Origin: Adhaeribacter aquaticus DSM 16391
Lineage (GTDB): Bacteria > Bacteroidota > Bacteroidia > Cytophagales > Hymenobacteraceae
Assembly (NCBI RefSeq): GCF_000473365.1
Contig: NZ_KI421517.1
Span: 1,385,363 to 1,449,362 of the forward strand
Reading direction: 5' to 3'
Length of the DNA: 64,000 nucleotides
Shown here: positions 1 through 64,000 of the stretch, piece by piece
Layout: each line of letters begins with the position of its first letter
Numbering within the stretch: the first letter of the stretch is position 1
Made by a program: the position numbers and the translations under genes
Notes under the pieces: generated by a model
What the model was told of the DNA's origin: nothing
The model's database searches: none
The model's input: only the letters and a program-made list of their open reading frames with translations

Positions 1-2
1 TT

Positions 3-38
3 TCGGAAATAGCTAAACTAAAAGCAGGAGCTGAATAA
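3..38 (+). CDS. C-terminal end of an upstream gene (partial)
   Basis: The only frame open into the window from its left edge reads ...SEIAKLKAGAE and stops at TAA 36-38. The tail is too short to identify. It matters mainly because the hairpin array that follows would then sit in this gene's 3' untranslated region, on the same strand. Confidence 0.4.
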   Translation, partial: SEIAKLKAGAE

Positions 39-79
39 TTAAGGTTTTTATTGTTGTTTGTTTTTGGTTTTACTTACCT

Positions 80-363
80 GATGAACCCGTAAGTTCATCC
101 CCTGCCTTTAGGCTGAGCCCGTAAGCTCTCCTGTTTAACCCACCATGAACCCGTAAGTTCATGAGCAAAAAGATAAACCTGTAAGTTTATCCTGATTTAT
201 ATAGGCCCGTAAGCCTGATAACACAATGATAAGCCCGTAAGCTTATTCTCCTAAAATAAAGTGTGCCCGTAAGTATACTTTCTAATCCAGTGCCAGCACC
301 AGGGAGCCTGAGAGCTCCTTGTGCCAAGTAAAAAAAGGTGAACCTGTAAGTTCACCTTTTTTT
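80..363 (+). repeat. Array 1 of GNRA-loop hairpins (9 units)
   Basis: Nine short inverted repeats share a six-base loop. Loops start at 87, 119, 151, 179, 207, 235, 267, 308 and 344, so spacing is 32, 32, 28, 28, 28, 32, 41 and 36. Loops are CCGTAA (six), CTGTAA (two) and CTGAGA (one), always between a C-G closing pair. Stems of 4-13 bp differ from unit to unit yet stay paired, for example GATGAAC/GTTCATC at 80-99 and CATGAAC/GTTCATG at 144-163. The unit at 259-280 pairs only if two G-T wobbles are allowed, which points to RNA. The last four loop bases are always GNRA. All copies have the same orientation. Function unknown. Confidence 0.85.
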
Positions 364-366
364 ATT
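331..366 (+). terminator. Terminator-like last unit of array 1
   Basis: This is the longest stem of the array: 13 bp (331-343 with 350-362) around the loop CTGTAA, running straight into a T tract. It has the form of an intrinsic terminator, so the array would be the 3' end of a transcript. Confidence 0.7.
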
Positions 367-636
367 TAATGTCTCCTCAAGTTTTAGTTTGTGCTATTAC
401 CTTACAGGCTGAACTCCAATATAACCTTACCGGCAATAGCTTTATATAAGCCTTACAAAGAAAACAATTATTGCAATTAGTGTAAATTGTCACTGGTTCA
501 GAGAAAAGCCCATAGTACAGGCGTAGTCTGACAATTTTTAAGTTACTATATCCTGAAGAAGTATACTACACTGAAAAAATTTCATTTCAAGCTCCTGTTT
601 GTAGCTGGTATTCTGTCAAAAATTCATTTTTTTAAA

Positions 637-653
637 TTGGCATTTCACTTGTT
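637..653 (+). promoter_or_regulatory. Sigma-54-like promoter of the Hsp20 gene
   Basis: TTGGCATTTCACTTGTT carries GG at 639-640 and GT at 651-652, the exact 12-base offset of a -24/-12 promoter; the usual -12 GC is GT here. The rest of 367-709 shows no gene. The same architecture lies upstream of the next gene at 1319-1335. Confidence 0.45.
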
Positions 654-696
654 ATAAGCAAGTTGTTAAAATTAATCATAAGTTAAATCTTAAAAT

Positions 697-702
697 AGGA
701 GG
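697..702 (+). promoter_or_regulatory. Strong Shine-Dalgarno site of the Hsp20 gene
   Basis: AGGAGG lies 7 bases before the ATG at 710. Perfect Shine-Dalgarno sequences are unusual in Bacteroidota, and this one fixes the start. It fits a gene that must be translated strongly under stress. Confidence 0.6.
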
Positions 703-709
703 ATTAGTT

Positions 710-1168
710 ATGGGACCTTTAGTGAAGAATAATCGAAGCTTATTTCCAGGCATCCCGTCCTTTTTTGATGATATGTTAACGCGGGATTTGTTTAACTGGC
801 CGATGAACCACAGCAACTCCAATGGTAATTCTGTTCCGGCTGTTAACATAAAAGAAACAAACGATGCCTTTGAATTAGAGGTAGCTGCTCCTGGTATGAG
901 CAAACAAGACTTTAGAATTGAGCTGGACAATAACCTGTTAGTAATTTCAGCTCATAAAGAAGATAAACACGAAGAGCAGGACGAAAAAGGTAACTATGCC
1001 CGCAGAGAGTTCAGTTATCAATCCTTTAGCCGTTCTTTCAGCTTACCTGAAAGATTAGTGAAAGGAGAAGAGATCTCTGCTAAATACATAGATGGTGTTC
1101 TGCACATTACGGTTCCAAAAGCTGAAGAAGCTAAGGTTAAGCCGGCTAAGCAAATAGCTATAGAGTAA
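710..1168 (+). CDS. Small heat shock protein, Hsp20/alpha-crystallin family
   Basis: The 152-residue product is an ATP-independent holdase chaperone that binds unfolding proteins in the cytoplasm. A variable N-terminal arm (about 1-45) precedes the alpha-crystallin domain (about 46-140), which starts at PAVNIKETNDAFELEVAAPG and ends with the typical GVLHITVPK; EEAKVKPAKQIAIE forms the tail. The length is normal for bacterial Hsp20. The gene has an AGGAGG site, a sigma-54-like promoter at 637-653 and its own terminator, so it is probably monocistronic. Family assignment is secure; the stress that induces it is not visible. Confidence 0.95.
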   Translation: MGPLVKNNRSLFPGIPSFFDDMLTRDLFNWPMNHSNSNGNSVPAVNIKETNDAFELEVAAPGMSKQDFRIELDNNLLVISAHKEDKHEEQDEKGNYARREFSYQSFSRSFSLPERLVKGEEISAKYIDGVLHITVPKAEEAKVKPAKQIAIE

Positions 1169-1171
1169 CAG

Positions 1172-1196
1172 AAGGCGGGCTTTCCCGCCTTTTTTA
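1172..1196 (+). terminator. Intrinsic terminator of the Hsp20 gene
   Basis: AAGGCGGG (1172-1179) pairs with CCCGCCTT (1184-1191) around CTTT, followed by a run of T. It lies 4 bases after the stop codon. Confidence 0.9.
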
Positions 1197-1318
1197 TTAC
1201 TACACTTTGGTTAGGGTGATTGTTCTGATTCCGAACATAGCTGTTCGGGTTTAGAACATTTTTATTCTTAATAATATTGAATAAGGGCTTTTTTTTGAGT
1301 TAGGGAACATATTTACAA

Positions 1319-1335
1319 TTGGCACGCAGCTTGTA
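1319..1335 (+). promoter_or_regulatory. Sigma-54-like promoter of the SH3-domain gene
   Basis: TTGGCACGCAGCTTGTA is close to the sigma-54 consensus (TGGCACG, four bases, TTGC), with GG at 1321-1322 and GT at 1333-1334. The implied start near 1346 leaves a leader of about 65 bases before the ATG at 1410. Confidence 0.5.
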
Positions 1336-1409
1336 ATTATGGTAATACAAGCCGATTAAGGCTTGCAAAATGAATAAAAGTATTGTGTAACCAATTGATC
1401 TTTAAAACT

Positions 1410-1685
1410 ATGAAAAAAATTATTTTTACCCTCGCCCTTTTAGTACAGGTTGGTTTTGCTATGGCCAACAACAATGAATTTACTTTAGCAAAAGTTCGGC
1501 ACGAAAACGTTAGAATGTTTCAGCAGGCAGGTACTTCTACTACGGTTGTACAAACACTAAGTACTACTGATAAAATAGAGTATGTGCGTATGTATAACGA
1601 TGAATGGGCTATTGTAATGGTAAACGGAAAGGCCGGCTATGTATTGGTTTCAGAAATTATTAAGCTGAGAACCGAAGCGAAATAA
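1410..1685 (+). CDS. Small exported protein with a bacterial SH3 domain
   Basis: The 91-residue product starts with a signal peptide (MKKIIFTLALLVQVGFAMA, cleavage before NNN). The remainder matches an SH3b fold: a VRMFQQAGTSTTVVQTL strand-turn segment, then EYVRMYNDEWAIVMVNGKAG and YVLVSEI, the usual GYV ending. Such domains often bind peptidoglycan or other proteins in the periplasm. I chose ATG 1410 because a start at the TTG 1383 would put nine residues ahead of a complete signal peptide. It sits between a sigma-54-like promoter and hairpin array 2, which would be its 3' untranslated region. The specific role is unknown. Confidence 0.75.
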   Translation: MKKIIFTLALLVQVGFAMANNNEFTLAKVRHENVRMFQQAGTSTTVVQTLSTTDKIEYVRMYNDEWAIVMVNGKAGYVLVSEIIKLRTEAK

Positions 1686-1720
1686 GGTAGCTTCTAAATT
1701 ATACCCTTGATTCATATATA

Positions 1721-2010
1721 AGCTACCCCGAAAGTTGGCTATCAAAAAGAAGGTAGGGCCATAAGTTCTCCCGTATTAGTGAAAAGTGAACCCGTAAGTT
1801 AGCTTATGATAACCAGACCCGTAAGTCTGTCTGAATTGATAGGGTTCGTAAGTCCTGAAATGCAAGAATAAGGCCGCAGCTTAATACATTTAGAAACGTG
1901 CGCCTGTAAGCTCATTTTCTATTAATTAAATTTCCTAAATACCGAAGAACCCGTAAGTTTTTTAAGTTAATCAGTAGTAAGGCGAACCCGTAAGTTCACC
2001 TTATTTTTAT
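1721..2010 (+). repeat. Array 2 of GNRA-loop hairpins (7 clear and 2 degenerate units)
   Basis: This is the same hairpin type as 80-363, in the same orientation. Clear loops start at 1728 (CCGAAA), 1792, 1819 and 1951, 1988 (CCGTAA), 1846 (TCGTAA) and 1904 (CTGTAA). Degenerate units lie at about 1759 and 1875 and keep the phase, giving spacings of 31, 33, 27, 27, 29, 29, 47 and 37. The stem at 1841-1856 needs two wobble pairs, and 1945-1962 one. The CCGAAA loop is again a GNRA loop (GAAA). Some stems carry single mismatches (1721-1740, 1784-1805, 1898-1915, 1978-2003), so this array looks older than array 1. It follows the stop codon at 1685. Confidence 0.8.
1978..2010 (+). terminator. Terminator-like last unit of array 2
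   Basis: TAAGGCGAAC (1978-1987) pairs with GTTCACCTTA (1994-2003) with one C-A mismatch around CCGTAA, followed by TTTTTAT. As in array 1, the last unit is the longest stem and abuts T-rich sequence. Confidence 0.55.
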
Positions 2011-2088
2011 ATCTGCAAACCAAAATCCAAGATGCTACCAACAGGTTAAGCCAGTAGTAATCATATTTTACGCAAAGTAATTGGTAGC

Positions 2089-2733
2089 TTATAATCTTAA
2101 CCCAGCCCGGATATAGAGGGTGCTCATGGGTTTCTTTACTTCCACCTCATTTTTAAGCTTTGGATTAAACAGGTTGGCCATTAGGCCTAGGTGAAGTCGG
2201 TTATAATAAATACCTGTGCCTATGGTGCCAATTAAACCAATGCCTTCGTGGTTACTTTCTTCTGGGGTAGCTGGGCCAACCAGGGTAAAGGAGCCAGCCC
2301 CGCCAACACCAGCTAAACCTTGTACATAAGTCTTAACGGTTTCACTCAGGGTTGGGAAAAAATAATTTACTCCTAGCTGTGCCGAGAGAATAATATTGGT
2401 TCCAGAGTTAGTAATGGTATGGGTTTCGTCGGCTCTGAGCCACCGGTTAATAGACATATTAATGTTATATACCGGAGTTATGTTTGGGTTAAACTTCAGA
2501 GCAGTTATTTTATTTTCTATGCCTAAACCAAATCCACGTTTAATGTTGGTTTGCCGGTACTGACCCATGGGGGCTACATAAAGTCCATAAACAGTTCCAG
2601 CATTTAAATAACGGTCCTTTTTGTACTCTAGCACAGCCCTTCTAAATCTGTTTACCGGGTATCTGCTTTCCTGAGCAAAAGAATAATGGAAAATAAACAG
2701 GAAACAGAATAGAGGAAGTAAGAATCTCATCAA
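2089..2733 (-). CDS. Predicted outer-membrane beta-barrel protein
   Basis: The 214-residue product has a clear signal peptide (FLLPLFCFLFIFHYSFAQ, cut near residue 21). The mature part is rich in alternating, glycine- and aromatic-containing segments such as LNAGTVYGLYVAPMGQYR and LYIRAGLRL; the last ends in hydrophobic residues as barrel strands do. About 8-10 strands fit the length. I recognise no specific family. It is single, with no partner close by on this strand. Confidence 0.65.
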   Translation of the reverse strand: MMRFLLPLFCFLFIFHYSFAQESRYPVNRFRRAVLEYKKDRYLNAGTVYGLYVAPMGQYRQTNIKRGFGLGIENKITALKFNPNITPVYNINMSINRWLRADETHTITNSGTNIILSAQLGVNYFFPTLSETVKTYVQGLAGVGGAGSFTLVGPATPEESNHEGIGLIGTIGTGIYYNRLHLGLMANLFNPKLKNEVEVKKPMSTLYIRAGLRL

Positions 2734-3273
2734 ATAAGAAATAAGTTGTTGGTAGTTTAACAGAATGAAATAAAATACAGATTATGAAATCCTGATAATT
2801 GGTAAAAGGTGTTTTTGCCTTGGTTTAAACGAAATTATTATGAGAAAGTTTTTACTAAACAAGAGCAAAGCTTAGGCAGTCGATACAGAAGGAATGAGAG
2901 CTAAAATATATTAGAAATTTTATGAGCCTTTTACCGGAGGTGCTATTGGTGTTAAGGAGAGTTAATCAAGAAAACAGAAAAGCTCTTTAGTTCCTGCTGC
3001 TAAATAGATAAGTAGATTTGTTTCATTACTTTAGGCTGAGGCTGAAGTTAGGAAGGCAAAAAGCAGGACAAGGATTGAAGAGTGTAGCTGTATAGTAAGG
3101 TACTTGAAGTATTCCCTCTCTTTTCCTCAATCGCGAGCATCCTCGTTTTTGATCTTTATCTCCTGACCTTATGCCGCCGGAACGGGCTAGTGGATTGAAG
3201 TTAGAAAATAGTTTCCAATGACCTGAAGCCAGCGGGATGAAACGGCAGGTGGGATTGGTGCCTTGGTTGAGAA
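2734..3273. other. Gene-free stretch
   Basis: I see no coding sequence, tRNA or clear terminator in these 540 bases. GC rises locally around 3120-3260, unlike the AT-rich island that follows, but no element is recognised. The PIN gene that ends at 3274 shows no terminator here. Confidence 0.5.
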
Positions 3274-3867
3274 TTATTTTAAAGATAAAAGCTTTCTATT
3301 ATTTGATATTATTTCAATATTGTTAAAGGCAAAATCTCCATCATTAGTTACTATAGGCAGGTTATTTATTTTACAGAATTTGTGGTAAAATAGATCATTA
3401 AAATCTGCATCAAAAGAAAAGCTATTTATAAAATTGAATAAATCGATCTTCTCTGCACTATCATTAAAGATTTGAACATAATCAGAATATGCCAAAAATT
3501 CCGATGAAAATAACTTTACGTCTCTTTCACAATCTTTTGTCTTTCTATAATCTCTTTTAAAGTCATAAATATTTATTTCTGTGTTGGAAAGCTGGCCTTT
3601 ATATATTAATGCTTTCTTAAAATTATTAAATCTAATTCTTAAAAAAGCATTAAAGATTTCTGAGATTAGTAGGGAATTAACAGCAATTAACTTTTCATCT
3701 TTTCTTTGGGATGCAATTAAAGAATCCCAAAAATCTATATATGGCTGTTCAAAATATTGAGGTTGTAAAGGTCTATCAATTATTAATAGCCATACATTAG
3801 CATCAAAAAAATAAAGCCGGTTATCCGGCTTTATTTTTTTGATGTCATAAATTTTATAATTAATCAT
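3274..3867 (-). CDS. PIN-domain nuclease
   Basis: The 197-residue product shows the acidic residues of a PIN ribonuclease: D22 in FFDAN, E70 in LLISEIF, D155 and D158 in DADFND, and D176/D178 in TNDGDF. PIN proteins cut RNA with Mg or Mn and are often toxins. At nearly 200 residues it is longer than a VapC toxin (about 130), with an inserted helical segment around 80-140. Its start overlaps the stop of the STAS-like gene by 8 bases (ATGATTAA), which implies translational coupling. No VapB-like antitoxin is adjacent; the upstream ATPase and STAS-like proteins are the likely control partners (inference). Confidence 0.75.
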   Translation of the reverse strand: MINYKIYDIKKIKPDNRLYFFDANVWLLIIDRPLQPQYFEQPYIDFWDSLIASQRKDEKLIAVNSLLISEIFNAFLRIRFNNFKKALIYKGQLSNTEINIYDFKRDYRKTKDCERDVKLFSSEFLAYSDYVQIFNDSAEKIDLFNFINSFSFDADFNDLFYHKFCKINNLPIVTNDGDFAFNNIEIISNNRKLLSLK

Positions 3868-4207
3868 GAATACCTAATTCTTGATTTCGTGCTGATTCTT
3901 TTATTGCTCTTAAATCTGCATTTAGAGCAAGTTCATAAACTTGTTCTATTTTGTATTTAGTAGCATCATTATCCACATCTTCGATAACCAAAGATTCTTT
4001 AGCTTCTTCAGGTTTAGGTGCAGAAAGTAAGAATCTGCCTATTGCTGCATTTAAAAATGCAGTCGTTACATGTTGAAGACCTTTAAAAGAAAGAACAATT
4101 TTTTCTCCTCTTTTATAGGCGTCTTCTAATTGTTCATAAACTTTACGACCATCTATATCTAGAACAGCAATCGATTTACCTATGATCTGAGATACTGTAA
4201 GCTGCAT
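3860..4207 (-). CDS. STAS-like protein (DUF4325)
   Basis: The 115-residue product carries the DUF4325 signature, a STAS-like fold: VLSFKGLQHVTTAFLNAAIG at about residues 39-58, where the VTTAFLN turn takes the place of the phosphorylatable serine region of anti-anti-sigma factors. STAS proteins act as partner-switching regulators. It lies 82 bases downstream of the GHKL ATPase and overlaps the PIN gene, so it is the middle gene of a three-gene unit. The family call is good; the role as a switch for the nuclease is inferred. Confidence 0.75.
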   Translation of the reverse strand: MQLTVSQIIGKSIAVLDIDGRKVYEQLEDAYKRGEKIVLSFKGLQHVTTAFLNAAIGRFLLSAPKPEEAKESLVIEDVDNDATKYKIEQVYELALNADLRAIKESARNQELGIHD

Positions 4208-4289
4208 ATTTAGATTATTTCTAGTAAGATGAGAGTTTTTGTATTGAAAAACAACACAAACATAATTAAAAGAAATATACGTTGCAATA

Positions 4290-5123
4290 CTACTTACAGT
4301 TGTAGATTAGATGTATAGTTGTGCCAACAAACTCTGATATTCTACGTGTCCCCATTTCGCCAAGATTATTACCCCAATAAGCATCACCAGTAACAATATT
4401 AAAGTGCCCACCGGTCTCTTTACAATGAGTTAAAACATTATGTAGACCAATTCCTCCAGTTTCATCTCTTTCCTTAGTTGTATTGGAGTATTCAACAGCC
4501 CATTTAATAGCTTGTTCTGAGGAAGCGATCTTACCATTTGTAAAAGCTTTTATTGGAGGTAAGAAACCGATACCTAAATCAACGAGGCTAAAGGCTAACT
4601 TAGATTCATTAGGATAAAATTGACCACATGCAAATACTGGGTCTAAAGTCTTTGCATGTTTACTTATGTTGGCAAATACTTCTAAGAAGTTTTCTTCAAC
4701 ACCAGTACAATTTAAGTTTCCCATCTGACTATGACCTAGTAATTGTTCTTTTATATAATTATAAAATTTAACATCCTCCGAACAATCAAACAATTCCATT
4801 TCAACAGTAGAGCCAAGATTATCTTGTAAACTCAGAATTGATGATAAAAAGCCATTTCTAAATAAAATAGGGAATTTATTTCTTACTAGATTAACATCGA
4901 AGTTAAAGGATAGGCAATTGTCCTTATTCAATTTATAAAGGATTGCTTGGAGAACTGCAGATAGATTAGCATCAAACCAGTATAAGTTTGAAAAGTCTAT
5001 ATAGATTATACAATCAAAATATTGTTTACAGTTATTATAAAACTGAATTAATCTATTATGCCCGCTTGCCGTTGTACAAATTTTTCCTTCTAGTGAGACA
5101 CGAATAGTAATAGTAGCTTCCAT
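4290..5123 (-). CDS. GHKL ATPase with N-terminal STAS-like region
   Basis: The 277-residue product combines two regions. Residues about 1-110 look STAS-like (CIIYIDFSNLYWFDANLSAV). Residues about 135-277 form a histidine-kinase-type ATP-binding fold: N box EVFANISKHA with N152, G1 motif DLGIG (182-186), G2 motif GGIGLHNV (223-230). There is no HisKA or transmembrane region, so it resembles an anti-sigma-type or GHKL switch protein rather than a sensor kinase. The three genes are clearly more AT-rich than nrdA next door, which suggests transfer as a unit. No sigma factor gene is nearby. Confidence 0.75.
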   Translation of the reverse strand: MEATITIRVSLEGKICTTASGHNRLIQFYNNCKQYFDCIIYIDFSNLYWFDANLSAVLQAILYKLNKDNCLSFNFDVNLVRNKFPILFRNGFLSSILSLQDNLGSTVEMELFDCSEDVKFYNYIKEQLLGHSQMGNLNCTGVEENFLEVFANISKHAKTLDPVFACGQFYPNESKLAFSLVDLGIGFLPPIKAFTNGKIASSEQAIKWAVEYSNTTKERDETGGIGLHNVLTHCKETGGHFNIVTGDAYWGNNLGEMGTRRISEFVGTTIHLIYNCK

Positions 5124-5142
5124 TCATTAAATATTAATACAC

Positions 5143-5170
5143 AAAAGGAGATCATTTCTGATCTCCTTTT
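5143..5170 (-). terminator. Terminator after nrdA
   Basis: A perfect 12-bp stem (5143-5154 with 5159-5170) has loop TTTC and ends in four A/T pairs on each side. It lies just past the nrdA stop and separates nrdA from the ATPase/STAS/PIN island. Confidence 0.75.
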
Positions 5171-5190
5171 ATAAAGTTATTCTTATTTAC

Positions 5191-7578
5191 TTAGCTACCA
5201 CAAGCCTCACATGCATCTGGATTGTCCAGGGAGCAGGCCATGTCGCTCTTATTCTGGTCGTAGGTGTCGTTGTAAACCGGCTGTAAGGTTTCGGCAGCTT
5301 GTTTTTCCACCGTAAACTTAATCGCATCGACAGCGGCTTTGGTCCGCAGGTAGTACATACCGGTTTTCAGGCCGCGGCGCCAGCTGTGGAAGTGCATCGA
5401 AGTCAGTTTACCAAAGTTCGGGTTCTGCACGTGCAGGTTCAGGCTCTGGCTCTGGCAGATATAAGCACCGCGGTCGGCAGACATATCGATAACCGTCTTT
5501 TGCTTAATTTCCCATACGGTCTTGTACAGGTCCTTAATATTTTGCGGTATGTTCGGGATGTTCTGGATAGAACCGTTAGCCGCAATGATCTGGTTTTTCA
5601 GGTTGTCGTTCCAGATGCCTAAGCCAATTAAGTCTTTTAACAGGTGTTTGTTTACCACCATGAACTCACCGGAAAGCACGCGGCGTACATAAATATTAGA
5701 GGTATAAGGCTCGAAGCTTTCGTTATTACCTAATATCTGCGCGGTAGAGGCAGTTGGCATTGGCGCTACCAATAAAGAGTTACGCACACCGTGCTCAATT
5801 ACTTCGTTGCGCAACGATTCCCAGTCCCAACGACCCGACTCTGGTTTTACGCCCCACATATCAAACTGGAAGATACCCCGGCTGATAGGAGAACCTTCAA
5901 ATGTTTGGTAAGGACCTTCTTTCTTGGCCAGGTCTTTAGATGCCGTCATGGCAGCAAAGTAAATGGTCTCGAAAATGTCTTTGTTCAGTTGCGCCGCTTC
6001 TTCGCTTTCGAATGGCATACGCAGGTGAATAAAGGTATCGGCCAAACCTTGTACCCCTAAACCAATTGGCCGGTGGCGCATGTTAGAGTTACGCGCTTCT
6101 TCTACCGGGTAGTAATTAATGTCTATTACCTTATTCAGGTTTTTAGTTACCTGGTAAGTTACCTCATAAAGCTTATCATGATCGAATTCTTTATGACCGT
6201 TGGCCCCATCTTTAAGATAGCGCGGCAATGCTAAAGATGCTAAGTTACAAACTGCAATTTCGTCCGGCGCCGTGTATTCAATAATTTCGGTACACAGGTT
6301 AGAAGATTTAATGGTACCTAAGTTCTGCTGGTTAGATTTGCTGTTGGCAGCATCTTTAAACAACATATACGGTGTACCCGTCTCGGTTTGGGCTTCCAGG
6401 ACAGCAAACCATAATTCCTGCGCTTTGATAGTTTTGCGGGCACGACCTTCACGCTCGTATTTCTCATACAGGCGTTCAAAATCTTTCCCCCAGCACTCGT
6501 GCAAGCCAGGTGCTTCGTTCGGGCAGAATAAGCTCCAGTCGCCGTTGGCTTCTACCCGCTTCATGAATAAGTCCGGTGTCCAAAGGGCAAAGAACAAGTC
6601 ACGGGCGCGCATTTCTTCTTTACCGTGGTTCTTGCGCAGATCCAGGAATTCAAAAATATCAGCGTGCCAAGGCTCCAGGTACATGGCAAAAGCACCTTTG
6701 CGTTTCCCGCCACCCTGATCTACGTAACGGGCAGTATCGTTAAATACTTTCAGCATTGGTACCAAACCGTTGGATGTACCATTGGTGCCTTTGATGTAAG
6801 AACCAGTAGCCCGAACACCGTGGATGCTTAAGCCAATACCGCCGGCACTTTGCGAAATCAAAGCACAGCTTTTCAGGGTATCGTAAATACCAGCAATACT
6901 GTCGTCTTTAACAGTTAACAGGAAGCAGCTGGATAATTGTGGCTTTGGCGTACCGGCATTAAATAAAGTAGGCGTAGCGTGGGTAAACCATTTTTCTGAC
7001 ATTAAGTTGTAGGTTAAAAGGGCCTGCTCAATATCATCTTTATGTATACCAATGGCTACCCGCATCAGCATGTGCTGCGGACGCTCTACAATTTTGCCAT
7101 CCAGGCGCAGTAAGTAAGACCGCTCCAGGGTCTTATAACCGAAATAATCGTAGTTATAATCCCGGTCATAAATAATGCTGGAATCCAGTAAGGCAGCGTT
7201 CTTGCGGATTACTTCATACACATCCTTGGCAATCAGCGAAGCATTTTCGCCGGTTTTCGGATCTGTATAAGTATATAGCCGCTTCATGGTGCTGCTAAAC
7301 GACTTAGCCGTTACTTTATGTAAATTTGAAATAGCAATCCGGGCCGCTAAAATAGCGTAATCCGGGTGCTTCGTGGTCATGGAGGCGGATATCTCTGCTG
7401 CCAGGTTATCAAGCTCAACAGTAGTTACGCCATCGTAAATACCGTCAATAACTTTTTTGGCAACTTCTATCGGGCTCACATACGTCATGTTTAACCCGTA
7501 GCACAACTTCTCTATCCGAGCGGTAATTTTATCAAACTTAACCGATTCGTGCCGGCCATCTCTTTTTATTACTAACAT
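5191..7578 (-). CDS. nrdA: Ribonucleoside-diphosphate reductase, alpha subunit (class Ia)
   Basis: The 795-residue catalytic subunit reduces ribonucleoside diphosphates to deoxy forms for DNA synthesis. An ATP-cone opens the protein (1-90). Active-site residues are all present: C218 (LSSC), N427/C429/E431 (NLCTE), C444 (AVCNLASL), the YY of the radical path in MYYLRTKAA, and the C-terminal pair C790/C793 (ACEACGS) that receives electrons from thioredoxin or glutaredoxin. The start MLVIKRDG is typical. nrdB lies upstream on the same strand, 182 bases away, so nrdB-nrdA is probably one operon in an order opposite to E. coli. Confidence 0.98.
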
Positions 7579-7760
7579 AGTTTAACGAGAAAATTAAAGG
7601 TTGTGAAACAGATGCATAAATCCGCCTCCCGTGCTCACGCGTCCGTAAGTACAGTGCATTAAAACTAAAAAAAATGTTTGGGAAAGAGGATGAAGAGGCC
7701 GGAAAGTTTTGAACAAGTTGTCTACAGTTTCCCGGCGCCCTCATCTTTATTTAATTCTGA

Positions 7761-8720
7761 TTAAAAGTCTTCGTCGAGGGAGAAAACGTTGTCCGTCCGC
7801 TCCGTCATTACGCCGGCTTTCTGGTACTCGCCCACGCGCTTCTCAAAGAAGTTGGTTTTGCCTTGCAGCGAAATCATTTCCATAAAGTCGAATGGGTTAG
7901 TGGCATTGTATATTTTGGCGTAGCCGAGGGCAACAAGAAGGCGATCGGCGACGAACTCGATATATTGGCTCATGAGTTTAGCATTCATACCTATTAAGTC
8001 AACAGGCAACGCATCGGTTACAAACTCCTGCTCAATCATCACGGCGTCGCGGATGATGGTATGTACGCGTTCTTGCGGTAACTTGTTCTCTAACATAGAG
8101 TAAAGCAAGCAGGCAAAGTCGCAATGCAACCCTTCGTCGCGGCTGATAAGCTCGTTGGAGAAGGTTAAGCCTGGCATTAAACCGCGTTTCTTCAGCCAGA
8201 AAATAGAGCAGAACGAGCCCGAAAAGAAAATACCTTCTACGGCAGCAAAAGCAATTAAACGCTCGGTAAAGTTTTCGGAGTTAATCCACTTTAGCGCCCA
8301 CTCGCCTTTCCGTTTCACACAGTCTACCGTTTCCAGCGCGTTAAACAATCGGTCTTTCTCGGCCGGGTCCTTAACGTAAGTATCTATTAATAAAGAGTAG
8401 GTTTCGGAGTGGATGTTTTCCATCATAATCTGAAAACCGTAGAAGCAACGGGCTTCCGGCAGCTGTACTTCCTGCATAAAGTTTACCGCCAGGTTTTCGT
8501 TTACGATACCATCCGAAGCGGCAAAGAATGCCAACACGTGCGAAATGAAATGTTTTTCGCCGTCGTTCAGACGCTCCCAGTCTTTCAAATCCGGGGACAG
8601 ATCAATTTCTTCCGCCGTCCAGAAGCTGGCTTGTGCTTGTTTATACATCTGCCACACGGTATCGTGCTGAATCGGGAACAGAACAAACCTGTTCGGGTTT
8701 TCTTGTAAGATAGGCTCCAT
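7761..8720 (-). CDS. nrdB: Ribonucleoside-diphosphate reductase, beta subunit
   Basis: The 319-residue subunit houses the di-iron cluster and tyrosyl radical. Ligands are D70, E101, H104, E162, E196 and H199 (EGLH), and the radical tyrosine is Y108 in ENIHSETY; the offsets from E. coli NrdB are constant (14, then 42), so no key residue is missing. The C-terminal tail (VFSLDEDF) is the usual acidic anchor for the alpha subunit. Three near-match DnaA boxes lie upstream (8890-8966), as do binding sites controlling E. coli nrdAB; whether this applies here is inference. Confidence 0.97.
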
Positions 8721-8889
8721 ACTCTATTATATTATAAGGTATTTTGTTTGCTAATAGGTTGACTTAACTGCGTATTTACCGAAATAGTCTGTACTGAAAA
8801 ATGCGGAAGCAGACGGTATATTTAGCGTTAAATCTATAGGTCAAATATACGGGAGAAGGCTTCTAACTTATGCCCCAAAAATGCATTAT

Positions 8890-8966
8890 TTCTCCACAAA
8901 ATTAATGGTCTGATATATAGTAAGTTAACCTAATATCCACAGGCTAAAGGGTAGGTATGCGGATAA
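8890..8966. promoter_or_regulatory. Three near-match DnaA boxes between nrdB and rplU
   Basis: TTCTCCACA (8890-8898), ATATCCACA (8933-8941) and, on the minus strand, TTATCCGCA (8958-8966) each differ by one base from TTATCCACA. A very AT-rich stretch follows (8975-9030). They lie in the 380-base divergent region between nrdB and rplU, which holds no gene. They could regulate nrdBA or bind DnaA for another purpose. Confidence 0.4.
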
Positions 8967-9036
8967 CTTTTCAACATGTAAATATATATGTATAACTATA
9001 TAAAAAGCTACAGTAAAAAATTAAAATGGAGAAGGC

Positions 9037-9067
9037 TTGGACGTTTTAGAAAAGAGTGCTACCTTTG
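9037..9067 (+). promoter_or_regulatory. Housekeeping promoter of rplU-rpmA
   Basis: TTGG (9037-9040), a 19-base spacer and TACCTTTG (9060-9067) match the Bacteroidota sigma-A promoter (-33 TTTG/TTGG, -7 TAnnTTTG). The rplU start codon is at 9101. Confidence 0.8.
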
Positions 9068-9100
9068 CACCCTAATTATCAAAATTAAAAAGAAAGCAAC

Positions 9101-9412
9101 ATGTACGCAATTGTAGACATCGCTGGTCGTCAGACCAAGGTAGAAGGTGGCAAGTTCATCTATACCAATAAGCTTTCCGGCAACGAGGGTGACGCCGTAG
9201 AGTTCGCCAATGTATTATTAACCGACAACAACGGAACAGTATCAATAGGTGCTCCGTTTGTTGATAACTTCAAAGTTACTGGTAAAATACTTGGCCATGT
9301 AAAAGGTGACAAAGTGATCGTATTCAAAAAGAAACGTCGCAAAGGTTACAAAAAGAAAAATGGCCATCGCCAGCAATTTACTAAAGTATTAATTGACGCT
9401 TTAGCGTTTTAA
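9101..9412 (+). CDS. rplU: 50S ribosomal protein L21
   Basis: The 103-residue protein binds 23S rRNA in the large subunit. It begins MYAIVDIAGRQTKVEGG and has the conserved basic block FKKKRRKGYKKKNGHRQ near residues 74-90, followed by the typical ending. Length is normal. It is followed by rpmA after 14 bases, the almost universal L21-L27 pair, and shares its promoter and terminator with it. Confidence 0.98.
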   Translation: MYAIVDIAGRQTKVEGGKFIYTNKLSGNEGDAVEFANVLLTDNNGTVSIGAPFVDNFKVTGKILGHVKGDKVIVFKKKRRKGYKKKNGHRQQFTKVLIDALAF

Positions 9413-9426
9413 TTTTATAAGAAAAC

Positions 9427-9696
9427 ATGGCACACAAAAAAGGAGCAGGTTCGTCTAACAACGGTCGTGAATCGCATAGCAAACGACTTGGCGTTAAGAT
9501 TTATGGTGGCCAGGCCATCATAGCCGGTAATATTATCGTTCGTCAGCGTGGTACTGCGCACCACCCAGGCAAAAACGTAGGTCTTGGTAAAGACCACACG
9601 TTATTTGCTTTAGCTGACGGTGTAGTTGAATTTAAGAAAGGTGCTAAAAACCGTTCTTATGTTTCTGTACTTCCTGTAGAAGCAGCAGAAGCTTAA
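9427..9696 (+). CDS. rpmA: 50S ribosomal protein L27
   Basis: The 89-residue protein reaches the peptidyl-transferase centre with its N-terminal arm. It starts [16 protein letters not shown], as mature L27 does; no Firmicutes-type cleaved extension is present. The [20 protein letters not shown] segment is diagnostic. It is the second gene of the rplU operon and is followed at once by a terminator. Confidence 0.98.
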
Positions 9697-9717
9697 TTCA
9701 AACAAATTAAAATTAAC

Positions 9718-9749
9718 AAAAAAGGGAAGCTATCTGGCTTCCCTTTTTT
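9718..9749 (+). terminator. Intrinsic terminator of rplU-rpmA
   Basis: A 13-bp stem (AAAAAAGGGAAGC, 9718-9730, with 9737-9749) around TATCTG ends in six T. It lies 21 bases past the rpmA stop. Confidence 0.92.
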
Positions 9750-10008
9750 GTTTTTAATAATTGCAATTGCGAGTCTTGATTTAAGGTGCTCGTGTTTCTC
9801 CTTCGAAAAGGTGTTTCCTCAATACTGGGCGCTAACGGCAGATTTCAGCCTAAATTGGGTCGGACCTACGAGGCTTAATCTAGTCAATCAGTCTGCTTTA
9901 AAAGTTTTCCTCGCTTCGCGGCGGTATGCCTCGTGCCTCTGACCGCAGCCTCATGAATTCTTCTCTATCTAAACTGGTAAAGTATTTCTTCCTTGAATTT
10001 TGCTTTTC

Positions 10009-10088
10009 GTCATCCTGAGCCTGGCGAAGGATCTAAGTATTACCGCCTCTACGGTATGTAATAGATTCCTCAATAGGTTCGGAATGAC
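10009..10088. repeat. Interspersed palindromic repeat, copy 1
   Basis: The element begins GTCATCCTGAGCC and ends TTCGGAATGAC; the ends are imperfect inverted repeats. A second copy lies at 44002-44086, with the same first 25 bases (up to GAAGGAT) and same last 8. The middle differs but contains an inner inverted repeat (ACCGCC..GGT-like). It resembles a REP or MITE family. The remaining gene-free sequence 9750-10161 shows no gene or further recognised element. Confidence 0.7.
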
Positions 10089-10161
10089 TTTGATATTATA
10101 TGAATCTAAAGAAAAGCTATAAGCATAAAGAAAATAAGCCGAACAGGGAAATAAAAAATTA

Positions 10162-11316
10162 TTATTCCTGCGGCTCTAAAAATAAATCCAGAGTTATCTG
10201 ATCAGCTAGTAACTTTCCTTTATCCGTTAAATACAACACACTGTTCTGGATGGTAATATAACCTTTCCCCACTAACTCTTGTAAATAAGTATGTTGCAGC
10301 GTGAGCAAATCAACACCATATTCCTGGTACATGCGCTGCAAATCGCAGCCCCAAATAGTCCGCAAGCTGGTTAGTAAATATTCATTAGCCTGATCTGTTA
10401 AGGAAAGTTCTTCTTTGTCGAAGGCTAGCTGGTTTTGTGCCAAAGCAGCCATATATTTAGCATTGCTGGCAATGTTATATTGCCTGGATGGGCCATTAAA
10501 GGAATGGGCACTTGGGCCTAAGCCTAAATAATGCACGCCCTTCCAGTAATTGCTGTTATGTTTCGACTCAAAACCTGGTTTGCAAAAATTAGAAATCTCA
10601 TATTGGGTAAAGCCATTTGCCTGCATTTGGGTTACCAGAATTTCAAACTGCTCAGCCACAAATTCATCTTCGCTGGGCTTAAAGCTGCCTTTCTTGGTCC
10701 AGCGACCAAAAGCAGTTTTTTCTTCAATGGTAAGTGCGTAACAAGAAACATGCTGTACCTGTAAAGCGAATAGTTGGTTTAAATCATTTAACCAAATTTC
10801 ATGGGAAGGCGCCGGAATACCATAAATTAAATCGGTAGTAATATTGGTAAAGCCAGCATCCTGGGCATTTTTTACCGCTGATAAGGATTCGCTTGCGTTA
10901 TGGGCGCGGTTCATACGTTGCAGGTGCGGTTCATGAAAAGATTGCAAACCAATACTTAGCCTGTTTACCGGCGAGGCAGCTAAAACTTGTAATTTAGCAG
11001 CTGTTAAATCATCGGGGTTAGCCTCCAGAGTAATCTCAGCATCGGCGGTAATGGTAAAGTGCTTCTGAAGTTTACTAAAGATTTGGTCTAGTTCTTCGGC
11101 GTTGAGTAACGATGGCGTGCCGCCGCCGAAGTAAATAGTATTAATAGATTGGTTATTCAGGTAATTTTGCTGTAGTTCAATTTCCTGGCAAATAGCCTGA
11201 ACTATAGTGCTTTTGTGCTGCAACGACGTGCTAAAATGGAAGTCGCAGTAATGGCAAGCCTGTTTACAAAAAGGAATATGGATATAAATACCGGCCACGT
11301 TAATGATTTTATGCAA
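10162..11316 (-). CDS. hemW: Radical SAM heme chaperone HemW
   Basis: The 384-residue product has the radical SAM cysteines C17, C21 and C24 (CKQACHYC), the GGGTPS motif (YFGGGTPSLL) and the C-terminal HemN-like domain. It lacks the extra N-terminal region of true HemN oxidases, and the motif CxxxCxxC followed by F (YCDF) is typical of HemW, which hands heme to target proteins. It has often been annotated as coproporphyrinogen oxidase. The first codons (MHKIIN) precede the conserved VAGIYIHIPFC; a GTG or later start is possible. Confidence 0.9.
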   Translation of the reverse strand: MHKIINVAGIYIHIPFCKQACHYCDFHFSTSLQHKSTIVQAICQEIELQQNYLNNQSINTIYFGGGTPSLLNAEELDQIFSKLQKHFTITADAEITLEANPDDLTAAKLQVLAASPVNRLSIGLQSFHEPHLQRMNRAHNASESLSAVKNAQDAGFTNITTDLIYGIPAPSHEIWLNDLNQLFALQVQHVSCYALTIEEKTAFGRWTKKGSFKPSEDEFVAEQFEILVTQMQANGFTQYEISNFCKPGFESKHNSNYWKGVHYLGLGPSAHSFNGPSRQYNIASNAKYMAALAQNQLAFDKEELSLTDQANEYLLTSLRTIWGCDLQRMYQEYGVDLLTLQHTYLQELVGKGYITIQNSVLYLTDKGKLLADQITLDLFLEPQE

Positions 11317-11407
11317 TTTATGCGTTACAGAATAATATTACCTTATGGTAAAGCAGGTAATTAGGCTGTGCTAAATTAGAAACAATTAAAAGAGTAATTT
11401 CTGTTCA

Positions 11408-13255
11408 TTGCAGACTTCTAAAAATAATAAAAGCATACGAGGGGCTAAGCATCAGCCGGCAGGTCTAGCCGCGTGCCTGTTTTGGGCTTTTACTATGTTG
11501 CTTACTTGTGGTATCAGCTTTAGCAGTCAGGGCCAGGATAAGCCAAAGTCGGAGTTACCGGTAAAAAAAACGTATTATCTGGCTTTAAGAACAGGGCCAT
11601 CTGAGGGAGTTGTTTTACGAAAATATAATTATCAGAAAACATTTTCTGATTCACTGGCAGCCTGGCAAGAAGTACAAGCACTAACCTTGCAATTACAAAA
11701 TGATGCTTACCTTACTGCTTCTGCAGATTCCTTTTATGCCCGTAACGATACCTTGTATGTGCAATATTTTGTAGGAGCACAGTATCGTTGGGCGCAATTG
11801 CGGCAACGAAAGTTCGGGAATGATTTTCTGGAGCAGGCTGGGTATAAGGAAAAGCTTTATAATAATGTTCCTTTCTCGCCCCGGGAGTGGGTTAAGTTGC
11901 AGGAAGATGTATTACAATTAGCAGAAAACAATGGGTTTCCTTTTGCTACCATCAAGTTAGATTCGCTGCAGATTCAGGATAATCAGATAAAAGCAATAGT
12001 TGCGTTTGATCCGGGTACACTTTATCTGTTCGATTCATTACGTATAGAGGGTTCCAGTCGTACCACAAACCGTTTCCTTTCCCGGTACCTGCAAATTTAT
12101 CCGGGGCAAGCTTATAATCAGCAAAAAGTAGATCGTATGCAGCAATTACTCCGGCAATTGCCCTACATCGAAGTAATACAAGCTCCCCAAATCAGATTTT
12201 TAGAAAATAAAGCCCGTATTATTTTGTTTCTGAACGATAAAAAAGCAAACCAACTAGATGGCTTGGTTGGGTTTCTGCCAGATCCCAGAAGTGCTACCCG
12301 TAAGTTTTTAATTAATGGCGAAGCTAATTTAAATATCCGGAACATACGCGGCAGCGGAAAACAGCTGGGCTTGCAATGGCGCAAAGTGCAGGAAGCTTCT
12401 CAGGTGCTGGATGCCAATTATATTCATCCTAATATTTTAGGCTCGCCTTTTGAATTGGCCGGAACCTTTAACCTGTTTAAGCAAGATTCAACCTTTCTGA
12501 CGCTCCGGCCAAAGATACAGGTCTCTTATTATACTTTGCACGGCAGTAAAGTTAGCTTCTTTAGTGAAGTACGGAGTTCCAGGTTGTTACTTTCGGGTTC
12601 AGGTATCCGGCAACGCAATGACACACTGCAATTAGCGGACGTGCGGTACCGGGCCTTTGGCCTTAATTACCTTCGTAATTTTTTAGATGATCTTTATTTT
12701 CCTAAAAGAGGGTATTTTGTAGATGTGCAGGCAACCGTTGGCAATAAAACTATTTTACGGAACAATGCTTTTGAGAGTGCTTATTATGATACTTTGCAAA
12801 TGAAAACAACTCAGGTCTCGGGGGCTTTTCGGCTTGAGAATTACCTGCGGCTAGCCAGGAACAGCGTGTTGCTGACGCGTTTAAGAGGAGAGGCCCTTTT
12901 TAATCAGCGTCTTTTCCGGAATGATCTGTTCCGGTTGGGAGGCTTAAATTCCATCCGGGGCTTTTCTGAGTTTGCCTTTTTTGCTTCCTCTTATGCCATT
13001 AGCACGCTGGAATATAGGCTTTACACGGCTGCTGATTCCTATGTATTGCTTTTTTATGACCAAGGCTATTACCGGCGCGATTTGCCGAAAGATAAAATTC
13101 AGCAATATCCATATGGTTTAGGAGGGGGTATCAGCTTTAGTACCGGAGCAGGTATTTTTCAATTTATTTATTCGGTGGGCCGGTCCAAAGAAGTTAATCA
13201 GCCAATTGGCTTAAATTTTTCCCGGATTCACTTTGGAATTGTTAGCCGCTTCTAA
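11408..13255 (+). CDS. BamA/TamA-family outer membrane protein
   Basis: The 615-residue product has a basic N-terminus and hydrophobic signal segment (ACLFWAFTMLLTCGISF), one to two POTRA-like domains (about 130-270, LFDSLRIEGSSRTTNRFLSR), and a C-terminal surface-antigen barrel (about 300-615). The barrel contains FRLGGLNSIRGF (about 508-519), the lid-type RGF motif of Omp85 proteins, and ends in RIHFGIVSRF with terminal phenylalanine. It is shorter than BamA (five POTRAs, about 800), so TamA-like or a lineage-specific Omp85 member is likely. The start is the TTG at 11408; ATG 11495 would leave the signal without its basic region. Confidence 0.85.
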   Translation: MQTSKNNKSIRGAKHQPAGLAACLFWAFTMLLTCGISFSSQGQDKPKSELPVKKTYYLALRTGPSEGVVLRKYNYQKTFSDSLAAWQEVQALTLQLQNDAYLTASADSFYARNDTLYVQYFVGAQYRWAQLRQRKFGNDFLEQAGYKEKLYNNVPFSPREWVKLQEDVLQLAENNGFPFATIKLDSLQIQDNQIKAIVAFDPGTLYLFDSLRIEGSSRTTNRFLSRYLQIYPGQAYNQQKVDRMQQLLRQLPYIEVIQAPQIRFLENKARIILFLNDKKANQLDGLVGFLPDPRSATRKFLINGEANLNIRNIRGSGKQLGLQWRKVQEASQVLDANYIHPNILGSPFELAGTFNLFKQDSTFLTLRPKIQVSYYTLHGSKVSFFSEVRSSRLLLSGSGIRQRNDTLQLADVRYRAFGLNYLRNFLDDLYFPKRGYFVDVQATVGNKTILRNNAFESAYYDTLQMKTTQVSGAFRLENYLRLARNSVLLTRLRGEALFNQRLFRNDLFRLGGLNSIRGFSEFAFFASSYAISTLEYRLYTAADSYVLLFYDQGYYRRDLPKDKIQQYPYGLGGGISFSTGAGIFQFIYSVGRSKEVNQPIGLNFSRIHFGIVSRF

Positions 13256-13356
13256 AACAATGGCTGCTTTTCGCTAATTAATTTTTGTAGATATTAAAAT
13301 AAAGTAGCTCATATTAAGTTACTTACCTTGAAAGGTAAATAAATTTGCAACCAGAT

Positions 13357-13387
13357 TTTGCTAATTTCGAATATTTATCTACTTTTG
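13357..13387 (+). promoter_or_regulatory. Housekeeping promoter of the initiator tRNA gene
   Basis: TTTG (13357-13360), exactly 19 bases, then TACTTTTG (13380-13387): a perfect Bacteroidota consensus. The tRNA begins 14 bases later. Confidence 0.85.
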
Positions 13388-13400
13388 TATTACCAAACAG

Positions 13401-13473
<73 letters not shown>

Positions 13474-13481
13474 CCTAAATG

Positions 13482-13520
13482 AAGCGTAGATTGCTAACTA
13501 TAAGCGGTCTACGCTTTTTT
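13482..13520 (+). terminator. Terminator of the initiator tRNA gene
   Basis: AAGCGTAGA (13482-13490) pairs with TCTACGCTT (13508-13516), followed by a T run. The loop of 17 bases is long but the stem is perfect. Confidence 0.8.
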
Positions 13521-13584
13521 GTTTTTATCATTCGTACGTATCCCGGATAATACCAAGGCAGATTAGGACCAAACAAGAAATTAC

Positions 13585-14340
13585 TTATTTAGAAGAGCTT
13601 ATATTTAAAGACCCCTCATACTTTTTTTTCCTGCTCCATAACTTTCGAAGCATACTTTGAATTAAATTTGAATATTCTTCCTGATCCGATTCCGCTATAA
13701 GTTGGTTATTGATATAGAATTTCGGCCTTTGGTCTCCTATCGCTACCAACTTGTATTTTACCTGATCGGCCCCAGTAGTAGTAATGGTATTGAAATAGGT
13801 TTCTTCCTCAGTCGCACTTAACTCAGTAAAATTTGATTCTACCGATTCTTTATTTGAGCTCTTTGTCAGCTTAATCTTTGGGGATTCATTACCTACCTCG
13901 AATTTATTAGTTTGTCTGTTCCAAATAAAACAAGCAAATAATAGCACTATCACAATTGCCACGGGTATTCTAAGCCTATTGAAATCCAGCTTCCTAACTT
14001 CCTTTTTTATAATTGGTTCTTCAGCGCTTATTGTGGCATGTAAAATATATCCTTTTTTAGGAATTGTTTCAATAATTTCCTTCCTATTATCTTTTAAAAC
14101 TTTTCTCAAAAATGATATAGCTTGGTTTAAAGCATCGTCTGCCCCTCCATAATCATTCCATACTTTATTAATGAGGGTTTCCCGGGTAACTAATTTCCCC
14201 ACATTTTCAGCTAGTAAATGTAGCACGCTAACTAACCTTGGTTCAAGCCTAAGCACCTCCCCACTTTCTAATTCCTTTAGTTGGTTAAGAGTAGAATCTA
14301 ATAAAAAGCTATTGTTGAAAACGAGATTGGAATTAACCAT
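13585..14340 (-). CDS. Membrane-bound winged-helix regulator (CadC/ToxR type)
   Basis: The 251-residue product has an OmpR-type winged helix at about residues 1-107 (LEPRLVSVLHLLAENVGKLV, then DALNQAISFLRKVLKDN and KKGYIL), a single transmembrane helix at about 124-140 (IPVAIVIVLLFACFIW) and a short periplasmic domain. There is no receiver domain, so it would sense directly across the membrane. It is divergent from the serine hydrolase at 14465, with about 124 bases between starts, and could control it (inference). Confidence 0.8.
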   Translation of the reverse strand: MVNSNLVFNNSFLLDSTLNQLKELESGEVLRLEPRLVSVLHLLAENVGKLVTRETLINKVWNDYGGADDALNQAISFLRKVLKDNRKEIIETIPKKGYILHATISAEEPIIKKEVRKLDFNRLRIPVAIVIVLLFACFIWNRQTNKFEVGNESPKIKLTKSSNKESVESNFTELSATEEETYFNTITTTGADQVKYKLVAIGDQRPKFYINNQLIAESDQEEYSNLIQSMLRKLWSRKKKYEGSLNISSSK

Positions 14341-14464
14341 GGTTTTACCACTTAAAATGCCTGAAAAGCAATTTATAGGTTAAATATAGGAAATCAAAAG
14401 GTTTTCTATAGCCGAAAATAAAGACCCTGACCCTAGGTTTGGCTTAAAATTAAATAACCAAAAA

Positions 14465-15952
14465 ATGTACTTTAAGCTAAACCAAAAAACTATTTTTACT
14501 TTAATTTTATTTCTCTGGGTTAATACCTTCGCCTCCTCTCAAAGCCAGTCTACCTATCCAACCGAAATTAATAACAAAATTAAACAGGTTGAAAATAATC
14601 TGGTTTCTTGGGTAAAGCTGGATAGTACTTCCAATTGGAACATCTATCAGCGCATGAAAGAAATGCATGTCAACGGCCTTAGTATTGCCGTGATAAATAA
14701 TTATAAAATTGAATGGGTAAAATCTTACGGATGGGCTGATACTGCCCAAAAGCGCCCAGTTACAGATCATACCCTGTTTCAATCCGCCTCTATTGGTAAG
14801 TCTATTCACGGCTTTGCCTACATGAAATTGGTAAAAGATAAGAAAGTTGATTTGACCAAAGACATCAATACTTATTTACGCAGCTGGAAATTTCCTTATG
14901 ATAAGATCTCCAAAGGGAAACTCATTACCCTTGGCCATCTGCTAAGCCATACCGCAGAGTTAAATGTACACGGTTTTGATGGTTATAAATGGACGGAGAG
15001 CTTACCTACCCTAAAGCAAATATTGAATGGCGAAGAACCAGCGAATAATCCAGCGGTCCGGTCAGAGGTTGAACCCGGAATAAAGTTTGAATACTCTGGC
15101 GGTGGTTATGAGATTAGTGAGTTATTGGCCGAAGAAGTAACAAACAAGTCCTATAAATCCCTAATTGAAACTTCTATTTTTAAAACGCTCAAAATGTCCA
15201 ATAGTACCTATATTTTAAAACCTACCGCCAATAGAGCTGCTACTGCTTATCGGTTCGATGGGAAAGCTATTGGGTGTAAATATCATCTATATCCAGAGAA
15301 AGCTTGCGGCGCAGGATTATGGTCAACAGCAACCGATCTGGCAAAGTTCGTTATTGAAACCCAGCTTTCGCTGGAAGGCAAATCAAGTAAGATTATTGAT
15401 CAGGAAAGGGCAAAAGCCATGCTAACACCGTATTTACCAATCTCTAATTACGGCTATGGGTTCTTTCTGGAAAAGCGGGGTAAGGAAGAATATTTTCAGC
15501 ACAGTGGCTTAAATGAAGGCTTTAGTAGCCAATATTACGGGTCATTTAAGAACGGTAAAGGAGTAGTGATACTTACCAATTCAGATAATACTGATTTTCT
15601 GCAGGAGATTGTAAATAGCGTGGCAACTGTATATGATTGGAAAGACTTTTACCCATCAACTACAAAAAAAGTAGTTAGTCTTCCTAAGAATATTTTAAAT
15701 AAATATGTAGGGAAATATAGGTTTCAAGATGAAGATACCGGGCCGGCCATATCCATGGAAAATGGTAATTTATATCTTCTTGCCCCTGGATCACCAACAA
15801 AGTGGAGAATGTATTTTACTTCTGAAACTGAATTTTTTATGTTAGAGGCTAAGTGGGCGAACCAGCAATTCTTTATGGATGCAAATGGGAAAGTTGCGGG
15901 ACATTACATTCTAGGAAGCGATAGCAAACAGCCTGTTTTTAAAGTTGAATAA
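14465..15952 (+). CDS. Exported serine hydrolase (class C beta-lactamase/esterase family)
   Basis: The 495-residue product starts with a signal peptide (about 1-26, FTLILFLWVNTFASS). The catalytic domain shows SxxK as SIGK in QSASIGKS, the tyrosine motif YSG in FEYSGGGYE, and HSG in QHSGLNEG. A C-terminal extension (about 390-495, YVGKYRFQDEDTG) resembles the lipocalin-like DUF3471 domain of this family. Substrate is unknown: such proteins include esterases, peptidases and penicillin-binding proteins. It is divergent from the membrane regulator at 13585. Confidence 0.88.
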   Translation: MYFKLNQKTIFTLILFLWVNTFASSQSQSTYPTEINNKIKQVENNLVSWVKLDSTSNWNIYQRMKEMHVNGLSIAVINNYKIEWVKSYGWADTAQKRPVTDHTLFQSASIGKSIHGFAYMKLVKDKKVDLTKDINTYLRSWKFPYDKISKGKLITLGHLLSHTAELNVHGFDGYKWTESLPTLKQILNGEEPANNPAVRSEVEPGIKFEYSGGGYEISELLAEEVTNKSYKSLIETSIFKTLKMSNSTYILKPTANRAATAYRFDGKAIGCKYHLYPEKACGAGLWSTATDLAKFVIETQLSLEGKSSKIIDQERAKAMLTPYLPISNYGYGFFLEKRGKEEYFQHSGLNEGFSSQYYGSFKNGKGVVILTNSDNTDFLQEIVNSVATVYDWKDFYPSTTKKVVSLPKNILNKYVGKYRFQDEDTGPAISMENGNLYLLAPGSPTKWRMYFTSETEFFMLEAKWANQQFFMDANGKVAGHYILGSDSKQPVFKVE

Positions 15953-16186
15953 TATTGAGCTTCAGCTAGTGATCTAAAAAAACATTTAATTTAGAGATCT
16001 GGCTGAACAACTTGAAAAATGATTTAATGGCCAACGTCTAAGCTTAAGGCAAACAGAAAAGGATCTTTAATTATTAAACGAGATTGTAAAACAAATAAGC
16101 CAGGAACTCTTTTATTTGAACACTACCAGAATTCCTGCAATTTCTATTTTCCTGTTCAAATAAATGAAATTTGCTAGCTTTAACGG

Positions 16187-17254
16187 ATGAAAAAATCATT
16201 CGCGGTTTCGCTTCACGTTGGTTTCTGGTTATGTTATTGGTTATTAATTATCATCATCCTTGCTGTCTATAACCGTAGCCTGGGTGGCGAAATTGATCAT
16301 GCTCCCAGAATTATCAATGCGCTAAAAAATCTGGCCTTATTCGCTATCCTTCCATCCGTTATCTGTTATTTTAGTTATTGCTTCTTTCTATTCCCCAGGT
16401 ACCTTCAGCAAAAGAAATATTTCCTTTCCGTAGTATTTTCCTTAGCCATAGCTATCACCACTGCTACAATTTTCTATTTCCTGCATCGGTATTTTATAGA
16501 GCACGGCTATGTTATTGATATGGATGCAGGCGGCAGAAATGGTCGTTCTACAGCAATAAGAGTGATTTTAGTGACTACTTTTATTGGTGGTATTTGCGGC
16601 ATAATTGCTTTAGTTATCCAGGGATTTATCACCTGGTTCCAGGAGATTAAATTAAAAGAGGCTTTGCGGGAAAAAAACTACGAAATGGAGATGGCTTTAA
16701 TAAAATCTCAGCTAGACCCGCACCTTCTGTTTAACACCATAAACAACATTGATGCGTTAATATTAAAAGATGCCGTGCGTGCTTCCGAGTATCTGAATAA
16801 GCTTTCCGATATCATGCGGTTTATTCTCTACGAAACCAAAGCTGATAGAATTGCTTTATCACGGGAACTTGAATACATTGCCAAATACATCGACCTGCAA
16901 AAGATAAGAACAGCGAATAAAAGTTATGTAAATTATACCGTCACAGGTAATGCCGATGATAAGCAGATTGTTCCTATGGCTTTTATTTCCTTTATTGAAA
17001 ATGCGTTTAAGCATACTACCAATAAAAAGGTAGAAAATGCTATTACCGTTACTATCTTAATTGAAGAAAAAACGACCCGGCTACTTTGTGAAAACAAATT
17101 TGATCCTCATTTTAAATCAGATACTAAAGATGGTGGGTTAGGCAACGAACTGATTCAAAAGCGACTCAACCTGACCTATGGAGAAAACCACAAACTGGAA
17201 GTCCGGAAGACAAACGATATTTACCAGGTAAGCTTAACCCTAATCCATGAATAA
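16187..17254 (+). CDS. LytS-type sensor histidine kinase
   Basis: The 355-residue product has four membrane segments in its first half (near residues 8-28, 44-66, 82-100 and 122-145), then the His_kinase domain with H at about 182 in KSQLDPHLLFNTINNID, and a C-terminal ATPase with N box SFIENAFKHT. This family is the dominant sensor type in Bacteroidota and has no HisKA dimer domain. Its last 8 bases overlap the start of the LytTR regulator, so the two form a coupled pair. The signal is not known. Confidence 0.93.
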   Translation: MKKSFAVSLHVGFWLCYWLLIIIILAVYNRSLGGEIDHAPRIINALKNLALFAILPSVICYFSYCFFLFPRYLQQKKYFLSVVFSLAIAITTATIFYFLHRYFIEHGYVIDMDAGGRNGRSTAIRVILVTTFIGGICGIIALVIQGFITWFQEIKLKEALREKNYEMEMALIKSQLDPHLLFNTINNIDALILKDAVRASEYLNKLSDIMRFILYETKADRIALSRELEYIAKYIDLQKIRTANKSYVNYTVTGNADDKQIVPMAFISFIENAFKHTTNKKVENAITVTILIEEKTTRLLCENKFDPHFKSDTKDGGLGNELIQKRLNLTYGENHKLEVRKTNDIYQVSLTLIHE

Positions 17255-17942
17255 AATTAATTGCATCATCATCGAGGACGAACCGCTGGCCCTGGAGAAA
17301 ACCAGTGACTTTGTGAGCAAGATCCCATTCCTTAACCTGGCAGCAACCTTTGACAATGCACTGAGCGGCCTGGCGTACCTGAACAGCAATAAGGTAGACC
17401 TGCTCTTCCTGGATATTAACATGGATGAATTAACGGGTATAGACTTGCTCGAAAGCACCAGGATTAACAGCGAAGTAATAATTACCACCGCGTACCAGGA
17501 GTATGCCCTGAAAGGCTATGAACTACGCATTACCGATTACCTGTTGAAGCCATTTACTTTTAACCGTTTTTTACAGGCGGCCAATAAAGCCCAGGAAAAC
17601 CTGAATAACCGGCAAGCAGCTTCACCTCCTGAATTTATTTTTGTAAAAACCGAAAACCGCCTGGAGAAAGTCCTGCTCAATGAAATTATTTTTATTGAGG
17701 GAATGAGAGATTACCGGAGAATTCATACCGGAACCAGGAAGATAATGACCTTGCAAAACTTTAGCGAGTTTGAAAAAATTATTCCTTCCACCATGTTATG
17801 CAGGGTTCATAAATCCTTTATGGTGGCCATAAATAAAATTGAATCCATTGAGCGAAGCCGGATAAAGATAGGCGATGAATTAATTCCTATTTCCGATACT
17901 TACAAAGACGCTTTCTTCCAACTCGTCAACTACAGGGCATAG
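17247..17942 (+). CDS. LytTR-family response regulator
   Basis: The 231-residue product has a receiver domain (1-115) with acidic pair ED at 10-11, phosphoacceptor D at about 55 (LLFLDINMDELTG) and K at about 105 (YLLKPF), then a LytTR DNA-binding domain (about 130-231) with IIFIEGMRDYRRIHTGTRK and FMVAINKIESI. It is the partner of the kinase upstream, which it overlaps. Genes for the outer-membrane and DUF4386 proteins follow on the same strand and may be its targets. Confidence 0.95.
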   Translation: MNKINCIIIEDEPLALEKTSDFVSKIPFLNLAATFDNALSGLAYLNSNKVDLLFLDINMDELTGIDLLESTRINSEVIITTAYQEYALKGYELRITDYLLKPFTFNRFLQAANKAQENLNNRQAASPPEFIFVKTENRLEKVLLNEIIFIEGMRDYRRIHTGTRKIMTLQNFSEFEKIIPSTMLCRVHKSFMVAINKIESIERSRIKIGDELIPISDTYKDAFFQLVNYRA

Positions 17943-18061
17943 TACCATGTCCGTTTGCAGATTAAAAACGGCAGGATGCAGACGTCTTGTCCCGCTTTGC
18001 ATATCGTAATTGCAGCCCCTTTCGGTGCCCTATATTTTTGTTCTATAAATCAATAACATTT

Positions 18062-18766
18062 ATGATTATGAACAAAAAAATGAAAACAACGCTGGGAATG
18101 ATTTTCCTTTTTAGCAGTGCATACGGTCAAACAACTGACCTTGGTGTAAAAGCGGATAAAGAGAATAAAGCCATTCCCCAAACCTATTTTACCCCCATCA
18201 TCAAATTGGCAAGTTCCAATCTGAATTATGGTAGTGATAATTCATCGGTAGCAGATTTTAAAAAGGAACTTAAAGGTATCCAGGCGGGTGCTTCTGTCCA
18301 GATAGGCTTAGCGCCCCATGTTTCCCTGCTAACGGAGTTCTACTATATGCGGAAAGGCGGAATATTGAAAGCAAATAATCCTTTAACCACCGATGAAACA
18401 ACTTACAAGTTTAATACTTTAGAGCTACCGGTACTGGCCCGTTTGCATCTGGGCAGAATACACGTGAATGCCGGACCTTCTGTTGCATATTATTTTTCTG
18501 GGAAAGAAAAAACCACTGATCAAACTAAAGCCATTTCTTTTAACAAAACTGGAGATGGCTACCGGCGCCTGAAGGCAGGAATTGGTATGGGAGGCGGCTA
18601 TACGTTTCCAATAAAACAAAAGCAGTTTACTTTGGACATCCGGTATAACCACGGGCTGACTAATATCTCACATTCCAAAGAAATGTACAACCGGAGTATA
18701 GTTGTAAGCATAATTGCAGTTAAACGACCTAACTCAAAACCTGCGACCGAAATAGGTACATTATAA
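18062..18766 (+). CDS. Exported PorT-like outer-membrane beta-barrel protein
   Basis: The product of about 234 residues has a signal peptide (MKTTLGMIFLFSSAYG, cut before QTT). The body has barrel-type strands, including GIQAGASVQIGLAPHVSLLT, YMRKGG and GIGMGGGYTFP, as in the beta-barrel PorT family of Bacteroidota. I chose ATG 18062; ATG 18068 is equally good, while an upstream TTG (17987) would bury the signal peptide. It follows the LytS/LytR pair after about 120 bases and precedes the DUF4386 gene. Confidence 0.75.
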   Translation: MIMNKKMKTTLGMIFLFSSAYGQTTDLGVKADKENKAIPQTYFTPIIKLASSNLNYGSDNSSVADFKKELKGIQAGASVQIGLAPHVSLLTEFYYMRKGGILKANNPLTTDETTYKFNTLELPVLARLHLGRIHVNAGPSVAYYFSGKEKTTDQTKAISFNKTGDGYRRLKAGIGMGGGYTFPIKQKQFTLDIRYNHGLTNISHSKEMYNRSIVVSIIAVKRPNSKPATEIGTL

Positions 18767-18802
18767 CCTTATCTGCATCTAAATTTCTGAAAACATAATG
18801 AT

Positions 18803-19546
18803 ATGAAAAAGAACAGAAGTACAGCAATTGCGGCAGGCGTGTTTTTTATAATAGCAGCAGTTGCCGCAATCGTAAGCCTTATTCTGTACAATCCTATTCT
18901 TCATGATGCGGATTATATCCTGAATGGGGCAGAAAATTCAACCCAAATCAAGTGGGGTGCCTTCTTTGAAATTATAACAGCCTTTGCGGTAATCGGTACC
19001 GCAGTAACCTTATTCCCGGTACTGAAAAAATACAATGAATCCATGGCAGTAGCCACGGTTACTTTCCGATTGCTGGAAGCAACAATCATTATAATTGGCA
19101 TAATGAGCCTGCTAACTATTTTAACTTTACAGCAGCATCCAGGTGAAATCAGCGCAAACAGCGCCGCTTACCTGGTGAATGCCAAATTATTAGTGGCTCT
19201 TCACGATTGGACCTTCCTGTTTGGACCTAACATTGTTTTGGGGCCCAGTACTTTTATAACGGGTTATTTGCTTTACCGATCCGGGCTTGTTCCAGATTTT
19301 ATTAGCGTATTGGGCATGGTAGCCGGACCACTTGTTTCCGCTTCAGGTGTAATGGTCATGTTTGGCATGTACCCTCAGGTTTCGGTATTAGGAGCCCTTA
19401 CTTGCTTACCTGTTTTCCTTTATGAAATGTCGCTGGCAGTTTGGCTTTTAGCTAAGGGTTTTAAGCAGGAAGAAAAGATAAACGAGCCTAAAGTTGATTT
19501 ACAGTTTTATGCCAATGCTCTTGGTCTTAAAAGACCGCATTTATAA
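18803..19546 (+). CDS. DUF4386 integral membrane protein
   Basis: The 247-residue product has about six to seven transmembrane helices (for example AIAAGVFFIIAAVAAIVSL, IITAFAVIGTAVTLFPVL, IIIIGIMSLLTILTL) and the DUF4386 features: KWGAFFEIITA after the first loop, FRLLEA, and HDWTFLFGPNIVLG with a long conserved loop. DUF4386 has no established function. It is 36 bases past the barrel protein and probably in the same transcript. Confidence 0.85.
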   Translation: MKKNRSTAIAAGVFFIIAAVAAIVSLILYNPILHDADYILNGAENSTQIKWGAFFEIITAFAVIGTAVTLFPVLKKYNESMAVATVTFRLLEATIIIIGIMSLLTILTLQQHPGEISANSAAYLVNAKLLVALHDWTFLFGPNIVLGPSTFITGYLLYRSGLVPDFISVLGMVAGPLVSASGVMVMFGMYPQVSVLGALTCLPVFLYEMSLAVWLLAKGFKQEEKINEPKVDLQFYANALGLKRPHL

Positions 19547-20433
19547 AAGAATAGCTCAAGTCTGTTTGTTTAGCAGGTTTTTATAAAAACCTTCAAATAT
19601 TTACGGCTTTAAAATTTAAAAATGCCCTACCACCCTTACACTAAATATAGTTCTTCTGGAAAGTTTTTTCGCAAAAACAATGAGAAGTTAATTATCTATA
19701 TTGGAAGCTTAATAACTAGCTGTTATGCTTGTTTGCGCCTCCCGGAAAAAATAAAAAGGCTGCCGGTTTGTTAGCCTTTTTATATAAAATGTGTTTGTTG
19801 TTAGTTAAAAGATGCAGTGTTGATGGTATAAAGTCACATATAAATATATAGTATAACAAGGATTACATTTTTTTATTAGCTCTTCTTGTATGCGTTTTTG
19901 GTTCCTGCAATTTAGCCAATTTATAAGGGTATTTGTCCAGATCACCTATTACAGTGCCAACTTAACTTATGCTGTTGCCTACTAGTAGAAGTAAGCCGGC
20001 TACGTGCGGTAATAGCACCTTGTTTTAAGTTCTTATCACCTGTTATAAAAAAGAAATAAAAGTTTCGTCCTTCGCATAAATGAGCTGTTCAATGGCAGCA
20101 AACAGGTGCATTTGGATGTTTTAAACCACCATTCTTTTAAGTCTTTGTAATTTGCCTGGGCAAGGATTTTTGTTTTTAAACTTGGGCTATTGCCGGTTAG
20201 TAGCAAAATAAAGTAAAGGTGTAAAGATTACTTTAATCTGTAAAAGAGTCATCCTTTTGATAAACCAGAAAAGAAGGTTCTGCCAGATTTAAATAAACTT
20301 ATGGGTATATTTTTGGTTAATAATGCTTTGAATTTCAATAATTTATAGCTAGACTAGTTCTTTCATAATTTATTGAGGAATTATTTGCTACTAATTTTAA
20401 TAAGGATGCATTTAACCATTTAAAAATATAAAG
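19547..20433. other. Gene-free stretch with decayed sequence
   Basis: Apart from a terminator at 19753-19781 I find no intact gene in these 887 bases. At about 19872-19926 a plus-strand frame reads LLALLVCVFGSCNLANL before a stop. This looks like a lipoprotein signal peptide with a lipobox cysteine, but it has no ATG and no continuation, so it may be a gene remnant. Confidence 0.45.
19753..19781 (+). terminator. Terminator-like hairpin after the LytS/LytR cluster
   Basis: AAAAAGGCT (19753-19761) pairs with AGCCTTTTT (19773-19781). It lies about 200 bases past the DUF4386 stop and would work in both directions. Confidence 0.6.
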
Positions 20434-20886
20434 ATGGAAACAGCGACCAACATACCAAAGGTAATTACTTCCCAGGAAGGAGCTAAGTTTGACATATCAG
20501 GGCATGAGATAACGGTGATACTTCATAACTGGGCAGGAAACAATAACTATGTTTTTCGAATGAGTTCTCCTCCCGGTTCGGGTATTCCGCCACATGTTCA
20601 TAAAAATGAGGATGAAGTAATTTACATCTTAGAAGGTGAGTTTGAAGTAATGGTTGGAGGTGAAGTTTTTAATGCAACTGCAGGCGATTGTTTAAACTTT
20701 GTCCGCAATATTCCACATGCTTATAAAAATATTGGGACGACGGATGCTAAAACATTATGGTATGTAAGTCCGGGTAAAGGCTTTGAAGAATTTTTTGGTG
20801 AGCTAAGCCAATTTCCTCCGGGACCTCCGGATATGGAAAAGCTTAATAGCCTATGTGATAGATATGGGATGAAATTCTTAATATAG
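20434..20886 (+). CDS. Single-domain cupin protein
   Basis: The 150-residue product carries both cupin motifs: GIPPHVHKNEDEVIYILEGE (about 49-68, metal-binding H, H and E) and GDCLNFVRNIPHAYKN (about 86-101, third His). Cupins of this type are metal-dependent dioxygenases, isomerases or sensors; no substrate can be inferred. The C-terminal part (FEEFFGELSQFPPGPPDMEK) is typical of a cupin group found near oxidoreductases. It stands alone and ends before a terminator. Confidence 0.85.
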   Translation: METATNIPKVITSQEGAKFDISGHEITVILHNWAGNNNYVFRMSSPPGSGIPPHVHKNEDEVIYILEGEFEVMVGGEVFNATAGDCLNFVRNIPHAYKNIGTTDAKTLWYVSPGKGFEEFFGELSQFPPGPPDMEKLNSLCDRYGMKFLI

Positions 20887-21029
20887 TTATACCGCTATCA
20901 AGGTGTTTAGGCAATGTCGGTGGACGAATAAGGGATCGGTGTATCGGTATTGAAGTGTGGTTGTTTGTAAACTGAAGGTACCTAAAAGCTAATACTGCAT
21001 AAAAATATTAGTATTAAAAAAAAATTAAC

Positions 21030-21082
21030 AAAAAGCGCCCTCTCCGAAGCTGTTCAAAGGAATCTAGGGAAGGCGTTTTTTT
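21030..21082 (+). terminator. Terminator-like hairpin after the cupin gene
   Basis: AAAAAGCGCC (21030-21039) pairs with GGCGTTTTTT (21072-21081) with one G-T wobble; the 32-base loop has some inner pairing. Seven T close it. Confidence 0.6.
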
Positions 21083-21908
21083 ATAAGCATTAAGTTATTT
21101 ACAGAAAAGCTTTTGCTTTTGTAGATTTAGGATTCAAGTTTTTCCTCTAAGTACTATACTAAATATTACCATGTATCATGAGATACAATGGGTAGGTTGC
21201 TGGATAGTCTTTGGAATAGTTTTACCTTGGCAATATAATGAAAGGACTAGAAGCTATTTTAATAGCTATAACTTTATAAATAACAGCAAGCACTTTTACC
21301 TAAAGGTGAAATGGCCGAAACTGATACCATTTGTCCCTTAGTTTATATTTTATAAAACGTTTTTTCTCTTTAAAAACTAGCGGCATGAATAATTGGGAAA
21401 AATAAGATTTTCAATTGTAAGAAAATCTTGAACCTGACAGGGCAAGCTGACTTTTATGGATATAAATATAACCAAGCGAAGAATACAATTGAAAGTGATC
21501 TGTTTTCGGTAATTATTCCAAACCTAAGCTATAAGATACAGTTGTAACTAAGTGTAATCTTAGCAAAGTTGCTGAAAGAATTCAGCAAAATAATTATATT
21601 AAAAATCACTTCTGAAAGTATTTGAAGCAAATTATCTGATAAGGCAACTGTTAGTAATAAAATAAAAATTCCTATGGTAGCATCAGAGCTTGCTGGTTCT
21701 TAAGTAATGCAATAATGCCAGACGAAATTACCACCCATTACCAGCGCATTTGCAAAAGTGGACGATTCTGGGCGATTAGAAAAATCTAATAATTTTACTA
21801 TTCGGATGATAGCAGAAAAGAACAATGCTTTTAAAATTTACCTACGCATAGGCGCGAAAGGTGACCGGCAATTCTTACGATCACATTCATTACTTTAATT
21901 TGAAATAA
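21083..21908. other. Gene-free stretch with coding remnants
   Basis: No intact gene is visible in these 826 bases, but several stretches keep coding-like composition on the plus strand, including the fragment at 21389-21547. The last 100 bases before 21909 also read as broken coding sequence. Confidence 0.45.
21389..21547 (+). pseudogene. C-terminal remnant of an unidentified protein
   Basis: The frame lacks any ATG and reads NLTGQADFYGYKYNQAKNT, then IESDLFSVIIPNL, ending at TAA 21545-21547. The IESDLFSVIIP ending resembles C-termini of AlbA_2-type ATP/DNA-binding proteins, but the match is from memory and weak. It fits a zone of gene decay. Confidence 0.25.
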
Positions 21909-22973
21909 ATGTTTACAAGAATAATAACAGTAGTAGTCTTTAGCTTATGTATCAGTACAACCTACTCCCAACATTTAAATATTGCCAAACTTGACAGTTT
22001 ATTTCAAACTCTTGAACTGAGTAATAAGTTTATGGGGGGCGTTGCAATTTCTAAAAATGGAGAAATTGTTTATACTAAAAATACTGGTTATTCCGATATT
22101 GAGACCAGCCGAAAATCACAAATCAACACCAAATATAGAATAGGTTCTATCACAAAAACATTTACAGCAATATTGATTTTAAAAGCAATAGATGAAAAAA
22201 AATTAAAACTTGATCAAACAATCGAAAAGTATTTTCCATTAGTTACTAATGCCGATAAAATCACAATAAGAACCCTTTTAAATCAAAGAAGCGGCATTCA
22301 TAATTTCACTAAAGATGAAGATTATGAAAAATATAAATTTAAAGGTAAAACTGAAGATGAAATGATTGCTATTATTTCAAATGCAGGAAGCGATTTTGAA
22401 CCAGACTCAAAAGCAGCATATAGCAATTCAAATTATGTCTTGTTGTCCTATATCCTTGAAAGAATTTATAAAGAACCATATGCTGAAATACTAAACAAAA
22501 AAATAGTGAGGCCACTTGGTTTACGGGATACATACTTTGGCGGTAAAATTGAAATAGAGCATAATGAGACTAATTCATATGAATTTGATAATGATTGGAT
22601 AAAACAGCCTGAAACGAATTTGCTTATGTTTACCGGAGCAGGAGCAATTGTTTCTACTCCAACTGATGTACTTAAATTCGCAGAAGCTGTTTTCAATGGA
22701 AAGGTACTTTCAAGTTCAAGCTTGAAAGCTATGAAAGAAATTAAAGACGATTATGGGTTGGGAATAGGAGAATTTTCTTTTGAAGGAAAATTAAGTTATG
22801 GACACACCGGACACATTGATGGCTTTAATTCCATGTATGGCTATTTTGTAAAAGAAAAGATTTCATTTGCCATAACTTCAAATGGAACAGGTATAAATAA
22901 TAATGCAATCGCAGTAGGCTTATTAAGTATTGTTTTTAATATACCTTATAAAATTTCATTAACCTTCAATTGA
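21909..22973 (+). CDS. Exported serine hydrolase (beta-lactamase family)
   Basis: The 354-residue product has a signal peptide (1-20, ending STTYSQ) and the three active-site motifs: SITK in RIGSITKTFTA, YSN in AYSNSNYVLLSY, and HTG in YGHTGHIDGFNS. It lacks the C-terminal DUF3471-like domain seen in the other hydrolase at 14465. Base composition is more AT-rich than the core genes, suggesting different ancestry. Likely a periplasmic or surface esterase/peptidase; substrate unknown. Confidence 0.88.
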   Translation: MFTRIITVVVFSLCISTTYSQHLNIAKLDSLFQTLELSNKFMGGVAISKNGEIVYTKNTGYSDIETSRKSQINTKYRIGSITKTFTAILILKAIDEKKLKLDQTIEKYFPLVTNADKITIRTLLNQRSGIHNFTKDEDYEKYKFKGKTEDEMIAIISNAGSDFEPDSKAAYSNSNYVLLSYILERIYKEPYAEILNKKIVRPLGLRDTYFGGKIEIEHNETNSYEFDNDWIKQPETNLLMFTGAGAIVSTPTDVLKFAEAVFNGKVLSSSSLKAMKEIKDDYGLGIGEFSFEGKLSYGHTGHIDGFNSMYGYFVKEKISFAITSNGTGINNNAIAVGLLSIVFNIPYKISLTFN

Positions 22974-23132
22974 AATCACGAATGATTAAATAAAACTGCT
23001 ACCAACACTACACAATGGCCATGCCTGATCTGACGCTACACAAGTAAATCAAATTAGAGTTATAAATTGTAATGCTGTAATCGGCTGGCACGGATCCTTA
23101 TGCGATGCCGTTGGTGGTAAAAATTAAAATGA

Positions 23133-23879
23133 ATGGCTAATACTAAGCTTAGATTTCTTTGGAGTAGATTATTTAAATTCAACTGGGTGTTTGGATTGAT
23201 TTTATTAGTAGCCATATGTGTACCCAGATTTTGGATGGTTTTGAATGCAAACCTAACTGGCAATTATGGTAGCATAGGTATTATTATGGCCATTTCTGCT
23301 CTTGTTCCTTTCATCTTTCTATCTAAAGAAGGGCGTAAACAAATAGGGGTTACCAAGCCGAAAAATTATACATGGATTCTGTATTCTTTCCTGGCCGGTA
23401 TCGCCATCAGTGCCATAATTTTTGCATTGGGTTATATTTTATACACAAATACGCTGAATAACTGGTTCGTGTATATTGGACGGTCCTACAACATTGCTAC
23501 GGATTTAAATGCGCAGGATAAACTAATTTATTTTATCGTTTTTGCTGTTACCGGGATGTGCTTTAGCCCAATTGGGGAAGAACTATTTTTTAGAGGAATT
23601 GTGCATTCAAGTTTTAGTGTAAGTTTAGGAGAGAAGCAAGCCACTATAATAGATAGCCTAGCTTTTGCCTTAACACATCTTGCTCATTTTGGCATTGTCT
23701 TTATTTACGACAGGTGGAAGTTCTTGTTTATTCCATCCATACTATGGGTATTGGCGATGTTTATAACAAGTTTAATTTTTATACAGTGTAAGAAAAAGAC
23801 AGGTTCAATAATAGGCGCCATAGCTAGTCATGCAGGGTTTAATTTAGCGATGATATATTTAATCTTTTATCAATTATAA
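23133..23879 (+). CDS. CPBP-family intramembrane glutamic endopeptidase
   Basis: The 248-residue product has about seven to eight membrane helices and the CPBP (Abi) motifs: EE..FRG in SPIGEELFFRGIVHS (about 148-162), the FALTHLAHF motif with His (about 179-187), and AIASHAGFNLAM (about 230-241). The family includes the CAAX proteases of eukaryotes and bacteriocin-immunity proteins. No bacteriocin gene is nearby. Inverted repeats lie on both sides (ACCAAC 23001 with GTTGGT 23110; ATAACG 23880 with CGTTAT 23929). Confidence 0.88.
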   Translation: MANTKLRFLWSRLFKFNWVFGLILLVAICVPRFWMVLNANLTGNYGSIGIIMAISALVPFIFLSKEGRKQIGVTKPKNYTWILYSFLAGIAISAIIFALGYILYTNTLNNWFVYIGRSYNIATDLNAQDKLIYFIVFAVTGMCFSPIGEELFFRGIVHSSFSVSLGEKQATIIDSLAFALTHLAHFGIVFIYDRWKFLFIPSILWVLAMFITSLIFIQCKKKTGSIIGAIASHAGFNLAMIYLIFYQL

Positions 23880-24032
23880 ATAACGCCAACTTCGGCCGAC
23901 ATTCCTGCTGCCAATTACACAAAGCCGTTATCGGAAAGCTTAAATAATCCTTCATAATTGACAATGGGTTATTTTAAAACTTGCCAATAATATTTAAATT
24001 ATTATTAATGACAAGTACTACAAAACAACTAG

Positions 24033-24191
24033 GATTATTTTCAAAGGAAGCCGTCAGAAATTTACTATGAACTAGGTTATGAGAGTTTATCTGCTTTTAG
24101 TAATGAGTTCAAAAAACACTTTGGGTTGTCTCCTAAGCAGCTTCAGACCCATAATGAACAGACAGCGAAAGCATTTGAACCTTTAGCGTAA
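24033..24191 (+). pseudogene. C-terminal remnant of an AraC-family regulator
   Basis: After a TAG the frame reads KPSEIYYELGYESLSAFSNE, then FKKHFGLSPKQLQ. That is the second helix-turn-helix of AraC proteins (IA.ELGF.s.s.Fs..Fkk..G.sPk). Everything before it is gone, so the gene is truncated. The stop is TAA 24189-24191. Confidence 0.7.
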
Positions 24192-24237
24192 CACCTATAT
24201 GGGGATATTCCTGCACTTTTATAAAAATTTAAGAACA

Positions 24238-24573
24238 ATGAAAATAGCATGCTCTTTTGTTGCTTTAGCAGGGTGCAGGTATCGGGTCTGGCCAAACTTT
24301 TACGTTTAAAAGCAAGGGACAAAGCGGTCAGGCTACACACCAAGGGGCATCATACGGATTAGGCTTTGGTGGCAGAAACCTATTACCGCAGCTCTTTTGG
24401 AAAAACCTGCCCCAAGGAGTTGAAAGATTTGGCATAAGTATTTTTGATGAAACCACTCCGATAGTAGCGGGTAGTGGCACCAGTATTTAGTAACTGTTTA
24501 TGTTCTAGAAGCTGAAAAGTTCGGTTTAGATAATCAGGTAAATCGAGCAGTTGGGAATTTTACGCTGCAATAA
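24238..24573 (+). pseudogene. Decayed YbhB/YbcL-family PEBP protein
   Basis: From the ATG at 24238 a signal-like start is frameshifted. Later frames read FTFKSKGQSGQATHQG, then NLLPQLFWKNLPQGVERFGI and SIFDETTPIVAGSG, matching the ISPqLsWkn.P.gtksfa.tvyDpdaPtGsG core of YbhB-type proteins. A TAG at 24488-24490 interrupts it. A second frame, YVLEAEKFGLDNQVNRAVGN up to TAA 24571-24573, matches the C-terminal end (yaLd.d.l.L). The conserved WWHWV..NIP centre is deleted. Confidence 0.7.
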
Positions 24574-24648
24574 CTTCTGATAGAAAACGCTACCCTGATT
24601 TTCTACTATAAAAGATAAAGCTTATTAAACCTGTAAAATAACGTCTAC

Positions 24649-25401
24649 ATGAAATGGAATACGAATCTCTATGATAACAAGCACGAATTTGTGTCGCAGT
24701 ACGGACAAGATGTAGTCGAGCTTTTAAGTCCTAAAGAAGGAGAACTTATACTGGACCTGGGCTGCGGTACCGGCGATCTAGCTGCCGTGATAAGAGATAG
24801 AAAGGCAACGGTTATTGGAATAGATAGCTCACCTGATATGATTGAAACCGCCTCTAAAAAGTACCCAGATATTCAGTTTGAGGTGAAGTCGGCGACTGAT
24901 TTTACTTATGAGCAAAAGTTTGATGCTATCTTTTCTAACGCAACACTACACTGGGTACTGGATTACAAAAAAGCCATTGCTTGCATCTACGATAATCTGA
25001 AAGAAAACGGAGGAAGGTTTGTGGCAGAGTTTGGTGGAAAAGGGAATGTAGCAAGTATTATAGACGCCTTGAAAAGTACCTTGAGGAACAAAGGCTATAT
25101 CAGTAATGCTGAAAAAACCGTTTGGTATTTCCCTTCATTACCGGCTTATACCTCGCTGCTGGAAGAAGCAGGGTTTCGGGTAACCTTTGCTGCGCACTTT
25201 GACCGGCCTACCCTCTTACAGGATGGACACGGATTAAAAAATTGGCTCCGCATGTTTGCTACCTCTTACCTAGCAGGCTTAAGCAATGATGTCGTAGAAA
25301 CCGTGTTGCAGGATGTGGAAGATCAGCTAAGAGAAACTAATCTGAAAGATGGTGCCTGGTATGCTGATTATGTACGGCTAAGAGTAGTAGCAAGCAAGTA
25401 A
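24649..25401 (+). CDS. Class I SAM-dependent methyltransferase
   Basis: The 250-residue product has motif I as LDLGCGTGDLA (about 36-46), the acidic end of strand 2 in VIGIDSSPDMIE (about 59-70), and motif IV region FDAIFSNATLHWV (about 91-103). The overall pattern is closest to trans-aconitate 2-methyltransferase-like and Tam-type enzymes. The acceptor is unknown. Two DinB-fold genes follow on the same strand, each after about 80 bases, but shared transcription is not shown. Confidence 0.88.
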   Translation: MKWNTNLYDNKHEFVSQYGQDVVELLSPKEGELILDLGCGTGDLAAVIRDRKATVIGIDSSPDMIETASKKYPDIQFEVKSATDFTYEQKFDAIFSNATLHWVLDYKKAIACIYDNLKENGGRFVAEFGGKGNVASIIDALKSTLRNKGYISNAEKTVWYFPSLPAYTSLLEEAGFRVTFAAHFDRPTLLQDGHGLKNWLRMFATSYLAGLSNDVVETVLQDVEDQLRETNLKDGAWYADYVRLRVVASK

Positions 25402-25482
25402 AATAATCTTTAAGTAAAGTAAGGCCCACCCCAAGGAGAAGGCCATTAGTTATTTTGTCTGAATTAAGTAAACCAGAACGCT

Positions 25483-26058
25483 ATGCAGACCAATTATTTA
25501 GAAAGTGTGATCAGGCAGTTTGAGTATTATAAAATGCTCGGAGAAAAAACTTTTGCTCAAGTACCAGCTGAAAAGCTGTTTTGGCAATACAACGAAGAAA
25601 GCAATAGCATTGCCATTATTGTAAATCATTTGTGGGGCAACATGTTAAGCAGATGGACACATTTCCTGACAACTGATGGCGAAAAAGAATGGCGCGACAG
25701 AGATGCAGAATTTGAAAGTACTATTACCACCAAGGAGGAGCTGTTGCAAAAATGGGATGAAGCCTGGAAAGTACTCTTGGATACCTTAAACGCATTATCT
25801 GAAGATGACCTTAGCAAAACAGTTTATATCCGTAATCAGGGGCATACAGTATTGGAAGCTATCAACCGGCAGTTAGCCCATTACCCTTATCATATCGGGC
25901 AAATAGTTTTTATTGGAAAAATGGTGGCAGAAAAATGGGATTCACTTTCTATTCCCAAAGGAAACTCAAAACAGTTTAATGCTGAGAAATTTTCAAAATC
26001 AAAGCATAAAGAGCATTTCACCGAGGAGTTTTTGAAAAACAATAAAAATGCTGGTTGA
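25483..26058 (+). CDS. DinB-fold protein (DUF1572)
   Basis: The 191-residue product is a four-helix-bundle protein of the DinB/YfiT superfamily, DUF1572 branch: NSIAIIVNHLWGNMLSRW with the metal His (about 41-58), and RQLAHYPYHIGQIVFIGK with two further His (about 127-144). Such proteins are metal-dependent thiol S-transferases or of unknown activity. The gene is one of three DinB-fold genes in the window (others at 26137 and 51908). Confidence 0.85.
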   Translation: MQTNYLESVIRQFEYYKMLGEKTFAQVPAEKLFWQYNEESNSIAIIVNHLWGNMLSRWTHFLTTDGEKEWRDRDAEFESTITTKEELLQKWDEAWKVLLDTLNALSEDDLSKTVYIRNQGHTVLEAINRQLAHYPYHIGQIVFIGKMVAEKWDSLSIPKGNSKQFNAEKFSKSKHKEHFTEEFLKNNKNAG

Positions 26059-26136
26059 TGTTCATTTAGTTACTGGTAAAAAAGAATATTCACTAAAGGG
26101 GTAGGTAAAATATTTAAACGCTGAAATTAATTTGCT

Positions 26137-26661
26137 ATGCAATTTTCTTTATCTAAATCATTAGAAGTTCTTGAGCGAACACCTCAGGTTCTTTTCTCTA
26201 TGTTGAATAACCTGAGCTCCCAATGGATAGAAGCCAATGAAGGAGAGAATACCTGGACGCCGAAAGAAATAGTGGCTCATCTCATTATTTGCGAGAAAAC
26301 AAATTGGCTGACAAGAGCAAAAATTATCTTATCTGATTCGACGGATAAAATATTATCTCCAATTGATATGATGGGTCATTTTGACCTAGCGAAAAACAGT
26401 TCGCTACAGGATTTATTAAAAGGGTTTTCCCGGTTAAGGGAGTGCAGCCTGGATGAGTTAAAAAAACTAAGTTCTGACGAAAGTAGCTTGCAAAAAACGG
26501 CTATGCATCCAAAAGTAGGAGAAGTAAGCCTGCAACAATTAATAGCTACCTGGGTTACGCATGATTTAAGTCATATAACTCAAATTTCAAGAGTAATGGC
26601 CAGGCAACAGAAAGAGCAGGTGGGCCCCTTTGAGGTTTTTCTTAAAATTTTAAATGCCTAA
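26137..26661 (+). CDS. DinB-family protein
   Basis: The 174-residue product fits DinB: WTPKEIVAHLIICEKTNW with the first metal His (about 46-63) and the second His pair near LIATWVTHDLSHITQISRVM (about 131-150). It is not a close copy of its neighbour at 25483, so the tandem arrangement reflects two families. Function unknown; possible roles are thiol-dependent detoxification or stress response. Confidence 0.82.
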   Translation: MQFSLSKSLEVLERTPQVLFSMLNNLSSQWIEANEGENTWTPKEIVAHLIICEKTNWLTRAKIILSDSTDKILSPIDMMGHFDLAKNSSLQDLLKGFSRLRECSLDELKKLSSDESSLQKTAMHPKVGEVSLQQLIATWVTHDLSHITQISRVMARQQKEQVGPFEVFLKILNA

Positions 26662-26835
26662 CCAGTATCATGAATCCTGAAAAGCGTGATAGTTTGCCCT
26701 AGTATTTGAACTGAATGATGCCAGGCAAGCTAGTAATATTTATGATAAGTAGCCTTTGATAGCAATGGCTTGTAACCACAAGCTAATACCATCAATTTCT
26801 GTTATAAAGTATCTACTGATTTAATCAATCCTCCC

Positions 26836-27555
26836 ATGAAAAAGACAATAGTAATAACAAGGGTAAGTCGAGAGATTGAGGCAGCTACCGCGATCCTTAC
26901 AGCTCAAATGGGGTATTAAGCGTGTAACTATTTAAAAAATTAAGAAGTTGGTATCAAGCTCTTTGGTCTAATAACAAGTGCTGGTGGTATTGCAAAAGCT
27001 TTCTAGGTGGATGTTTCCTTAGAGGCAGAGGTCATAGCTTTATTTAAAGGTATTGATGCCCGATTTGATTCTGTTATGGCGCTGGTTAATAATGTAGGTC
27101 CAATGGAAGGGCAGATATGGGTAATGGGAACAGATAATGTCCGCATGCAAAGCGTGTGTAGCAATAATATTACGAGTTGTTTTCTTTGTTCCCCAGAAGC
27201 GGTCAGGCGGATGTTTACGGAACATGGCGGTAAGGCGGAGCAATCATAAATGTTTCTTTTGTTGCAGTCCGCACCGGTTACCCAGACGAGTACGTAGATT
27301 ATGCCTCTTCTAAAGGAGCCATGGATGTCCTAACACTAGGGCTTTCAAAAGAAGTGGCAGAAGAAGGAATCCCGTTAAAAGGGGTAAGGCCGGCATTTAT
27401 TTACACCAATATCCATACTAGTGGCGGCGAACCTGGACAATTAACCAAATCAAAAATCTAGTTCCCGTGAAACGGGGCGGCCAGCCGGAAGAGGTCCCTC
27501 ATGCTATCCTTTTGTATTTTTTATCTGATGAAGCTTCTTATATTACCTTGGGTTT
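26836..27555 (+). pseudogene. Decayed SDR-family oxidoreductase
   Basis: Pieces of a short-chain dehydrogenase appear in order across frames: MKKTIVITRVSREIEAATA (glycine motif damaged, then TAA), DVSLEAEVIALFKGIDARFD and VMALVNNVGPMEGQ, then EAVRRMFTEHGGKAEQS, then a stop and a frame with YVDYASSKGAMDVLTLGLSK-type sequence (here reading VDYASSKGAMDVLTLGLS), and finally KRGGQPEEVPHAILLYFLSD. At least four stops or shifts break it, so no single active protein is possible. It is more intact than the two remnants near 24 kb. Confidence 0.8.
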
Positions 27556-27696
27556 TTTCTCCTTCGCTTTCAGCGAATATTGTCCACAATTATGGAAAAG
27601 TGTTCTACCAAATAATATAAAGTATAATTCTTAAGAAGTAACAAATACACGGACTTCAAGTAGCATAAAAGGTTATATAACCCGTTTGGTTTATTT

Positions 27697-27975
27697 TTAT
27701 ATAATTCCATCTGCATTCCAGTTGCCCAAATCAAATCTTAGTTCCTTGCCGGCAGGGATTAAATGTTGAATGGCATCTGAGACGGGATAGGCATATTGTT
27801 CGTCGTTGTACTTTTTAATGGGCGTGGCATAAGTAGCGTAAGTTATTTTATTTCCGGTGGTATTACTGATAGTTGTTGCCAAAGCTATTTCTTTTGGGAA
27901 CCCCAGCGCATTATCCACCTTTCTGCAAAATTCCTCTACTTCTTCTTTAACTCTGAATATTATATATGGATTCAT
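27697..27975 (-). CDS. Hypothetical protein, 92 residues
   Basis: I recognise no family. The sequence looks like a folded small cytoplasmic protein: MNPYIIFRVKEEVEEFCRKV start, no signal peptide or membrane helix, and a C-terminal stretch with IPAGKELRFDLGNWNADG. Codon use and amino-acid balance fit a real gene, although it lies among decayed genes and has no obvious promoter. Confidence 0.5.
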   Translation of the reverse strand: MNPYIIFRVKEEVEEFCRKVDNALGFPKEIALATTISNTTGNKITYATYATPIKKYNDEQYAYPVSDAIQHLIPAGKELRFDLGNWNADGII

Positions 27976-28422
27976 TTGATTAATTTCTTATAAAATATAT
28001 ACCTGTTACTAATAGTATTTCTTCATCACAACTTTGTTTTTAGTATAAGTGCCTGAAAACAAAAGGTAAAGCCTTTCTACTCTCATAGATCTTGAAAGTT
28101 TGGTACTATATGAATATAGTAATAGGATATTGTTAATTTATGTGGGAAAGCAGGTGTGTTTATGAGTAATGGGTTCAGTTTTATAAATTGAGAATATTAG
28201 AAATGAATATTCTATTTTAGGTAAAGGTAGATGCTATGTTAAAGAACCTTAGGTTGGTAAAGCTTTGTATTGGGGAATAAAGGAATTATTGCAAAATATT
28301 AGACGAAAGAAGAGCAATTCCTATTGTACTGATTAATGTAACTATACTAGACTTAGGAAAGTTATGGTTTACGAAAGCTATCCATGAACCAGCAACTTGA
28401 ATAAAAGTTTTCAGCTATAAGC
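27976..28422. other. Gene-free stretch
   Basis: These 447 AT-rich bases show no coding sequence, hairpin or repeat that I can support. Confidence 0.5.
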
Positions 28423-28704
28423 TTATTGAAAGTAACAAATAATATAAATGCTGGGGGAATGCGGTTGATTGCAATAGGTTAAAGAGCCTTTTGATAACAG
28501 GCAATCTCTTTTAATATAGTGGCTTCTAAATTCCTCTTTTAAGAGTTGGTCTGTAAAAATATACCTTCTTAAGTGAATAAATCTTTCTTCTGAAAAGTAT
28601 GGAATAACAAAACTGACATGGGTATCCGTCAATTCATTAATGCAGTCATTAAACGGCATTAACGGTAATGGTAATCTAAGCCAGTTTTCTTCTGTTATAT
28701 TCAT
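28423..28704 (-). CDS. Doubtful small gene, 93 residues
   Basis: The frame starts MNITEENWLRLPLPLMPFND and stays plausible to about residue 65 (EERFIHLRRYIFTDQLLKEE), after which composition becomes cysteine-, serine- and isoleucine-rich without pattern. This could be a gene with a frameshifted end, or chance. No family is recognised. Confidence 0.3.
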   Translation of the reverse strand: MNITEENWLRLPLPLMPFNDCINELTDTHVSFVIPYFSEERFIHLRRYIFTDQLLKEEFRSHYIKRDCLLSKGSLTYCNQPHSPSIYIICYFQ

Positions 28705-28875
28705 TTTAGTTTTACCCCTTCTTTAATATATCAAAATGGACTATAATTAGCAAAATGAGAGGGTAGTTGTTGTTGTATTTTATAAAGATTAATAAATGGT
28801 CAAAGACTTCTCATTAATGAGGAACTCAGGCTGGCTGGGTAGAGGGTATTAATATATATAAGCAGGAAATAGTTG

Positions 28876-29604
28876 TTAACTGGGGCCAAGTGATAAAAGG
28901 ATATTTTTCATTTCCTTTACTTGCTTACTGTTAGTTTGAAGTAAAGGAGAATCGCTAAATAGCTTTGGTGGCGTAAGTGCAGCAGGAAGTGTTGTTTTTG
29001 CAGTACTATGAAACTCGGTAGCGCCGCTTTGAAGTACTATATCCGCTAAATTATTTACATTGATGCCTGAGCCAGGCATAACTACCAGGCGATCTTTGGC
29101 TCTTTTAACTAAAGCCTCTATTTTAGAAAGACCTTGCGCGGCATATGCTTCCCCACCAGAAGTTAGCACCCGTTCACAACCGAGCGAAATAATGGCTTCC
29201 AAAGCTTTTTCCAGGTTATGGCAAGCATCAAAGGCTCGGTGAAAAGTGACCTGCATGGGTCTGGCTAAGGCAATAAGCGCAGCGCATCTTTCAGTATCAA
29301 TAGTTTTATTTAAATTCAAAAGTCCAAGCACCACCCCTTCGCAGCCTAATGATTTACAGGCGAGGATATCTGTTTGCATTACTTCAAATTCTTCGGCGGT
29401 ATACACAAAATTGCCACCTCTGGGCCTAATAATAGGAAAAACAGGGATTGTCAACTTTTCTTTACAAACTTTTATTAACCCAAAAGAAGGAGTAGTGCCA
29501 CCTTCTGCCATATTATCGCATAACTCAATGCGGTCTGCGCCACCTTTCTGAGCTTTCAGGGCAGACGGCATAGAGCTTACACAAATCTCAAGTTTATACT
29601 GCAT
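28876..29604 (-). CDS. cutC: CutC family protein
   Basis: The 242-residue TIM-barrel protein matches CutC throughout: LEICVSSMPSALKAQKGGAD, RIELCDNMAEGGTTPSFGLI, FPIIRPRGGNFVYT, VTFHRAFDACHNLEKALE and LTSGGEAYAAQGL. CutC was linked to copper tolerance in E. coli, but that role is disputed and the biochemical activity is unsettled. It lies 85 bases downstream of the glycosylasparaginase gene on the same strand. Confidence 0.93.
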   Translation of the reverse strand: MQYKLEICVSSMPSALKAQKGGADRIELCDNMAEGGTTPSFGLIKVCKEKLTIPVFPIIRPRGGNFVYTAEEFEVMQTDILACKSLGCEGVVLGLLNLNKTIDTERCAALIALARPMQVTFHRAFDACHNLEKALEAIISLGCERVLTSGGEAYAAQGLSKIEALVKRAKDRLVVMPGSGINVNNLADIVLQSGATEFHSTAKTTLPAALTPPKLFSDSPLLQTNSKQVKEMKNILLSLGPS

Positions 29605-29689
29605 CCGAGGATTAAAATAAAGCTTTTTAGTTTGCTATAATACCCAATTGAGAACTACTGCCGCTGTTTGAGGTGATTTTTTAAGGGAC

Positions 29690-30718
29690 CTATCCATAAT
29701 AACTGTTTCCTTTCACTACCAGTTTTTGGTTCTCAGTATGGCAAACGGCAAACGAAAACCCTTTTTGAATAGCATAAGCACCGTATTGTCCTTTTTTATT
29801 TAGAGCCAGAAATCCTACCTGAATCTCTTTAGCCGTTTCAGGCTTTTTTCGGATTATCCGCATAACTGCTTCCTTGCAAGCCTCTTCAGGTGAATAACCT
29901 TGGCGCATCAGTTCCACTACCAGAAAGCTACCCACATTCCGGATTACTTCTTCTCCTACACCAGTAGAGGTTGCGCCCCCTATTTCATTGTCGACGTATA
30001 AGCCTGCACCTATGATAGGCGAATCGCCCACGCGCCCGTGCATTTTAAAAGCCATGCCGCTGGTAGTGCAGGCGCCGGAAAGGTTGCCATTTGCATCCAG
30101 GGCAAGCATGCCTATGGTGTCATGGTTAAATTTGTTGCCGGGTAAACGTTTAGGCGCAAAGGCTTTGTTTTCGATGTTAATTATAGGCTTGTATTGAGCA
30201 GTTTTTAACCATTTCTTCCACTCTTTCTCTGATTCGGCAGTAAGCAGATTTTCTTTTTTAAAGCCTTCCTCCATGGCAAACTGTAGTGCTCCATCTCCTA
30301 CCAGCATTACGTGCGGCGTTTTCTCCATTACCTTTCTGGCTACAGAAATAGCATGAACCACGTGTTCTAGACCGGCCACACTTCCGCAATTGCCCAGATG
30401 GTCCATAATGCAGGCGTCCAACGTTACTTTGCCGTCCCGGTCCGGATACCCGCCAATGCCTACAGTAGGGTTTGTAGGATCAGCTTCCGGTACCCGAACA
30501 CCTTGTTCAACTGCATCCAGGGCCAGACCACCTTCTTTTAATACTTTCCAGGCAGCAGCATTAGCTGCTACTCCAAAATCCCAGGTTGCTATTACTATCG
30601 GCGCGTTTTCCTTGGTAATCTCGGGTTGATATAAGGCATGGCCAAAGTTCTTTGGAGCGGCTAGAAAAGGTAAGCCCAGAGCTGACAAACCAATAAATTT
30701 GCGACGATTATATTTCAT
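29690..30718 (-). CDS. Tat-exported N4-(beta-N-acetylglucosaminyl)-L-asparaginase
   Basis: The 342-residue product is an Ntn-hydrolase that cleaves the GlcNAc-asparagine bond of glycopeptides. The self-cleavage site is HDTIGMLALDANGNLSG, with catalytic T at about 202 after HD. Further conserved parts are TTSGMAFKMHGRVGDSPI and GGATSTGVGEE. The N-terminus is a Tat signal (NRRKFIGLSALGLPFLA), so it acts outside the cytoplasm, as in glycan-scavenging Bacteroidota. It lies upstream of cutC; any functional link is unknown. Confidence 0.93.
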   Translation of the reverse strand: MKYNRRKFIGLSALGLPFLAAPKNFGHALYQPEITKENAPIVIATWDFGVAANAAAWKVLKEGGLALDAVEQGVRVPEADPTNPTVGIGGYPDRDGKVTLDACIMDHLGNCGSVAGLEHVVHAISVARKVMEKTPHVMLVGDGALQFAMEEGFKKENLLTAESEKEWKKWLKTAQYKPIINIENKAFAPKRLPGNKFNHDTIGMLALDANGNLSGACTTSGMAFKMHGRVGDSPIIGAGLYVDNEIGGATSTGVGEEVIRNVGSFLVVELMRQGYSPEEACKEAVMRIIRKKPETAKEIQVGFLALNKKGQYGAYAIQKGFSFAVCHTENQKLVVKGNSYYG

Positions 30719-31235
30719 TAGAAACTTTTGGGCTTTGGGGAATTAGCGACTATTTGTTTTGTGTTATTCTGGTTTTAATTGCTTTTAAAGTATAAGTTAA
30801 ACTTTTTACCTATAGTTAGCAAAGCTGGTAAGGCTTTTAATACAGTAATATTTGTAGGCTTTGTATCTTATCCAAGTAATCATTACAGAATTGTTTTATC
30901 CTGCTTAGTTCTCCCAGGGCCGAAGTGTATTTGTAACCAAACTTTTCGTTTACCCGCTAACTGTCGTTTGTAAGTGCTTCAATAATTTTAAATTCAACAT
31001 CAGCTACAGCACCTGCTTTATAATGATGATACCTCATGATGCCGGAAGGAGACTTTACCTGATCTTTTTCTATCCCGGCCATTCTTTAAAAAATACTGGG
31101 GTATGGCCTCTAGTCCCATGTTTAATTCTTCCTTCCTGATAAGGAATTTTAATTTGTCTTGTTCAACTCTGCTGGTTTGAGGGGAATAAAATATTCTTAG
31201 GAATACGATAAATAAACTTTTTATTGTATGTTTGT
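30719..31235. other. Gene-free stretch with a broken minus-strand frame
   Basis: No intact gene is seen. On the minus strand between about 31150 and 30960, coding-like pieces occur in different frames (VEQDKLKFLIRKEELNMGLE and MRYHHYKAGAVADVEFKIIE), suggesting a decayed gene that I cannot identify. Confidence 0.35.
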
Positions 31236-31256
31236 GTATACAATAGTTGTATATAC
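31236..31256. promoter_or_regulatory. Palindromic operator candidate before the SDR gene
   Basis: GTATACAA, three bases, then TTGTATATAC form an imperfect inverted repeat ending 18 bases before the ATG at 31275. Its place suggests a repressor site such as those of TetR-type regulators; no such gene is adjacent. Confidence 0.4.
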
Positions 31257-31274
31257 ATTAAATAAAAAATAATA

Positions 31275-31991
31275 ATGGAATCTATAAAAGGTAAAATAGC
31301 TTTAGTTACCGGTGCCGGCAAAGGTATTGGTAAAGCAGTAGCAATAGCCTTGGCGAAAGAAGGTGTGCAGGTAGCGTTATTAGCCCGTACAGAAAGTCAG
31401 TTGCAGGAAGTAGCAACCCAGGTGGAAGCATTAGGTGTAAAGGCTTTAGTAATTACTGCTGATATCACTGATATTAACTCTGTAAATGCCGCAGTAGAAA
31501 AAGCTACACAAGAATTAGGTGCTATTGACATCTTAATAAATAATGCTGGTACAGCCGCTTTTGGTAAGTTTTTGGATTTGGAGCCTTCCGCCTGGGAAAA
31601 TATTATCAAAGTTAACTTATTGGGAGTTTACTATACCACCCGTGCCGTATTGCCTGCCATGATTGAGCGCAAAACCGGTGATATTATTAATATTTCTTCA
31701 ACTGCTGGTCAGCGCGGAGCGGCAGCAACCAGTGCTTATAGCGCTTCTAAATTTGCTGTTCTGGGCTTAACGGAATCTTTAATGCAAGAAGTCCGCAAGC
31801 ATAATATTCGGGTGAGTGCCTTAACGCCAAGTACCATTGCTACCGAATTAGCGGTTGATTTAAAGTTAACTGATGGAAATCCGGATAAAGTAGCCCAACC
31901 GGAAGATTTAGCCGAATTAATTATTGCGCAACTTAAACTAAACCGCCGGGTATTTATTAAGGAAGCAGGATTGTGGTCAACTAATCCTTAA
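31275..31991 (+). CDS. SDR oxidoreductase, 3-ketoacyl-ACP reductase-like
   Basis: The 238-residue product is a classical SDR: NAD(P)-binding [10 protein letters not shown] (about 13-22), NNAGTA (about 88-93), S at about 141 in ISSTAG, and YSASKFA with catalytic Y and K (about 155-161). It resembles FabG-type reductases (3-oxoacyl reductases), but many such paralogues act on other substrates, and no fatty-acid genes are adjacent. It has an operator-like palindrome upstream and a hairpin downstream, so it is monocistronic. Confidence 0.9.
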
Positions 31992-32030
31992 TTCACCAAT
32001 CAAGTCAGTAACAAAATTTTTAATTAACTC

Positions 32031-32064
32031 ATAAATATCCTGGAGCCTACTTCAGGATATTTAT
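32031..32064 (+). terminator. Hairpin after the SDR gene
   Basis: ATAAATATCCTG (32031-32042) pairs perfectly with CAGGATATTTAT (32053-32064). The T run is weak, so its strength as a terminator is uncertain. Confidence 0.6.
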
Positions 32065-32390
32065 GTTTATACTTGTTTCCTTTTATCAACCAGTTTGGAA
32101 ATTTTTAGCTTCGTAAGAGTCGGTAAATATTCCTGACAGAATAGGCGGTTTTATCTGCCTCCTCTGAAATTACTAATAAACCTACTAAAGCATACGCTAT
32201 TAAAATAAGCTAATTATCTAATAAGCCAGTAAGGTTAATGGTACTTTAGAACCAAGGATGGAATATGGTAAATTTTATTAAACTAGTAACTTAGTACATT
32301 CGTCGAGCAAAAGAAGGAATTTGTCTAAATTTCTGGATATATACCAAATAATTTATTTTTTTACTCCAGCACCTCCACAAATTATTTGCT

Positions 32391-32501
32391 ATGAACACCT
32401 ATGTAATTATTTCCTTTATTGCTCCTGTTTTTGTTTTTGGAATGGTATTGATTTGGGATATCAAAAAAGAAATAAAGATAAGACGCCGGATGAAAGCATA
32501 A
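32391..32501 (+). CDS. Small single-span membrane protein, 36 residues
   Basis: The frame MNTYVIISFIAPVFVFGMV followed by LIWDIKKEIKIRRRMKA has one transmembrane helix (about residues 4-22) and a strongly basic tail (IKKEIKIRRRMK), the layout of an inside-facing C-terminus. It is preceded by AAATTATTTGCT and lies alone between the SDR and MATE genes. The function is unknown. Such small proteins are easily missed; chance is possible but the helix-plus-basic-tail pattern is good. The flanks (32065-32390 and 32502-32806) hold nothing else I can support. Confidence 0.5.
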   Translation: MNTYVIISFIAPVFVFGMVLIWDIKKEIKIRRRMKA

Positions 32502-32806
32502 TGAGTGAAAGTGCACTATTATAGTAACACCTATATGCCCTGGTTGTCAATAGCAATCCTCTTATTTGCGCCTTTCTTGTTTTTTAAGTTACTCAATTTT
32601 TTTTCCTGTTTTTCCAACTTATTCCGGTTGTCAAAACCAAACTTACCGCGTCTAGTTTATAAATAGTTAAACAAGTTTTGCATTTATTTTAGCTTCTATA
32701 AAAAAGCCCTTAGAGAGAGTGGGAAGTACTTTATAGGTAGTAAATTACTACATTGAAATAGAAAGTTTAAGTTGTTTGTGGGAAGGCTTAAAATTTTCAG
32801 GAAAAG

Positions 32807-32840
32807 TTTGTCAGATAGATTGTAAAACCCTATATCTTTG
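32807..32840 (+). promoter_or_regulatory. Promoter of the MATE leader
   Basis: TATCTTTG (32833-32840) is a perfect -7 element. TTTG at 32807-32810 is the best -33 element, with a 22-base spacer, 3 more than usual. Transcription from here would give a leader of about 130 bases before the MATE start. Confidence 0.55.
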
Positions 32841-32860
32841 CCTATCAATATTTTAAGTTT

Positions 32861-32896
32861 ATGATTGCTTTGGTAGCCCGTTCTGCGGAACAATAG
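32861..32896 (+). CDS. Leader peptide of 11 residues before the MATE gene
   Basis: A short frame, MIALVARSAEQ then TAG, lies about 15-20 bases after the predicted transcription start. Directly after it comes GGGCACT, which can pair with the 5' arm of the downstream terminator hairpin. The arrangement is that of a translated attenuator leader. No close RBS is visible, as usual in this phylum. Confidence 0.4.
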   Translation: MIALVARSAEQ

Positions 32897-32955
32897 GGCA
32901 CTCTCCCTTTTCTCATCTGTTTAAGCAGGTAGTGCGAGGCACTTTACCTGTTTTT
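32897..32955 (+). promoter_or_regulatory. Attenuator-like hairpin pair in the MATE leader
   Basis: CAGGTAGTGC (32926-32935) pairs with GCACTTTACCTG (32939-32950), leaving a TT bulge and a GAG loop, and TTTTT follows: a terminator upstream of the coding region. GGCACT (32897-32902) can pair instead with AGTGC (32931-32935), destroying the terminator stem. This is a classic pair of alternative structures. Confidence 0.5.
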
Positions 32956-32979
32956 CTATTTATTTAACTTATTACAACC

Positions 32980-34404
32980 ATGTCTCAATCTGGAACATTT
33001 CAGGGAAAGTTATTGGCTCTCTACGCACTTGTTAAACAATCCTTACAAGGCGAAGAGATAGATTATACGGTTGGGAGCATCCGTAAATCAGTTGTTTTAC
33101 TGGCTATTCCCATGATGCTGGAAATGGTTATGGAATCTGTTTTTGCCTTAGTAGATCTTTATTTTGTTGGCCATTTGCATAATAGCAGTTATGCTATTCA
33201 AACGGTTGGTTTAACAGAGTCAGTTTTAACCATTATTTATTCCTTGGCTATTGGTATAAGTATGGCGGCTACTGCTGTAGTAGCTCGACGTATAGGAGAG
33301 AAAGACCCGGTGGCCGCAGCTAAAGCAGGGATGCAGGCACTTCTGATAGCCCTGCTTTTGAATAGCATTATTAGTGTTGTAGGCGTAATCAAGGCTCAGG
33401 AAATACTATTGTTGATGGGGGCATCACCGGAATCGGCCCGGCAGGGTACTCCCTTTATGCAGATTATGATGGGCAGTAGCTTGTTTATTATGCTGTTGTT
33501 TCTGATTAATGGAATCTTTAGAGGGGCTGGTAATGCTGCCATTGCCATGAAAAGCTTATGGGTGGCCAATCTGGCCAATATAATTTTATGCCCTATATTC
33601 ATCAATGGCTTTGGTCCGGTGCCGGCTTTTGGGCTTACCGGCGCTGCTATTGCGACTACTTTAGGACGAGGCTTGGGCGTATTTTATCAGATATATCATT
33701 TATTTAATGGGAATAATACCTTAAAAGTACGCATTGGATACTTAATACCGGACTTGTCACAAATAAAAGCTTTGGTTATAATTGCAGCACCGGCTGTATT
33801 GCAATTTGTTATTGCCTCCTGTAGCTGGATTTTTCTTGCCCAGGTGGTGGCAACTACAGGTGGTGATCAGGGTTCGGCGGGTTATCAGGTTGCTTTGCGC
33901 TTGCTTATGTTTTTCTTATTACCTGCCTGGGGATTAAGTAATGCTGCCTCAACCTTGGTTGGTCAGAATTTAGGGGCCAGGCACGTGCAGCGAGCCGAAG
34001 AATCGGTTCTTAAAACAGCTAAGTATAATGTGATTTTCATGGCGGCTATAACGGTATTAAGTTTAGTTGGAGCGCATTTTTTCGTTTCCTTCTTTACCAA
34101 TGATTCTGAAGTGAGGCGCATAGCGGTGCAGGCAATTCAGATTATGAGCTTGGGATATGTCTTTTATGGTATTGGAATGGTGCTGATAAATGCCTTTAAT
34201 GGTGCCGGCGATACCTGGACTCCTACCTGGGTAAACTTAGGAGGTTTTTGGTTGTTTCAGATACCTTTTTCTTATTTCTTAGCCAAATACTTAAACATGG
34301 GACCAACCGGCGTTTTTATAGCCATTCCGGTTTCTGAAACCACTATAACTATTGTTAGCTATATCTTATTTCGCAAGGGTAAATGGAAAAAAGTAAAAGT
34401 TTAA
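32980..34404 (+). CDS. MATE-family efflux transporter
   Basis: The 474-residue protein has 12 predicted membrane helices in two related halves, each opening with a MATE-type segment (IPMMLEMVMESVFALVDLYF near 38-57; APAVLQFVIASCSWIFLAQV near 269-288). FFLLPAWGLSNAASTLVGQN and GMVLINAFNGAGDTWTPTW are also typical. It exports cationic drugs or metabolites using Na+ or H+. An N-terminal extension of about 30 residues precedes helix 1. The leader suggests expression is induced by something that affects translation of a short peptide. Confidence 0.93.
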   Translation: MSQSGTFQGKLLALYALVKQSLQGEEIDYTVGSIRKSVVLLAIPMMLEMVMESVFALVDLYFVGHLHNSSYAIQTVGLTESVLTIIYSLAIGISMAATAVVARRIGEKDPVAAAKAGMQALLIALLLNSIISVVGVIKAQEILLLMGASPESARQGTPFMQIMMGSSLFIMLLFLINGIFRGAGNAAIAMKSLWVANLANIILCPIFINGFGPVPAFGLTGAAIATTLGRGLGVFYQIYHLFNGNNTLKVRIGYLIPDLSQIKALVIIAAPAVLQFVIASCSWIFLAQVVATTGGDQGSAGYQVALRLLMFFLLPAWGLSNAASTLVGQNLGARHVQRAEESVLKTAKYNVIFMAAITVLSLVGAHFFVSFFTNDSEVRRIAVQAIQIMSLGYVFYGIGMVLINAFNGAGDTWTPTWVNLGGFWLFQIPFSYFLAKYLNMGPTGVFIAIPVSETTITIVSYILFRKGKWKKVKV

Positions 34405-34432
34405 ATAAAAACTTTTACTTGTATTAACTGTT

Positions 34433-34467
34433 TAAAGGCCTTAATAATTACCATATTAGGGCCTTTA
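34433..34467 (+). terminator. Hairpin after the MATE gene
   Basis: TAAAGGCC (34433-34440) pairs with GGCCTTTA (34460-34467), with further pairing of TTAATA and TATTA inside. The T tract is short, so this is a moderate terminator. Confidence 0.55.
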
Positions 34468-34694
34468 TGTTTGCTCCTGTTTCTGCTTTATCGATAAAGC
34501 AGGCAAATAATGTAGAACCTGAATATATAGTTTTAAGTATAAGGTTATTCAATACGTAATCCACCCTGGCTTACTACTTACTAATAACAGTTACTACTTA
34601 AAATCAGGTTTAAATACTGAATTATGCTTTCCCCGGGCATTTTTTGCTATTTAAAATAGTTATCGCTTTACAATAAATTAAATGCCGTTTGGTA

Positions 34695-34889
34695 ATGGAG
34701 AAAAAAGAAGAAAGTAAAAAGGTGGTAATGCCTTTTAAAATCCAAAATTTTGAAAGTTATGACCTGCCCGAGTGTTCCGAAATTCTAAATCGGTTAAATC
34801 GGCTGGAAAATGAGCAAGTAAGAAGAGAGGTTTTAAATAAACCTCTGAGAAACATAGAAAACCAGATTAATTATTCTATGCTCTTCTAA
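34695..34889 (+). CDS. Hypothetical protein, 64 residues
   Basis: The small charged protein (MEKKEESKKVVMPFKIQNFE start; central heptad-like EILNRLNRLENEQVRREVLN) is likely helical or coiled-coil in residues 26-50. I recognise no family. ATG 34695 is preferred over an upstream TTG. A strong hairpin follows 17 bases after the stop, which supports it as a real unit. Confidence 0.5.
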   Translation: MEKKEESKKVVMPFKIQNFESYDLPECSEILNRLNRLENEQVRREVLNKPLRNIENQINYSMLF

Positions 34890-34905
34890 TTTTTAAGTTT
34901 CATTA

Positions 34906-34939
34906 GCTATGCCTTTCTAAAACTTTAGAAAGGCATAGC
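34906..34939. terminator. Strong bidirectional hairpin between two convergent genes
   Basis: A stem of 15-16 bp (GCTATGCCTTTCTAA with TTAGAAAGGCATAGC) spans 34906-34939. It serves the gene ending at 34889 and may serve the minus-strand Nif3-like gene ending at 35001. Confidence 0.7.
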
Positions 34940-35000
34940 CAAAATAAATTTTTTATTTAAATACATTTTAGCACCTGTTAAACCCTTCCTGCTTTTTTGC

Positions 35001-35942
35001 TTATACAAAAGTAAACGGATTTTTAGCAGCTATATGCGTAATTTTGGTGGTTGGTACTTTGGGTTGCAGCCATTTAACTAAATATTGCATGCCTGTTTCT
35101 TCGCTTATGGCATGCCCCAGCACTAGTAAGGCTGTTTTCTGACCCATTTGCAACCCATCCCGGACCCGTTCCACTGTTTCCCATTCTCTTGTTTCGCCAC
35201 AAATAAATAAATCTGGTTTAGTTTGTTGGATGGCAGCCATTTGTCGTCGGCTATCTGCTGCTCCCGGCGAAAGGCCAATGCGGCTGCAAAGTTGTCCTGG
35301 ATCACCGATAAATCGTACCATGGGGGCACCCAATTTTTCCTTAGCGTGCAGGGCTATGGCCCGCAGAGTAATAGGTTTGGGCAAGGTAATTATTCTAGGG
35401 TTGTTGGCATCGTAATACTTCTCCCAACCCAGTGTAGCCAAAAATCCGGTTAAAATACCATCGGGCCGATGCGCATGCCAATAATCATGAAAGCGCCAGA
35501 TAGCTATCTTGTATTTCTTTATTAAATTAGTTTTGTATTGATACACTTCATCCTGCTCCAGCCAATTAGTGTCGTCCTGGCCGTTGTAAAAGGTAGGCTC
35601 ATGCACAATTATTAGGTTAGCTCCGGCTTTGGCGGTTTTCTCAATAACCTCTACCGTAGGAAAAGTAGTAGTTACAATGCCAGTTACTTCCTGTTCCATA
35701 CTACCGGATTTAAGGGTATCTACTGTAGTAGCAAAAGGAGCTCCCGGAATTTCCTTCAAGATAATATCAATTACCTGCTTAACGGTTAAGGAGGCCGCAA
35801 CTGGTGACCTTGAATTTTCGGCAAAGCTCAGCCCGGGAATAGTTAATACCATAGAAGTTCCTACTGCTTTAGTAACAGTTGTTAAAAATTTCCTTCTTCC
35901 GGTGGGGGTATGGGCAGTACTGGTACGGTTATTTTTTTTCAT
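35001..35942 (-). CDS. Exported Nif3-like protein
   Basis: The 313-residue product has a Tat signal (GRRKFLTTVTKAVG, then a hydrophobic stretch to SFA near residue 41). The mature part matches Nif3/DUF34 dimetal proteins: VTGIVTTTFPTVEVIEKTAK, LIIVHEPTFYNG with the metal His (VHEP), and the C-terminal DLFICGETREWE and LLVLGHAISEE. Cytoplasmic Nif3 usually has VHHP; here the second His is replaced by Glu. Export and this substitution define an unusual subfamily. Its substrate is unknown. Confidence 0.82.
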   Translation of the reverse strand: MKKNNRTSTAHTPTGRRKFLTTVTKAVGTSMVLTIPGLSFAENSRSPVAASLTVKQVIDIILKEIPGAPFATTVDTLKSGSMEQEVTGIVTTTFPTVEVIEKTAKAGANLIIVHEPTFYNGQDDTNWLEQDEVYQYKTNLIKKYKIAIWRFHDYWHAHRPDGILTGFLATLGWEKYYDANNPRIITLPKPITLRAIALHAKEKLGAPMVRFIGDPGQLCSRIGLSPGAADSRRQMAAIQQTKPDLFICGETREWETVERVRDGLQMGQKTALLVLGHAISEETGMQYLVKWLQPKVPTTKITHIAAKNPFTFV

Positions 35943-36118
35943 AAAGCTTTACGTATTCTGAAATTAAACTAAATTTCTTGTTAATTCAAACGCTAAAGTA
36001 TGTTTAAAACCCGGTCAGGCGCAAATGGCTAATTTCAAGCTACTTGAGCAATTTGAATGCAATTTTATGGTAAAAATGTTTGTTATTTATATATTACAGA
36101 AATCTGATAAACTCTATT

Positions 36119-36736
36119 ATGAATAAAATAAAGGCTGTTTTTCTCGGGCTGTTTGCTTTAGGTATATGCCTGAGTGGGTATGCACAGGAGAAATGGGAAT
36201 TACGTAAAGATGAGAATGGCATTAGGGTGTATAGCCGTAAATTACAAGGTAATGGGTTCAAAGAGTTAAAGGTCCTATGCGAACTGCCAGGTACTACCCA
36301 AAAATTAATGGGCGTTTTAAAAGATGTTGATAATCAGAAGAATTGGGTATACAGTGTTCGGAGTTCTCATGTGTTGAAGAAAAAAAGTGAGAATAATATT
36401 ATTTATTATACCCAGGCCGACATGCCCTGGCCCATTAGTGACCGCGATTTTGTTACCGAATTAACCTTTGAAGAAGACCCAGTTACAAAAAAACTACATA
36501 TTGAGTCCAGAGGGCTTCCTGGCTTTCTGGGGCCCAAACCCGGTTATGTCCGGGTGCCGGATGCCTTAGCTATTTGGGAGGTTACCCCTGTCGCCGGAGA
36601 TCGGCTACAGGTAGAATATACTTTTCGGGTTAATCCAGGCGGGTCATTGCCAGCCTGGTTAGTAAATCTGGCATCCAGTACCGGGCCTTATTATACTTTT
36701 CAGAACTTGCGGGAAATCCTGCAAAACAAGAAGTAA
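36119..36736 (+). CDS. Exported START-domain protein
   Basis: The 205-residue product has a signal peptide (MNKIKAVFLGLFALGICLSG, cut near YAQ) followed by a START lipid-binding domain: WELRKDENGIRVYSRKL at its start, ADMPWPISDRDFV (about 106-118) and GGSLPAWLVNLASSTGPYYT near the end. START domains hold a lipid or sterol in a deep cavity. I chose ATG 36119 rather than an upstream frame extension because it begins a complete signal peptide. It is convergent with proA across a shared terminator. Confidence 0.88.
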   Translation: MNKIKAVFLGLFALGICLSGYAQEKWELRKDENGIRVYSRKLQGNGFKELKVLCELPGTTQKLMGVLKDVDNQKNWVYSVRSSHVLKKKSENNIIYYTQADMPWPISDRDFVTELTFEEDPVTKKLHIESRGLPGFLGPKPGYVRVPDALAIWEVTPVAGDRLQVEYTFRVNPGGSLPAWLVNLASSTGPYYTFQNLREILQNKK

Positions 36737-36741
36737 CCCAC

Positions 36742-36791
36742 AATAACTAAAAAAGGTCAGCGCTATAAAGAACTGACCTTTTTTAGTTATT
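36742..36791. terminator. Bidirectional terminator between START gene and proA
   Basis: A perfect 19-bp stem (36742-36760 with 36773-36791) carries A runs on one side and T runs on the other, so it can end transcription from both sides. Confidence 0.95.
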
Positions 36792-36803
36792 GCTTAAATA
36801 AAC

Positions 36804-38051
36804 TTAAGCGCGTATTTGCCCATCTCCTTTTACAATCCATTTATAACTGGTAAGTTCTTCTAAACTCATTGGACCCCGCGCATGTAGTTTTTGCGTGCTA
36901 ATACCAATTTCTGCTCCTAGCCCAAACTGTGCTCCATCGGTAAAGGCAGTGGACGTATTGGCATAAACCGCAGCCGCATCTACTTCATTCAGGAATTTCT
37001 CAATATTTTCGGTATCCTCAGAAATTATTGCCTCGCTATGTTTGGAGCTATAATTAGCAATATGATCCAACGCTTCGGTTAAATCTTTTACTGTTTTAAC
37101 TGCCAGCTTGTAATCTAAAAATTCTGTACCAAAATGCTCGTCCGTAGCTGGCTGTAACAGCTCCGATGGGTATTTTCCTTGTAAGGCGGCTAAAGCTGGC
37201 TCATCGGCATAAACTGTTACATTAGATTGAGGTAACAGCTCCACTAGAGCAGGTAAATCGGTAACCCGGTTTTCATTGATCAATAAACAATCTAAGGCAT
37301 TGCACACGCTTACCCGGCGCGTTTTGGCATTGTTTATAATAGCTTTGCCTTTGTTTACATCGCCGGTTTGGTCAAAATACGTATGTACAATACCGGCGCC
37401 GGTTTCAATAACTGGTACGCGGGCATTCTTCCGCACAAAATCAATTAAGGCCTGACTACCTCTTGGGATAATAACATCCACGTAACCAACCGCATTCAGT
37501 AACGCTTCTGTGGCAGCACGATCGGGTGGCAACAAAGACGCTACATTCGGATCTACTTCGTGTTGTTTTAACACCCCGTGGATAACTGACATGATAGCCT
37601 CGTTGGAGAAAGATGCATCACTACCGCCTTTCAAAATACTGGCATTGCCAGTTTTCAAACAAAGGGCAAATACATCAAAGGTTACGTTCGGACGCGCTTC
37701 GTAAATAATACCAATTACACCCATTGGTACGCTCACTTTAGATAGCTGCAAGCCGTTTTGTAGATTATTTTGCATCAGTACTTTGCCTAGTGGCGATGGC
37801 AGGGTTGCCACGCTTTTCATGTCTTTGGCAATATCCTTGATGCGGGCTTCGGATAGCTTTAACCGATCAAATTTAGGATCAGTCGGGCTCATGCGAGCTA
37901 AGTCTTTTTCATTTTCAGAGAGCAGGTAAGGAGTTTGCGCAACGGCAGCATCCGCCACATCATGTAAAATTGCATTTACCTTTTCAGAGGCCAACAACCC
38001 AAGCTGGCGGCTGGCTTTCTGCGTGTTCTCAAAAATTAAATTTATGTTCAT
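36804..38051 (-). CDS. proA: Glutamate-5-semialdehyde dehydrogenase (gamma-glutamyl phosphate reductase)
   Basis: The 415-residue enzyme reduces gamma-glutamyl phosphate with NADPH, the second step of proline synthesis. Family motifs include [15 protein letters not shown] (about 111-125), [11 protein letters not shown], the catalytic cysteine region [18 protein letters not shown], and [20 protein letters not shown] near the end. Length is normal. It follows proB by 2 bases, and the pair is one operon. Confidence 0.97.
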
Positions 38052-38053
38052 TT

Positions 38054-39139
38054 TTAATTGAGTTCAGGATTTAAAAATAAGTAATCATAATGTACCAGGG
38101 GTTTTTGGTTTTTCTGACCGATACGTTCGGCGGCTTTTTCAGAACTATATTCGGCAATACCCTGGCCTATCTGCTTCTCCTGCTCATCTAATACCTTAAT
38201 TATATCTCCTTTCTGAAATTCACCAATAATCTTGATTACCCCTACGGGCAACAAGCTGGTGGCTTTGGAAGAGTTTAAGGCTGCTTTGGCACCGGCATTT
38301 ATCTGCACTGCTCCCTTGGTATAATTTTCAGAGTGAGCAATCCATTTCTTTTTGCCGGAAGCGGTTTTATTTGGTACAAAGCGTGTATTTACAACTTCGC
38401 CATTTAATAATTTAGGCAACACGTTCCAGGTTTTGCCGCTGGCAATATGTACGGCAATACCTAGCTGCGCTACTTTGCTGGCCATATGGCTTTTGGTAAC
38501 CATGCCTCCCCGGCCAAACTGCGAACGCTGGGCGGTTATAAAAGAAGTAAACCCGGTAGTAGCATCTATTTCCTGGATTACCTCAGTGCCAGGTTCTTTA
38601 GGATCGCCGTTGTAAATACCGCTTACATTACTCAGAATTATTAACGCATCGGCATCCAGCATAGAAGCTATTAAACCAGCCAACTCATCGTTATCCGTAA
38701 ACATCAATTCTGTTACCGAAATAACATCGTTCTCATTTACAATCGGGATAACGTTATTCTGGAGTAAAATCCGGAAGCAGTTTTGCATGTTCAGGTAATG
38801 CAGCCGGTCCCGGAAATCTTCTTTGGTAACCAATACCTGGGCGCAAATAAGGTTGTGCCTGTTAAAAAGCTCTGAGTAGGTATTTATAAGTTTTACCTGG
38901 CCCACCGAGGCTAATAACTGGCGAGTGCTAACGGCATCTGCTTTTTCGGATACCGTAATCAGGCTACGACCAGAAGCTACTGCTCCTGACGACACCACTA
39001 CTACTTCTTTTCCACTTTTTTTAAGCTCATTTATTTGATCTACCAGGTGTTGCATGCGGTCCACATCGGGCATGCCGTTTTTCTGGGTGAGCACATTTGA
39101 GCCTATTTTTACTACTATGCGATTATAATTAAGCGCCAT
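38054..39139 (-). CDS. proB: Glutamate 5-kinase
   Basis: The 361-residue enzyme phosphorylates glutamate as the first step of proline synthesis. The amino-acid kinase domain (1-260) shows [23 protein letters not shown] and [13 protein letters not shown] (ATP/Mg region). A PUA domain follows (about 275-355, [17 protein letters not shown]), as in long ProB proteins that are feedback-inhibited by proline. It is the promoter-proximal gene of proBA. Confidence 0.97.
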
Positions 39140-39262
39140 TACCTGCGTCTTCTAAAATAAAACACAATTTTAACGCTTTATTAGCAATATTTTATTTTTA
39201 GTTAATTATTTAGTAGCTCCTTATAATTTTAAATTTGGCTTTGGCCATTGGTAAAGTGTAAA

Positions 39263-39715
39263 ATGAAGGCAGATTTCCTTATTCAACACAGTAAATTATT
39301 GTATGATTCTTACAGGCTGGTAACAGGTAAAGTATTACTGGAAGGTGAATTTACTGCCTCAGAACTAGCAGATAAGTTATACGAAGCTCCTTTTGTGGTA
39401 CTATCTCACGGTGCTCAGTCCGATCCGGTATTTAACTACGCCAATAAAACGGGGCAGCGACTCTGGGAAATGAACTGGGAGCAATTTACAGCCTTGCCCT
39501 CCCGTTTATCGGCCGAACCGGTAGCGGTGGCAGAAAGACAAGCTATGCTGGAAGAAGCCCATAAGAATGGTTACATCTCCAATTATACAGGGGTACGCAT
39601 CTCCAGCACCGGAAAAAGGTTTATTATAAAAGATGCTACCCTTTGGAATATTTACAATGCCAGTAAGCAGTACCAGGGGCAGGCAGTTATTTTTACAAAA
39701 TGGGTGTTTATTTAG
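39263..39715 (+). CDS. MEKHLA-domain protein
   Basis: The 150-residue product is a MEKHLA domain, a PAS-related sensor-like fold also found at the end of plant HD-ZIP III proteins: ADKLYEAPFVVLSHGAQSDP, VFNYANKTGQRLWEMNWEQF and RISSTGKRFIIKDATLWN. Bacterial stand-alone versions have no proven role. ATG 39263 begins the conserved region; an upstream TTG is less likely. It is divergent from proB and upstream of araB, but is not clearly part of either operon. Confidence 0.85.
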   Translation: MKADFLIQHSKLLYDSYRLVTGKVLLEGEFTASELADKLYEAPFVVLSHGAQSDPVFNYANKTGQRLWEMNWEQFTALPSRLSAEPVAVAERQAMLEEAHKNGYISNYTGVRISSTGKRFIIKDATLWNIYNASKQYQGQAVIFTKWVFI

Positions 39716-39859
39716 GATATAATTTAAACAAGCTGTTGCAGATTAAGTAAGGTTATTAATGTTATTTTAGCTCTTCTGATTGTGCGCATTTTAATATTTC
39801 AATTCAAAGTTTTTAAAATAAAATAATAAGCGTTAATTTGACATTTCTTATAAATAACT

Positions 39860-41602
39860 ATGTCTACGGATTCATATGTAATTGGAGTTGATTACGGAAC
39901 TGATTCAGTTCGGTCGGTAATTGTCAATGCGCAAAACGGAAAGGAAGTGGCTTCTTCGGTATTTTATTACCCCCGCTGGAAAGCAGGGCTTTATTGTAAT
40001 ACCGTAATAAATCAGTCTCGGCAGCACCCTTTAGATTACCTGGAAGGTTTAGAGCACACTATTAAAGCTTGTGTGGTTCAGGCCGGAGAATCCGTAGCTA
40101 AAGCCATTAAAGGTATTTCGGTTGATACCACTGGTTCTACGCCGGTAGCAGTAGATAAATCTGGTACACCCCTGGCTTTATTGCCTGAGTTTGCCGAAAA
40201 CCCTAATGCTATGTTTGTTTTATGGAAAGACCATACCGGGGTAAAAGAAGCTGCCGAAATAAATGAGCATGCAGCAAAGTTCGAAACTAATTATTTGCAA
40301 TATGTTGGTGGTATTTATTCCAGTGAATGGTTCTGGGCTAAACTGTTGCGCACCTTACGGGTAGATGAAAAAGTACGGGCATCCTGTTATTCCTGGGTAG
40401 AACATTGCGATTGGATACCATTTGTGCTAACCGGAGGAACGGCCATTGAAGAGATGAAGCGTAGCGTATGTGCCGCCGGACATAAAGCTTTATGGGCCGA
40501 TGCGTTTAGTGGTTTACCTCCCGAAGAATTCTTTGTTTCGTTAGACCCCGTCCTGAGTGGTTTTACTTCCCGTTTATTTACCCAGACTTTTCCGGCTGAT
40601 GTAGCGGCCGGTACTTTAAGCCCGGAATGGGCAGCTAAATTAGGCTTAGGTACTGAGGTAGTAATAGGAGTAGGTGCTTTTGATGCGCACATGGGCGCAG
40701 TTGGGGGGCAGATTGAACCGTATTATTTAAGTAAAGTAATGGGTACATCTACCTGCGATATGTTGGTAGCCCCCATAGAAGAAGTGCAGGACACTTTAGT
40801 GAAAGGTATTTGTGGCCAGGTGCCAGGTTCTGTTATTCCGGGCATGATGGGGATGGAAGCTGGGCAATCTGCCTTTGGCGATGTCTATGCCTGGTTTCGG
40901 AAAGTACTTTTATGGCCATTACAAAACCTGTTATCCCAATCTCAGGTCATAGATCAGAATACAATGAATAATTTGGTTGAAGAGCTTTCTGCTAAAATTA
41001 TTCCGGAGTTAAGTAAGCAAGCCGCCGAAATACCTTTATCGGAAGAAAATGAATATGCTTTGGATTGGCTTAATGGCCGCCGGACACCGGATGCTAACCA
41101 GTTATTAAAAGGTGCGGTTTCGGGTTTAAATTTAGGCAGCGATGCTCCGCAAATATTTCGGGCTTTGGTAGAGGCCACCTGTTTTGGCGCAAGGAAAATA
41201 GTGGATCGGTTTAATGAGCAAGGGGTCCCGGTAAAAGGTTTAATTGGTTTAGGCGGTGTGGCCCGTAAATCTCCGTTTATTATGCAAATGATGGCTGATG
41301 TGATGAACATGTCTATTCGGATTCATAAATCAGAGCAGACCTGCGCTATTGGAGCGGCTATGTTTGCTGCTACAGCGGCCGGCTTGTACCCGAAAGTAGA
41401 AGAAGCCATGGCTGCCATGGGGCAAGGCTTTGATGCCGAATACGTACCGGATGCAACCCGCGCAAAAATATATGCCAAACGCTACCAGAAATATTCCCAA
41501 TTAGGAACGTTCATTCAGAGCCAAACAAATCAACTGCAGACACCTGCTAGTTCTGATTTGCCCGAAACGGGTACGCAGGCTTATGAAACGCAGCGAAACT
41601 AA
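39860..41602 (+). CDS. araB: Ribulokinase
   Basis: The 580-residue FGGY-family kinase phosphorylates L-ribulose. Motifs are VIGVDYGTDSVRSVIVNA at the N-terminus (phosphate-binding), VDTTGSTPV, VMGTSTCDML (about 293-302) and GLIGLGGVARKSPFIMQMMA (about 460-479, adenosine). It heads araB-araD-araA, the full route from L-arabinose to D-xylulose-5-phosphate. I see no perfect promoter in the 144 bases before it; TTAATTTG at 39834-39841 is only close to a -7 element. Confidence 0.96.
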   Translation: MSTDSYVIGVDYGTDSVRSVIVNAQNGKEVASSVFYYPRWKAGLYCNTVINQSRQHPLDYLEGLEHTIKACVVQAGESVAKAIKGISVDTTGSTPVAVDKSGTPLALLPEFAENPNAMFVLWKDHTGVKEAAEINEHAAKFETNYLQYVGGIYSSEWFWAKLLRTLRVDEKVRASCYSWVEHCDWIPFVLTGGTAIEEMKRSVCAAGHKALWADAFSGLPPEEFFVSLDPVLSGFTSRLFTQTFPADVAAGTLSPEWAAKLGLGTEVVIGVGAFDAHMGAVGGQIEPYYLSKVMGTSTCDMLVAPIEEVQDTLVKGICGQVPGSVIPGMMGMEAGQSAFGDVYAWFRKVLLWPLQNLLSQSQVIDQNTMNNLVEELSAKIIPELSKQAAEIPLSEENEYALDWLNGRRTPDANQLLKGAVSGLNLGSDAPQIFRALVEATCFGARKIVDRFNEQGVPVKGLIGLGGVARKSPFIMQMMADVMNMSIRIHKSEQTCAIGAAMFAATAAGLYPKVEEAMAAMGQGFDAEYVPDATRAKIYAKRYQKYSQLGTFIQSQTNQLQTPASSDLPETGTQAYETQRN

Positions 41603-41618
41603 TTAACTACAGAAATTT

Positions 41619-42317
41619 ATGAGTAAATACCAGCATATAAGAGAAGAAGCTTACCAGGCCAATATGCAACTGCCTAAATTAGGTTTAGTGCTTTTTACTT
41701 TTGGCAATGTAAGCGCCGCCGACCGCGAATTAGGCGTTTTTGCCATTAAACCCAGCGGGGTGCCTTACGAGGAATTATCTCCGGAAAAAATGGTGATTGT
41801 AGACTTTGTGGGTAAAACCGTGGAGGGGGATTTGCGTCCTTCTTCTGATACCTTAACCCATGCGGTGTTATACAACAATTGGGAAAACATTAACGGCATT
41901 GTTCATACACATTCCACGTATGCTACGGCCTGGGCACAATCGCAGCGCGATGTTCCTATTTACGGCACCACGCATGCCGACCATAATACCGTAGATATCC
42001 CATGTGCCCCACCTATGAGCGATGAGATGATCCGGGGTGATTATGAGTACCAAACCGGTTACCAAATTATAAATTACCTGCAGGATAAAGGTATCAGTTA
42101 CGAAGAAGTGGAAATGGTTTTGGTTGGCAACCACGCACCTTTTACCTGGGGCAAAACCGCCGCTAAAGCTGTTTACAACAGTGCTGTGCTGGAAGAAGTA
42201 GCGCGTATGGCTTATCTTACGGAGCAAATAAACCCGAATGCGCCGCGACTAAAAGGTTCCCTTATCCAGAAACACTATGAACGCAAGCACGGACCGCACT
42301 CTTATTACGGGCAGTAA
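41619..42317 (+). CDS. araD: L-ribulose-5-phosphate 4-epimerase
   Basis: The 232-residue class II aldolase-fold enzyme converts L-ribulose-5-phosphate to D-xylulose-5-phosphate. Zinc ligands are in VHTHSTYATAWAQ (about 88-100) and in the LVGNHAPF region (third His); KPSGVPYEEL, GTTHADHNTVD and GDYEYQTG are also typical. It follows araB by 16 bases and is surely co-transcribed. Confidence 0.96.
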   Translation: MSKYQHIREEAYQANMQLPKLGLVLFTFGNVSAADRELGVFAIKPSGVPYEELSPEKMVIVDFVGKTVEGDLRPSSDTLTHAVLYNNWENINGIVHTHSTYATAWAQSQRDVPIYGTTHADHNTVDIPCAPPMSDEMIRGDYEYQTGYQIINYLQDKGISYEEVEMVLVGNHAPFTWGKTAAKAVYNSAVLEEVARMAYLTEQINPNAPRLKGSLIQKHYERKHGPHSYYGQ

Positions 42318-42436
42318 GTTTAGCCCTGGGTTCATGAAATATAGTTCTGAGGTTTAATAACGTAACCTTTAAAACAAATTTGATTACACGTTACATATTA
42401 ATTAACAACTTACTTATTGTCTGTGGATTGTAAACC

Positions 42437-43960
42437 ATGGACCAGCGACAAAATAGCATGATCAACCTAAAACAACTGGAAGTTTGGTTTATTACCGGTA
42501 GCCAGCACTTATACGGCGAAGAAACATTAAATCAGGTAGCCGAGCACTCGCAGCAAATAGCCAAGGCTTTGGATAATACTGCGCAGATTCCGGTAAAGAT
42601 TGTTTTTAAACCGGTTTTAAAATCAACTGAAGAAATATTCAGGCTGTGCCAGGAAGTAAATAATGCTGTTAACTGCATTGGTATTATTGCCTGGATGCAC
42701 ACCTTCTCACCAGCTAAAATGTGGATTGGCGGCTTGAAAATATTAAACAAACCTTTGCTGCACCTGCATACGCAGTTTAACCGGGATATTCCGTGGAATT
42801 CCATTGACATGGATTTCATGAACCTGAACCAAAGTGCCCACGGCGACCGGGAGTTTGGCTTTATGGTTTCCCGGATGCGCATTAACCGCAAAGTAGTGGT
42901 GGGCCATTGGCAAGATCCGGAAGTACTGGAAGAAATTAACGGCTGGAGCCGGGTTGCGGCGGGCTGGTACGATTGGCAAGGCGCAAAGTTTGCCCGCTTT
43001 GGCGATAACATGCGCTATGTAGCCGTAACCGAAGGCGATAAGGTAGAAGCTGAAATAAAGTTTGGCTTTTCCGTAAACACCTACGGCGTTGGTGATTTGG
43101 TTAAAGTCATAAACCAAATCAGCGACAAAGAGATAGATCAACTTACTAAAGAATACGAAGAACGTTATGCGGTTGTAGCTGCCTTGCGTAAAGGCGGAGA
43201 GCGGTATAAGGATTTGCGGGAAGCAGCCAAAATAGAATTAGGTTTAAAAGCCTTTTTAGAAGACGGCAACTTCAAAGGTTTCTCTGATACATTTGAGGAT
43301 TTACACGGCATGGTGCAGTTGCCGGGCATTGCGGCGCAGCGCTTAATGGGTGCCGGTTATGGCTTTGCCGGAGAAGGCGACTGGAAAACAGCAGCGTTGG
43401 TGCGGGCCATGAAAGTAATGGGAAGTGGTTTGCCGGGTGGCAATGCCTTCATGGAAGACTATACCTACCACTTCGACCCGAATAATATGCTGGTTTTAGG
43501 TTCACACATGCTGGAAATTGATGAATCAATTGCCAAGGGCAAACCATCCTGTGAAATACATCCATTAGGTATTGGTGGAAAAGCGGATCCGGTACGCCTG
43601 GTATTTAACGTAGGTAGCGGTCCGGCTTTGAATGCCTCTATTATTGATATGGGTAACCGGTTTAGGTTATTGGTAAACGAGGTAGAAGCCGTAGAGCCCG
43701 AACACGATTTACCCAACTTACCAGTAGCCCGGGTTTTATGGAAACCTTATCCGGATATGAAAACCGGCTGTGCAGCCTGGATATTAGCTGGTGGTGCCCA
43801 TCATACCTGCTACAGCCAGAACTTAAGTGCTGGTCAGTTACAAGACTTTGCCGACATCGCTGGTATTGAGTGCGTGTTGATCGGAAAAGATACCACGCTG
43901 ACTCAACTTAAAAATGAACTCCGCTGGAGTGAGGTTTATTACCAACTCAACCGCAGCTAA
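42437..43960 (+). CDS. araA: L-arabinose isomerase
   Basis: The 507-residue Mn-dependent isomerase interconverts L-arabinose and L-ribulose. The metal ligands are all visible: E in [14 protein letters not shown] in [11 protein letters not shown] in [12 protein letters not shown] in [26 protein letters not shown] marks the N-terminus. ATG 42437 adds seven residues before an alternative [11 protein letters not shown] start. The gap after araD is 119 bases, without a clear terminator. A terminator follows at once. Confidence 0.96.
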
Positions 43961-43961
43961 A

Positions 43962-44001
43962 AAAATAAAAGGCTCTTAAGTTGTAAGAGCCTTTTATTTT
44001 T
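43962..44001. terminator. Terminator of araBDA
   Basis: A perfect 17-bp stem (43962-43978 with 43984-44000) around AGTTG, rich in A at its start and T at its end. It lies directly against repeat copy 2. Confidence 0.93.
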
Positions 44002-44086
44002 GTCATCCTGAGCCTGGCGAAGGATTTAAATAATACCGCTTCATCTGTTCGGTAGTATTTAGTTTCCTCGGCAAGCTCGGAATGAC
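44002..44086. repeat. Interspersed palindromic repeat, copy 2
   Basis: GTCATCCTGAGCCTGGCGAA at the left and GCTCGGAATGAC at the right are imperfect inverted ends (10 of 12 matches between GTCATCCTGAGC and the complement of the right end). The left end is identical to that of the copy at 10009-10088. An inner pair, AATACCG with CGGTAGTATT, adds a hairpin. It sits exactly between two convergent operons, a usual place for REP-type elements. Confidence 0.75.
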
Positions 44087-44114
44087 TTAACAAATCTATA
44101 ATTGTACTAAAATC

Positions 44115-44789
44115 TTAAACCGAAACCGAAAATAATTGCCGTAATACGGGATCAGTATAATCCTGCACAAAATGAATAATATTCTGGTATTGGCTGAACT
44201 CCTCCTTTTCGTGCATAGTGGTTAAAACTACGCAAGGCATACCCGCGTTTTGGGCAGCTTCCACACCTTTAGGCGCATCTTCAAAAACAACACAATCAGC
44301 TGGTGCTATACCTAACTGCTGAGCCGCCTTTAAAAACGTTTCTGGATGTGGCTTGCTCTCCGTTACATCATCGGCACTCACAATAGTTTTAAAGTAATGC
44401 CGGATATGCAGGTTGTCCAGTACAAAGTCAATGTTGAACGGTATAGCCGCTGAGCCAATAGCCATAGCGACATTATTTTCTTCCGCTTTCACTAAAAAAG
44501 TATCTAAACCATTAATAAGAGATAAATAAGGGAAATATTCTTCCTGATAACGTCTCTCTTTTTCTATGGATATTTTATCTGCTTCTTCGGCAGTGAAACG
44601 GCCTTTACCAAAGATGCGGTCCAGTACTTCGCTGTTCTTGCCGTACATCTGCACCTTTACTTCCTCCTGACTTAAAGAGGCTCCTAACTCGTTGTTTAAC
44701 ATATGGTGCCACGCTTTACCATGATAGTGCATATCATCAATCATGGTACCATTTAAATCAAAAAGGAAAGCTTTAGGTTTTGTACTCAT
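44115..44789 (-). CDS. HAD-family phosphatase, beta-phosphoglucomutase-like
   Basis: The 224-residue product is a HAD protein with an alpha-helical cap. Motif I reads FLFDLNGTMI: the usual second aspartate (DxD) is Asn. Motif II is IGSAAIP, the Lys is in TESKPHPETFL, and motif IV is VVFEDAPKGVEAAQ. The second Asp normally acts as acid/base, so catalysis may be slow or the substrate special. It is last in the operon with transaldolase and transketolase genes, 36 bases after the transketolase C-half, suggesting a sugar-phosphate substrate. Confidence 0.9.
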   Translation of the reverse strand: MSTKPKAFLFDLNGTMIDDMHYHGKAWHHMLNNELGASLSQEEVKVQMYGKNSEVLDRIFGKGRFTAEEADKISIEKERRYQEEYFPYLSLINGLDTFLVKAEENNVAMAIGSAAIPFNIDFVLDNLHIRHYFKTIVSADDVTESKPHPETFLKAAQQLGIAPADCVVFEDAPKGVEAAQNAGMPCVVLTTMHEKEEFSQYQNIIHFVQDYTDPVLRQLFSVSV

Positions 44790-44825
44790 AGATTTTAAAG
44801 AAAGTGTAAAAGGGGAAGAAAAAAC

Positions 44826-45791
44826 TTATTTCTTCCGGTTCTTACGCTCCATTACTTTTTTCACCGCCATGATAATATGATCATCATCCAGACCATACTT
44901 TTTCATTAACTGTTCTGGCGTACCACTTTCGCCAAAGCTATCGTTTACAGCCACATATTCCATTGGCACCGGATTGTGTTTAATCAGTACCTGTGCAATG
45001 CTGTCGCCTAAGCCGCCTAAGCGATTGTGTTCTTCGGCACTTACAACGCAACCAGTTTTAGCTACCGAAGCCAAAATAGCTTCTTCGTCTAAAGGTTTGA
45101 TAGTATGAATATTGATGATCTCTGCGTTAATGCCGATTTCGGCTAATTTTTCGCCAGCTTTTATAGCTTCCCAAACCAAATGGCCGGTTGCTACAATGGT
45201 TACATCGGTACCTTCGTTTACCATCCAGGCTTTGCCAATTTCAAACTTTTGATCCGGATCAGTAAATACCGGGATTACCGGCCGACCAAAACGTAAGTAA
45301 ACGGGACCTTCGTATTCGGCAATAGCAATGGTAGCGGCTTTGGTTTGGTTAAAATCGCAGGTATTAATAACGGTCATGCCTGGCAACATTTTCATTAAAC
45401 CAATGTCTTCTAAAATCTGGTGCGTTGCACCATCTTCACCCAGCGTTAAACCTGCGTGGGAAGCACATATTTTTACGTTCTTATCGGAGTACGCAATAGA
45501 CTGACGAATCTGGTCGTAAACCCGGCCCGTAGCAAAATTGGCAAAAGTACCGGTAAACGGAATTTTACCACCAATGGTCATACCTGCGGCAATGCCCATC
45601 ATGTTGGCTTCGGCAATACCAACCTGCACAAAGCGCTCCGGAAACTCTTTAATGAACGCATCCATTTTAAGCGAGCCTACTAAATCGGCACAAAGCGCTA
45701 CTACATTTTCATTTCTACGGCCAGCCTCTAATAAGCCAGCGCCAAAGCCAGAGCGGGTGTCTTTCTTCTCGGTATAAGTATATTTCTTCAT
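44826..45791 (-). CDS. Transketolase, C-terminal subunit
   Basis: The 321-residue product is the pyrimidine-binding and C-terminal half of transketolase: QVGIAEANMMGIAAG with the catalytic Glu (about 56-70), ICASHAGLTLGEDGATHQ, and SAEEHNRLGGLGDSIAQVL. The other half is encoded by the gene just upstream. Such split transketolases are common in Bacteroidota and archaea. Together they move two-carbon units between pentose phosphates, using thiamine diphosphate. Confidence 0.94.
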   Translation of the reverse strand: MKKYTYTEKKDTRSGFGAGLLEAGRRNENVVALCADLVGSLKMDAFIKEFPERFVQVGIAEANMMGIAAGMTIGGKIPFTGTFANFATGRVYDQIRQSIAYSDKNVKICASHAGLTLGEDGATHQILEDIGLMKMLPGMTVINTCDFNQTKAATIAIAEYEGPVYLRFGRPVIPVFTDPDQKFEIGKAWMVNEGTDVTIVATGHLVWEAIKAGEKLAEIGINAEIINIHTIKPLDEEAILASVAKTGCVVSAEEHNRLGGLGDSIAQVLIKHNPVPMEYVAVNDSFGESGTPEQLMKKYGLDDDHIIMAVKKVMERKNRKK

Positions 45792-45835
45792 TTTCGATTT
45801 CTTAACAAGTGAATTAAACTTCCAGGTACTGTTGC

Positions 45836-46678
45836 CTAGTAATCCTGATGATTAGTTGTTGCTAACTGGTTTAAAGCAGCATATAACTGATCGTCGTTTG
45901 GAGCTGTGCCATGCCATTTATGGGTACCCATCATAAAGTCAACGCCGTGACCCATGTTAGTTTGCATCAATATCATGATTGGCTTGCCCTGGAACGCTCT
46001 GGATTTTGCTAATTCTAAAGTTTTGATAACATCAGCTAAATCGTTCCCATTCATTTTTAGAACATCCCAGCCAAACGCTTCCCACTTAGCTTCTAAATTA
46101 CCCAAAGATAACACTACATCGGTAGGACCGTCAATCTGCTGACCGTTCACATCAATAGTTGAAATCAAATTATCAACTTTGTTGTGTGGTGCAAACATAG
46201 CCGCTTCCCAAATCTGACCCTCTTGTAATTCACCGTCACCGTGTAGGGTAAATACTAAGCCATTGTCTTTATTCAATTTTTTAGTAAGAGCCGCACCAAT
46301 AGCTACTGATAAGCCCTGGCCCAAAGAACCAGAAGCAATGCGTACACCTGGTAAATGTTCGTGGGTAGTAGGGTGTCCCTGTAAACGGGAATCCAGTTTA
46401 CGGAAGGTTTTTAGTTCATCTACCGGGAAGTAACCGGAACGAGCCAACACACTGTACCATACCGGCGAAATGTGACCATTTGATAAAAAGAAAAGATCTT
46501 CGCCTTCACCGTGCATGTTAAAGTCCGGGTTGTGCTTCATTACTTTAAAGTAAAGCGCTACCAGAAGATCGGTACAGCCCAAAGACCCCCCTGGGTGGCC
46601 TGACTGACATTGGTGTACCATCCGCACTATATCACGGCGGACCTGTTTTGCTATGTGTTCTAATTCGTCTAATTCCAT
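45836..46678 (-). CDS. Transketolase, N-terminal subunit
   Basis: The 280-residue product is the diphosphate-binding half of transketolase: CQSGHPGGSLGCTDLLVAL (about 22-40), FLSNGHISPVWY, GSLGQGLSVAIGAAL and the thiamine-diphosphate motif LHGDGELQEGQIWEAAM (about 144-160). It is 44 bases upstream of the C-half. The two polypeptides must assemble into one enzyme. Confidence 0.94.
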   Translation of the reverse strand: MELDELEHIAKQVRRDIVRMVHQCQSGHPGGSLGCTDLLVALYFKVMKHNPDFNMHGEGEDLFFLSNGHISPVWYSVLARSGYFPVDELKTFRKLDSRLQGHPTTHEHLPGVRIASGSLGQGLSVAIGAALTKKLNKDNGLVFTLHGDGELQEGQIWEAAMFAPHNKVDNLISTIDVNGQQIDGPTDVVLSLGNLEAKWEAFGWDVLKMNGNDLADVIKTLELAKSRAFQGKPIMILMQTNMGHGVDFMMGTHKWHGTAPNDDQLYAALNQLATTNHQDY

Positions 46679-46708
46679 TTTATAATATTTTAAATTTTTG
46701 TTTTTAAT

Positions 46709-47380
46709 TTATTGTCCAGCAACTGCCGTTTTCATTTTTTCGGCATCCTGTAAAAATTTCTTTAAGCCGCTATCGGTTAAAGGATGGTTTAATAATGCTA
46801 CAATTGGCTCTAGCGGGCAGGTACAAACATCAGCACCAATTTCGGCACATTTAATAATGTGCATTGGATTCCGGATGGAGGCTGCTAAAATTTGCGTCTG
46901 ATAATTTTGTACATCATAAATATGAACTAGTTGTTCTATTAGCTGTAATCCATCCCAGCTAATATCATCTACCCGGCCAATAAAGGGCGATACGTAGGTA
47001 GCACCAGCTTTAGCCGCTAAAATAGCCTGTCCGGCTGAGAAAACCAATGTGCAGTTAGTACGAATACCGTTATCGGTAAACCATTTTATTGCTTTTACCC
47101 CATCTTTTATCATTGGCACTTTAACCACAATGTTTGGATGAATGGCCGCTAATTTCTGGCCTTCTTCCACCATGCCCTTAAAATCCGTTGATAGTACCTC
47201 GGCGCTTATATCACCATCCACTATCTCGCAGATAGCTTTATAATGGTCTAAAGTTGCTTTTTCGCCTGTAATGCCTTCTTTAGCCATTAAAGATGGGTTC
47301 GTAGTAACGCCATCCAGAATACCTAATTCGTTTGCTTCTCTAATTTGCGCCAGGTTGGCTGTGTCGATAAAAAATTTCAT
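46709..47380 (-). CDS. Transaldolase / fructose-6-phosphate aldolase family
   Basis: The 223-residue product belongs to the short transaldolase group (TalC/FSA type, about 220 residues). MKFFIDTANLAQIREANELG opens it; the Schiff-base Lys is in VVKVPMIKDG (about 85), and TNCTLVFSAGQAILAAKAGA follows. Whether it is a true transaldolase or an aldolase cannot be told by sequence alone; the transketolase genes downstream favour transaldolase. It is first in the operon, with a -7 element and a palindrome upstream. Confidence 0.93.
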   Translation of the reverse strand: MKFFIDTANLAQIREANELGILDGVTTNPSLMAKEGITGEKATLDHYKAICEIVDGDISAEVLSTDFKGMVEEGQKLAAIHPNIVVKVPMIKDGVKAIKWFTDNGIRTNCTLVFSAGQAILAAKAGATYVSPFIGRVDDISWDGLQLIEQLVHIYDVQNYQTQILAASIRNPMHIIKCAEIGADVCTCPLEPIVALLNHPLTDSGLKKFLQDAEKMKTAVAGQ

Positions 47381-47415
47381 AAAAGCTTGACTTGCTATTT
47401 AATAGTTAACGGTCG

Positions 47416-47443
47416 CAAAGGTAATTGTATTTATTACAATTAC
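47416..47443 (-). promoter_or_regulatory. Promoter -7 element with overlapping operator palindrome
   Basis: On the minus strand TACCTTTG (complement of 47416-47423) is a perfect -7 element for the transaldolase operon. It overlaps a perfect inverted repeat with 9-bp arms, GTAATTGTA (47421-47429) and TACAATTAC (47435-47443), spacer 5. A repressor bound there would block the promoter. No such palindrome is seen before araB. Confidence 0.65.
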
Positions 47444-47871
47444 TAGGTCCTGTTAAAATATTAATCTAAAATTTACGCCTGCTAAAATCCGGACAAAGGT
47501 AAGGATATATGTTTCAGGAAAAATGATTTAGGAAGAGGAAAAACAAAGGAAGTAAGCAATTTTCTAATAACGTTCATGTAGCAATTGATTTTATACGAAC
47601 CTAGTGTAACTGTTGGTTAAACCATTGATAATGCTATACTTGGGAGTTTAGGTTTTGTTCTAACTTATTTTCTTTTTATCTCTAAAAAGCTTAGAGGACT
47701 ACTTAAGCGAAAAGGAGGGTATTTTCAGTTTATTTAGTTAACCGGGCAATTGTATCAGGAGGGAATTGGAGCAATTTATTAAGGGCAGTAATTCAGGTGC
47801 AATTAAACTTAAATTTAACCTAAAATAGATATTACCTGAACGACGCAGTTTTGGTGATAAGTCTGGCCCTA
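47444..47871. other. Gene-free stretch
   Basis: These 428 bases lie between the transaldolase operon promoter and the end of egtD. I see no gene, terminator or repeat in them. Confidence 0.5.
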
Positions 47872-48813
47872 TTACCGCTGCCATATAACGTCTGTAAACC
47901 AGTGTTTGCTATCGTAAAATTGCGCTATTGGCGTAAAACCAGTTATATGAGCTATATTCTCAATTTCCTCCGGGCTGTATTTATGGGAAACTTCCATAAA
48001 AATTGGTTCATTCGCTGCCAGCTGAATAACGTCTTTTGTTTTGGATAGAGTAATTTGTTGATCTTTTAAACTTATTAAATAACTTTTACAGGAACCTGTT
48101 TCCGGATCGTAGGTTGGATAATGATCAAAGTTAGCTAAGTTAAAATCAGCTCCTAGTTCGCGGTTTATACGGTTCAATAAGTTTAAATTGAAATTCCGGG
48201 TAAAACCTTGCCTATCGTTATAAGCACTTAAGATAGTTTGGGGATGTTTTTTAAGATCTACACCCATTACTAAAATATCACCGGGCAACAGCATTTGATA
48301 TAAGTGCCGGCAAAATTCAAGGCACTTCTCCGGAAACATATTTCCAATGTTAGATCCTAAAAACAGCACTACTTTATTTTTTTTCGAAAGCTGATTAGCC
48401 TTTTCCAACATGTCAAAATATTCGCCATTTAATCCTGTTACCAATAGGCCCGGAATGGCTGAAGGAAGTTCAGTTTCTAAAAGCGCAATAACATGCTGTG
48501 AAATATCAATCGGATAATAGGTGAACGCAGTAGTGGTGTTAACTAAATGCTTTAAAAGGTAAGAAGTTTTGGAAGCATCGCCGGCCCCTAACTCCACTAA
48601 GTCGTAGGTGTTTAACTGCTCTTTAAAAACCTGAACAAGCGCTTCCGTCTGATGCTGTAAGATTTCGAGTTCACAGTTAGTGAGATAGTACTCCGGTGAG
48701 TGCATAATTTGCTGAAAAATAATATCGCCTTCAGCATCGTAAAAGTATTTTGATGGTAAGTACTTTGGGGTGGCCAGTAAGCCTTGCAGAATGTCCTGGT
48801 AAAATTGATTCAT
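47872..48813 (-). CDS. egtD: L-histidine N-alpha-methyltransferase
   Basis: The 313-residue enzyme makes hercynine (trimethylhistidine) from histidine and three SAM. EgtD features are YFYDAEGDIIFQQIMHSPEY (about 23-42), DLVELGAGDASKT for SAM, VLFLGSNIGNM and the C-terminal IFMEVSHKYSPEEIE, which includes substrate-binding residues. It lies 5 bases after egtB, so the two steps are encoded by one transcript. Confidence 0.94.
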   Translation of the reverse strand: MNQFYQDILQGLLATPKYLPSKYFYDAEGDIIFQQIMHSPEYYLTNCELEILQHQTEALVQVFKEQLNTYDLVELGAGDASKTSYLLKHLVNTTTAFTYYPIDISQHVIALLETELPSAIPGLLVTGLNGEYFDMLEKANQLSKKNKVVLFLGSNIGNMFPEKCLEFCRHLYQMLLPGDILVMGVDLKKHPQTILSAYNDRQGFTRNFNLNLLNRINRELGADFNLANFDHYPTYDPETGSCKSYLISLKDQQITLSKTKDVIQLAANEPIFMEVSHKYSPEEIENIAHITGFTPIAQFYDSKHWFTDVIWQR

Positions 48814-48818
48814 ACGTT

Positions 48819-50006
48819 TTATTTAGCCAATCTAATTCCGGTTAATTGCCATTGCATAACAGGCTGAAAGAAATTACGATAGGTCAGGCGGGAATGATTA
48901 GGTGGTGTAAAGTCAGATGCTCCGCGCAGTACCATTTGGTTTATCATAAATTTGCCATTATACTCGCCTAAAGCGCCGGGAGCTTTTATGTAGTTAGGGT
49001 AAGGCAAATAGGCACTTTCGGTCCATTCCCAGCGTTGGCCCCAGTTAAGTTTAGGCGCGGCGGCTTCCCATTCAAATTCTGTTGGCAAGCGCTGCCCCTT
49101 CCAAGCGGCAAAAGCAGCTGCTTCGTACCAGGATACGTGCGTTACCGGTTCGGTCGGGTTAATTTTCTCCAGCCCTCTTAAAGTATAGTGATGCCATTCT
49201 TTATTAATTTTGTGCCAGTATAATGGCGCTTCCTGTTGGTTATTTTTTACCCATTCCCAACCATCAGCATGCCAGTATTTGTGGTCTTTATAGCCGCCTG
49301 CCTCCATAAATTCTAAATATGCTGCTGTGCTTACCAGTTGGGTGCATAACTCATATGCGCCTAAATAAACTTGGTGGCGGCCTTTCTCATTATCAAAGTA
49401 AAAAGCATTGCCTTTATACCCGATTTCGTACAAGTCTGCCGGCATTTTAATATAGCTTTCTTGGTTTAAAGATGCTTCGGCAGTTGGGTAGCTGTGATTA
49501 TAAGGAGGCAGAAGCGGGTTATGGCCCAGAATATATTTAATATCAGTTAATAAAAGTTCCTGGTGCTGTTCTTCATGGTTCAGGCCCAGCGTTACCAGTT
49601 CTTCTATTTCTTTTGGTAAATGAGGGTAAGACAGCAACAAAGCCATGGCTTCATCTACGTGGTGCCGGTACTGGTAAATATCCGTTACCGTAGGGCGACT
49701 TAAATTTCCGCGGTCGGTACGTACCACGCGTGCTCCTACGGCTTCGTAATAGCTGTTAAAAACAAAGTTATATTGGGGATTAAATTCTTCGTATTCGGGT
49801 AAGTGCGGTTTTAAAATAAAGGTTTCAAAAAACCAGGTAGTATGTCCTAAATGCCACTTCGGCGGACTTACAAATTCTACTGGCTGCACCACATAATCTT
49901 CTGTTTCCAGGGGAGCACAAATACTAACAGTTCTTTTCCGGGTTTGCGCATATTGTGCCAGGTAAGTTGGGGGAGCAACTGGCTGCGTGGACGTATTGGA
50001 ATTCAT
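48819..50006 (-). CDS. egtB: Ergothioneine biosynthesis protein EgtB (iron-dependent sulfoxide synthase)
   Basis: The 395-residue enzyme joins a thiol to hercynine using O2 and non-heme iron. The N-terminal DinB_2 domain has the iron ligands: H in PPKWHLGHTTWFFETF (about 51) and the pair in LNHEEQHQELL (HxxxHxE, about 142-148). The C-terminal FGE-sulfatase domain (about 200-395) includes VTHVSWYEAAAFAAWKGQRL, PTEFEWEAAA and RLTYRNFF. egtA, egtC and egtE are not in the window. The missing egtC suggests an EgtB that uses cysteine rather than gamma-glutamylcysteine (inference). Confidence 0.92.
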   Translation of the reverse strand: MNSNTSTQPVAPPTYLAQYAQTRKRTVSICAPLETEDYVVQPVEFVSPPKWHLGHTTWFFETFILKPHLPEYEEFNPQYNFVFNSYYEAVGARVVRTDRGNLSRPTVTDIYQYRHHVDEAMALLLSYPHLPKEIEELVTLGLNHEEQHQELLLTDIKYILGHNPLLPPYNHSYPTAEASLNQESYIKMPADLYEIGYKGNAFYFDNEKGRHQVYLGAYELCTQLVSTAAYLEFMEAGGYKDHKYWHADGWEWVKNNQQEAPLYWHKINKEWHHYTLRGLEKINPTEPVTHVSWYEAAAFAAWKGQRLPTEFEWEAAAPKLNWGQRWEWTESAYLPYPNYIKAPGALGEYNGKFMINQMVLRGASDFTPPNHSRLTYRNFFQPVMQWQLTGIRLAK

Positions 50007-50336
50007 GTTATGGGTAACAAATTACTTTGGTTTAGTAGCAAAATGGTAGTACGGGTAAAAAGCAGAACAGGAAGTAATAAACCTGATAAAAGAACAATAC
50101 AGCTTTATTATTCCCTTACAAACGCTATATTCAAATAGCATTATAACCTTTTTCCCCCAGGCTCGGCAGAAATAAATACAGAGTGTTTTGCTTATGATAA
50201 GGTATGTTCCTATGCCGCGTTGAAAAGTAGGTGGGAACCTAAAAGTATATTTTTATGACCGATTAGGCTCTGGAATGGCTACGTACCTGCCAGCGGAACA
50301 GCACGCACTATGTCAGGTGTGACCTTTAACTTTAAA
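50007..50336. other. Gene-free stretch
   Basis: These 330 bases between egtB and the cupin gene contain no gene I can support. The promoter of egtBD should lie here, but no clean TAnnTTTG element is seen. Confidence 0.45.
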
Positions 50337-50681
50337 TTATAGATAATTGGTAGTCATTCCTTTTTCACCTCCCGACGGGCCGTAAAATAATACCCAGGTG
50401 CTGAAATCGGCGGTAAAGTTTATGAATTTATGGTAAGCCCCGGCCGGAACAAATAAAAAGTCACCGGCTTTAACCTCTGTAATTTCGCCTTCCAGAATAA
50501 ACTGCCCACTTCCTGCGGCAATTACATATACTTCGTCCCGCTCGTGCGGATTCTGGTTATCTACTTTGTCGGGTTTATATAATTCTACCGAAAGAGTACC
50601 GTGTTCAAAAAGCACCTTGAAAGGCTTTTCTTCTTTTCTTAGTGCGTTTGCTGCGTCCGCAAGAGCTATCTGGTTTAACAT
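50337..50681 (-). CDS. Single-domain cupin protein
   Basis: The 114-residue product has one cupin barrel: NPHERDEVYVIAAGSGQFIL (about 44-63) and GDFLFVPAGAYHKFIN (about 73-88). The first motif has only H and E clearly in place (HERDE), so metal binding may be partial. It lies 25 bases after the metallo-hydrolase gene and is probably co-transcribed. The role is unknown. Confidence 0.82.
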   Translation of the reverse strand: MLNQIALADAANALRKEEKPFKVLFEHGTLSVELYKPDKVDNQNPHERDEVYVIAAGSGQFILEGEITEVKAGDFLFVPAGAYHKFINFTADFSTWVLFYGPSGGEKGMTTNYL

Positions 50682-50706
50682 ACAGTTAGTATCCTTTATA
50701 AACCTC

Positions 50707-51732
50707 TTATAACTGCCACCACGTACGTGTGGCGGTAGAATCTCCTAAAACATAAGTTTCGCCAATGGCAGGTGTGGCTACTGGTAAGTTATGTGGGGCC
50801 GCTGCCGCTAAAACCCGGGTAATCGGTTCGTCCCAGGGGTGATACGCTAAGGCAAACTTACCCCAGTGGATAGGCCATAAAACCTCTGTTTGCAAATCTA
50901 AGGCCGCTTGTACGGTTTGTTCCGGCAACATGTGTATGTAAGGCCAATTTATTCCGTACTGACCACATTCCAGCAAAGCCAGGTCAAAAGGACCAAATTT
51001 ATTACCTATTACTTTAAACTGGGCATCATAGCCAGAATCGCCTCCCAAAAATATTTTATAGCCCTGCAGTTCCAGCACATAGGAAGTCCATAACGTATTA
51101 TTTCGGGTAAAACCACGGCCCGAAAAGTGTCTGGCCGGTGTTGCTGTAAGTTTTATATTTTTATTTATCTGGGTATCTTCCCACCAGTCTAATTCTGTAA
51201 TTTTTTCAGGAGCAATGCCCCAGTACTCTAAATGTTCTCCTACACCTAAGGGAACTACGATTTTTTTTACTTTATCCTTTATCTGGCTGATGGTTTCGTA
51301 GTTCAGGTGATCGTAATGGTCGTGGGTAATAATCAGCAGATCAATAGGAGGTAAATCTGCCGGGCTATAAGCTTCCAGGCCGGTAAAGCCTTTTATTATA
51401 AAAGAAAAAGGAGATGCATAGTTTACCAGTACCGGATCGACCAGAATGGAAAAGTTGTAGTGTTTAATAAAATAAGAAGAGTGCCCGAACCAGACAAATG
51501 CTGGAGTATTTGCAGCAATATTCTTTAAATCGGTTTTAATAACAGGCAAAGGCTGACCAGGCTTTACCGTAACAGGTTTATTTATAAAGTCGCGCATCAT
51601 TTTCAGCGGGGACACGCCTTTCAGCATCACCTCGGTTTTTTCTATGTTCTGAAATGTGCCGTCTTGATAATGGGGTGATAGCCTAATCCTTTTTAACCTT
51701 TCTCCCGCAGGAGCCTTGCCAAGTACTTTCAT
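50707..51732 (-). CDS. MBL-fold metallo-hydrolase (UlaG/NAPE-PLD-like)
   Basis: The 341-residue product has the metallo-beta-lactamase metal site LLIITHDHYDHLNYETI (about 138-154), a further His in ATPARHFSGRGF, and later GGDSGYD and WPIHWGKFALAYHPWDEP. An N-terminal region of about 60 residues precedes FVWFGHSSYFIKHYNFSILV, the usual opening of the UlaG/NAPE-PLD group. Members hydrolyse phosphodiesters or lactones; the substrate here is unknown. Confidence 0.88.
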   Translation of the reverse strand: MKVLGKAPAGERLKRIRLSPHYQDGTFQNIEKTEVMLKGVSPLKMMRDFINKPVTVKPGQPLPVIKTDLKNIAANTPAFVWFGHSSYFIKHYNFSILVDPVLVNYASPFSFIIKGFTGLEAYSPADLPPIDLLIITHDHYDHLNYETISQIKDKVKKIVVPLGVGEHLEYWGIAPEKITELDWWEDTQINKNIKLTATPARHFSGRGFTRNNTLWTSYVLELQGYKIFLGGDSGYDAQFKVIGNKFGPFDLALLECGQYGINWPYIHMLPEQTVQAALDLQTEVLWPIHWGKFALAYHPWDEPITRVLAAAAPHNLPVATPAIGETYVLGDSTATRTWWQL

Positions 51733-51873
51733 GTTCTGTTTTCCAGCCGTTCTAAAAATAAGTAACTACTCCAGGATAAAAATGAGTGCTTGTTTTTCTT
51801 ATTTTGGCTAAAGATAAAAAGCTACTTTACAAGATAAAATAATAAATTAAACCCTGCTGCCCTTGCTCAAAAA

Positions 51874-51900
51874 AAGGGCTGCTTTTATAAAGCAGCCCTT
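51874..51900 (-). terminator. Terminator of the minus-strand DinB gene
   Basis: A perfect 12-bp stem (51874-51885 with 51889-51900) with a 3-base loop. On the minus strand it is followed by a run of T and lies 7 bases past the DinB stop. Confidence 0.9.
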
Positions 51901-51907
51901 CGCATTT

Positions 51908-52423
51908 TTAAAAATCAGTTTCGTCGGCGCTGGGGCCGTAACTGCCCGGGATAGGAATATTTAATAACCGCAGGTAAACACCTAGCTGCGCCCGGTGATG
52001 TACAATTTGGCTATAGGACATTCTGATTACTTCATACTTCGTATAGTTACCATAAATCTCTTCACCGTTTCTCAAAATCCAGGTTTCCCAAAACGTTTCT
52101 TCTTTGGCTTGCTCCAATGCTGCTTTACCGGTAGCTAACGAATTTTCAAAATAATCCAGTAAATGAGTTGTATGGTTGATAACTTCAGGCATGTATGGGT
52201 TAGCGGCAAAGTCCAGTTCCTCGGTCGTAAGTGCCATGGCTACCCAAGTTGGTAATTCAGCAATGTGGGTTGCTAACCATCTTATTGTGCCACTTTTTGG
52301 ATGCGGCTGCCAATCAAATTTATCGGCAGGAACCCGAGACAACATTTTGCGGGTGGTTTCGGCTTCCTGTTCCATTTCTTTCAGGAGTAAATCAAACAGG
52401 GTACTTGTCTGAACTTCTAACAT
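51908..52423 (-). CDS. DinB-family protein
   Basis: The product of about 171 residues is a standard DinB four-helix bundle: WQPHPKSGTIRWLATHIAEL with the metal His, and SQIVHHRAQLGVYLRLLNIP with the second pair, then the GSYGPSADE ending typical of Bacteroidota members. ATG 52423 (MLEVQTSTLFDLL) is preferred over an ATG 27 bases upstream. The gene neighbours a WYL regulator upstream on the same strand, and the pair may be functionally linked. Confidence 0.87.
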   Translation of the reverse strand: MLEVQTSTLFDLLLKEMEQEAETTRKMLSRVPADKFDWQPHPKSGTIRWLATHIAELPTWVAMALTTEELDFAANPYMPEVINHTTHLLDYFENSLATGKAALEQAKEETFWETWILRNGEEIYGNYTKYEVIRMSYSQIVHHRAQLGVYLRLLNIPIPGSYGPSADETDF

Positions 52424-52604
52424 AGCTTTAAGTGTTTTGGTATAGCACAAAGAAAGAGGCCCCCACTGACAACCCTATGGCAGCCTGTTTTTAAGTAAAA
52501 AATTTTTTTTAGGATGGTTAATTAAAAGGGCATAAATAACTCAATAGGCCGGGAAAAGCATTTGTTAAAAACCAAGGATGCTAGAAGCAAAACCAGAAAT
52601 AGAC

Positions 52605-53294
52605 TTAATAATTTACCGGCAAGAGTTTCATGTAATCGTTCAGCGGCATGTGGTTTTCTTTCCGGAAGGGCATTCCAGTGGTTTTAACTTCAGCAATGCG
52701 CGATACCCGAAAATCGCGGTATGCCTCCCGGTTATGGCACCAGGCAATTAAGTGCCAGTTTAATGCGTAAAATACCAGGCCAATGGGTTCTACTTCGCGG
52801 TGGCTGTTTTCCTGGTTGTTGTTAGTATATGCAATCCGGATTATTCTTTTAGTTGAAATGGCTTCTTGCAGGAGCGTTAAATATTCGTAGTTATTGTGAA
52901 AGCAAGGGGGCAGCTGTAACCGAATATTATGACTTAAATTTTCCAGTTTTTCTTTCTGTGCCCCTTTTAAAACAGCTTTAATTTTATTTAGGGCATTGGA
53001 GTAATGTGTTTGAATTGATTTATCAGCAAACCCAAAAACCATGGATTCCATCAAGAGCAGGGCATTGGCTTCTTCGGTACTAAACGAAACAGGTTGCAGA
53101 AAATACCCCTGTACTACAAAATATCCTTTGCCAGGCTCAAAGCTTACGGGTATACCTTGTTCTCCTAGGGCTTTAATATCCCGGTAAACGGTCCGGATAC
53201 TAATGGCAAACCGCTCGGAAATGGTTTCGGCAGTTACATATCTTTTAGATTGCAGCAGGGTCAGGATACCAAATAAGCGATCAATACGATTCAT
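52605..53294 (-). CDS. YafY-type HTH/WYL transcriptional regulator
   Basis: The 229-residue product has an N-terminal HTH_11 winged helix (MNRIDRLFGILTLLQSKRYV, then ISIRTVYRDIKALGEQGIPV) and a WYL domain (about 135-229) with RIIRIAYTNN, VEPIGLVFYALNWHLIAWCH and RDFRVSRI. WYL domains sense small ligands or nucleic acids. It lies about 180 bases upstream of the DinB gene on the same strand, a frequent pairing in this phylum. Confidence 0.9.
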   Translation of the reverse strand: MNRIDRLFGILTLLQSKRYVTAETISERFAISIRTVYRDIKALGEQGIPVSFEPGKGYFVVQGYFLQPVSFSTEEANALLLMESMVFGFADKSIQTHYSNALNKIKAVLKGAQKEKLENLSHNIRLQLPPCFHNNYEYLTLLQEAISTKRIIRIAYTNNNQENSHREVEPIGLVFYALNWHLIAWCHNREAYRDFRVSRIAEVKTTGMPFRKENHMPLNDYMKLLPVNY

Positions 53295-53433
53295 GTTACA
53301 ACCAGTTAGAACTTTAGTTTACATCAATTTTAGGTAACTATAAACACTAATTGGAGTAGAATACTGGCTATAAAGAATAACTGAATTGCTTATTAAATAA
53401 GCCTCACGCCAGGGCTAAATATAATAAATAACT

Positions 53434-54387
53434 TTACCTGGTCATATCATCCATCAGCTTCGCAATTTCGGCGGGGTTAGCATCTGGCTTAAGCACCACA
53501 TACTCTTGTCGGCTATCGCGGTCGGTTATCCATTTATTGCTGCCATCGGCATTTACCTGACAATAGCCGTGGGTAACGGCACTAAAAAAATGGGTAGCTT
53601 CGTCCATTAGTAAAAATACAGCTACCTGATCCCAACTGGCCCGGCCCTGAAAATTATTGTATAGCTGATAAGCGCGGTAAACCGGGCTTTGGGGAGAAAG
53701 CTTATTCTTTAAATAATCGCCACCTGTTTTAATAACATTTCCTACTTCCCAGCCGGCAAAAGTTACGGGGTTTTGCCAATGCTGCAGGCTGTATAAAGTA
53801 GATCCCGGATCGGGACGATAAAAGTTTGCTTCTTTACCCTCCGGAAACGTGCCGCCCATACAAATCCACTTAACTACTTTTCTATGGGCAAGATCTTTTC
53901 CGCTTAGTTTAGAATATTTGTCACTACCAGATTTTAATAAGTTCTGAAAGTTAGTTAGGTGCCCAATTGTAATAATAACTACTGAGGAATCCGGACTTTG
54001 GCTCAACAACTTACGGTAAAGTGCGGTAGCATCAGCGGCTTTTTCGTGGGAAGCTAATTTGTGCGGAAATTCTTCTGCTATTTGTCGGGTGTATTTTGAA
54101 TGATTTTTTAACGCGGGTTGGTTTTTAAGGAAACCTATTGGCATTCGTGACTGGCCGAAATAGTTATTAATGGCATTCACACAAACAGGTGCAAACGGAT
54201 CGTCGCTGGTAACAATAACCCCAATAAAATCTATTTTCTTTTGGGCATGCAGGGTATGTAACATGGCTAAAGCTTCCACATCGTCTACATCCGAATCAAT
54301 ATCTGCATCCAGAATAACCTTGTATTGTGTATGCCCCAATAGTTGAAAACCCAGCAAAAGAAAGCAAAGAGCGGCTACTATTTTCAT
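53434..54387 (-). CDS. Exported nucleoside hydrolase-family protein
   Basis: The 317-residue product has a signal peptide (about 1-20, LCFLLLGFQLLGHTQ) and the calcium-binding motif of inosine-uridine nucleoside hydrolases: VILDADIDSDVDDVEALAML (DADxDxDD variant). VIITIGHLTNF and the conserved EVGN..TGG segment follow. Export suggests scavenging of nucleosides or modified sugars outside the cytoplasm. Confidence 0.88.
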   Translation of the reverse strand: MKIVAALCFLLLGFQLLGHTQYKVILDADIDSDVDDVEALAMLHTLHAQKKIDFIGVIVTSDDPFAPVCVNAINNYFGQSRMPIGFLKNQPALKNHSKYTRQIAEEFPHKLASHEKAADATALYRKLLSQSPDSSVVIITIGHLTNFQNLLKSGSDKYSKLSGKDLAHRKVVKWICMGGTFPEGKEANFYRPDPGSTLYSLQHWQNPVTFAGWEVGNVIKTGGDYLKNKLSPQSPVYRAYQLYNNFQGRASWDQVAVFLLMDEATHFFSAVTHGYCQVNADGSNKWITDRDSRQEYVVLKPDANPAEIAKLMDDMTR

Positions 54388-54652
54388 GACTTACAGTAGA
54401 AGTTTATAGTTGTCTTAAAAACTAAATGTAAGATAAATAAACTTGTTGCTATATAATTCAAACAAGAAGGCCATTAAAAAAAATAATTAATAGAATTCCT
54501 GTTATTTCCCACCAGACAACTTGTGGCTAAATAGTCGGCTAAAGCAATTTTGGCCAGCATAGCTTATTTATTATTATGACTTGGAAAGCTGTGCTAATAT
54601 TATAACCCTTAATAGAAGTAATGTCGTGCAATCCATTTTGTTCCCAGCTAGG
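54388..54652. other. Gene-free stretch
   Basis: Between the nucleoside hydrolase start and the terminator after the response regulator (329 bases including that terminator up to 54716) I see no gene. It must contain the promoter of the hydrolase gene. Confidence 0.45.
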
Positions 54653-54679
54653 AAAAACAAACGCCAGCAAAGGCTGGCG
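54653..54679 (-). terminator. Terminator of the PAS kinase operon
   Basis: On the minus strand CGCCAGC (complement of 54673-54679), loop CTTT, GCTGGCG and then TTTGTTTTT. It lies about 40 bases past the response regulator stop. Confidence 0.85.
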
Positions 54680-54716
54680 CAGGCATAAATATTTTTAAGT
54701 ATTAATAAGTTTATTA

Positions 54717-55163
54717 TTAGGAGATAAACTGCACATGATTGGGGAAAAACTCTTCGTAAATTGCTTTCACGTCGGGTTCTGTTAATGATTTAGAATAATG
54801 CCTTTTTACTTCCGGAAATTGTTTTAAGCGTTCTAAATCGTAGAAGCTAGCCGAAGAAGTAAGCATAAAAAGGGTAATATTTTGTTTTTGAACCAAGCCC
54901 GAATCTTTATAAGCTTCTAAAAATTCAAAGCCATCCATTACCGGCATTTTTATATCCATGAATATTAAATCTGGACACGGATATTCGGCAGATTTACTCT
55001 CATCGCAAGCATGATTTAAGTATTCCAGCGCCTGTTCGCCATCCTTAACTACTATAATACTTTCTGCTGCATTAAGTCCTTCTAATAAACGTTTGTTTAA
55101 ATAATTTGTAGTATCATCATCGTCTACCAACATAATTAACTTTAAGGGCAAAATTTTTCTCAT
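54717..55163 (-). CDS. Stand-alone response regulator
   Basis: The 148-residue product is a single receiver domain: acidic pocket LVDDDDTTNYLN (about 12-23), phosphoacceptor D in LIFMDIKMPVMDG (about 70), T in FMLTSSAS and K in YSKSLTEPD. There is no output domain, so it relays to another protein or acts by binding. It begins 6 bases after the PAS kinase gene and is its likely partner, a standard arrangement in Bacteroidota (RcpA-like). Confidence 0.93.
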   Translation of the reverse strand: MRKILPLKLIMLVDDDDTTNYLNKRLLEGLNAAESIIVVKDGEQALEYLNHACDESKSAEYPCPDLIFMDIKMPVMDGFEFLEAYKDSGLVQKQNITLFMLTSSASFYDLERLKQFPEVKRHYSKSLTEPDVKAIYEEFFPNHVQFIS

Positions 55164-55169
55164 TTCCTG

Positions 55170-57884
55170 CTAATTTTTCTCCTCGGTCCGAAAGTATATT
55201 TTAAAAGTTGTTCCTTTGTTTACTTCGCTTTCTACTTCTATATAACCACCTTGTTTTTCTACTAAGCGGTTTACTATATATAACCCAATACCTGAACCAG
55301 GTACATGGTTATGAAAGCGTTTAAACATTTTAAAGAGTTTTTCTTTATGGCGGGCTAAATTAATGCCTAAACCATTATCAGTCACTGTTACCAGAGTATA
55401 TTGGTCTTTTAATGCTGAAGTAATAGTAATAATTGGTGTTCGTTCTGGTGAACGATACTTGATGGCATTACTTAATAAATTATAAATTATGCTTTTTAAG
55501 GTTACATGCGAAAAATATACTTCCGGAGCAGCATTAAAGTCGGTTGTTATTTGAGCGCCCGCTTCCTGAATGATATCATTGATACTAAGTTTTACTTCTT
55601 CGGTTATAGTCTGTAAACTCAAATATTTCTGAACATGATCGGTAGCTTTCTGTACTTTTACAATATCAGATAAATCCTGAATGGTGGTATTAATCTGAAT
55701 TAAGGATTGCTGGAACATGGTTATCAGCTTGTCTGCATCCGGATCAGTAAAATGAGCAGAACTAATCAGCTCTGAAAATATCCTGGACATGCTAATAATA
55801 GGTAATTTCAGATCATGGGAAGCGGTGTACACAAAACTGTCCAGGTCAGCATTGGCTTTCTTTAGTTCGTCATTAGCAGAAATTAATTCTTCCTGCCAGC
55901 GTTTCTGTTCTTCTATATCGGTGCAGGTACCAAACCATTTTGTTATTTCGCCCTGGGCATTACGCATAGGTACAGCCTGACCCAAGAACCATTTATAAGT
56001 ACCTTCTTTACTTTTAAACCGATATTCTATTTCGTAGAACGCCCCTGTCTGAAGTGAATGTTGCCAGCGTTGGTGGGCTCTTTCCCGGTCATCGGGGTGT
56101 AATAAGTTATTCCACATTTCTGTGCCCTGGCTAGCTTCTACGGTATACCCGGTGAAATCTATCCAGCGCTGGTTAAAATAATCATGAAATCCATTGGAAT
56201 CAGTAGTCCAAATTAATTGCGGAATGGTTTCGGCCAAAAACTGGAAGCGTTCTTTTTCCTGGATCAATTCTTCTGATAGCTTCTGGGCTTCCTGCTTGGC
56301 CAGCACTTTATCCGTTACTTCAATGGCAAGAATCAATACTCCTTCTATGGCATCTTGTATGTTCCGGAAGGGCTGATAAGTAAAATCATAATAGCCTTCT
56401 GTTAAGTTGCCATTGTTTTGCCGATCTACCATTACCAGCGTTTCCCAGAAGAATAAGGGTTTGCCTGTTTCATAAACCTGCCGCATATAGCTGGTTAAGC
56501 CTTGTTCTTCTATTTCGGGCCAGGCTTTACTTAGTGGTAAACCAACGCATTCGCGGTTTCCAAACAATTTTTGGATACCAGGTGTGGCAAAGTCGATAAT
56601 TTGTTCTTCCCCTTTGATCAGGCAGAAATGAGCAGGCGCCTGCCCTAATATAAGTTGTATTTTCTCATCCTGCTCTTGTAGCTTTTGGGTTAACTTTTTC
56701 TGGTCGTCGATAAACGTACAGGTGCCGGTCCAGATATCTATTTCTCCTTCGCTGTTCCTGATTGGTACGCCACGGGTCAGGAACCATTTATATTCCATTT
56801 CCGGAGCCTTTAAATACCGGTTTTCAATTTCAAAAGGTACTCCTGTTTTTAGCGCGTTTTCCCAAATAGTGATTGTTCGTTTCCGGTCATCGGGGTACAT
56901 AAAATGTGCCCACTCTAGTTTATACAAATCTTCTAAAGTTACCCCAAGAAAGTTTGACCATTGTTGGTTATAGTAAGTTACTTGTCCGGCAGTATTTGCC
57001 ATCCAGGACATATGAGGCATACTTTCCAACACCTGGCTCAAACGGATTGCATTATCTTTGGCTTCCAGTTCCGCTTTTTTATTGATGGTAATATCTACCA
57101 TTGCGCCAATCATCCGATAACCTAGGCCATTTTCGTCGCGGAAAACCGTACCTCTATCTAAAATTTCTGCATAGGTACCATCTTTCTTTTTAAACCTATA
57201 GATGTCACTCCAAAGGCTTTGCCCGGCCGACTCAATTACCTGATGAATGCTAGCTACTACCCGCTGGGCATCTTCCGGGTGGATGCGGGAGTACCAGGAT
57301 TCAATGGTTGGTTCTGTTTCCTGGGGAGCATAACCAAAACCTGTATTAAATCCATCGCTCCACCAAATGTCATTGGTTATTAAATTCCAGTCCCATACCA
57401 CATCGTTTATGGTTTGGGTCATGGCTTTTATAAGTTCTTCGTTGCGTAAGGCAACTTCTTTTTTCTTCTCTTTTTCTGTAACATCCTTTACCTGGTGAAT
57501 CAAAGCTATCAGTTCTCCGGAAACATCAAGAATGGGGGTGTTTACAGGTTCCCAATACCGTTCCTCAAAACCTCCGCCTAGTTCTGCCGGTTTAGGAATA
57601 TCGTAGCGCTGAACAGGCATGGCTTGGGGCCTTTTGGTTTGAATAACCTGTAAAAGAGAGCGCTTTAAATTATTAACCGAATTTGTTTCTAATACATCTG
57701 GATTATCCGGAAAAACATCAAACAAGTATTGACCGATAATGGCGGAGCGTTTAGTTAAAGTAGCTTCTAAATAAGCCTCGCTTACATGCTGAATAGTAAG
57801 ATCGGTATCCAGAACAAGGAATTGCCCGGGGAAGGAATTAAGTAAAAATTGCAAATCAAGGATTTTTGCAGCAGGATTAACCAT
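55170..57884 (-). CDS. Cytoplasmic multi-PAS sensor histidine kinase
   Basis: The 904-residue protein has no membrane segment. About five PAS domains come first: about 5-125 (FLVLDTDLTIQHVSEAYLEA), 150-275 (SRIHPEDAQRV; PAS_3), 285-400 (MPHMSWMANTAGQVTYYNQQ), 410-545 (PAHFCLIKGEEQIIDFATPG) and 555-680 (QLIWTTDSNGFHDYFNQRWI). HisKA follows with YTASHDLKLPI and the phospho-His, then ATPase motifs NLLSNAIKYRS, VTDNGLGIN and GSGIGLYIVNRL. This is a soluble sensor that could read redox, light or small ligands; no haem- or flavin-binding cysteine is visible. Its partner regulator is next. Confidence 0.94.
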   Translation of the reverse strand: MVNPAAKILDLQFLLNSFPGQFLVLDTDLTIQHVSEAYLEATLTKRSAIIGQYLFDVFPDNPDVLETNSVNNLKRSLLQVIQTKRPQAMPVQRYDIPKPAELGGGFEERYWEPVNTPILDVSGELIALIHQVKDVTEKEKKKEVALRNEELIKAMTQTINDVVWDWNLITNDIWWSDGFNTGFGYAPQETEPTIESWYSRIHPEDAQRVVASIHQVIESAGQSLWSDIYRFKKKDGTYAEILDRGTVFRDENGLGYRMIGAMVDITINKKAELEAKDNAIRLSQVLESMPHMSWMANTAGQVTYYNQQWSNFLGVTLEDLYKLEWAHFMYPDDRKRTITIWENALKTGVPFEIENRYLKAPEMEYKWFLTRGVPIRNSEGEIDIWTGTCTFIDDQKKLTQKLQEQDEKIQLILGQAPAHFCLIKGEEQIIDFATPGIQKLFGNRECVGLPLSKAWPEIEEQGLTSYMRQVYETGKPLFFWETLVMVDRQNNGNLTEGYYDFTYQPFRNIQDAIEGVLILAIEVTDKVLAKQEAQKLSEELIQEKERFQFLAETIPQLIWTTDSNGFHDYFNQRWIDFTGYTVEASQGTEMWNNLLHPDDRERAHQRWQHSLQTGAFYEIEYRFKSKEGTYKWFLGQAVPMRNAQGEITKWFGTCTDIEEQKRWQEELISANDELKKANADLDSFVYTASHDLKLPIISMSRIFSELISSAHFTDPDADKLITMFQQSLIQINTTIQDLSDIVKVQKATDHVQKYLSLQTITEEVKLSINDIIQEAGAQITTDFNAAPEVYFSHVTLKSIIYNLLSNAIKYRSPERTPIITITSALKDQYTLVTVTDNGLGINLARHKEKLFKMFKRFHNHVPGSGIGLYIVNRLVEKQGGYIEVESEVNKGTTFKIYFRTEEKN

Positions 57885-58022
57885 GCAACTAAATAAAAGC
57901 TAAGTAAAACAGGAAGTTTTGTAGAAATAAAACTTTTGGTATACTTTTAAATAAAAAAAAGGTTACTGTCTGTTCAGGTCCTCAAATCGTTAGCAGGTAC
58001 TTAAGTCCTGCTTTATAGTTCT

Positions 58023-58793
58023 ATGCGCCACTGGTTGTATTTTTTTTTCCTGATATGTTTTTCCTTAGGATGCGGACAGAATAACTCCAGGCAGGAAGTT
58101 ATTGCTTCCTCCGAAACCAATAATGAGGCTTCATCCATTATTAACAAAGCCATTGCGGTTCATGGCGGAGAGAATTTTAATCAGGTAGCCATAACTTTTA
58201 ATTTTCGGGATAAACATTATACCGCCACCCGTAAAAATGGATTGTATACCTATACCCACTCTTTTTCTGATTCAACGGGGCAGGTACGAGATGTTTTAAA
58301 AAACAATAGCTTTTCCCGCTTTATTAACGGGCAAAAGATAGCGTTACCGGCCGAGCGGGTGAAAGCATTTAGTTCTTCAGTTAATTCAGTAATTTATTTT
58401 GCGTTGCTGCCTTTGGGCCTGAATGATCCGGCTGTAGAAAAAGAGCTTTTAGGTAAAGTTGTCATCAATAAAATTCCTTATTATAAAATTAAAGTTGGTT
58501 TTAGGCAGGAAGGTGGCGGCGAAGATTTTCAGGACGAGTTCCTGTACTACATTAATCAAAAGACTTTTACAATGGATTACCTGGCTTATACCTTTGCTAC
58601 CGATGGCGGAGGTATTCGTTTCCGGAAGGCCATAAACCCAAAAAGAGTTGGTGGTATTTTGTTTCAGGAATATATTAATTATGAACCTAAAGCGGCCATT
58701 GATTTCTGGGAAATAGAACAAGCTTTTGAAACCGGCAGATTAACTGAACTTTCTCGTATTGAACTAAGACAAATAAAGGTTAAAGCCTTTTAG
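58023..58793 (+). CDS. Lipoprotein, DUF6503-like
   Basis: The 256-residue product has a lipobox signal (FFFLICFSLGCGQN, Cys 17), so it is a lipid-anchored envelope protein. The mature part (IINKAIAVHGGENFNQVAIT, FNFRDKHYTATRKNGLYTYT, ... GGGEDFQDEFLYYINQKTF) has the beta-rich pattern of the DUF6503 family, related in shape to LolA-type lipid carriers. The function is unknown. It is alone on this strand, divergent from the PAS kinase. Confidence 0.82.
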   Translation: MRHWLYFFFLICFSLGCGQNNSRQEVIASSETNNEASSIINKAIAVHGGENFNQVAITFNFRDKHYTATRKNGLYTYTHSFSDSTGQVRDVLKNNSFSRFINGQKIALPAERVKAFSSSVNSVIYFALLPLGLNDPAVEKELLGKVVINKIPYYKIKVGFRQEGGGEDFQDEFLYYINQKTFTMDYLAYTFATDGGGIRFRKAINPKRVGGILFQEYINYEPKAAIDFWEIEQAFETGRLTELSRIELRQIKVKAF

Positions 58794-59005
58794 AAGTTGG
58801 TTCTTGTCTGGCCTTGCCAATAGTTACTTATTGCTTTTATTCTTCTATAGTAGCCTTTCTCTTTTAAATCAAATCTGATTTTATACCTGTTATATCTTAA
58901 TGTTTGCTTCATTGAATCCAGGTTTTAACTTCTCAAAAAACAGGGCGTATACCCAAATAGCCTAGTTATTAGGTGTTGTTGATTTTAAAGAACTAAAATA
59001 ATACT

Positions 59006-59660
59006 ATGAAAAAGAGGTGAGCAGGCAGGCAGGTGTGCCTATGGCTTTTAGGGGCAACTATTTTTTTAGTGCTTGTAACCAGAATTCAAGCCAGACCGAA
59101 GCAACGCAAACCGGGGAGCATGCCGAGCATAATACGGAAGCCGGCAATCTAATAAAATTATGGACCTGATGCATGAAAACATGACGGACATGCAAAAAGT
59201 AAAAATGGTTGGTGATCCGGATACTGATTTTACCAATTTAATGGCCGCTCACCACCAAGGCGGAGTAAGCATGGCGGAAGAAGAAGAAAGCAATGGGAAA
59301 GATGCGATGTTGGTAAATATGGCTAAAAAGATACGGACAACCCAACAAGAGGAAATGGATAAACTCAGAAAGTTTGCTGATGACCACAAGAATGCTAAAG
59401 GCGACACTGCCCTTACCATGCAAATGATGCAGCCCATGAAGGTAATGATGGCCAACATGAACCATAACATGAGCGGTTCTACCGATCATCATTTTGCGGT
59501 GCTGATGAGCCAGCACCACCAGAGTGGTATAGAAATGGTGAACATTTACCTGGACCGGGCTAAAGTGCCGGAAATAAAAGCGATGGCGCAGAAAATGAAG
59601 AATGACCAGCAAAAAGAGAAGCAGGTGCTGGATAAGTGGTTACAAGAACATAAACCGTAA
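59006..59660 (+). pseudogene. Frameshifted DUF305 gene
   Basis: The intact 3' part (from M at 59160, 166 residues) holds two DUF305 repeats with their HHQ motifs (LMAAHHQGGVSMAEEE and LMSQHHQSGIEMVNIY). DUF305 proteins are ferritin-like, often linked to copper or metal stress. The 5' part is broken: a signal-like run (LWLLGATIFLVLV) sits in one frame, and the lipobox continuation SACNQNSSQTEATQTGEHAE in another, joined at a seven-T tract near 59065. A second shift near 59155 leads into LMDLMHENM. Either the gene is dead or read errors in a homopolymer are present. Confidence 0.7.
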
Positions 59661-59687
59661 TAATTGGTTTTGTTTTAAACTAAATCT

Positions 59688-59721
59688 AAGAAGGGACTCC
59701 TATAAAGAGTCCCTTCTTTAT
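59688..59721 (+). terminator. Terminator after the DUF305 gene
   Basis: A perfect 12-bp stem (59688-59699 with 59707-59718) with a 7-base loop. The T tract is short. Confidence 0.75.
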
Positions 59722-59822
59722 GAAAAAGCGATTACCATCTTAAAATTATTTTATAAAACCATAAAAGCGTATAGTTTTGCGTCAGCTACTAATTTTCTGG
59801 TTGTGTTTAAATTGCGGGTATT

Positions 59823-60551
59823 ATGAGAATATGTGTTGCCCAAACCAGACCTATTAAAGGAAATATCCAACGCAATATCGAGCATCATCTAAAGCTGATA
59901 AAGCTTGCTTTGCCTCATAACGTGGATATTATTATTTTTCCTGAATTATCTATAACGGGATATGAACCAGCCTTAGCCAATGAGTTAGCAACCACTCCCG
60001 ATGATCCCAGATTCAATTCCTTTCAGGAATTGAGTGATTCTAACCGGATTACTATTGGGATTGGAGTACCTACGCGACAAGACAATGGTATTGGTATAAG
60101 TTTAGTGCTTTTTACCCCTAACCGGCCTCGCGAAACTTACACTAAAAAATACTTGCACCCTGATGAAGAACCCTACTTTGTAAGCGGAAGGAATACGCTT
60201 AATTTTATTGGCGAATATCACCATACAGCGCTGGCAATTTGCTATGAAATATCGGTGCCTGAAAATGCCGAAACTGCTTTTAAACAAGGCGCAACTATTT
60301 ATTTGGCTAGTGTAGCAAAATCAGTTTCTGGTATGGCTAAAGCACAGGAAAGATTAGCAGAAATTTCCAGAAAATACGCCATGACAGTAGCAGTAGCTAA
60401 TTGTGTTGGTTACTGTGATAACGTTCATTGTGGTGGGGAAACAGCTATCTGGAGTAACAATGGTTTACTGAAGGGGCAGTTAAACGATGCCTCTGAAGGA
60501 TTATTAATCTTTGATATAGATACTCAGGAAGTAATTGAAAAATTATTATAA
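59823..60551 (+). CDS. Carbon-nitrogen hydrolase (nitrilase superfamily)
   Basis: The 242-residue product has the Glu-Lys-Cys triad: E41 in IFPELSITGYEP, K in YTKKYLHPDEEPYF (about 102), C in LAICYEISVPENA (about 140). This class hydrolyses amides such as omega-amides or N-carbamoyl compounds. It is slightly short at its C-terminus compared with 260-270 residue relatives but all catalytic residues are present. The substrate is unknown. Confidence 0.9.
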   Translation: MRICVAQTRPIKGNIQRNIEHHLKLIKLALPHNVDIIIFPELSITGYEPALANELATTPDDPRFNSFQELSDSNRITIGIGVPTRQDNGIGISLVLFTPNRPRETYTKKYLHPDEEPYFVSGRNTLNFIGEYHHTALAICYEISVPENAETAFKQGATIYLASVAKSVSGMAKAQERLAEISRKYAMTVAVANCVGYCDNVHCGGETAIWSNNGLLKGQLNDASEGLLIFDIDTQEVIEKLL

Positions 60552-60623
60552 ATTAGGTGGTGCTATCTGAGTTTTTATGGGAGGTACAAAATTATTTTTT
60601 CATCTAAAACAGCTGGTTATAAA

Positions 60624-61856
60624 TTGCCCCTCAATTTTTCTCCTTTTGAAGTACTTCTTCTCATTGGTATTACCCAAGGTTTTTTAATAGCTGGTTCTAT
60701 ATGGCTGAACCAGCATAAAAGTGTAAGTAAGCTTTTGTTGTCCGGAATACTAGTCGTTTTTAATTTTTTATGCATCAAAATTCTTATCCATACCACCGGA
60801 CTGTGGAACACACCGTACTTTCGCTACCTGCCTTTGGCGTTCGAGCTTGCCATACAGCCCCTTATTTGGTTGTACATAGCCTCTTTAACGAAACCAAATT
60901 TTAAGCTCCATAAGAGATACCTGCTACATTTTGTTCCTTGTGTTATTTCCTTGGCTTATTCAGTTGCCGTTTACCTGGCTACCATATCCCGGGTAGCATT
61001 AGAAGCTAAAGACGCTATTGCCAATAGCTTTTATTTTAACCCGGTAAAGGAAGTAGAGGATTACCTTTCGGTTGTTTCTGCTGTAATATATTGGATGGCG
61101 GGTTCCCGGCTTGTTCTGCAGTATAGGCGTTGGCTTTATGCCAATATTTCTCAAACAGATTACCCTACCTATGCCTGGTTAAGAAATATAATGCTTCTAA
61201 TGGGTGTGCTCATTATAGGATTAACGGTAGCGGTTACCCTGGATTATCTCTTCCATTTTGGAGCCCTGTATTTTATACATTGGCAGATATTTTTTGTCTA
61301 TATGGCTATGCTGGTCTATTATCTTGGATTTAAAGGGGCTCAGATACCAGATAAAAAATTTGCTTTTATCCAAATAGGCGATGAATCAGAAAAGAAACCT
61401 GAGCCATTCTTTCAGGAGATAGATGGAGGTCAGGAGGTTGGCTTACAGGAAACAACAATAGCCTCAATCAGCCAAACAGAAGAAGAGTTAAAGCTATCCG
61501 AAGAGAAAAAGCAGCAGGTAAAAGAAGCTATCCGGAAGGCCCTGGAAACAGACGAAATGTACCTGGACCCAGAGCTGAATTTACAAAAGCTGGCAAAAGC
61601 AGTGCAGACAAGTCCGGCAATAGTATCTGCGGTTATCAATAACAGTTTTCAGAAAAGCTTTCGGAATTTGATTAATGAATACCGGGTAGAGAAGGTGAAG
61701 CAGCGATTAACAGAGCCGGCCTCCAATCAGTTTTCTATTCTGGGCATTGCCTATGAATGTGGCTTTAATTCTGAGGCGAGTTTCTACCGGATATTTAAAG
61801 CAACGGTGGGTATTTCGCCTAAAGAGTATATAAACCAGTTTCGCTCTCTCCAATAG
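60624..61856 (+). CDS. AraC-family regulator with seven-helix membrane sensor
   Basis: The 410-residue product has about six to seven membrane helices in residues 1-245 (VLLLIGITQGFLIAGSIWL, LLLSGILVVFNFLCIKILI and so on), a charged linker rich in glutamate (about 250-300), and a C-terminal AraC DNA-binding domain (about 310-410) with LQKLAKAVQTSPAIVSAVIN and SILGIAYECGFNSEASFYRI, FKATVGISPKEYI. No ATG is in frame near the start; TTG 60624 is used. It lies 127 bases upstream of the C10 peptidase gene, with a perfect palindrome in between. Confidence 0.88.
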   Translation: MPLNFSPFEVLLLIGITQGFLIAGSIWLNQHKSVSKLLLSGILVVFNFLCIKILIHTTGLWNTPYFRYLPLAFELAIQPLIWLYIASLTKPNFKLHKRYLLHFVPCVISLAYSVAVYLATISRVALEAKDAIANSFYFNPVKEVEDYLSVVSAVIYWMAGSRLVLQYRRWLYANISQTDYPTYAWLRNIMLLMGVLIIGLTVAVTLDYLFHFGALYFIHWQIFFVYMAMLVYYLGFKGAQIPDKKFAFIQIGDESEKKPEPFFQEIDGGQEVGLQETTIASISQTEEELKLSEEKKQQVKEAIRKALETDEMYLDPELNLQKLAKAVQTSPAIVSAVINNSFQKSFRNLINEYRVEKVKQRLTEPASNQFSILGIAYECGFNSEASFYRIFKATVGISPKEYINQFRSLQ

Positions 61857-61911
61857 AACACTTAAATCCTATTGTCCGACTCTCAAAAAGTCTAAATAAT
61901 TAAATATTTGC

Positions 61912-61931
61912 TCTCAAAACATATTTTGAGA
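61912..61931. promoter_or_regulatory. Palindrome TCTCAAAA-CATA-TTTTGAGA before the C10 peptidase gene
   Basis: Perfect 8-bp arms (61912-61919, 61924-61931) with a 4-base spacer. A further TCTCAAAA lies at 61881-61888 (31 bases earlier, three helical turns), and CTCAAAA at 61962-61968. This looks like a set of binding sites for a dimeric regulator, perhaps the membrane AraC protein. Confidence 0.55.
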
Positions 61932-61983
61932 ATAAAAAGGCATTTTGTTTCTCTTGTTTTGCTCAAAATAAACGAAGAGAAAA

Positions 61984-62751
61984 ATGAAAATTATTTTTGT
62001 TTCCCTGATTTTGCTATTGGTCTTATTCGTTACTGTTTCGGCCTCATTCCCTTTTTTACCTAATTATAATTCTTGTGTAGCAGAAGATGGAGGCTTACTA
62101 AAAACCCAATGGAAGCAAATGGGCGGCTTCGAAAAATTTACACCCGATAAATTAAGACTTGGTTGTTGGAGTACTGCCCTGGCACAAATTGTTTATTACC
62201 ATCAGTTAAAGCCATTTGGGCAAGTGCAATATATCTCCCGGCAAGGATATAAAATAAACCAAAAGTTAGACAGTTTGCCATTCAATTTTAAACTCTTTAG
62301 CGCCTCTATTGATTCGAATACAACTGAAGAAGCGGCGAACGAAATGGCAAGGTATAATTACTATGCGGCGTTGGTTGTTCAGAAAGATTTTGGCACCGAC
62401 CGGTACATGAATAAATTAGCACCGGCCAGGTTATTTGAAAAACACTTTAATGTAAAGGCTGAACGCTTTATTTCTTTTCATCAAATTGCGCCCTATACCT
62501 TAGGTAAACTGGAGAAAGTAATTTATAACGAATTGAATGAAAAACGACCGGTTTTCCTGCACTTTGCCAACTTGAAAGACTTTGGTCACTCGCTGGTTAT
62601 TGATGGCTATTGTTATAAAGACGGCGTTTTTATGGTACATACCAACCAGGGCCAGGGCGGACCAACGGATGGCTGGTATAATTTTTACAAAGGTATTCTC
62701 AGACCTGATGATAATGCTTTACGGGTGGTATATACTTTTAAACCCCAATAA
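61984..62751 (+). CDS. Exported C10-family (streptopain-like) cysteine peptidase
   Basis: The 255-residue product has a signal peptide (about 1-20). The catalytic Cys is C61 in LRLGCWSTALAQIVYYH, as in the GC.atA.AQimyyh motif of C10 peptidases, and the catalytic His is H202 in FGHSLVIDGYCYKDGVFMVH. TNQGQGGPTDGWY corresponds to the WGWGG..G.Y ending. There is no long propeptide: the Cys comes only 40 residues after the signal, so it may be active at once or be held back otherwise. Its regulator may be the membrane AraC gene upstream. Confidence 0.8.
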   Translation: MKIIFVSLILLLVLFVTVSASFPFLPNYNSCVAEDGGLLKTQWKQMGGFEKFTPDKLRLGCWSTALAQIVYYHQLKPFGQVQYISRQGYKINQKLDSLPFNFKLFSASIDSNTTEEAANEMARYNYYAALVVQKDFGTDRYMNKLAPARLFEKHFNVKAERFISFHQIAPYTLGKLEKVIYNELNEKRPVFLHFANLKDFGHSLVIDGYCYKDGVFMVHTNQGQGGPTDGWYNFYKGILRPDDNALRVVYTFKPQ

Positions 62752-62869
62752 ATACCAAGTGCCAGCGCTGAATTATAATTAGAGATAGCTATAAAGGTTT
62801 AAATCCCGTAAATGGGGTACAGTAAAATTTTAGTAACCATTACTTTTTAGGTAAATACTAAATACCTGT

Positions 62870-63667
62870 ATGCCATCACCAACAGAAACAACGCTTTTAA
62901 CAGGCAAACGAATTTTAATAACAGGCGCCTCAACGGGCTTAGGTTTTGCTATGGCCAAAGCACTGGCTACGGCAGGGGCATCAGTTTTAGTAACTGGTCG
63001 CTCTAGAGAAAAGTTAGGTAGGGCTATCCAAAAATTGAGTGGTCTGGGCGGAGAGGTGTATGGCCTACAAATGGATGTCCGGCAGGAAGACTCTATTGCC
63101 AAGGCATTGGATTGGGTAAAGGATAAGTGGGGTACGCTGGACATGCTGGTAAACAATGCCGGCATAGGTATGCGCACAGTAAACCCATCTTTTCTTTCCG
63201 ATCCCAAACCTTTTTATGTGGTAACAGCCGCCGGTTTCCGCGATTTAATTGAGACTAACCTGACCGGGTACTTTTTAGTAGCCAAGGCTTTTGTGTCGTT
63301 GTTTATAGAGCAGGGCAAAGGTAAGATTGTTAACATATCTATGAACCAGGAAACCATGAACCGCAAGGGCTTTGTGCCCTACGGCCCTTCCCGGGCCGGA
63401 GCAGAATCGCTGTCTTGTATTATGGCCGAAGATTTAAAGGAACACCACATTGATGTGAATATATTATTACCCGGGGGCGCTACCGAGACTGAGATGATAC
63501 CGGAAGCTTATAAAAAACATTTTAGGGAAAGCGGCTATTTGCTTAGCCCGGATATTATGGGCGACCCGATTTTATTCCTGGCCTCCGACGAAAGCAACGG
63601 CATTACAAACCAGCGAATTGTAGCCAAAGAATTTGATACCTGGAAACAGCAGCATAAAGCAGAGTAA
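62870..63667 (+). CDS. SDR-family oxidoreductase
   Basis: The 265-residue product is a classical SDR: ITGASTGLGFAMA (about 17-29), NNAGIGM (about 98-104), an S/Y/K-type active site with VNISMNQ in the serine region and FVPYGPSRAGAESLS where the usual YxxxK reads YGPSR. Replacement of the catalytic Lys by Arg is unusual and may lower activity. A start near 62870 is consistent with MPSPTETTLLTGKRILITGA. Confidence 0.85.
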   Translation: MPSPTETTLLTGKRILITGASTGLGFAMAKALATAGASVLVTGRSREKLGRAIQKLSGLGGEVYGLQMDVRQEDSIAKALDWVKDKWGTLDMLVNNAGIGMRTVNPSFLSDPKPFYVVTAAGFRDLIETNLTGYFLVAKAFVSLFIEQGKGKIVNISMNQETMNRKGFVPYGPSRAGAESLSCIMAEDLKEHHIDVNILLPGGATETEMIPEAYKKHFRESGYLLSPDIMGDPILFLASDESNGITNQRIVAKEFDTWKQQHKAE

Positions 63668-63729
63668 CCTTTTATAAAAGATTAGCCGCTAATAAGTTTT
63701 AAACCAGAAAACTACAGACTAGATACCCT

Positions 63730-64000
63730 ATGCCGGAAGGACCCGAAATGGTTTTCCTGAAAGAGCAAGCCGCGCAATTTATTGGTTGCTCTATTATTAG
63801 CGCAACTGGTCAGGCACCGCATCTGCCTTTTCAGGAACTTCCGGAACAAACATTAAATAATATCAGAACGTTTGGGAAAGAAATATTCTTTTGCTTCTCC
63901 GACCTCACCATTCGTATTCATCTAATGCTCTTCGGGAAGTACAGCATAAACGGAGAATTGAACCGAGAACTGCGATTGGGATTAGAGTTTGAAACCGGTA
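63730..64000 (+). CDS. Fpg/Nei-family DNA glycosylase (5' part, runs off the window)
   Basis: The frame from ATG 63730 begins MPEGPEMVFLKEQAAQFIGC. P2, E3 and the PEGPE start are the catalytic N-terminus of formamidopyrimidine glycosylase and endonuclease VIII, which remove oxidised bases. TFGKEIFFCFSDLTIRIHLM, then LFGKYSINGEL match the Fpg lysine (K) region and the HLM motif. The zinc finger lies beyond the window, so Fpg and Nei cannot be separated. Confidence 0.88.
   Translation, partial: MPEGPEMVFLKEQAAQFIGCSIISATGQAPHLPFQELPEQTLNNIRTFGKEIFFCFSDLTIRIHLMLFGKYSINGELNRELRLGLEFETG

Follow-up and report, generated by a model that had tools for sequence, protein, structure and literature searches.

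Each of two paralogous SH3-like genes in Adhaeribacter aquaticus DSM 16391 is followed, directly 3' of its stop codon, by a tandem array of hairpins under selection as sense-strand RNA. The conserved part of these arrays is the loops, of the form C(CYGUAA)G, and the stems mainly need to pair. Both arrays lie in the window, the 64,000-nucleotide stretch of DNA analysed here, and they align computationally one-to-one, nine units against nine. Such arrays are confined to one gene family and, among the genomes searched, to one genus; a row of hairpins of this sort looks like a kind of messenger-RNA tail not described before.

Two aligned hairpin arrays behind SH3-like genes

All 16 clear and two degenerate units that a first-pass annotation of this DNA had reported are present in their places and in one orientation, every one on the + strand (Table 1). 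We count nine units in each array because the alignment sets both degenerate units of array 2, whose register was placed by hand, against units 2 and 6 of array 1. SH3-like gene 1 matches SH3_3 at E = 6.8e-5, under the curated cut-off, and SH3-like gene 2 has a signal-peptide-like start as judged by eye; to go by their sequences, these products of ~90 residues are probably exported.

Table 1 Hairpin units, host genes and promoter-like sites at the start of the window
Feature	Position	Strand	Description
SH3-like gene 1, end	1..38	+	full gene L029:18129-18401, 90 aa
Array 1 unit 1	80..99	+	GATGAAC(CCGTAA)GTTCATC
Array 1 unit 2	112..131	+	loop CCGTAA; 4 inner pairs, mismatches beyond
Array 1 unit 3	144..163	+	loop CCGTAA
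Array 1 unit 4	172..191	+	loop CTGTAA
Array 1 unit 5	200..219	+	loop CCGTAA
Array 1 unit 6	228..247	+	loop CCGTAA
Array 1 unit 7	258..281	+	loop CCGTAA; 9 pairs incl. 2 G-U
Array 1 unit 8	300..321	+	loop CTGAGA
Array 1 unit 9	326..367	+	loop CTGTAA; putative intrinsic terminator
Sigma-54-like promoter before hsp20	638..651	+	TGGCA-N6-TTG; consensus match only
hsp20 gene	710..1168	+	between the two modules; Pfam HSP20 E 6e-23
Sigma-54-like promoter before SH3-like gene 2	1320..1333	+	TGGCA-N6-TTG; consensus match only
SH3-like gene 2	1410..1685	+	91 aa; 75% identical to gene 1
Array 2 unit 1	1721..1740	+	loop CCGAAA; 1 mismatch
Array 2 unit 2	1753..1771 (about)	+	decayed; loop CATAA; register by hand
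Array 2 unit 3	1785..1804	+	loop CCGTAA
Array 2 unit 4	1812..1831	+	loop CCGTAA
Array 2 unit 5	1839..1858	+	loop TCGTAA
Array 2 unit 6	1867..1885 (about)	+	decayed; CCGCA; register by hand
Array 2 unit 7	1897..1916	+	loop CTGTAA
Array 2 unit 8	1944..1963	+	loop CCGTAA
Array 2 unit 9	1979..2008	+	loop CCGTAA; putative terminator with T-run

A covariance model built from the 16 clear units gave 18.1-30.8 bits for all 16, a match by construction. Over the window's genome of 5.17 Mb the same model reported 27 matches (E up to 10), of which 16 were window units and the best of the others reached 24.4 bits; a first-look scan of this genome with the model scored 150 of 932 candidates. Scanning for at least four same-loop hairpins within 300 bases recovered array 1 alone in 464 kb of the window's genome, a strict scan, since array 2 and 6/7 arrays of relatives escaped detection.

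Stem covariation and the strand under selection

Across the alignment of the 16 clear units, 81.3% of 144 stem cells are paired, against 63.5 ± 2.5 in shuffles (0/500 as high), and pairing falls to 24-43% when one arm is slid. Cells changed on both sides number 34, compared with 13.0 ± 3.3 in shuffles. A wider alignment of 41 distinct units from nine arrays in three genomes (the 45 array units minus four repeats, one unit having been found five times and kept once) has 84.0% of 287 stem cells paired (shuffles, 57.1 ± 2.0) and 96 cells with both-side change (shuffles, 36.0 ± 6.1). Between homologous units of arrays 1 and 2, the stems are identical at 72 of 124 positions and change almost as fast as the spacers (P = 0.22), yet stay paired: 12 pairs changed on both sides and still pair, where chance gives 4.0 ± 1.7.

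The 18 window units contain 15 G-U and two A-C oppositions (P = 0.0023), and single changes away from Watson-Crick pairing led 12 times to G-U and twice to A-C. This excess identifies the + strand RNA as the target of selection in the window arrays and, together with paired changes above chance, bears out the earlier claim of selection at the RNA level. The wider test on 45 units is weaker (18 G-U vs 9 A-C, P = 0.12). The opposite strand as the RNA, on which CCGTAA loops could be read as UACG tetraloops, is rejected by the window ratio; it is also disfavoured by the other loop types (10/45), which suit UACG tetraloops less well.

As for folding, array 1 folds far better than its shuffles (z = -6.4) and array 2 weakly better (z = -2.45), with a minimum-energy fold that lacks some of its units. 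The folding z-score of 3' regions fails to separate array genes (-5.9 to +0.2) from others (-8.7 to +1.9).

A conserved loop, probably a hexaloop

The last four loop bases are GNRA in 16/16 clear units, as first described, and the two degenerate units do not fit. Between arrays 1 and 2, loops are identical at 42 of 54 positions and spacers at 47 of 96 (Fisher P = 0.0006). Column 9 pairs with column 16 among the 41 distinct units (C-G 39, U-A 1, U-G 1), a count biased by the unit finder, which required a pyrimidine-purine closing pair; an aligned unit of G005 has U-A at these columns where G001 has C-G. Because columns 9 and 16 pair, including this exchange, a closed hexaloop, in which two bases precede a GNRA-like part, is a likelier form for the loop than a plain GNRA tetraloop. 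The docking of GNRA tetraloops that the first-pass annotation invoked is therefore not supported as worded. Five-base loops that carry their insertion there are absent from the portion used here of a survey of GNRA-like folds (PMC12550061).

Loop counts from the unit finder are biased, since the loop type (two pyrimidines plus GNRA) and the closing pair were preset. With a loop-blind finder applied to the array regions, 25/34 hexaloops with five perfect pairs, and 17/20 with six, were of the array type. The unit finder returned 54 units in total, nine of them outside arrays, comprising four single terminators and five apparent chance matches.

Transcript ends

The sequence supports reading each window array as a 3' untranslated region with a putative terminator in its last unit, because the arrays follow stop codons and end in a hairpin plus T-run. 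This much of the earlier proposal stands for the window; its terminator part fails in G001 and G005, where five related arrays end in a unit that lacks a T-run, so that the last unit would make the terminator in one array group only. In the second array group, units pair perfectly over few bases, mostly with a common stem AGCC/GGCT, and the arrays lie, by eye, between the SH3-like gene and a following gene.

T-runs stand behind 5/45 array units, four of them last units; since they are almost confined to last units, the internal units, bar one, are not ordinary tandem intrinsic terminators. A general terminator loop of the genome is likewise ruled out: in a 464-kb sample, roughly 9% of the genome, the array loop occurs in 2/154 terminator-like hairpins, both of them array ends, and one further terminator carries CCTGTAAG within a larger loop.

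Distribution in Adhaeribacter and beyond

Among eight Adhaeribacter genomes, 9/45 SH3-like genes carry arrays and 7/45 are followed by a single hairpin; 36/45 lack an array with such loops, a count that is blind to arrays with other loops. The protein tree of the family left out two fragments of the 45. Across the nine arrays, loops were in sense in 41/41 cases. The covariance-model search of related genomes that had been suggested at the outset placed 20/25 matches (E up to 0.05, eight genus genomes) no more than 500 bases downstream of an SH3-like gene, and all 13 matches to a three-loop pattern in the genus lay likewise. Outside the genus, this pattern revealed no such array in 204 genomes of the family and 390 of the order, the order-level sample containing three of the eight genus genomes; matches in G025 and G087 were taken, by eye on the matched sequence, as other direct repeats, and a reversed control pattern gave one match in the 204 genomes and two in the 390. 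SH3-like genes themselves occur outside the genus as four genes in 4/14 genomes searched, from two genera, each followed, as judged by eye, by an ordinary terminator and not by an array.

Unit number varies between relatives. The G001 array is decaying, with about 3/5 of its units left relative to G005, as is array 2. Two single terminators in G002 bear the loop on the opposite strand, which indicates that the single-hairpin form tolerates inversion.

Possible function and competing explanations

We tentatively favour, at just under even confidence, a reading of the array as a platform for multivalent binding, located in the mRNA tail, that would set message lifetime or titrate a factor. We infer that the array would be transcribed with the SH3-like gene from a sigma-54-type promoter, that in the window's array group the last hairpin would stop transcription, and that a single kind of loop reader, a protein in the simplest case, would occupy the row in several copies. 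Its binding might set the lifetime of the message, or induction of the gene might soak the factor up. Weighing against the platform are the lack of the candidate loop readers CsrA and RRM_1 in the seven genus genomes searched, the 36/45 sister genes without such an array, the decay of array 2 and of the G001 array, the non-separating z-scores, the weaker 45-unit strand test, the inverted single loops of G002 and the mostly common AGCC/GGCT stems of the second group.

A more ambitious version is rather doubtful: an Adhaeribacter RNA-binding protein would gather on C(CYGUAA)G rows in a new post-transcriptional system whose mRNAs, sigma-54-type and probably stress-induced, act as message and sponge at once. 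To our knowledge, little has been established about post-transcriptional control in this branch of Bacteroidota. A hairpin row with conserved loops offers a ready bait for a new RNA-binding protein, and the two matched nine-unit arrays let one follow, as a natural experiment, how RNA structure persists through sequence drift.

The main rival of the platform, though somewhat unlikely in our estimate, is passive protection, in which the row would slow 3'-to-5' exonucleases and prolong a strongly induced message with no loop reader. Arrays directly ahead of a terminator, with hairpins on the RNA strand, suit such a role, and those of the second group, between two genes, could give the two different stabilities. 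However, protection requires stems, not one particular loop, yet the loops are the best-kept part; moreover, 7/45 sister genes have just one unit. One strong terminator hairpin usually suffices for 3'-end protection.

We consider it improbable that the arrays are a by-product of replication, in which palindromes multiply by slippage, template switching keeps their symmetry and the paired changes have no function. Variable unit number, decaying arrays and the G002 inversions are consistent with it, but near strand symmetry would be expected, whereas the window shows a large excess of G-U over A-C, the nine arrays have 41 loops in sense and none in antisense, and nine units align in order across both paralogous modules.

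Regulated termination, in which an ANTAR-kind hexaloop-binding antiterminator would read the row and let transcription into the next gene, is very improbable. The arrays do offer serial hexaloops with the last in a terminator, and an hsp20 gene follows the array in G000 and a similar gene that in G001 (by eye), but hsp20 has its own promoter-like site. The dual-hexaloop ANTAR targets (eut; sequestering EutX/Rli55), in the sections of the source drawn on, are also serial stem-closed hexaloops, the second overlapping a terminator, with stems needed irrespective of stem sequence and with A and G at loop positions 1 and 4, respectively (PMC8934654). A six-base loop is shared, columns 9 and 16 pairing in 41/41 distinct units, as the finder favoured. 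In contrast, A1 with G4 occurs in 0/34 loop-blind hexaloops (five pairs) of the nine arrays and in 0/20 (six pairs), the loop-blind finder being used here as the motif finder excludes A1 by design; ANTAR targets lie in the 5' region, whereas arrays lie in the 3' region with up to nine units. A strict ANTAR target is rejected on the count of 0/34.

We give almost no credence to the idea that a RAYT (TnpA_REP) transposase handles the units as mobile palindromes of the REP/BIME type. Y1_Tnp (RAYT-like) genes occur at 15 places in G000, G001 and G005, one of them, with a match under the Pfam cut-off, some 0.7 kb away from a G005 array. But this is the only one of nine arrays near such a gene, whose own flanking hairpins differ; of the 14 other RAYT-like loci, six were read, and 0/6 have the array loop; and the absence of dispersal and of a common tag and the RNA-strand bias contradict the idea.

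Comparison with known RNA and DNA elements

In Rfam 15, the sole match at gathering score in the whole window was a tRNA at 13401-13473, and positions 1-2100 gave six matches at E up to 1, all far under their cut-offs. The annotation's statement that no described family has this form agrees with these searches, and a brief literature search on tandem hairpins in bacterial 3' regions and on Adhaeribacter RNAs gave no lead. Type III toxin-antitoxin RNAs, also considered, have near-identical repeats, unlike the arrays.

REP/BIME elements are, in the pages consulted, short intergenic palindromes, often clustered (PMC3733652). The arrays share this clustering of short palindromes between genes, but in them the loop is conserved and the stem free, and 16/27 genome-wide model matches lie inside the two arrays. 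As to a GTAG/CGTC tag, neither word occurs on either strand in 80-363, and 1721-2010 has GTAG twice and its complement once for nine units, thus no common tag.

Phage boxB, a peptide-recognized hairpin, is likewise small and has a GNRA-like loop, and the part of the survey consulted includes a phi-21 hexaloop (PMC12550061); it differs from the array units in loop sequence, unit number and position. RRM_1 proteins are rejected as loop readers, none being found in 7/7 genus genomes searched (of eight). CsrA/RsmE (PF02599) was found in 0/7 of these genomes and in 3/14 controls. A strict CsrB-type sponge is rejected, with no CsrA in the seven genomes and GGA in 0/45 array loops by the motif finder and 1/34 by the loop-blind finder. 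CsrB/RsmZ RNAs resemble the arrays in having serial hairpins with a short conserved loop motif in each, and RsmZ, in the excerpt used, has four stem-loops plus a terminator (PMC4005645). The arrays differ in forming the tail of a coding message; an mRNA can itself act as titrator, as the part cited of a report on flaA mRNA, which titrates CsrA, describes (PMC4894983).

Hairpin arrays behind duplicated SH3-like genes

The two hairpin arrays proposed in the first-pass annotation are real: a covariance model, itself built from their 16 clear units, recovered all 16, and a whole-genome search, which scored 150 of its 932 first-look candidates, placed 16 of its 27 reported matches there. Each array lies shortly 3' of an SH3-like gene and carries a terminal hairpin with a T-run, and an hsp20 gene sits between the two gene-plus-array modules; by eye, hsp20 also lies 3' of an array in another Adhaeribacter genome, G001. 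Both proteins resemble bacterial SH3 domains (E = 6.8e-5 and 2.7e-4, below the Pfam cut-off) and by eye have N-termini like those of exported proteins. Three more paralogues in this genome all lack an array.

Features of the window, whose first base is 1,385,363 of contig C1 (5.17 Mb genome)
Feature	Position	Strand	Remarks
SH3-like gene 1, 3' end	1-38	+	full gene L029:18129-18401, 90 residues
Array 1	80-367	+	
Sigma-54-like site before hsp20	638-651	+	consensus match
Sigma-54-like site before SH3-like gene 2	1320-1333	+	consensus match
SH3-like gene 2	1410-1685	+	91-residue paralogue, 75% identity to gene 1
Array 2	1721-2008	+	
Three adjoining ORFs	3274-5123	-	PIN-like, DUF4325/STAS-like, histidine-kinase-type ATPase (by eye)

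The three minus-strand ORFs may form a small cassette with a regulatory or defence role.

The 3' regions of the two arrays align unit by unit, nine against nine, and two units called degenerate earlier turn out to correspond to units 2 and 6. Given this match, gene and nine-unit array would most simply have been duplicated as one. Of the 63 pair positions compared, 26 hold unaltered pairs; pairing also survived 12 one-sided and 12 two-sided changes; 11 positions pair in just one of the arrays and 2 (by subtraction) in neither. Surviving pairs numbered 50, against 42.1 ± 1.9 when the changed 3' letters were redealt, and double changes still paired 12, against 4.0 ± 1.7; random-site placement of changes gave 32.4 ± 2.8 and 3.0 ± 1.5, respectively. 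Identity between the arrays was 78% in loops, 58% in stems and 49% in spacers; loops differed from spacers (p = 0.0006), stems did not (p = 0.22).

A DNA palindrome reads the same on both strands, whereas an RNA hairpin is strand-specific, since its G-U pairs hold while A-C pairs do not. Within the seven inner pairs of the 18 window units we counted 15 G-U versus 2 A-C (p = 0.0023), and single changes from a Watson-Crick pair gave G-U 12 times, A-C twice and other mismatches 7 times. Counted across the nine arrays found in the genus (45 units), G-U versus A-C leans the same way without significance (18 versus 9, p = 0.12). Loop orientation followed that of the SH3-like gene in 41 of 41 cases.

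A conserved and specific loop

Loops of the 45 units were CCGTAA (35), CTGTAA (6) and four single variants; the GNRA in their last four bases was demanded by the unit finder, and a finder blind to loop sequence returned the same loop type in 17 of 20 hairpins (6 pairs) and 25 of 34 (5 pairs). The closing pair of 41 distinct units is C-G in 39, U-A in one and U-G in one. The U-A-closed unit, from G005, aligns with a C-G-closed unit of G001, and such a compensatory change speaks for a closed hexaloop; for most units, a GNRA tetraloop closed by C11-G16 with two bulged bases is a possible alternative.

A pattern of three such loops in a row matched five of 204 family genomes, three of them G000 (the genome of the window), G001 and G005, and the remaining two with what appear to be direct repeats of a different type; the reversed control matched once. 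The 390 genomes of the order yielded nothing further (reversed control, two matches). All 13 matches within the genus sit behind SH3-like genes, as do 20 of 25 covariance-model matches (E <= 0.05); the other five are single hairpins, at least four of them terminator-like by eye. Matches to the one-unit pattern GTGARCCYGTAAGYTCAC were confined to the genus, in seven of the 204 genomes of the family. Of the 154 terminator-like hairpins counted in 464 kb, none but the two array ends carries an array-type loop, and one further terminator holds CCTGTAAG inside a larger loop. The loop is therefore neither a repeat spread through the genome nor the usual terminator loop. CTGTAA loops also occur in rare single terminators of other genes (L053, G005 C34:391072; L054, G001 C46:49625; L052, G003 C1:3581327).

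Relatives and control in the genus

SH3-like genes occupy 45 places in eight genus genomes. Arrays follow nine of them (G000 two, G001 four, G005 three), and a lone sense hairpin follows another five (G003 one, G004 three, G007 one), one of these with a variant loop. Five array genes group as a single clade (91/90) in the protein tree, and the other four fall in an unresolved group with single-hairpin genes; the label count was one change, comparing arrays with single-hairpin genes only and leaving out 29 ungrouped genes. Arrays of the window's group have stems like GTGAAC/GTTCAC and a terminator at the end. In the other group (G001 C2 and C48, G005 C52), stems are mostly AGCC(CCGTAA)GGCT, a T-run is absent, and the last unit is conserved over about 33 bases, two of them variable. 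The first units of four G001 and G005 arrays, two per group, have in common a C-C mismatch at their third pair, which hints at common descent.

In two SH3-like gene terminators of G002 (C1, near 3788884 and 3789927), the conserved loop is found on the opposite strand, which would fit an inversion of the palindrome loop; by eye, each is close to where an opposite-strand gene ends. About 0.7 kb from a G005 array is a RAYT-like gene (contig C53, L099:14295-14822, minus strand; Pfam match below cut-off), flanked by REP-like hairpins of its own and, by eye, bearing motifs of Bacteroidetes subclass 2.6 as outlined in sections of PMC6006769.

A sigma-54-like site (TGGCA-N6-8-TTG) lies within 300 bases before 27 of the 45 SH3-like genes, against a background of 0.018 per 300 bases (400 kb of genome), although these genes are related and the counts not independent. 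Passages of one study give the sigma-54 consensus as TGGCAC-N5-7-TTGCT and list a small heat-shock protein in a Bacteroidota-enriched sigma-54 chaperone cluster (PMC12316311). Sigma-54 control of the SH3-like genes and hsp20 is suggested by a consensus match, which is not proof. This small, probably exported family is expanded in the genus, and the sites at its genes and hsp20 may mark a stress regulon.

Possible function

The kept loop, free stem, many units, RNA strand and position in the message tail lead us to favour, at slightly under an even chance, the array as a multivalent platform for a putative loop reader, to which the row of hairpins would offer repeated binding sites. Passive protection of the 3' end ranks next and seems rather unlikely. 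Counted against a strong need are the 36 of 45 sister genes without such arrays, the decay of array 2 and of the G001 array, the unclean predicted fold of array 2, and global folding scores that do not separate array genes. Searches of seven genus genomes found neither CsrA nor RRM_1.

No Rfam family matches the arrays, and no such element showed up among the open-access texts matching the words searched. By anatomy, the arrays are a novel variant among multi-hairpin, loop-read RNAs; should the reader of the multivalent platform prove a new protein family, they would be more than such a variant. The pattern that they show is the one expected of repeated binding sites, such as those of RsmZ or the ANTAR targets.
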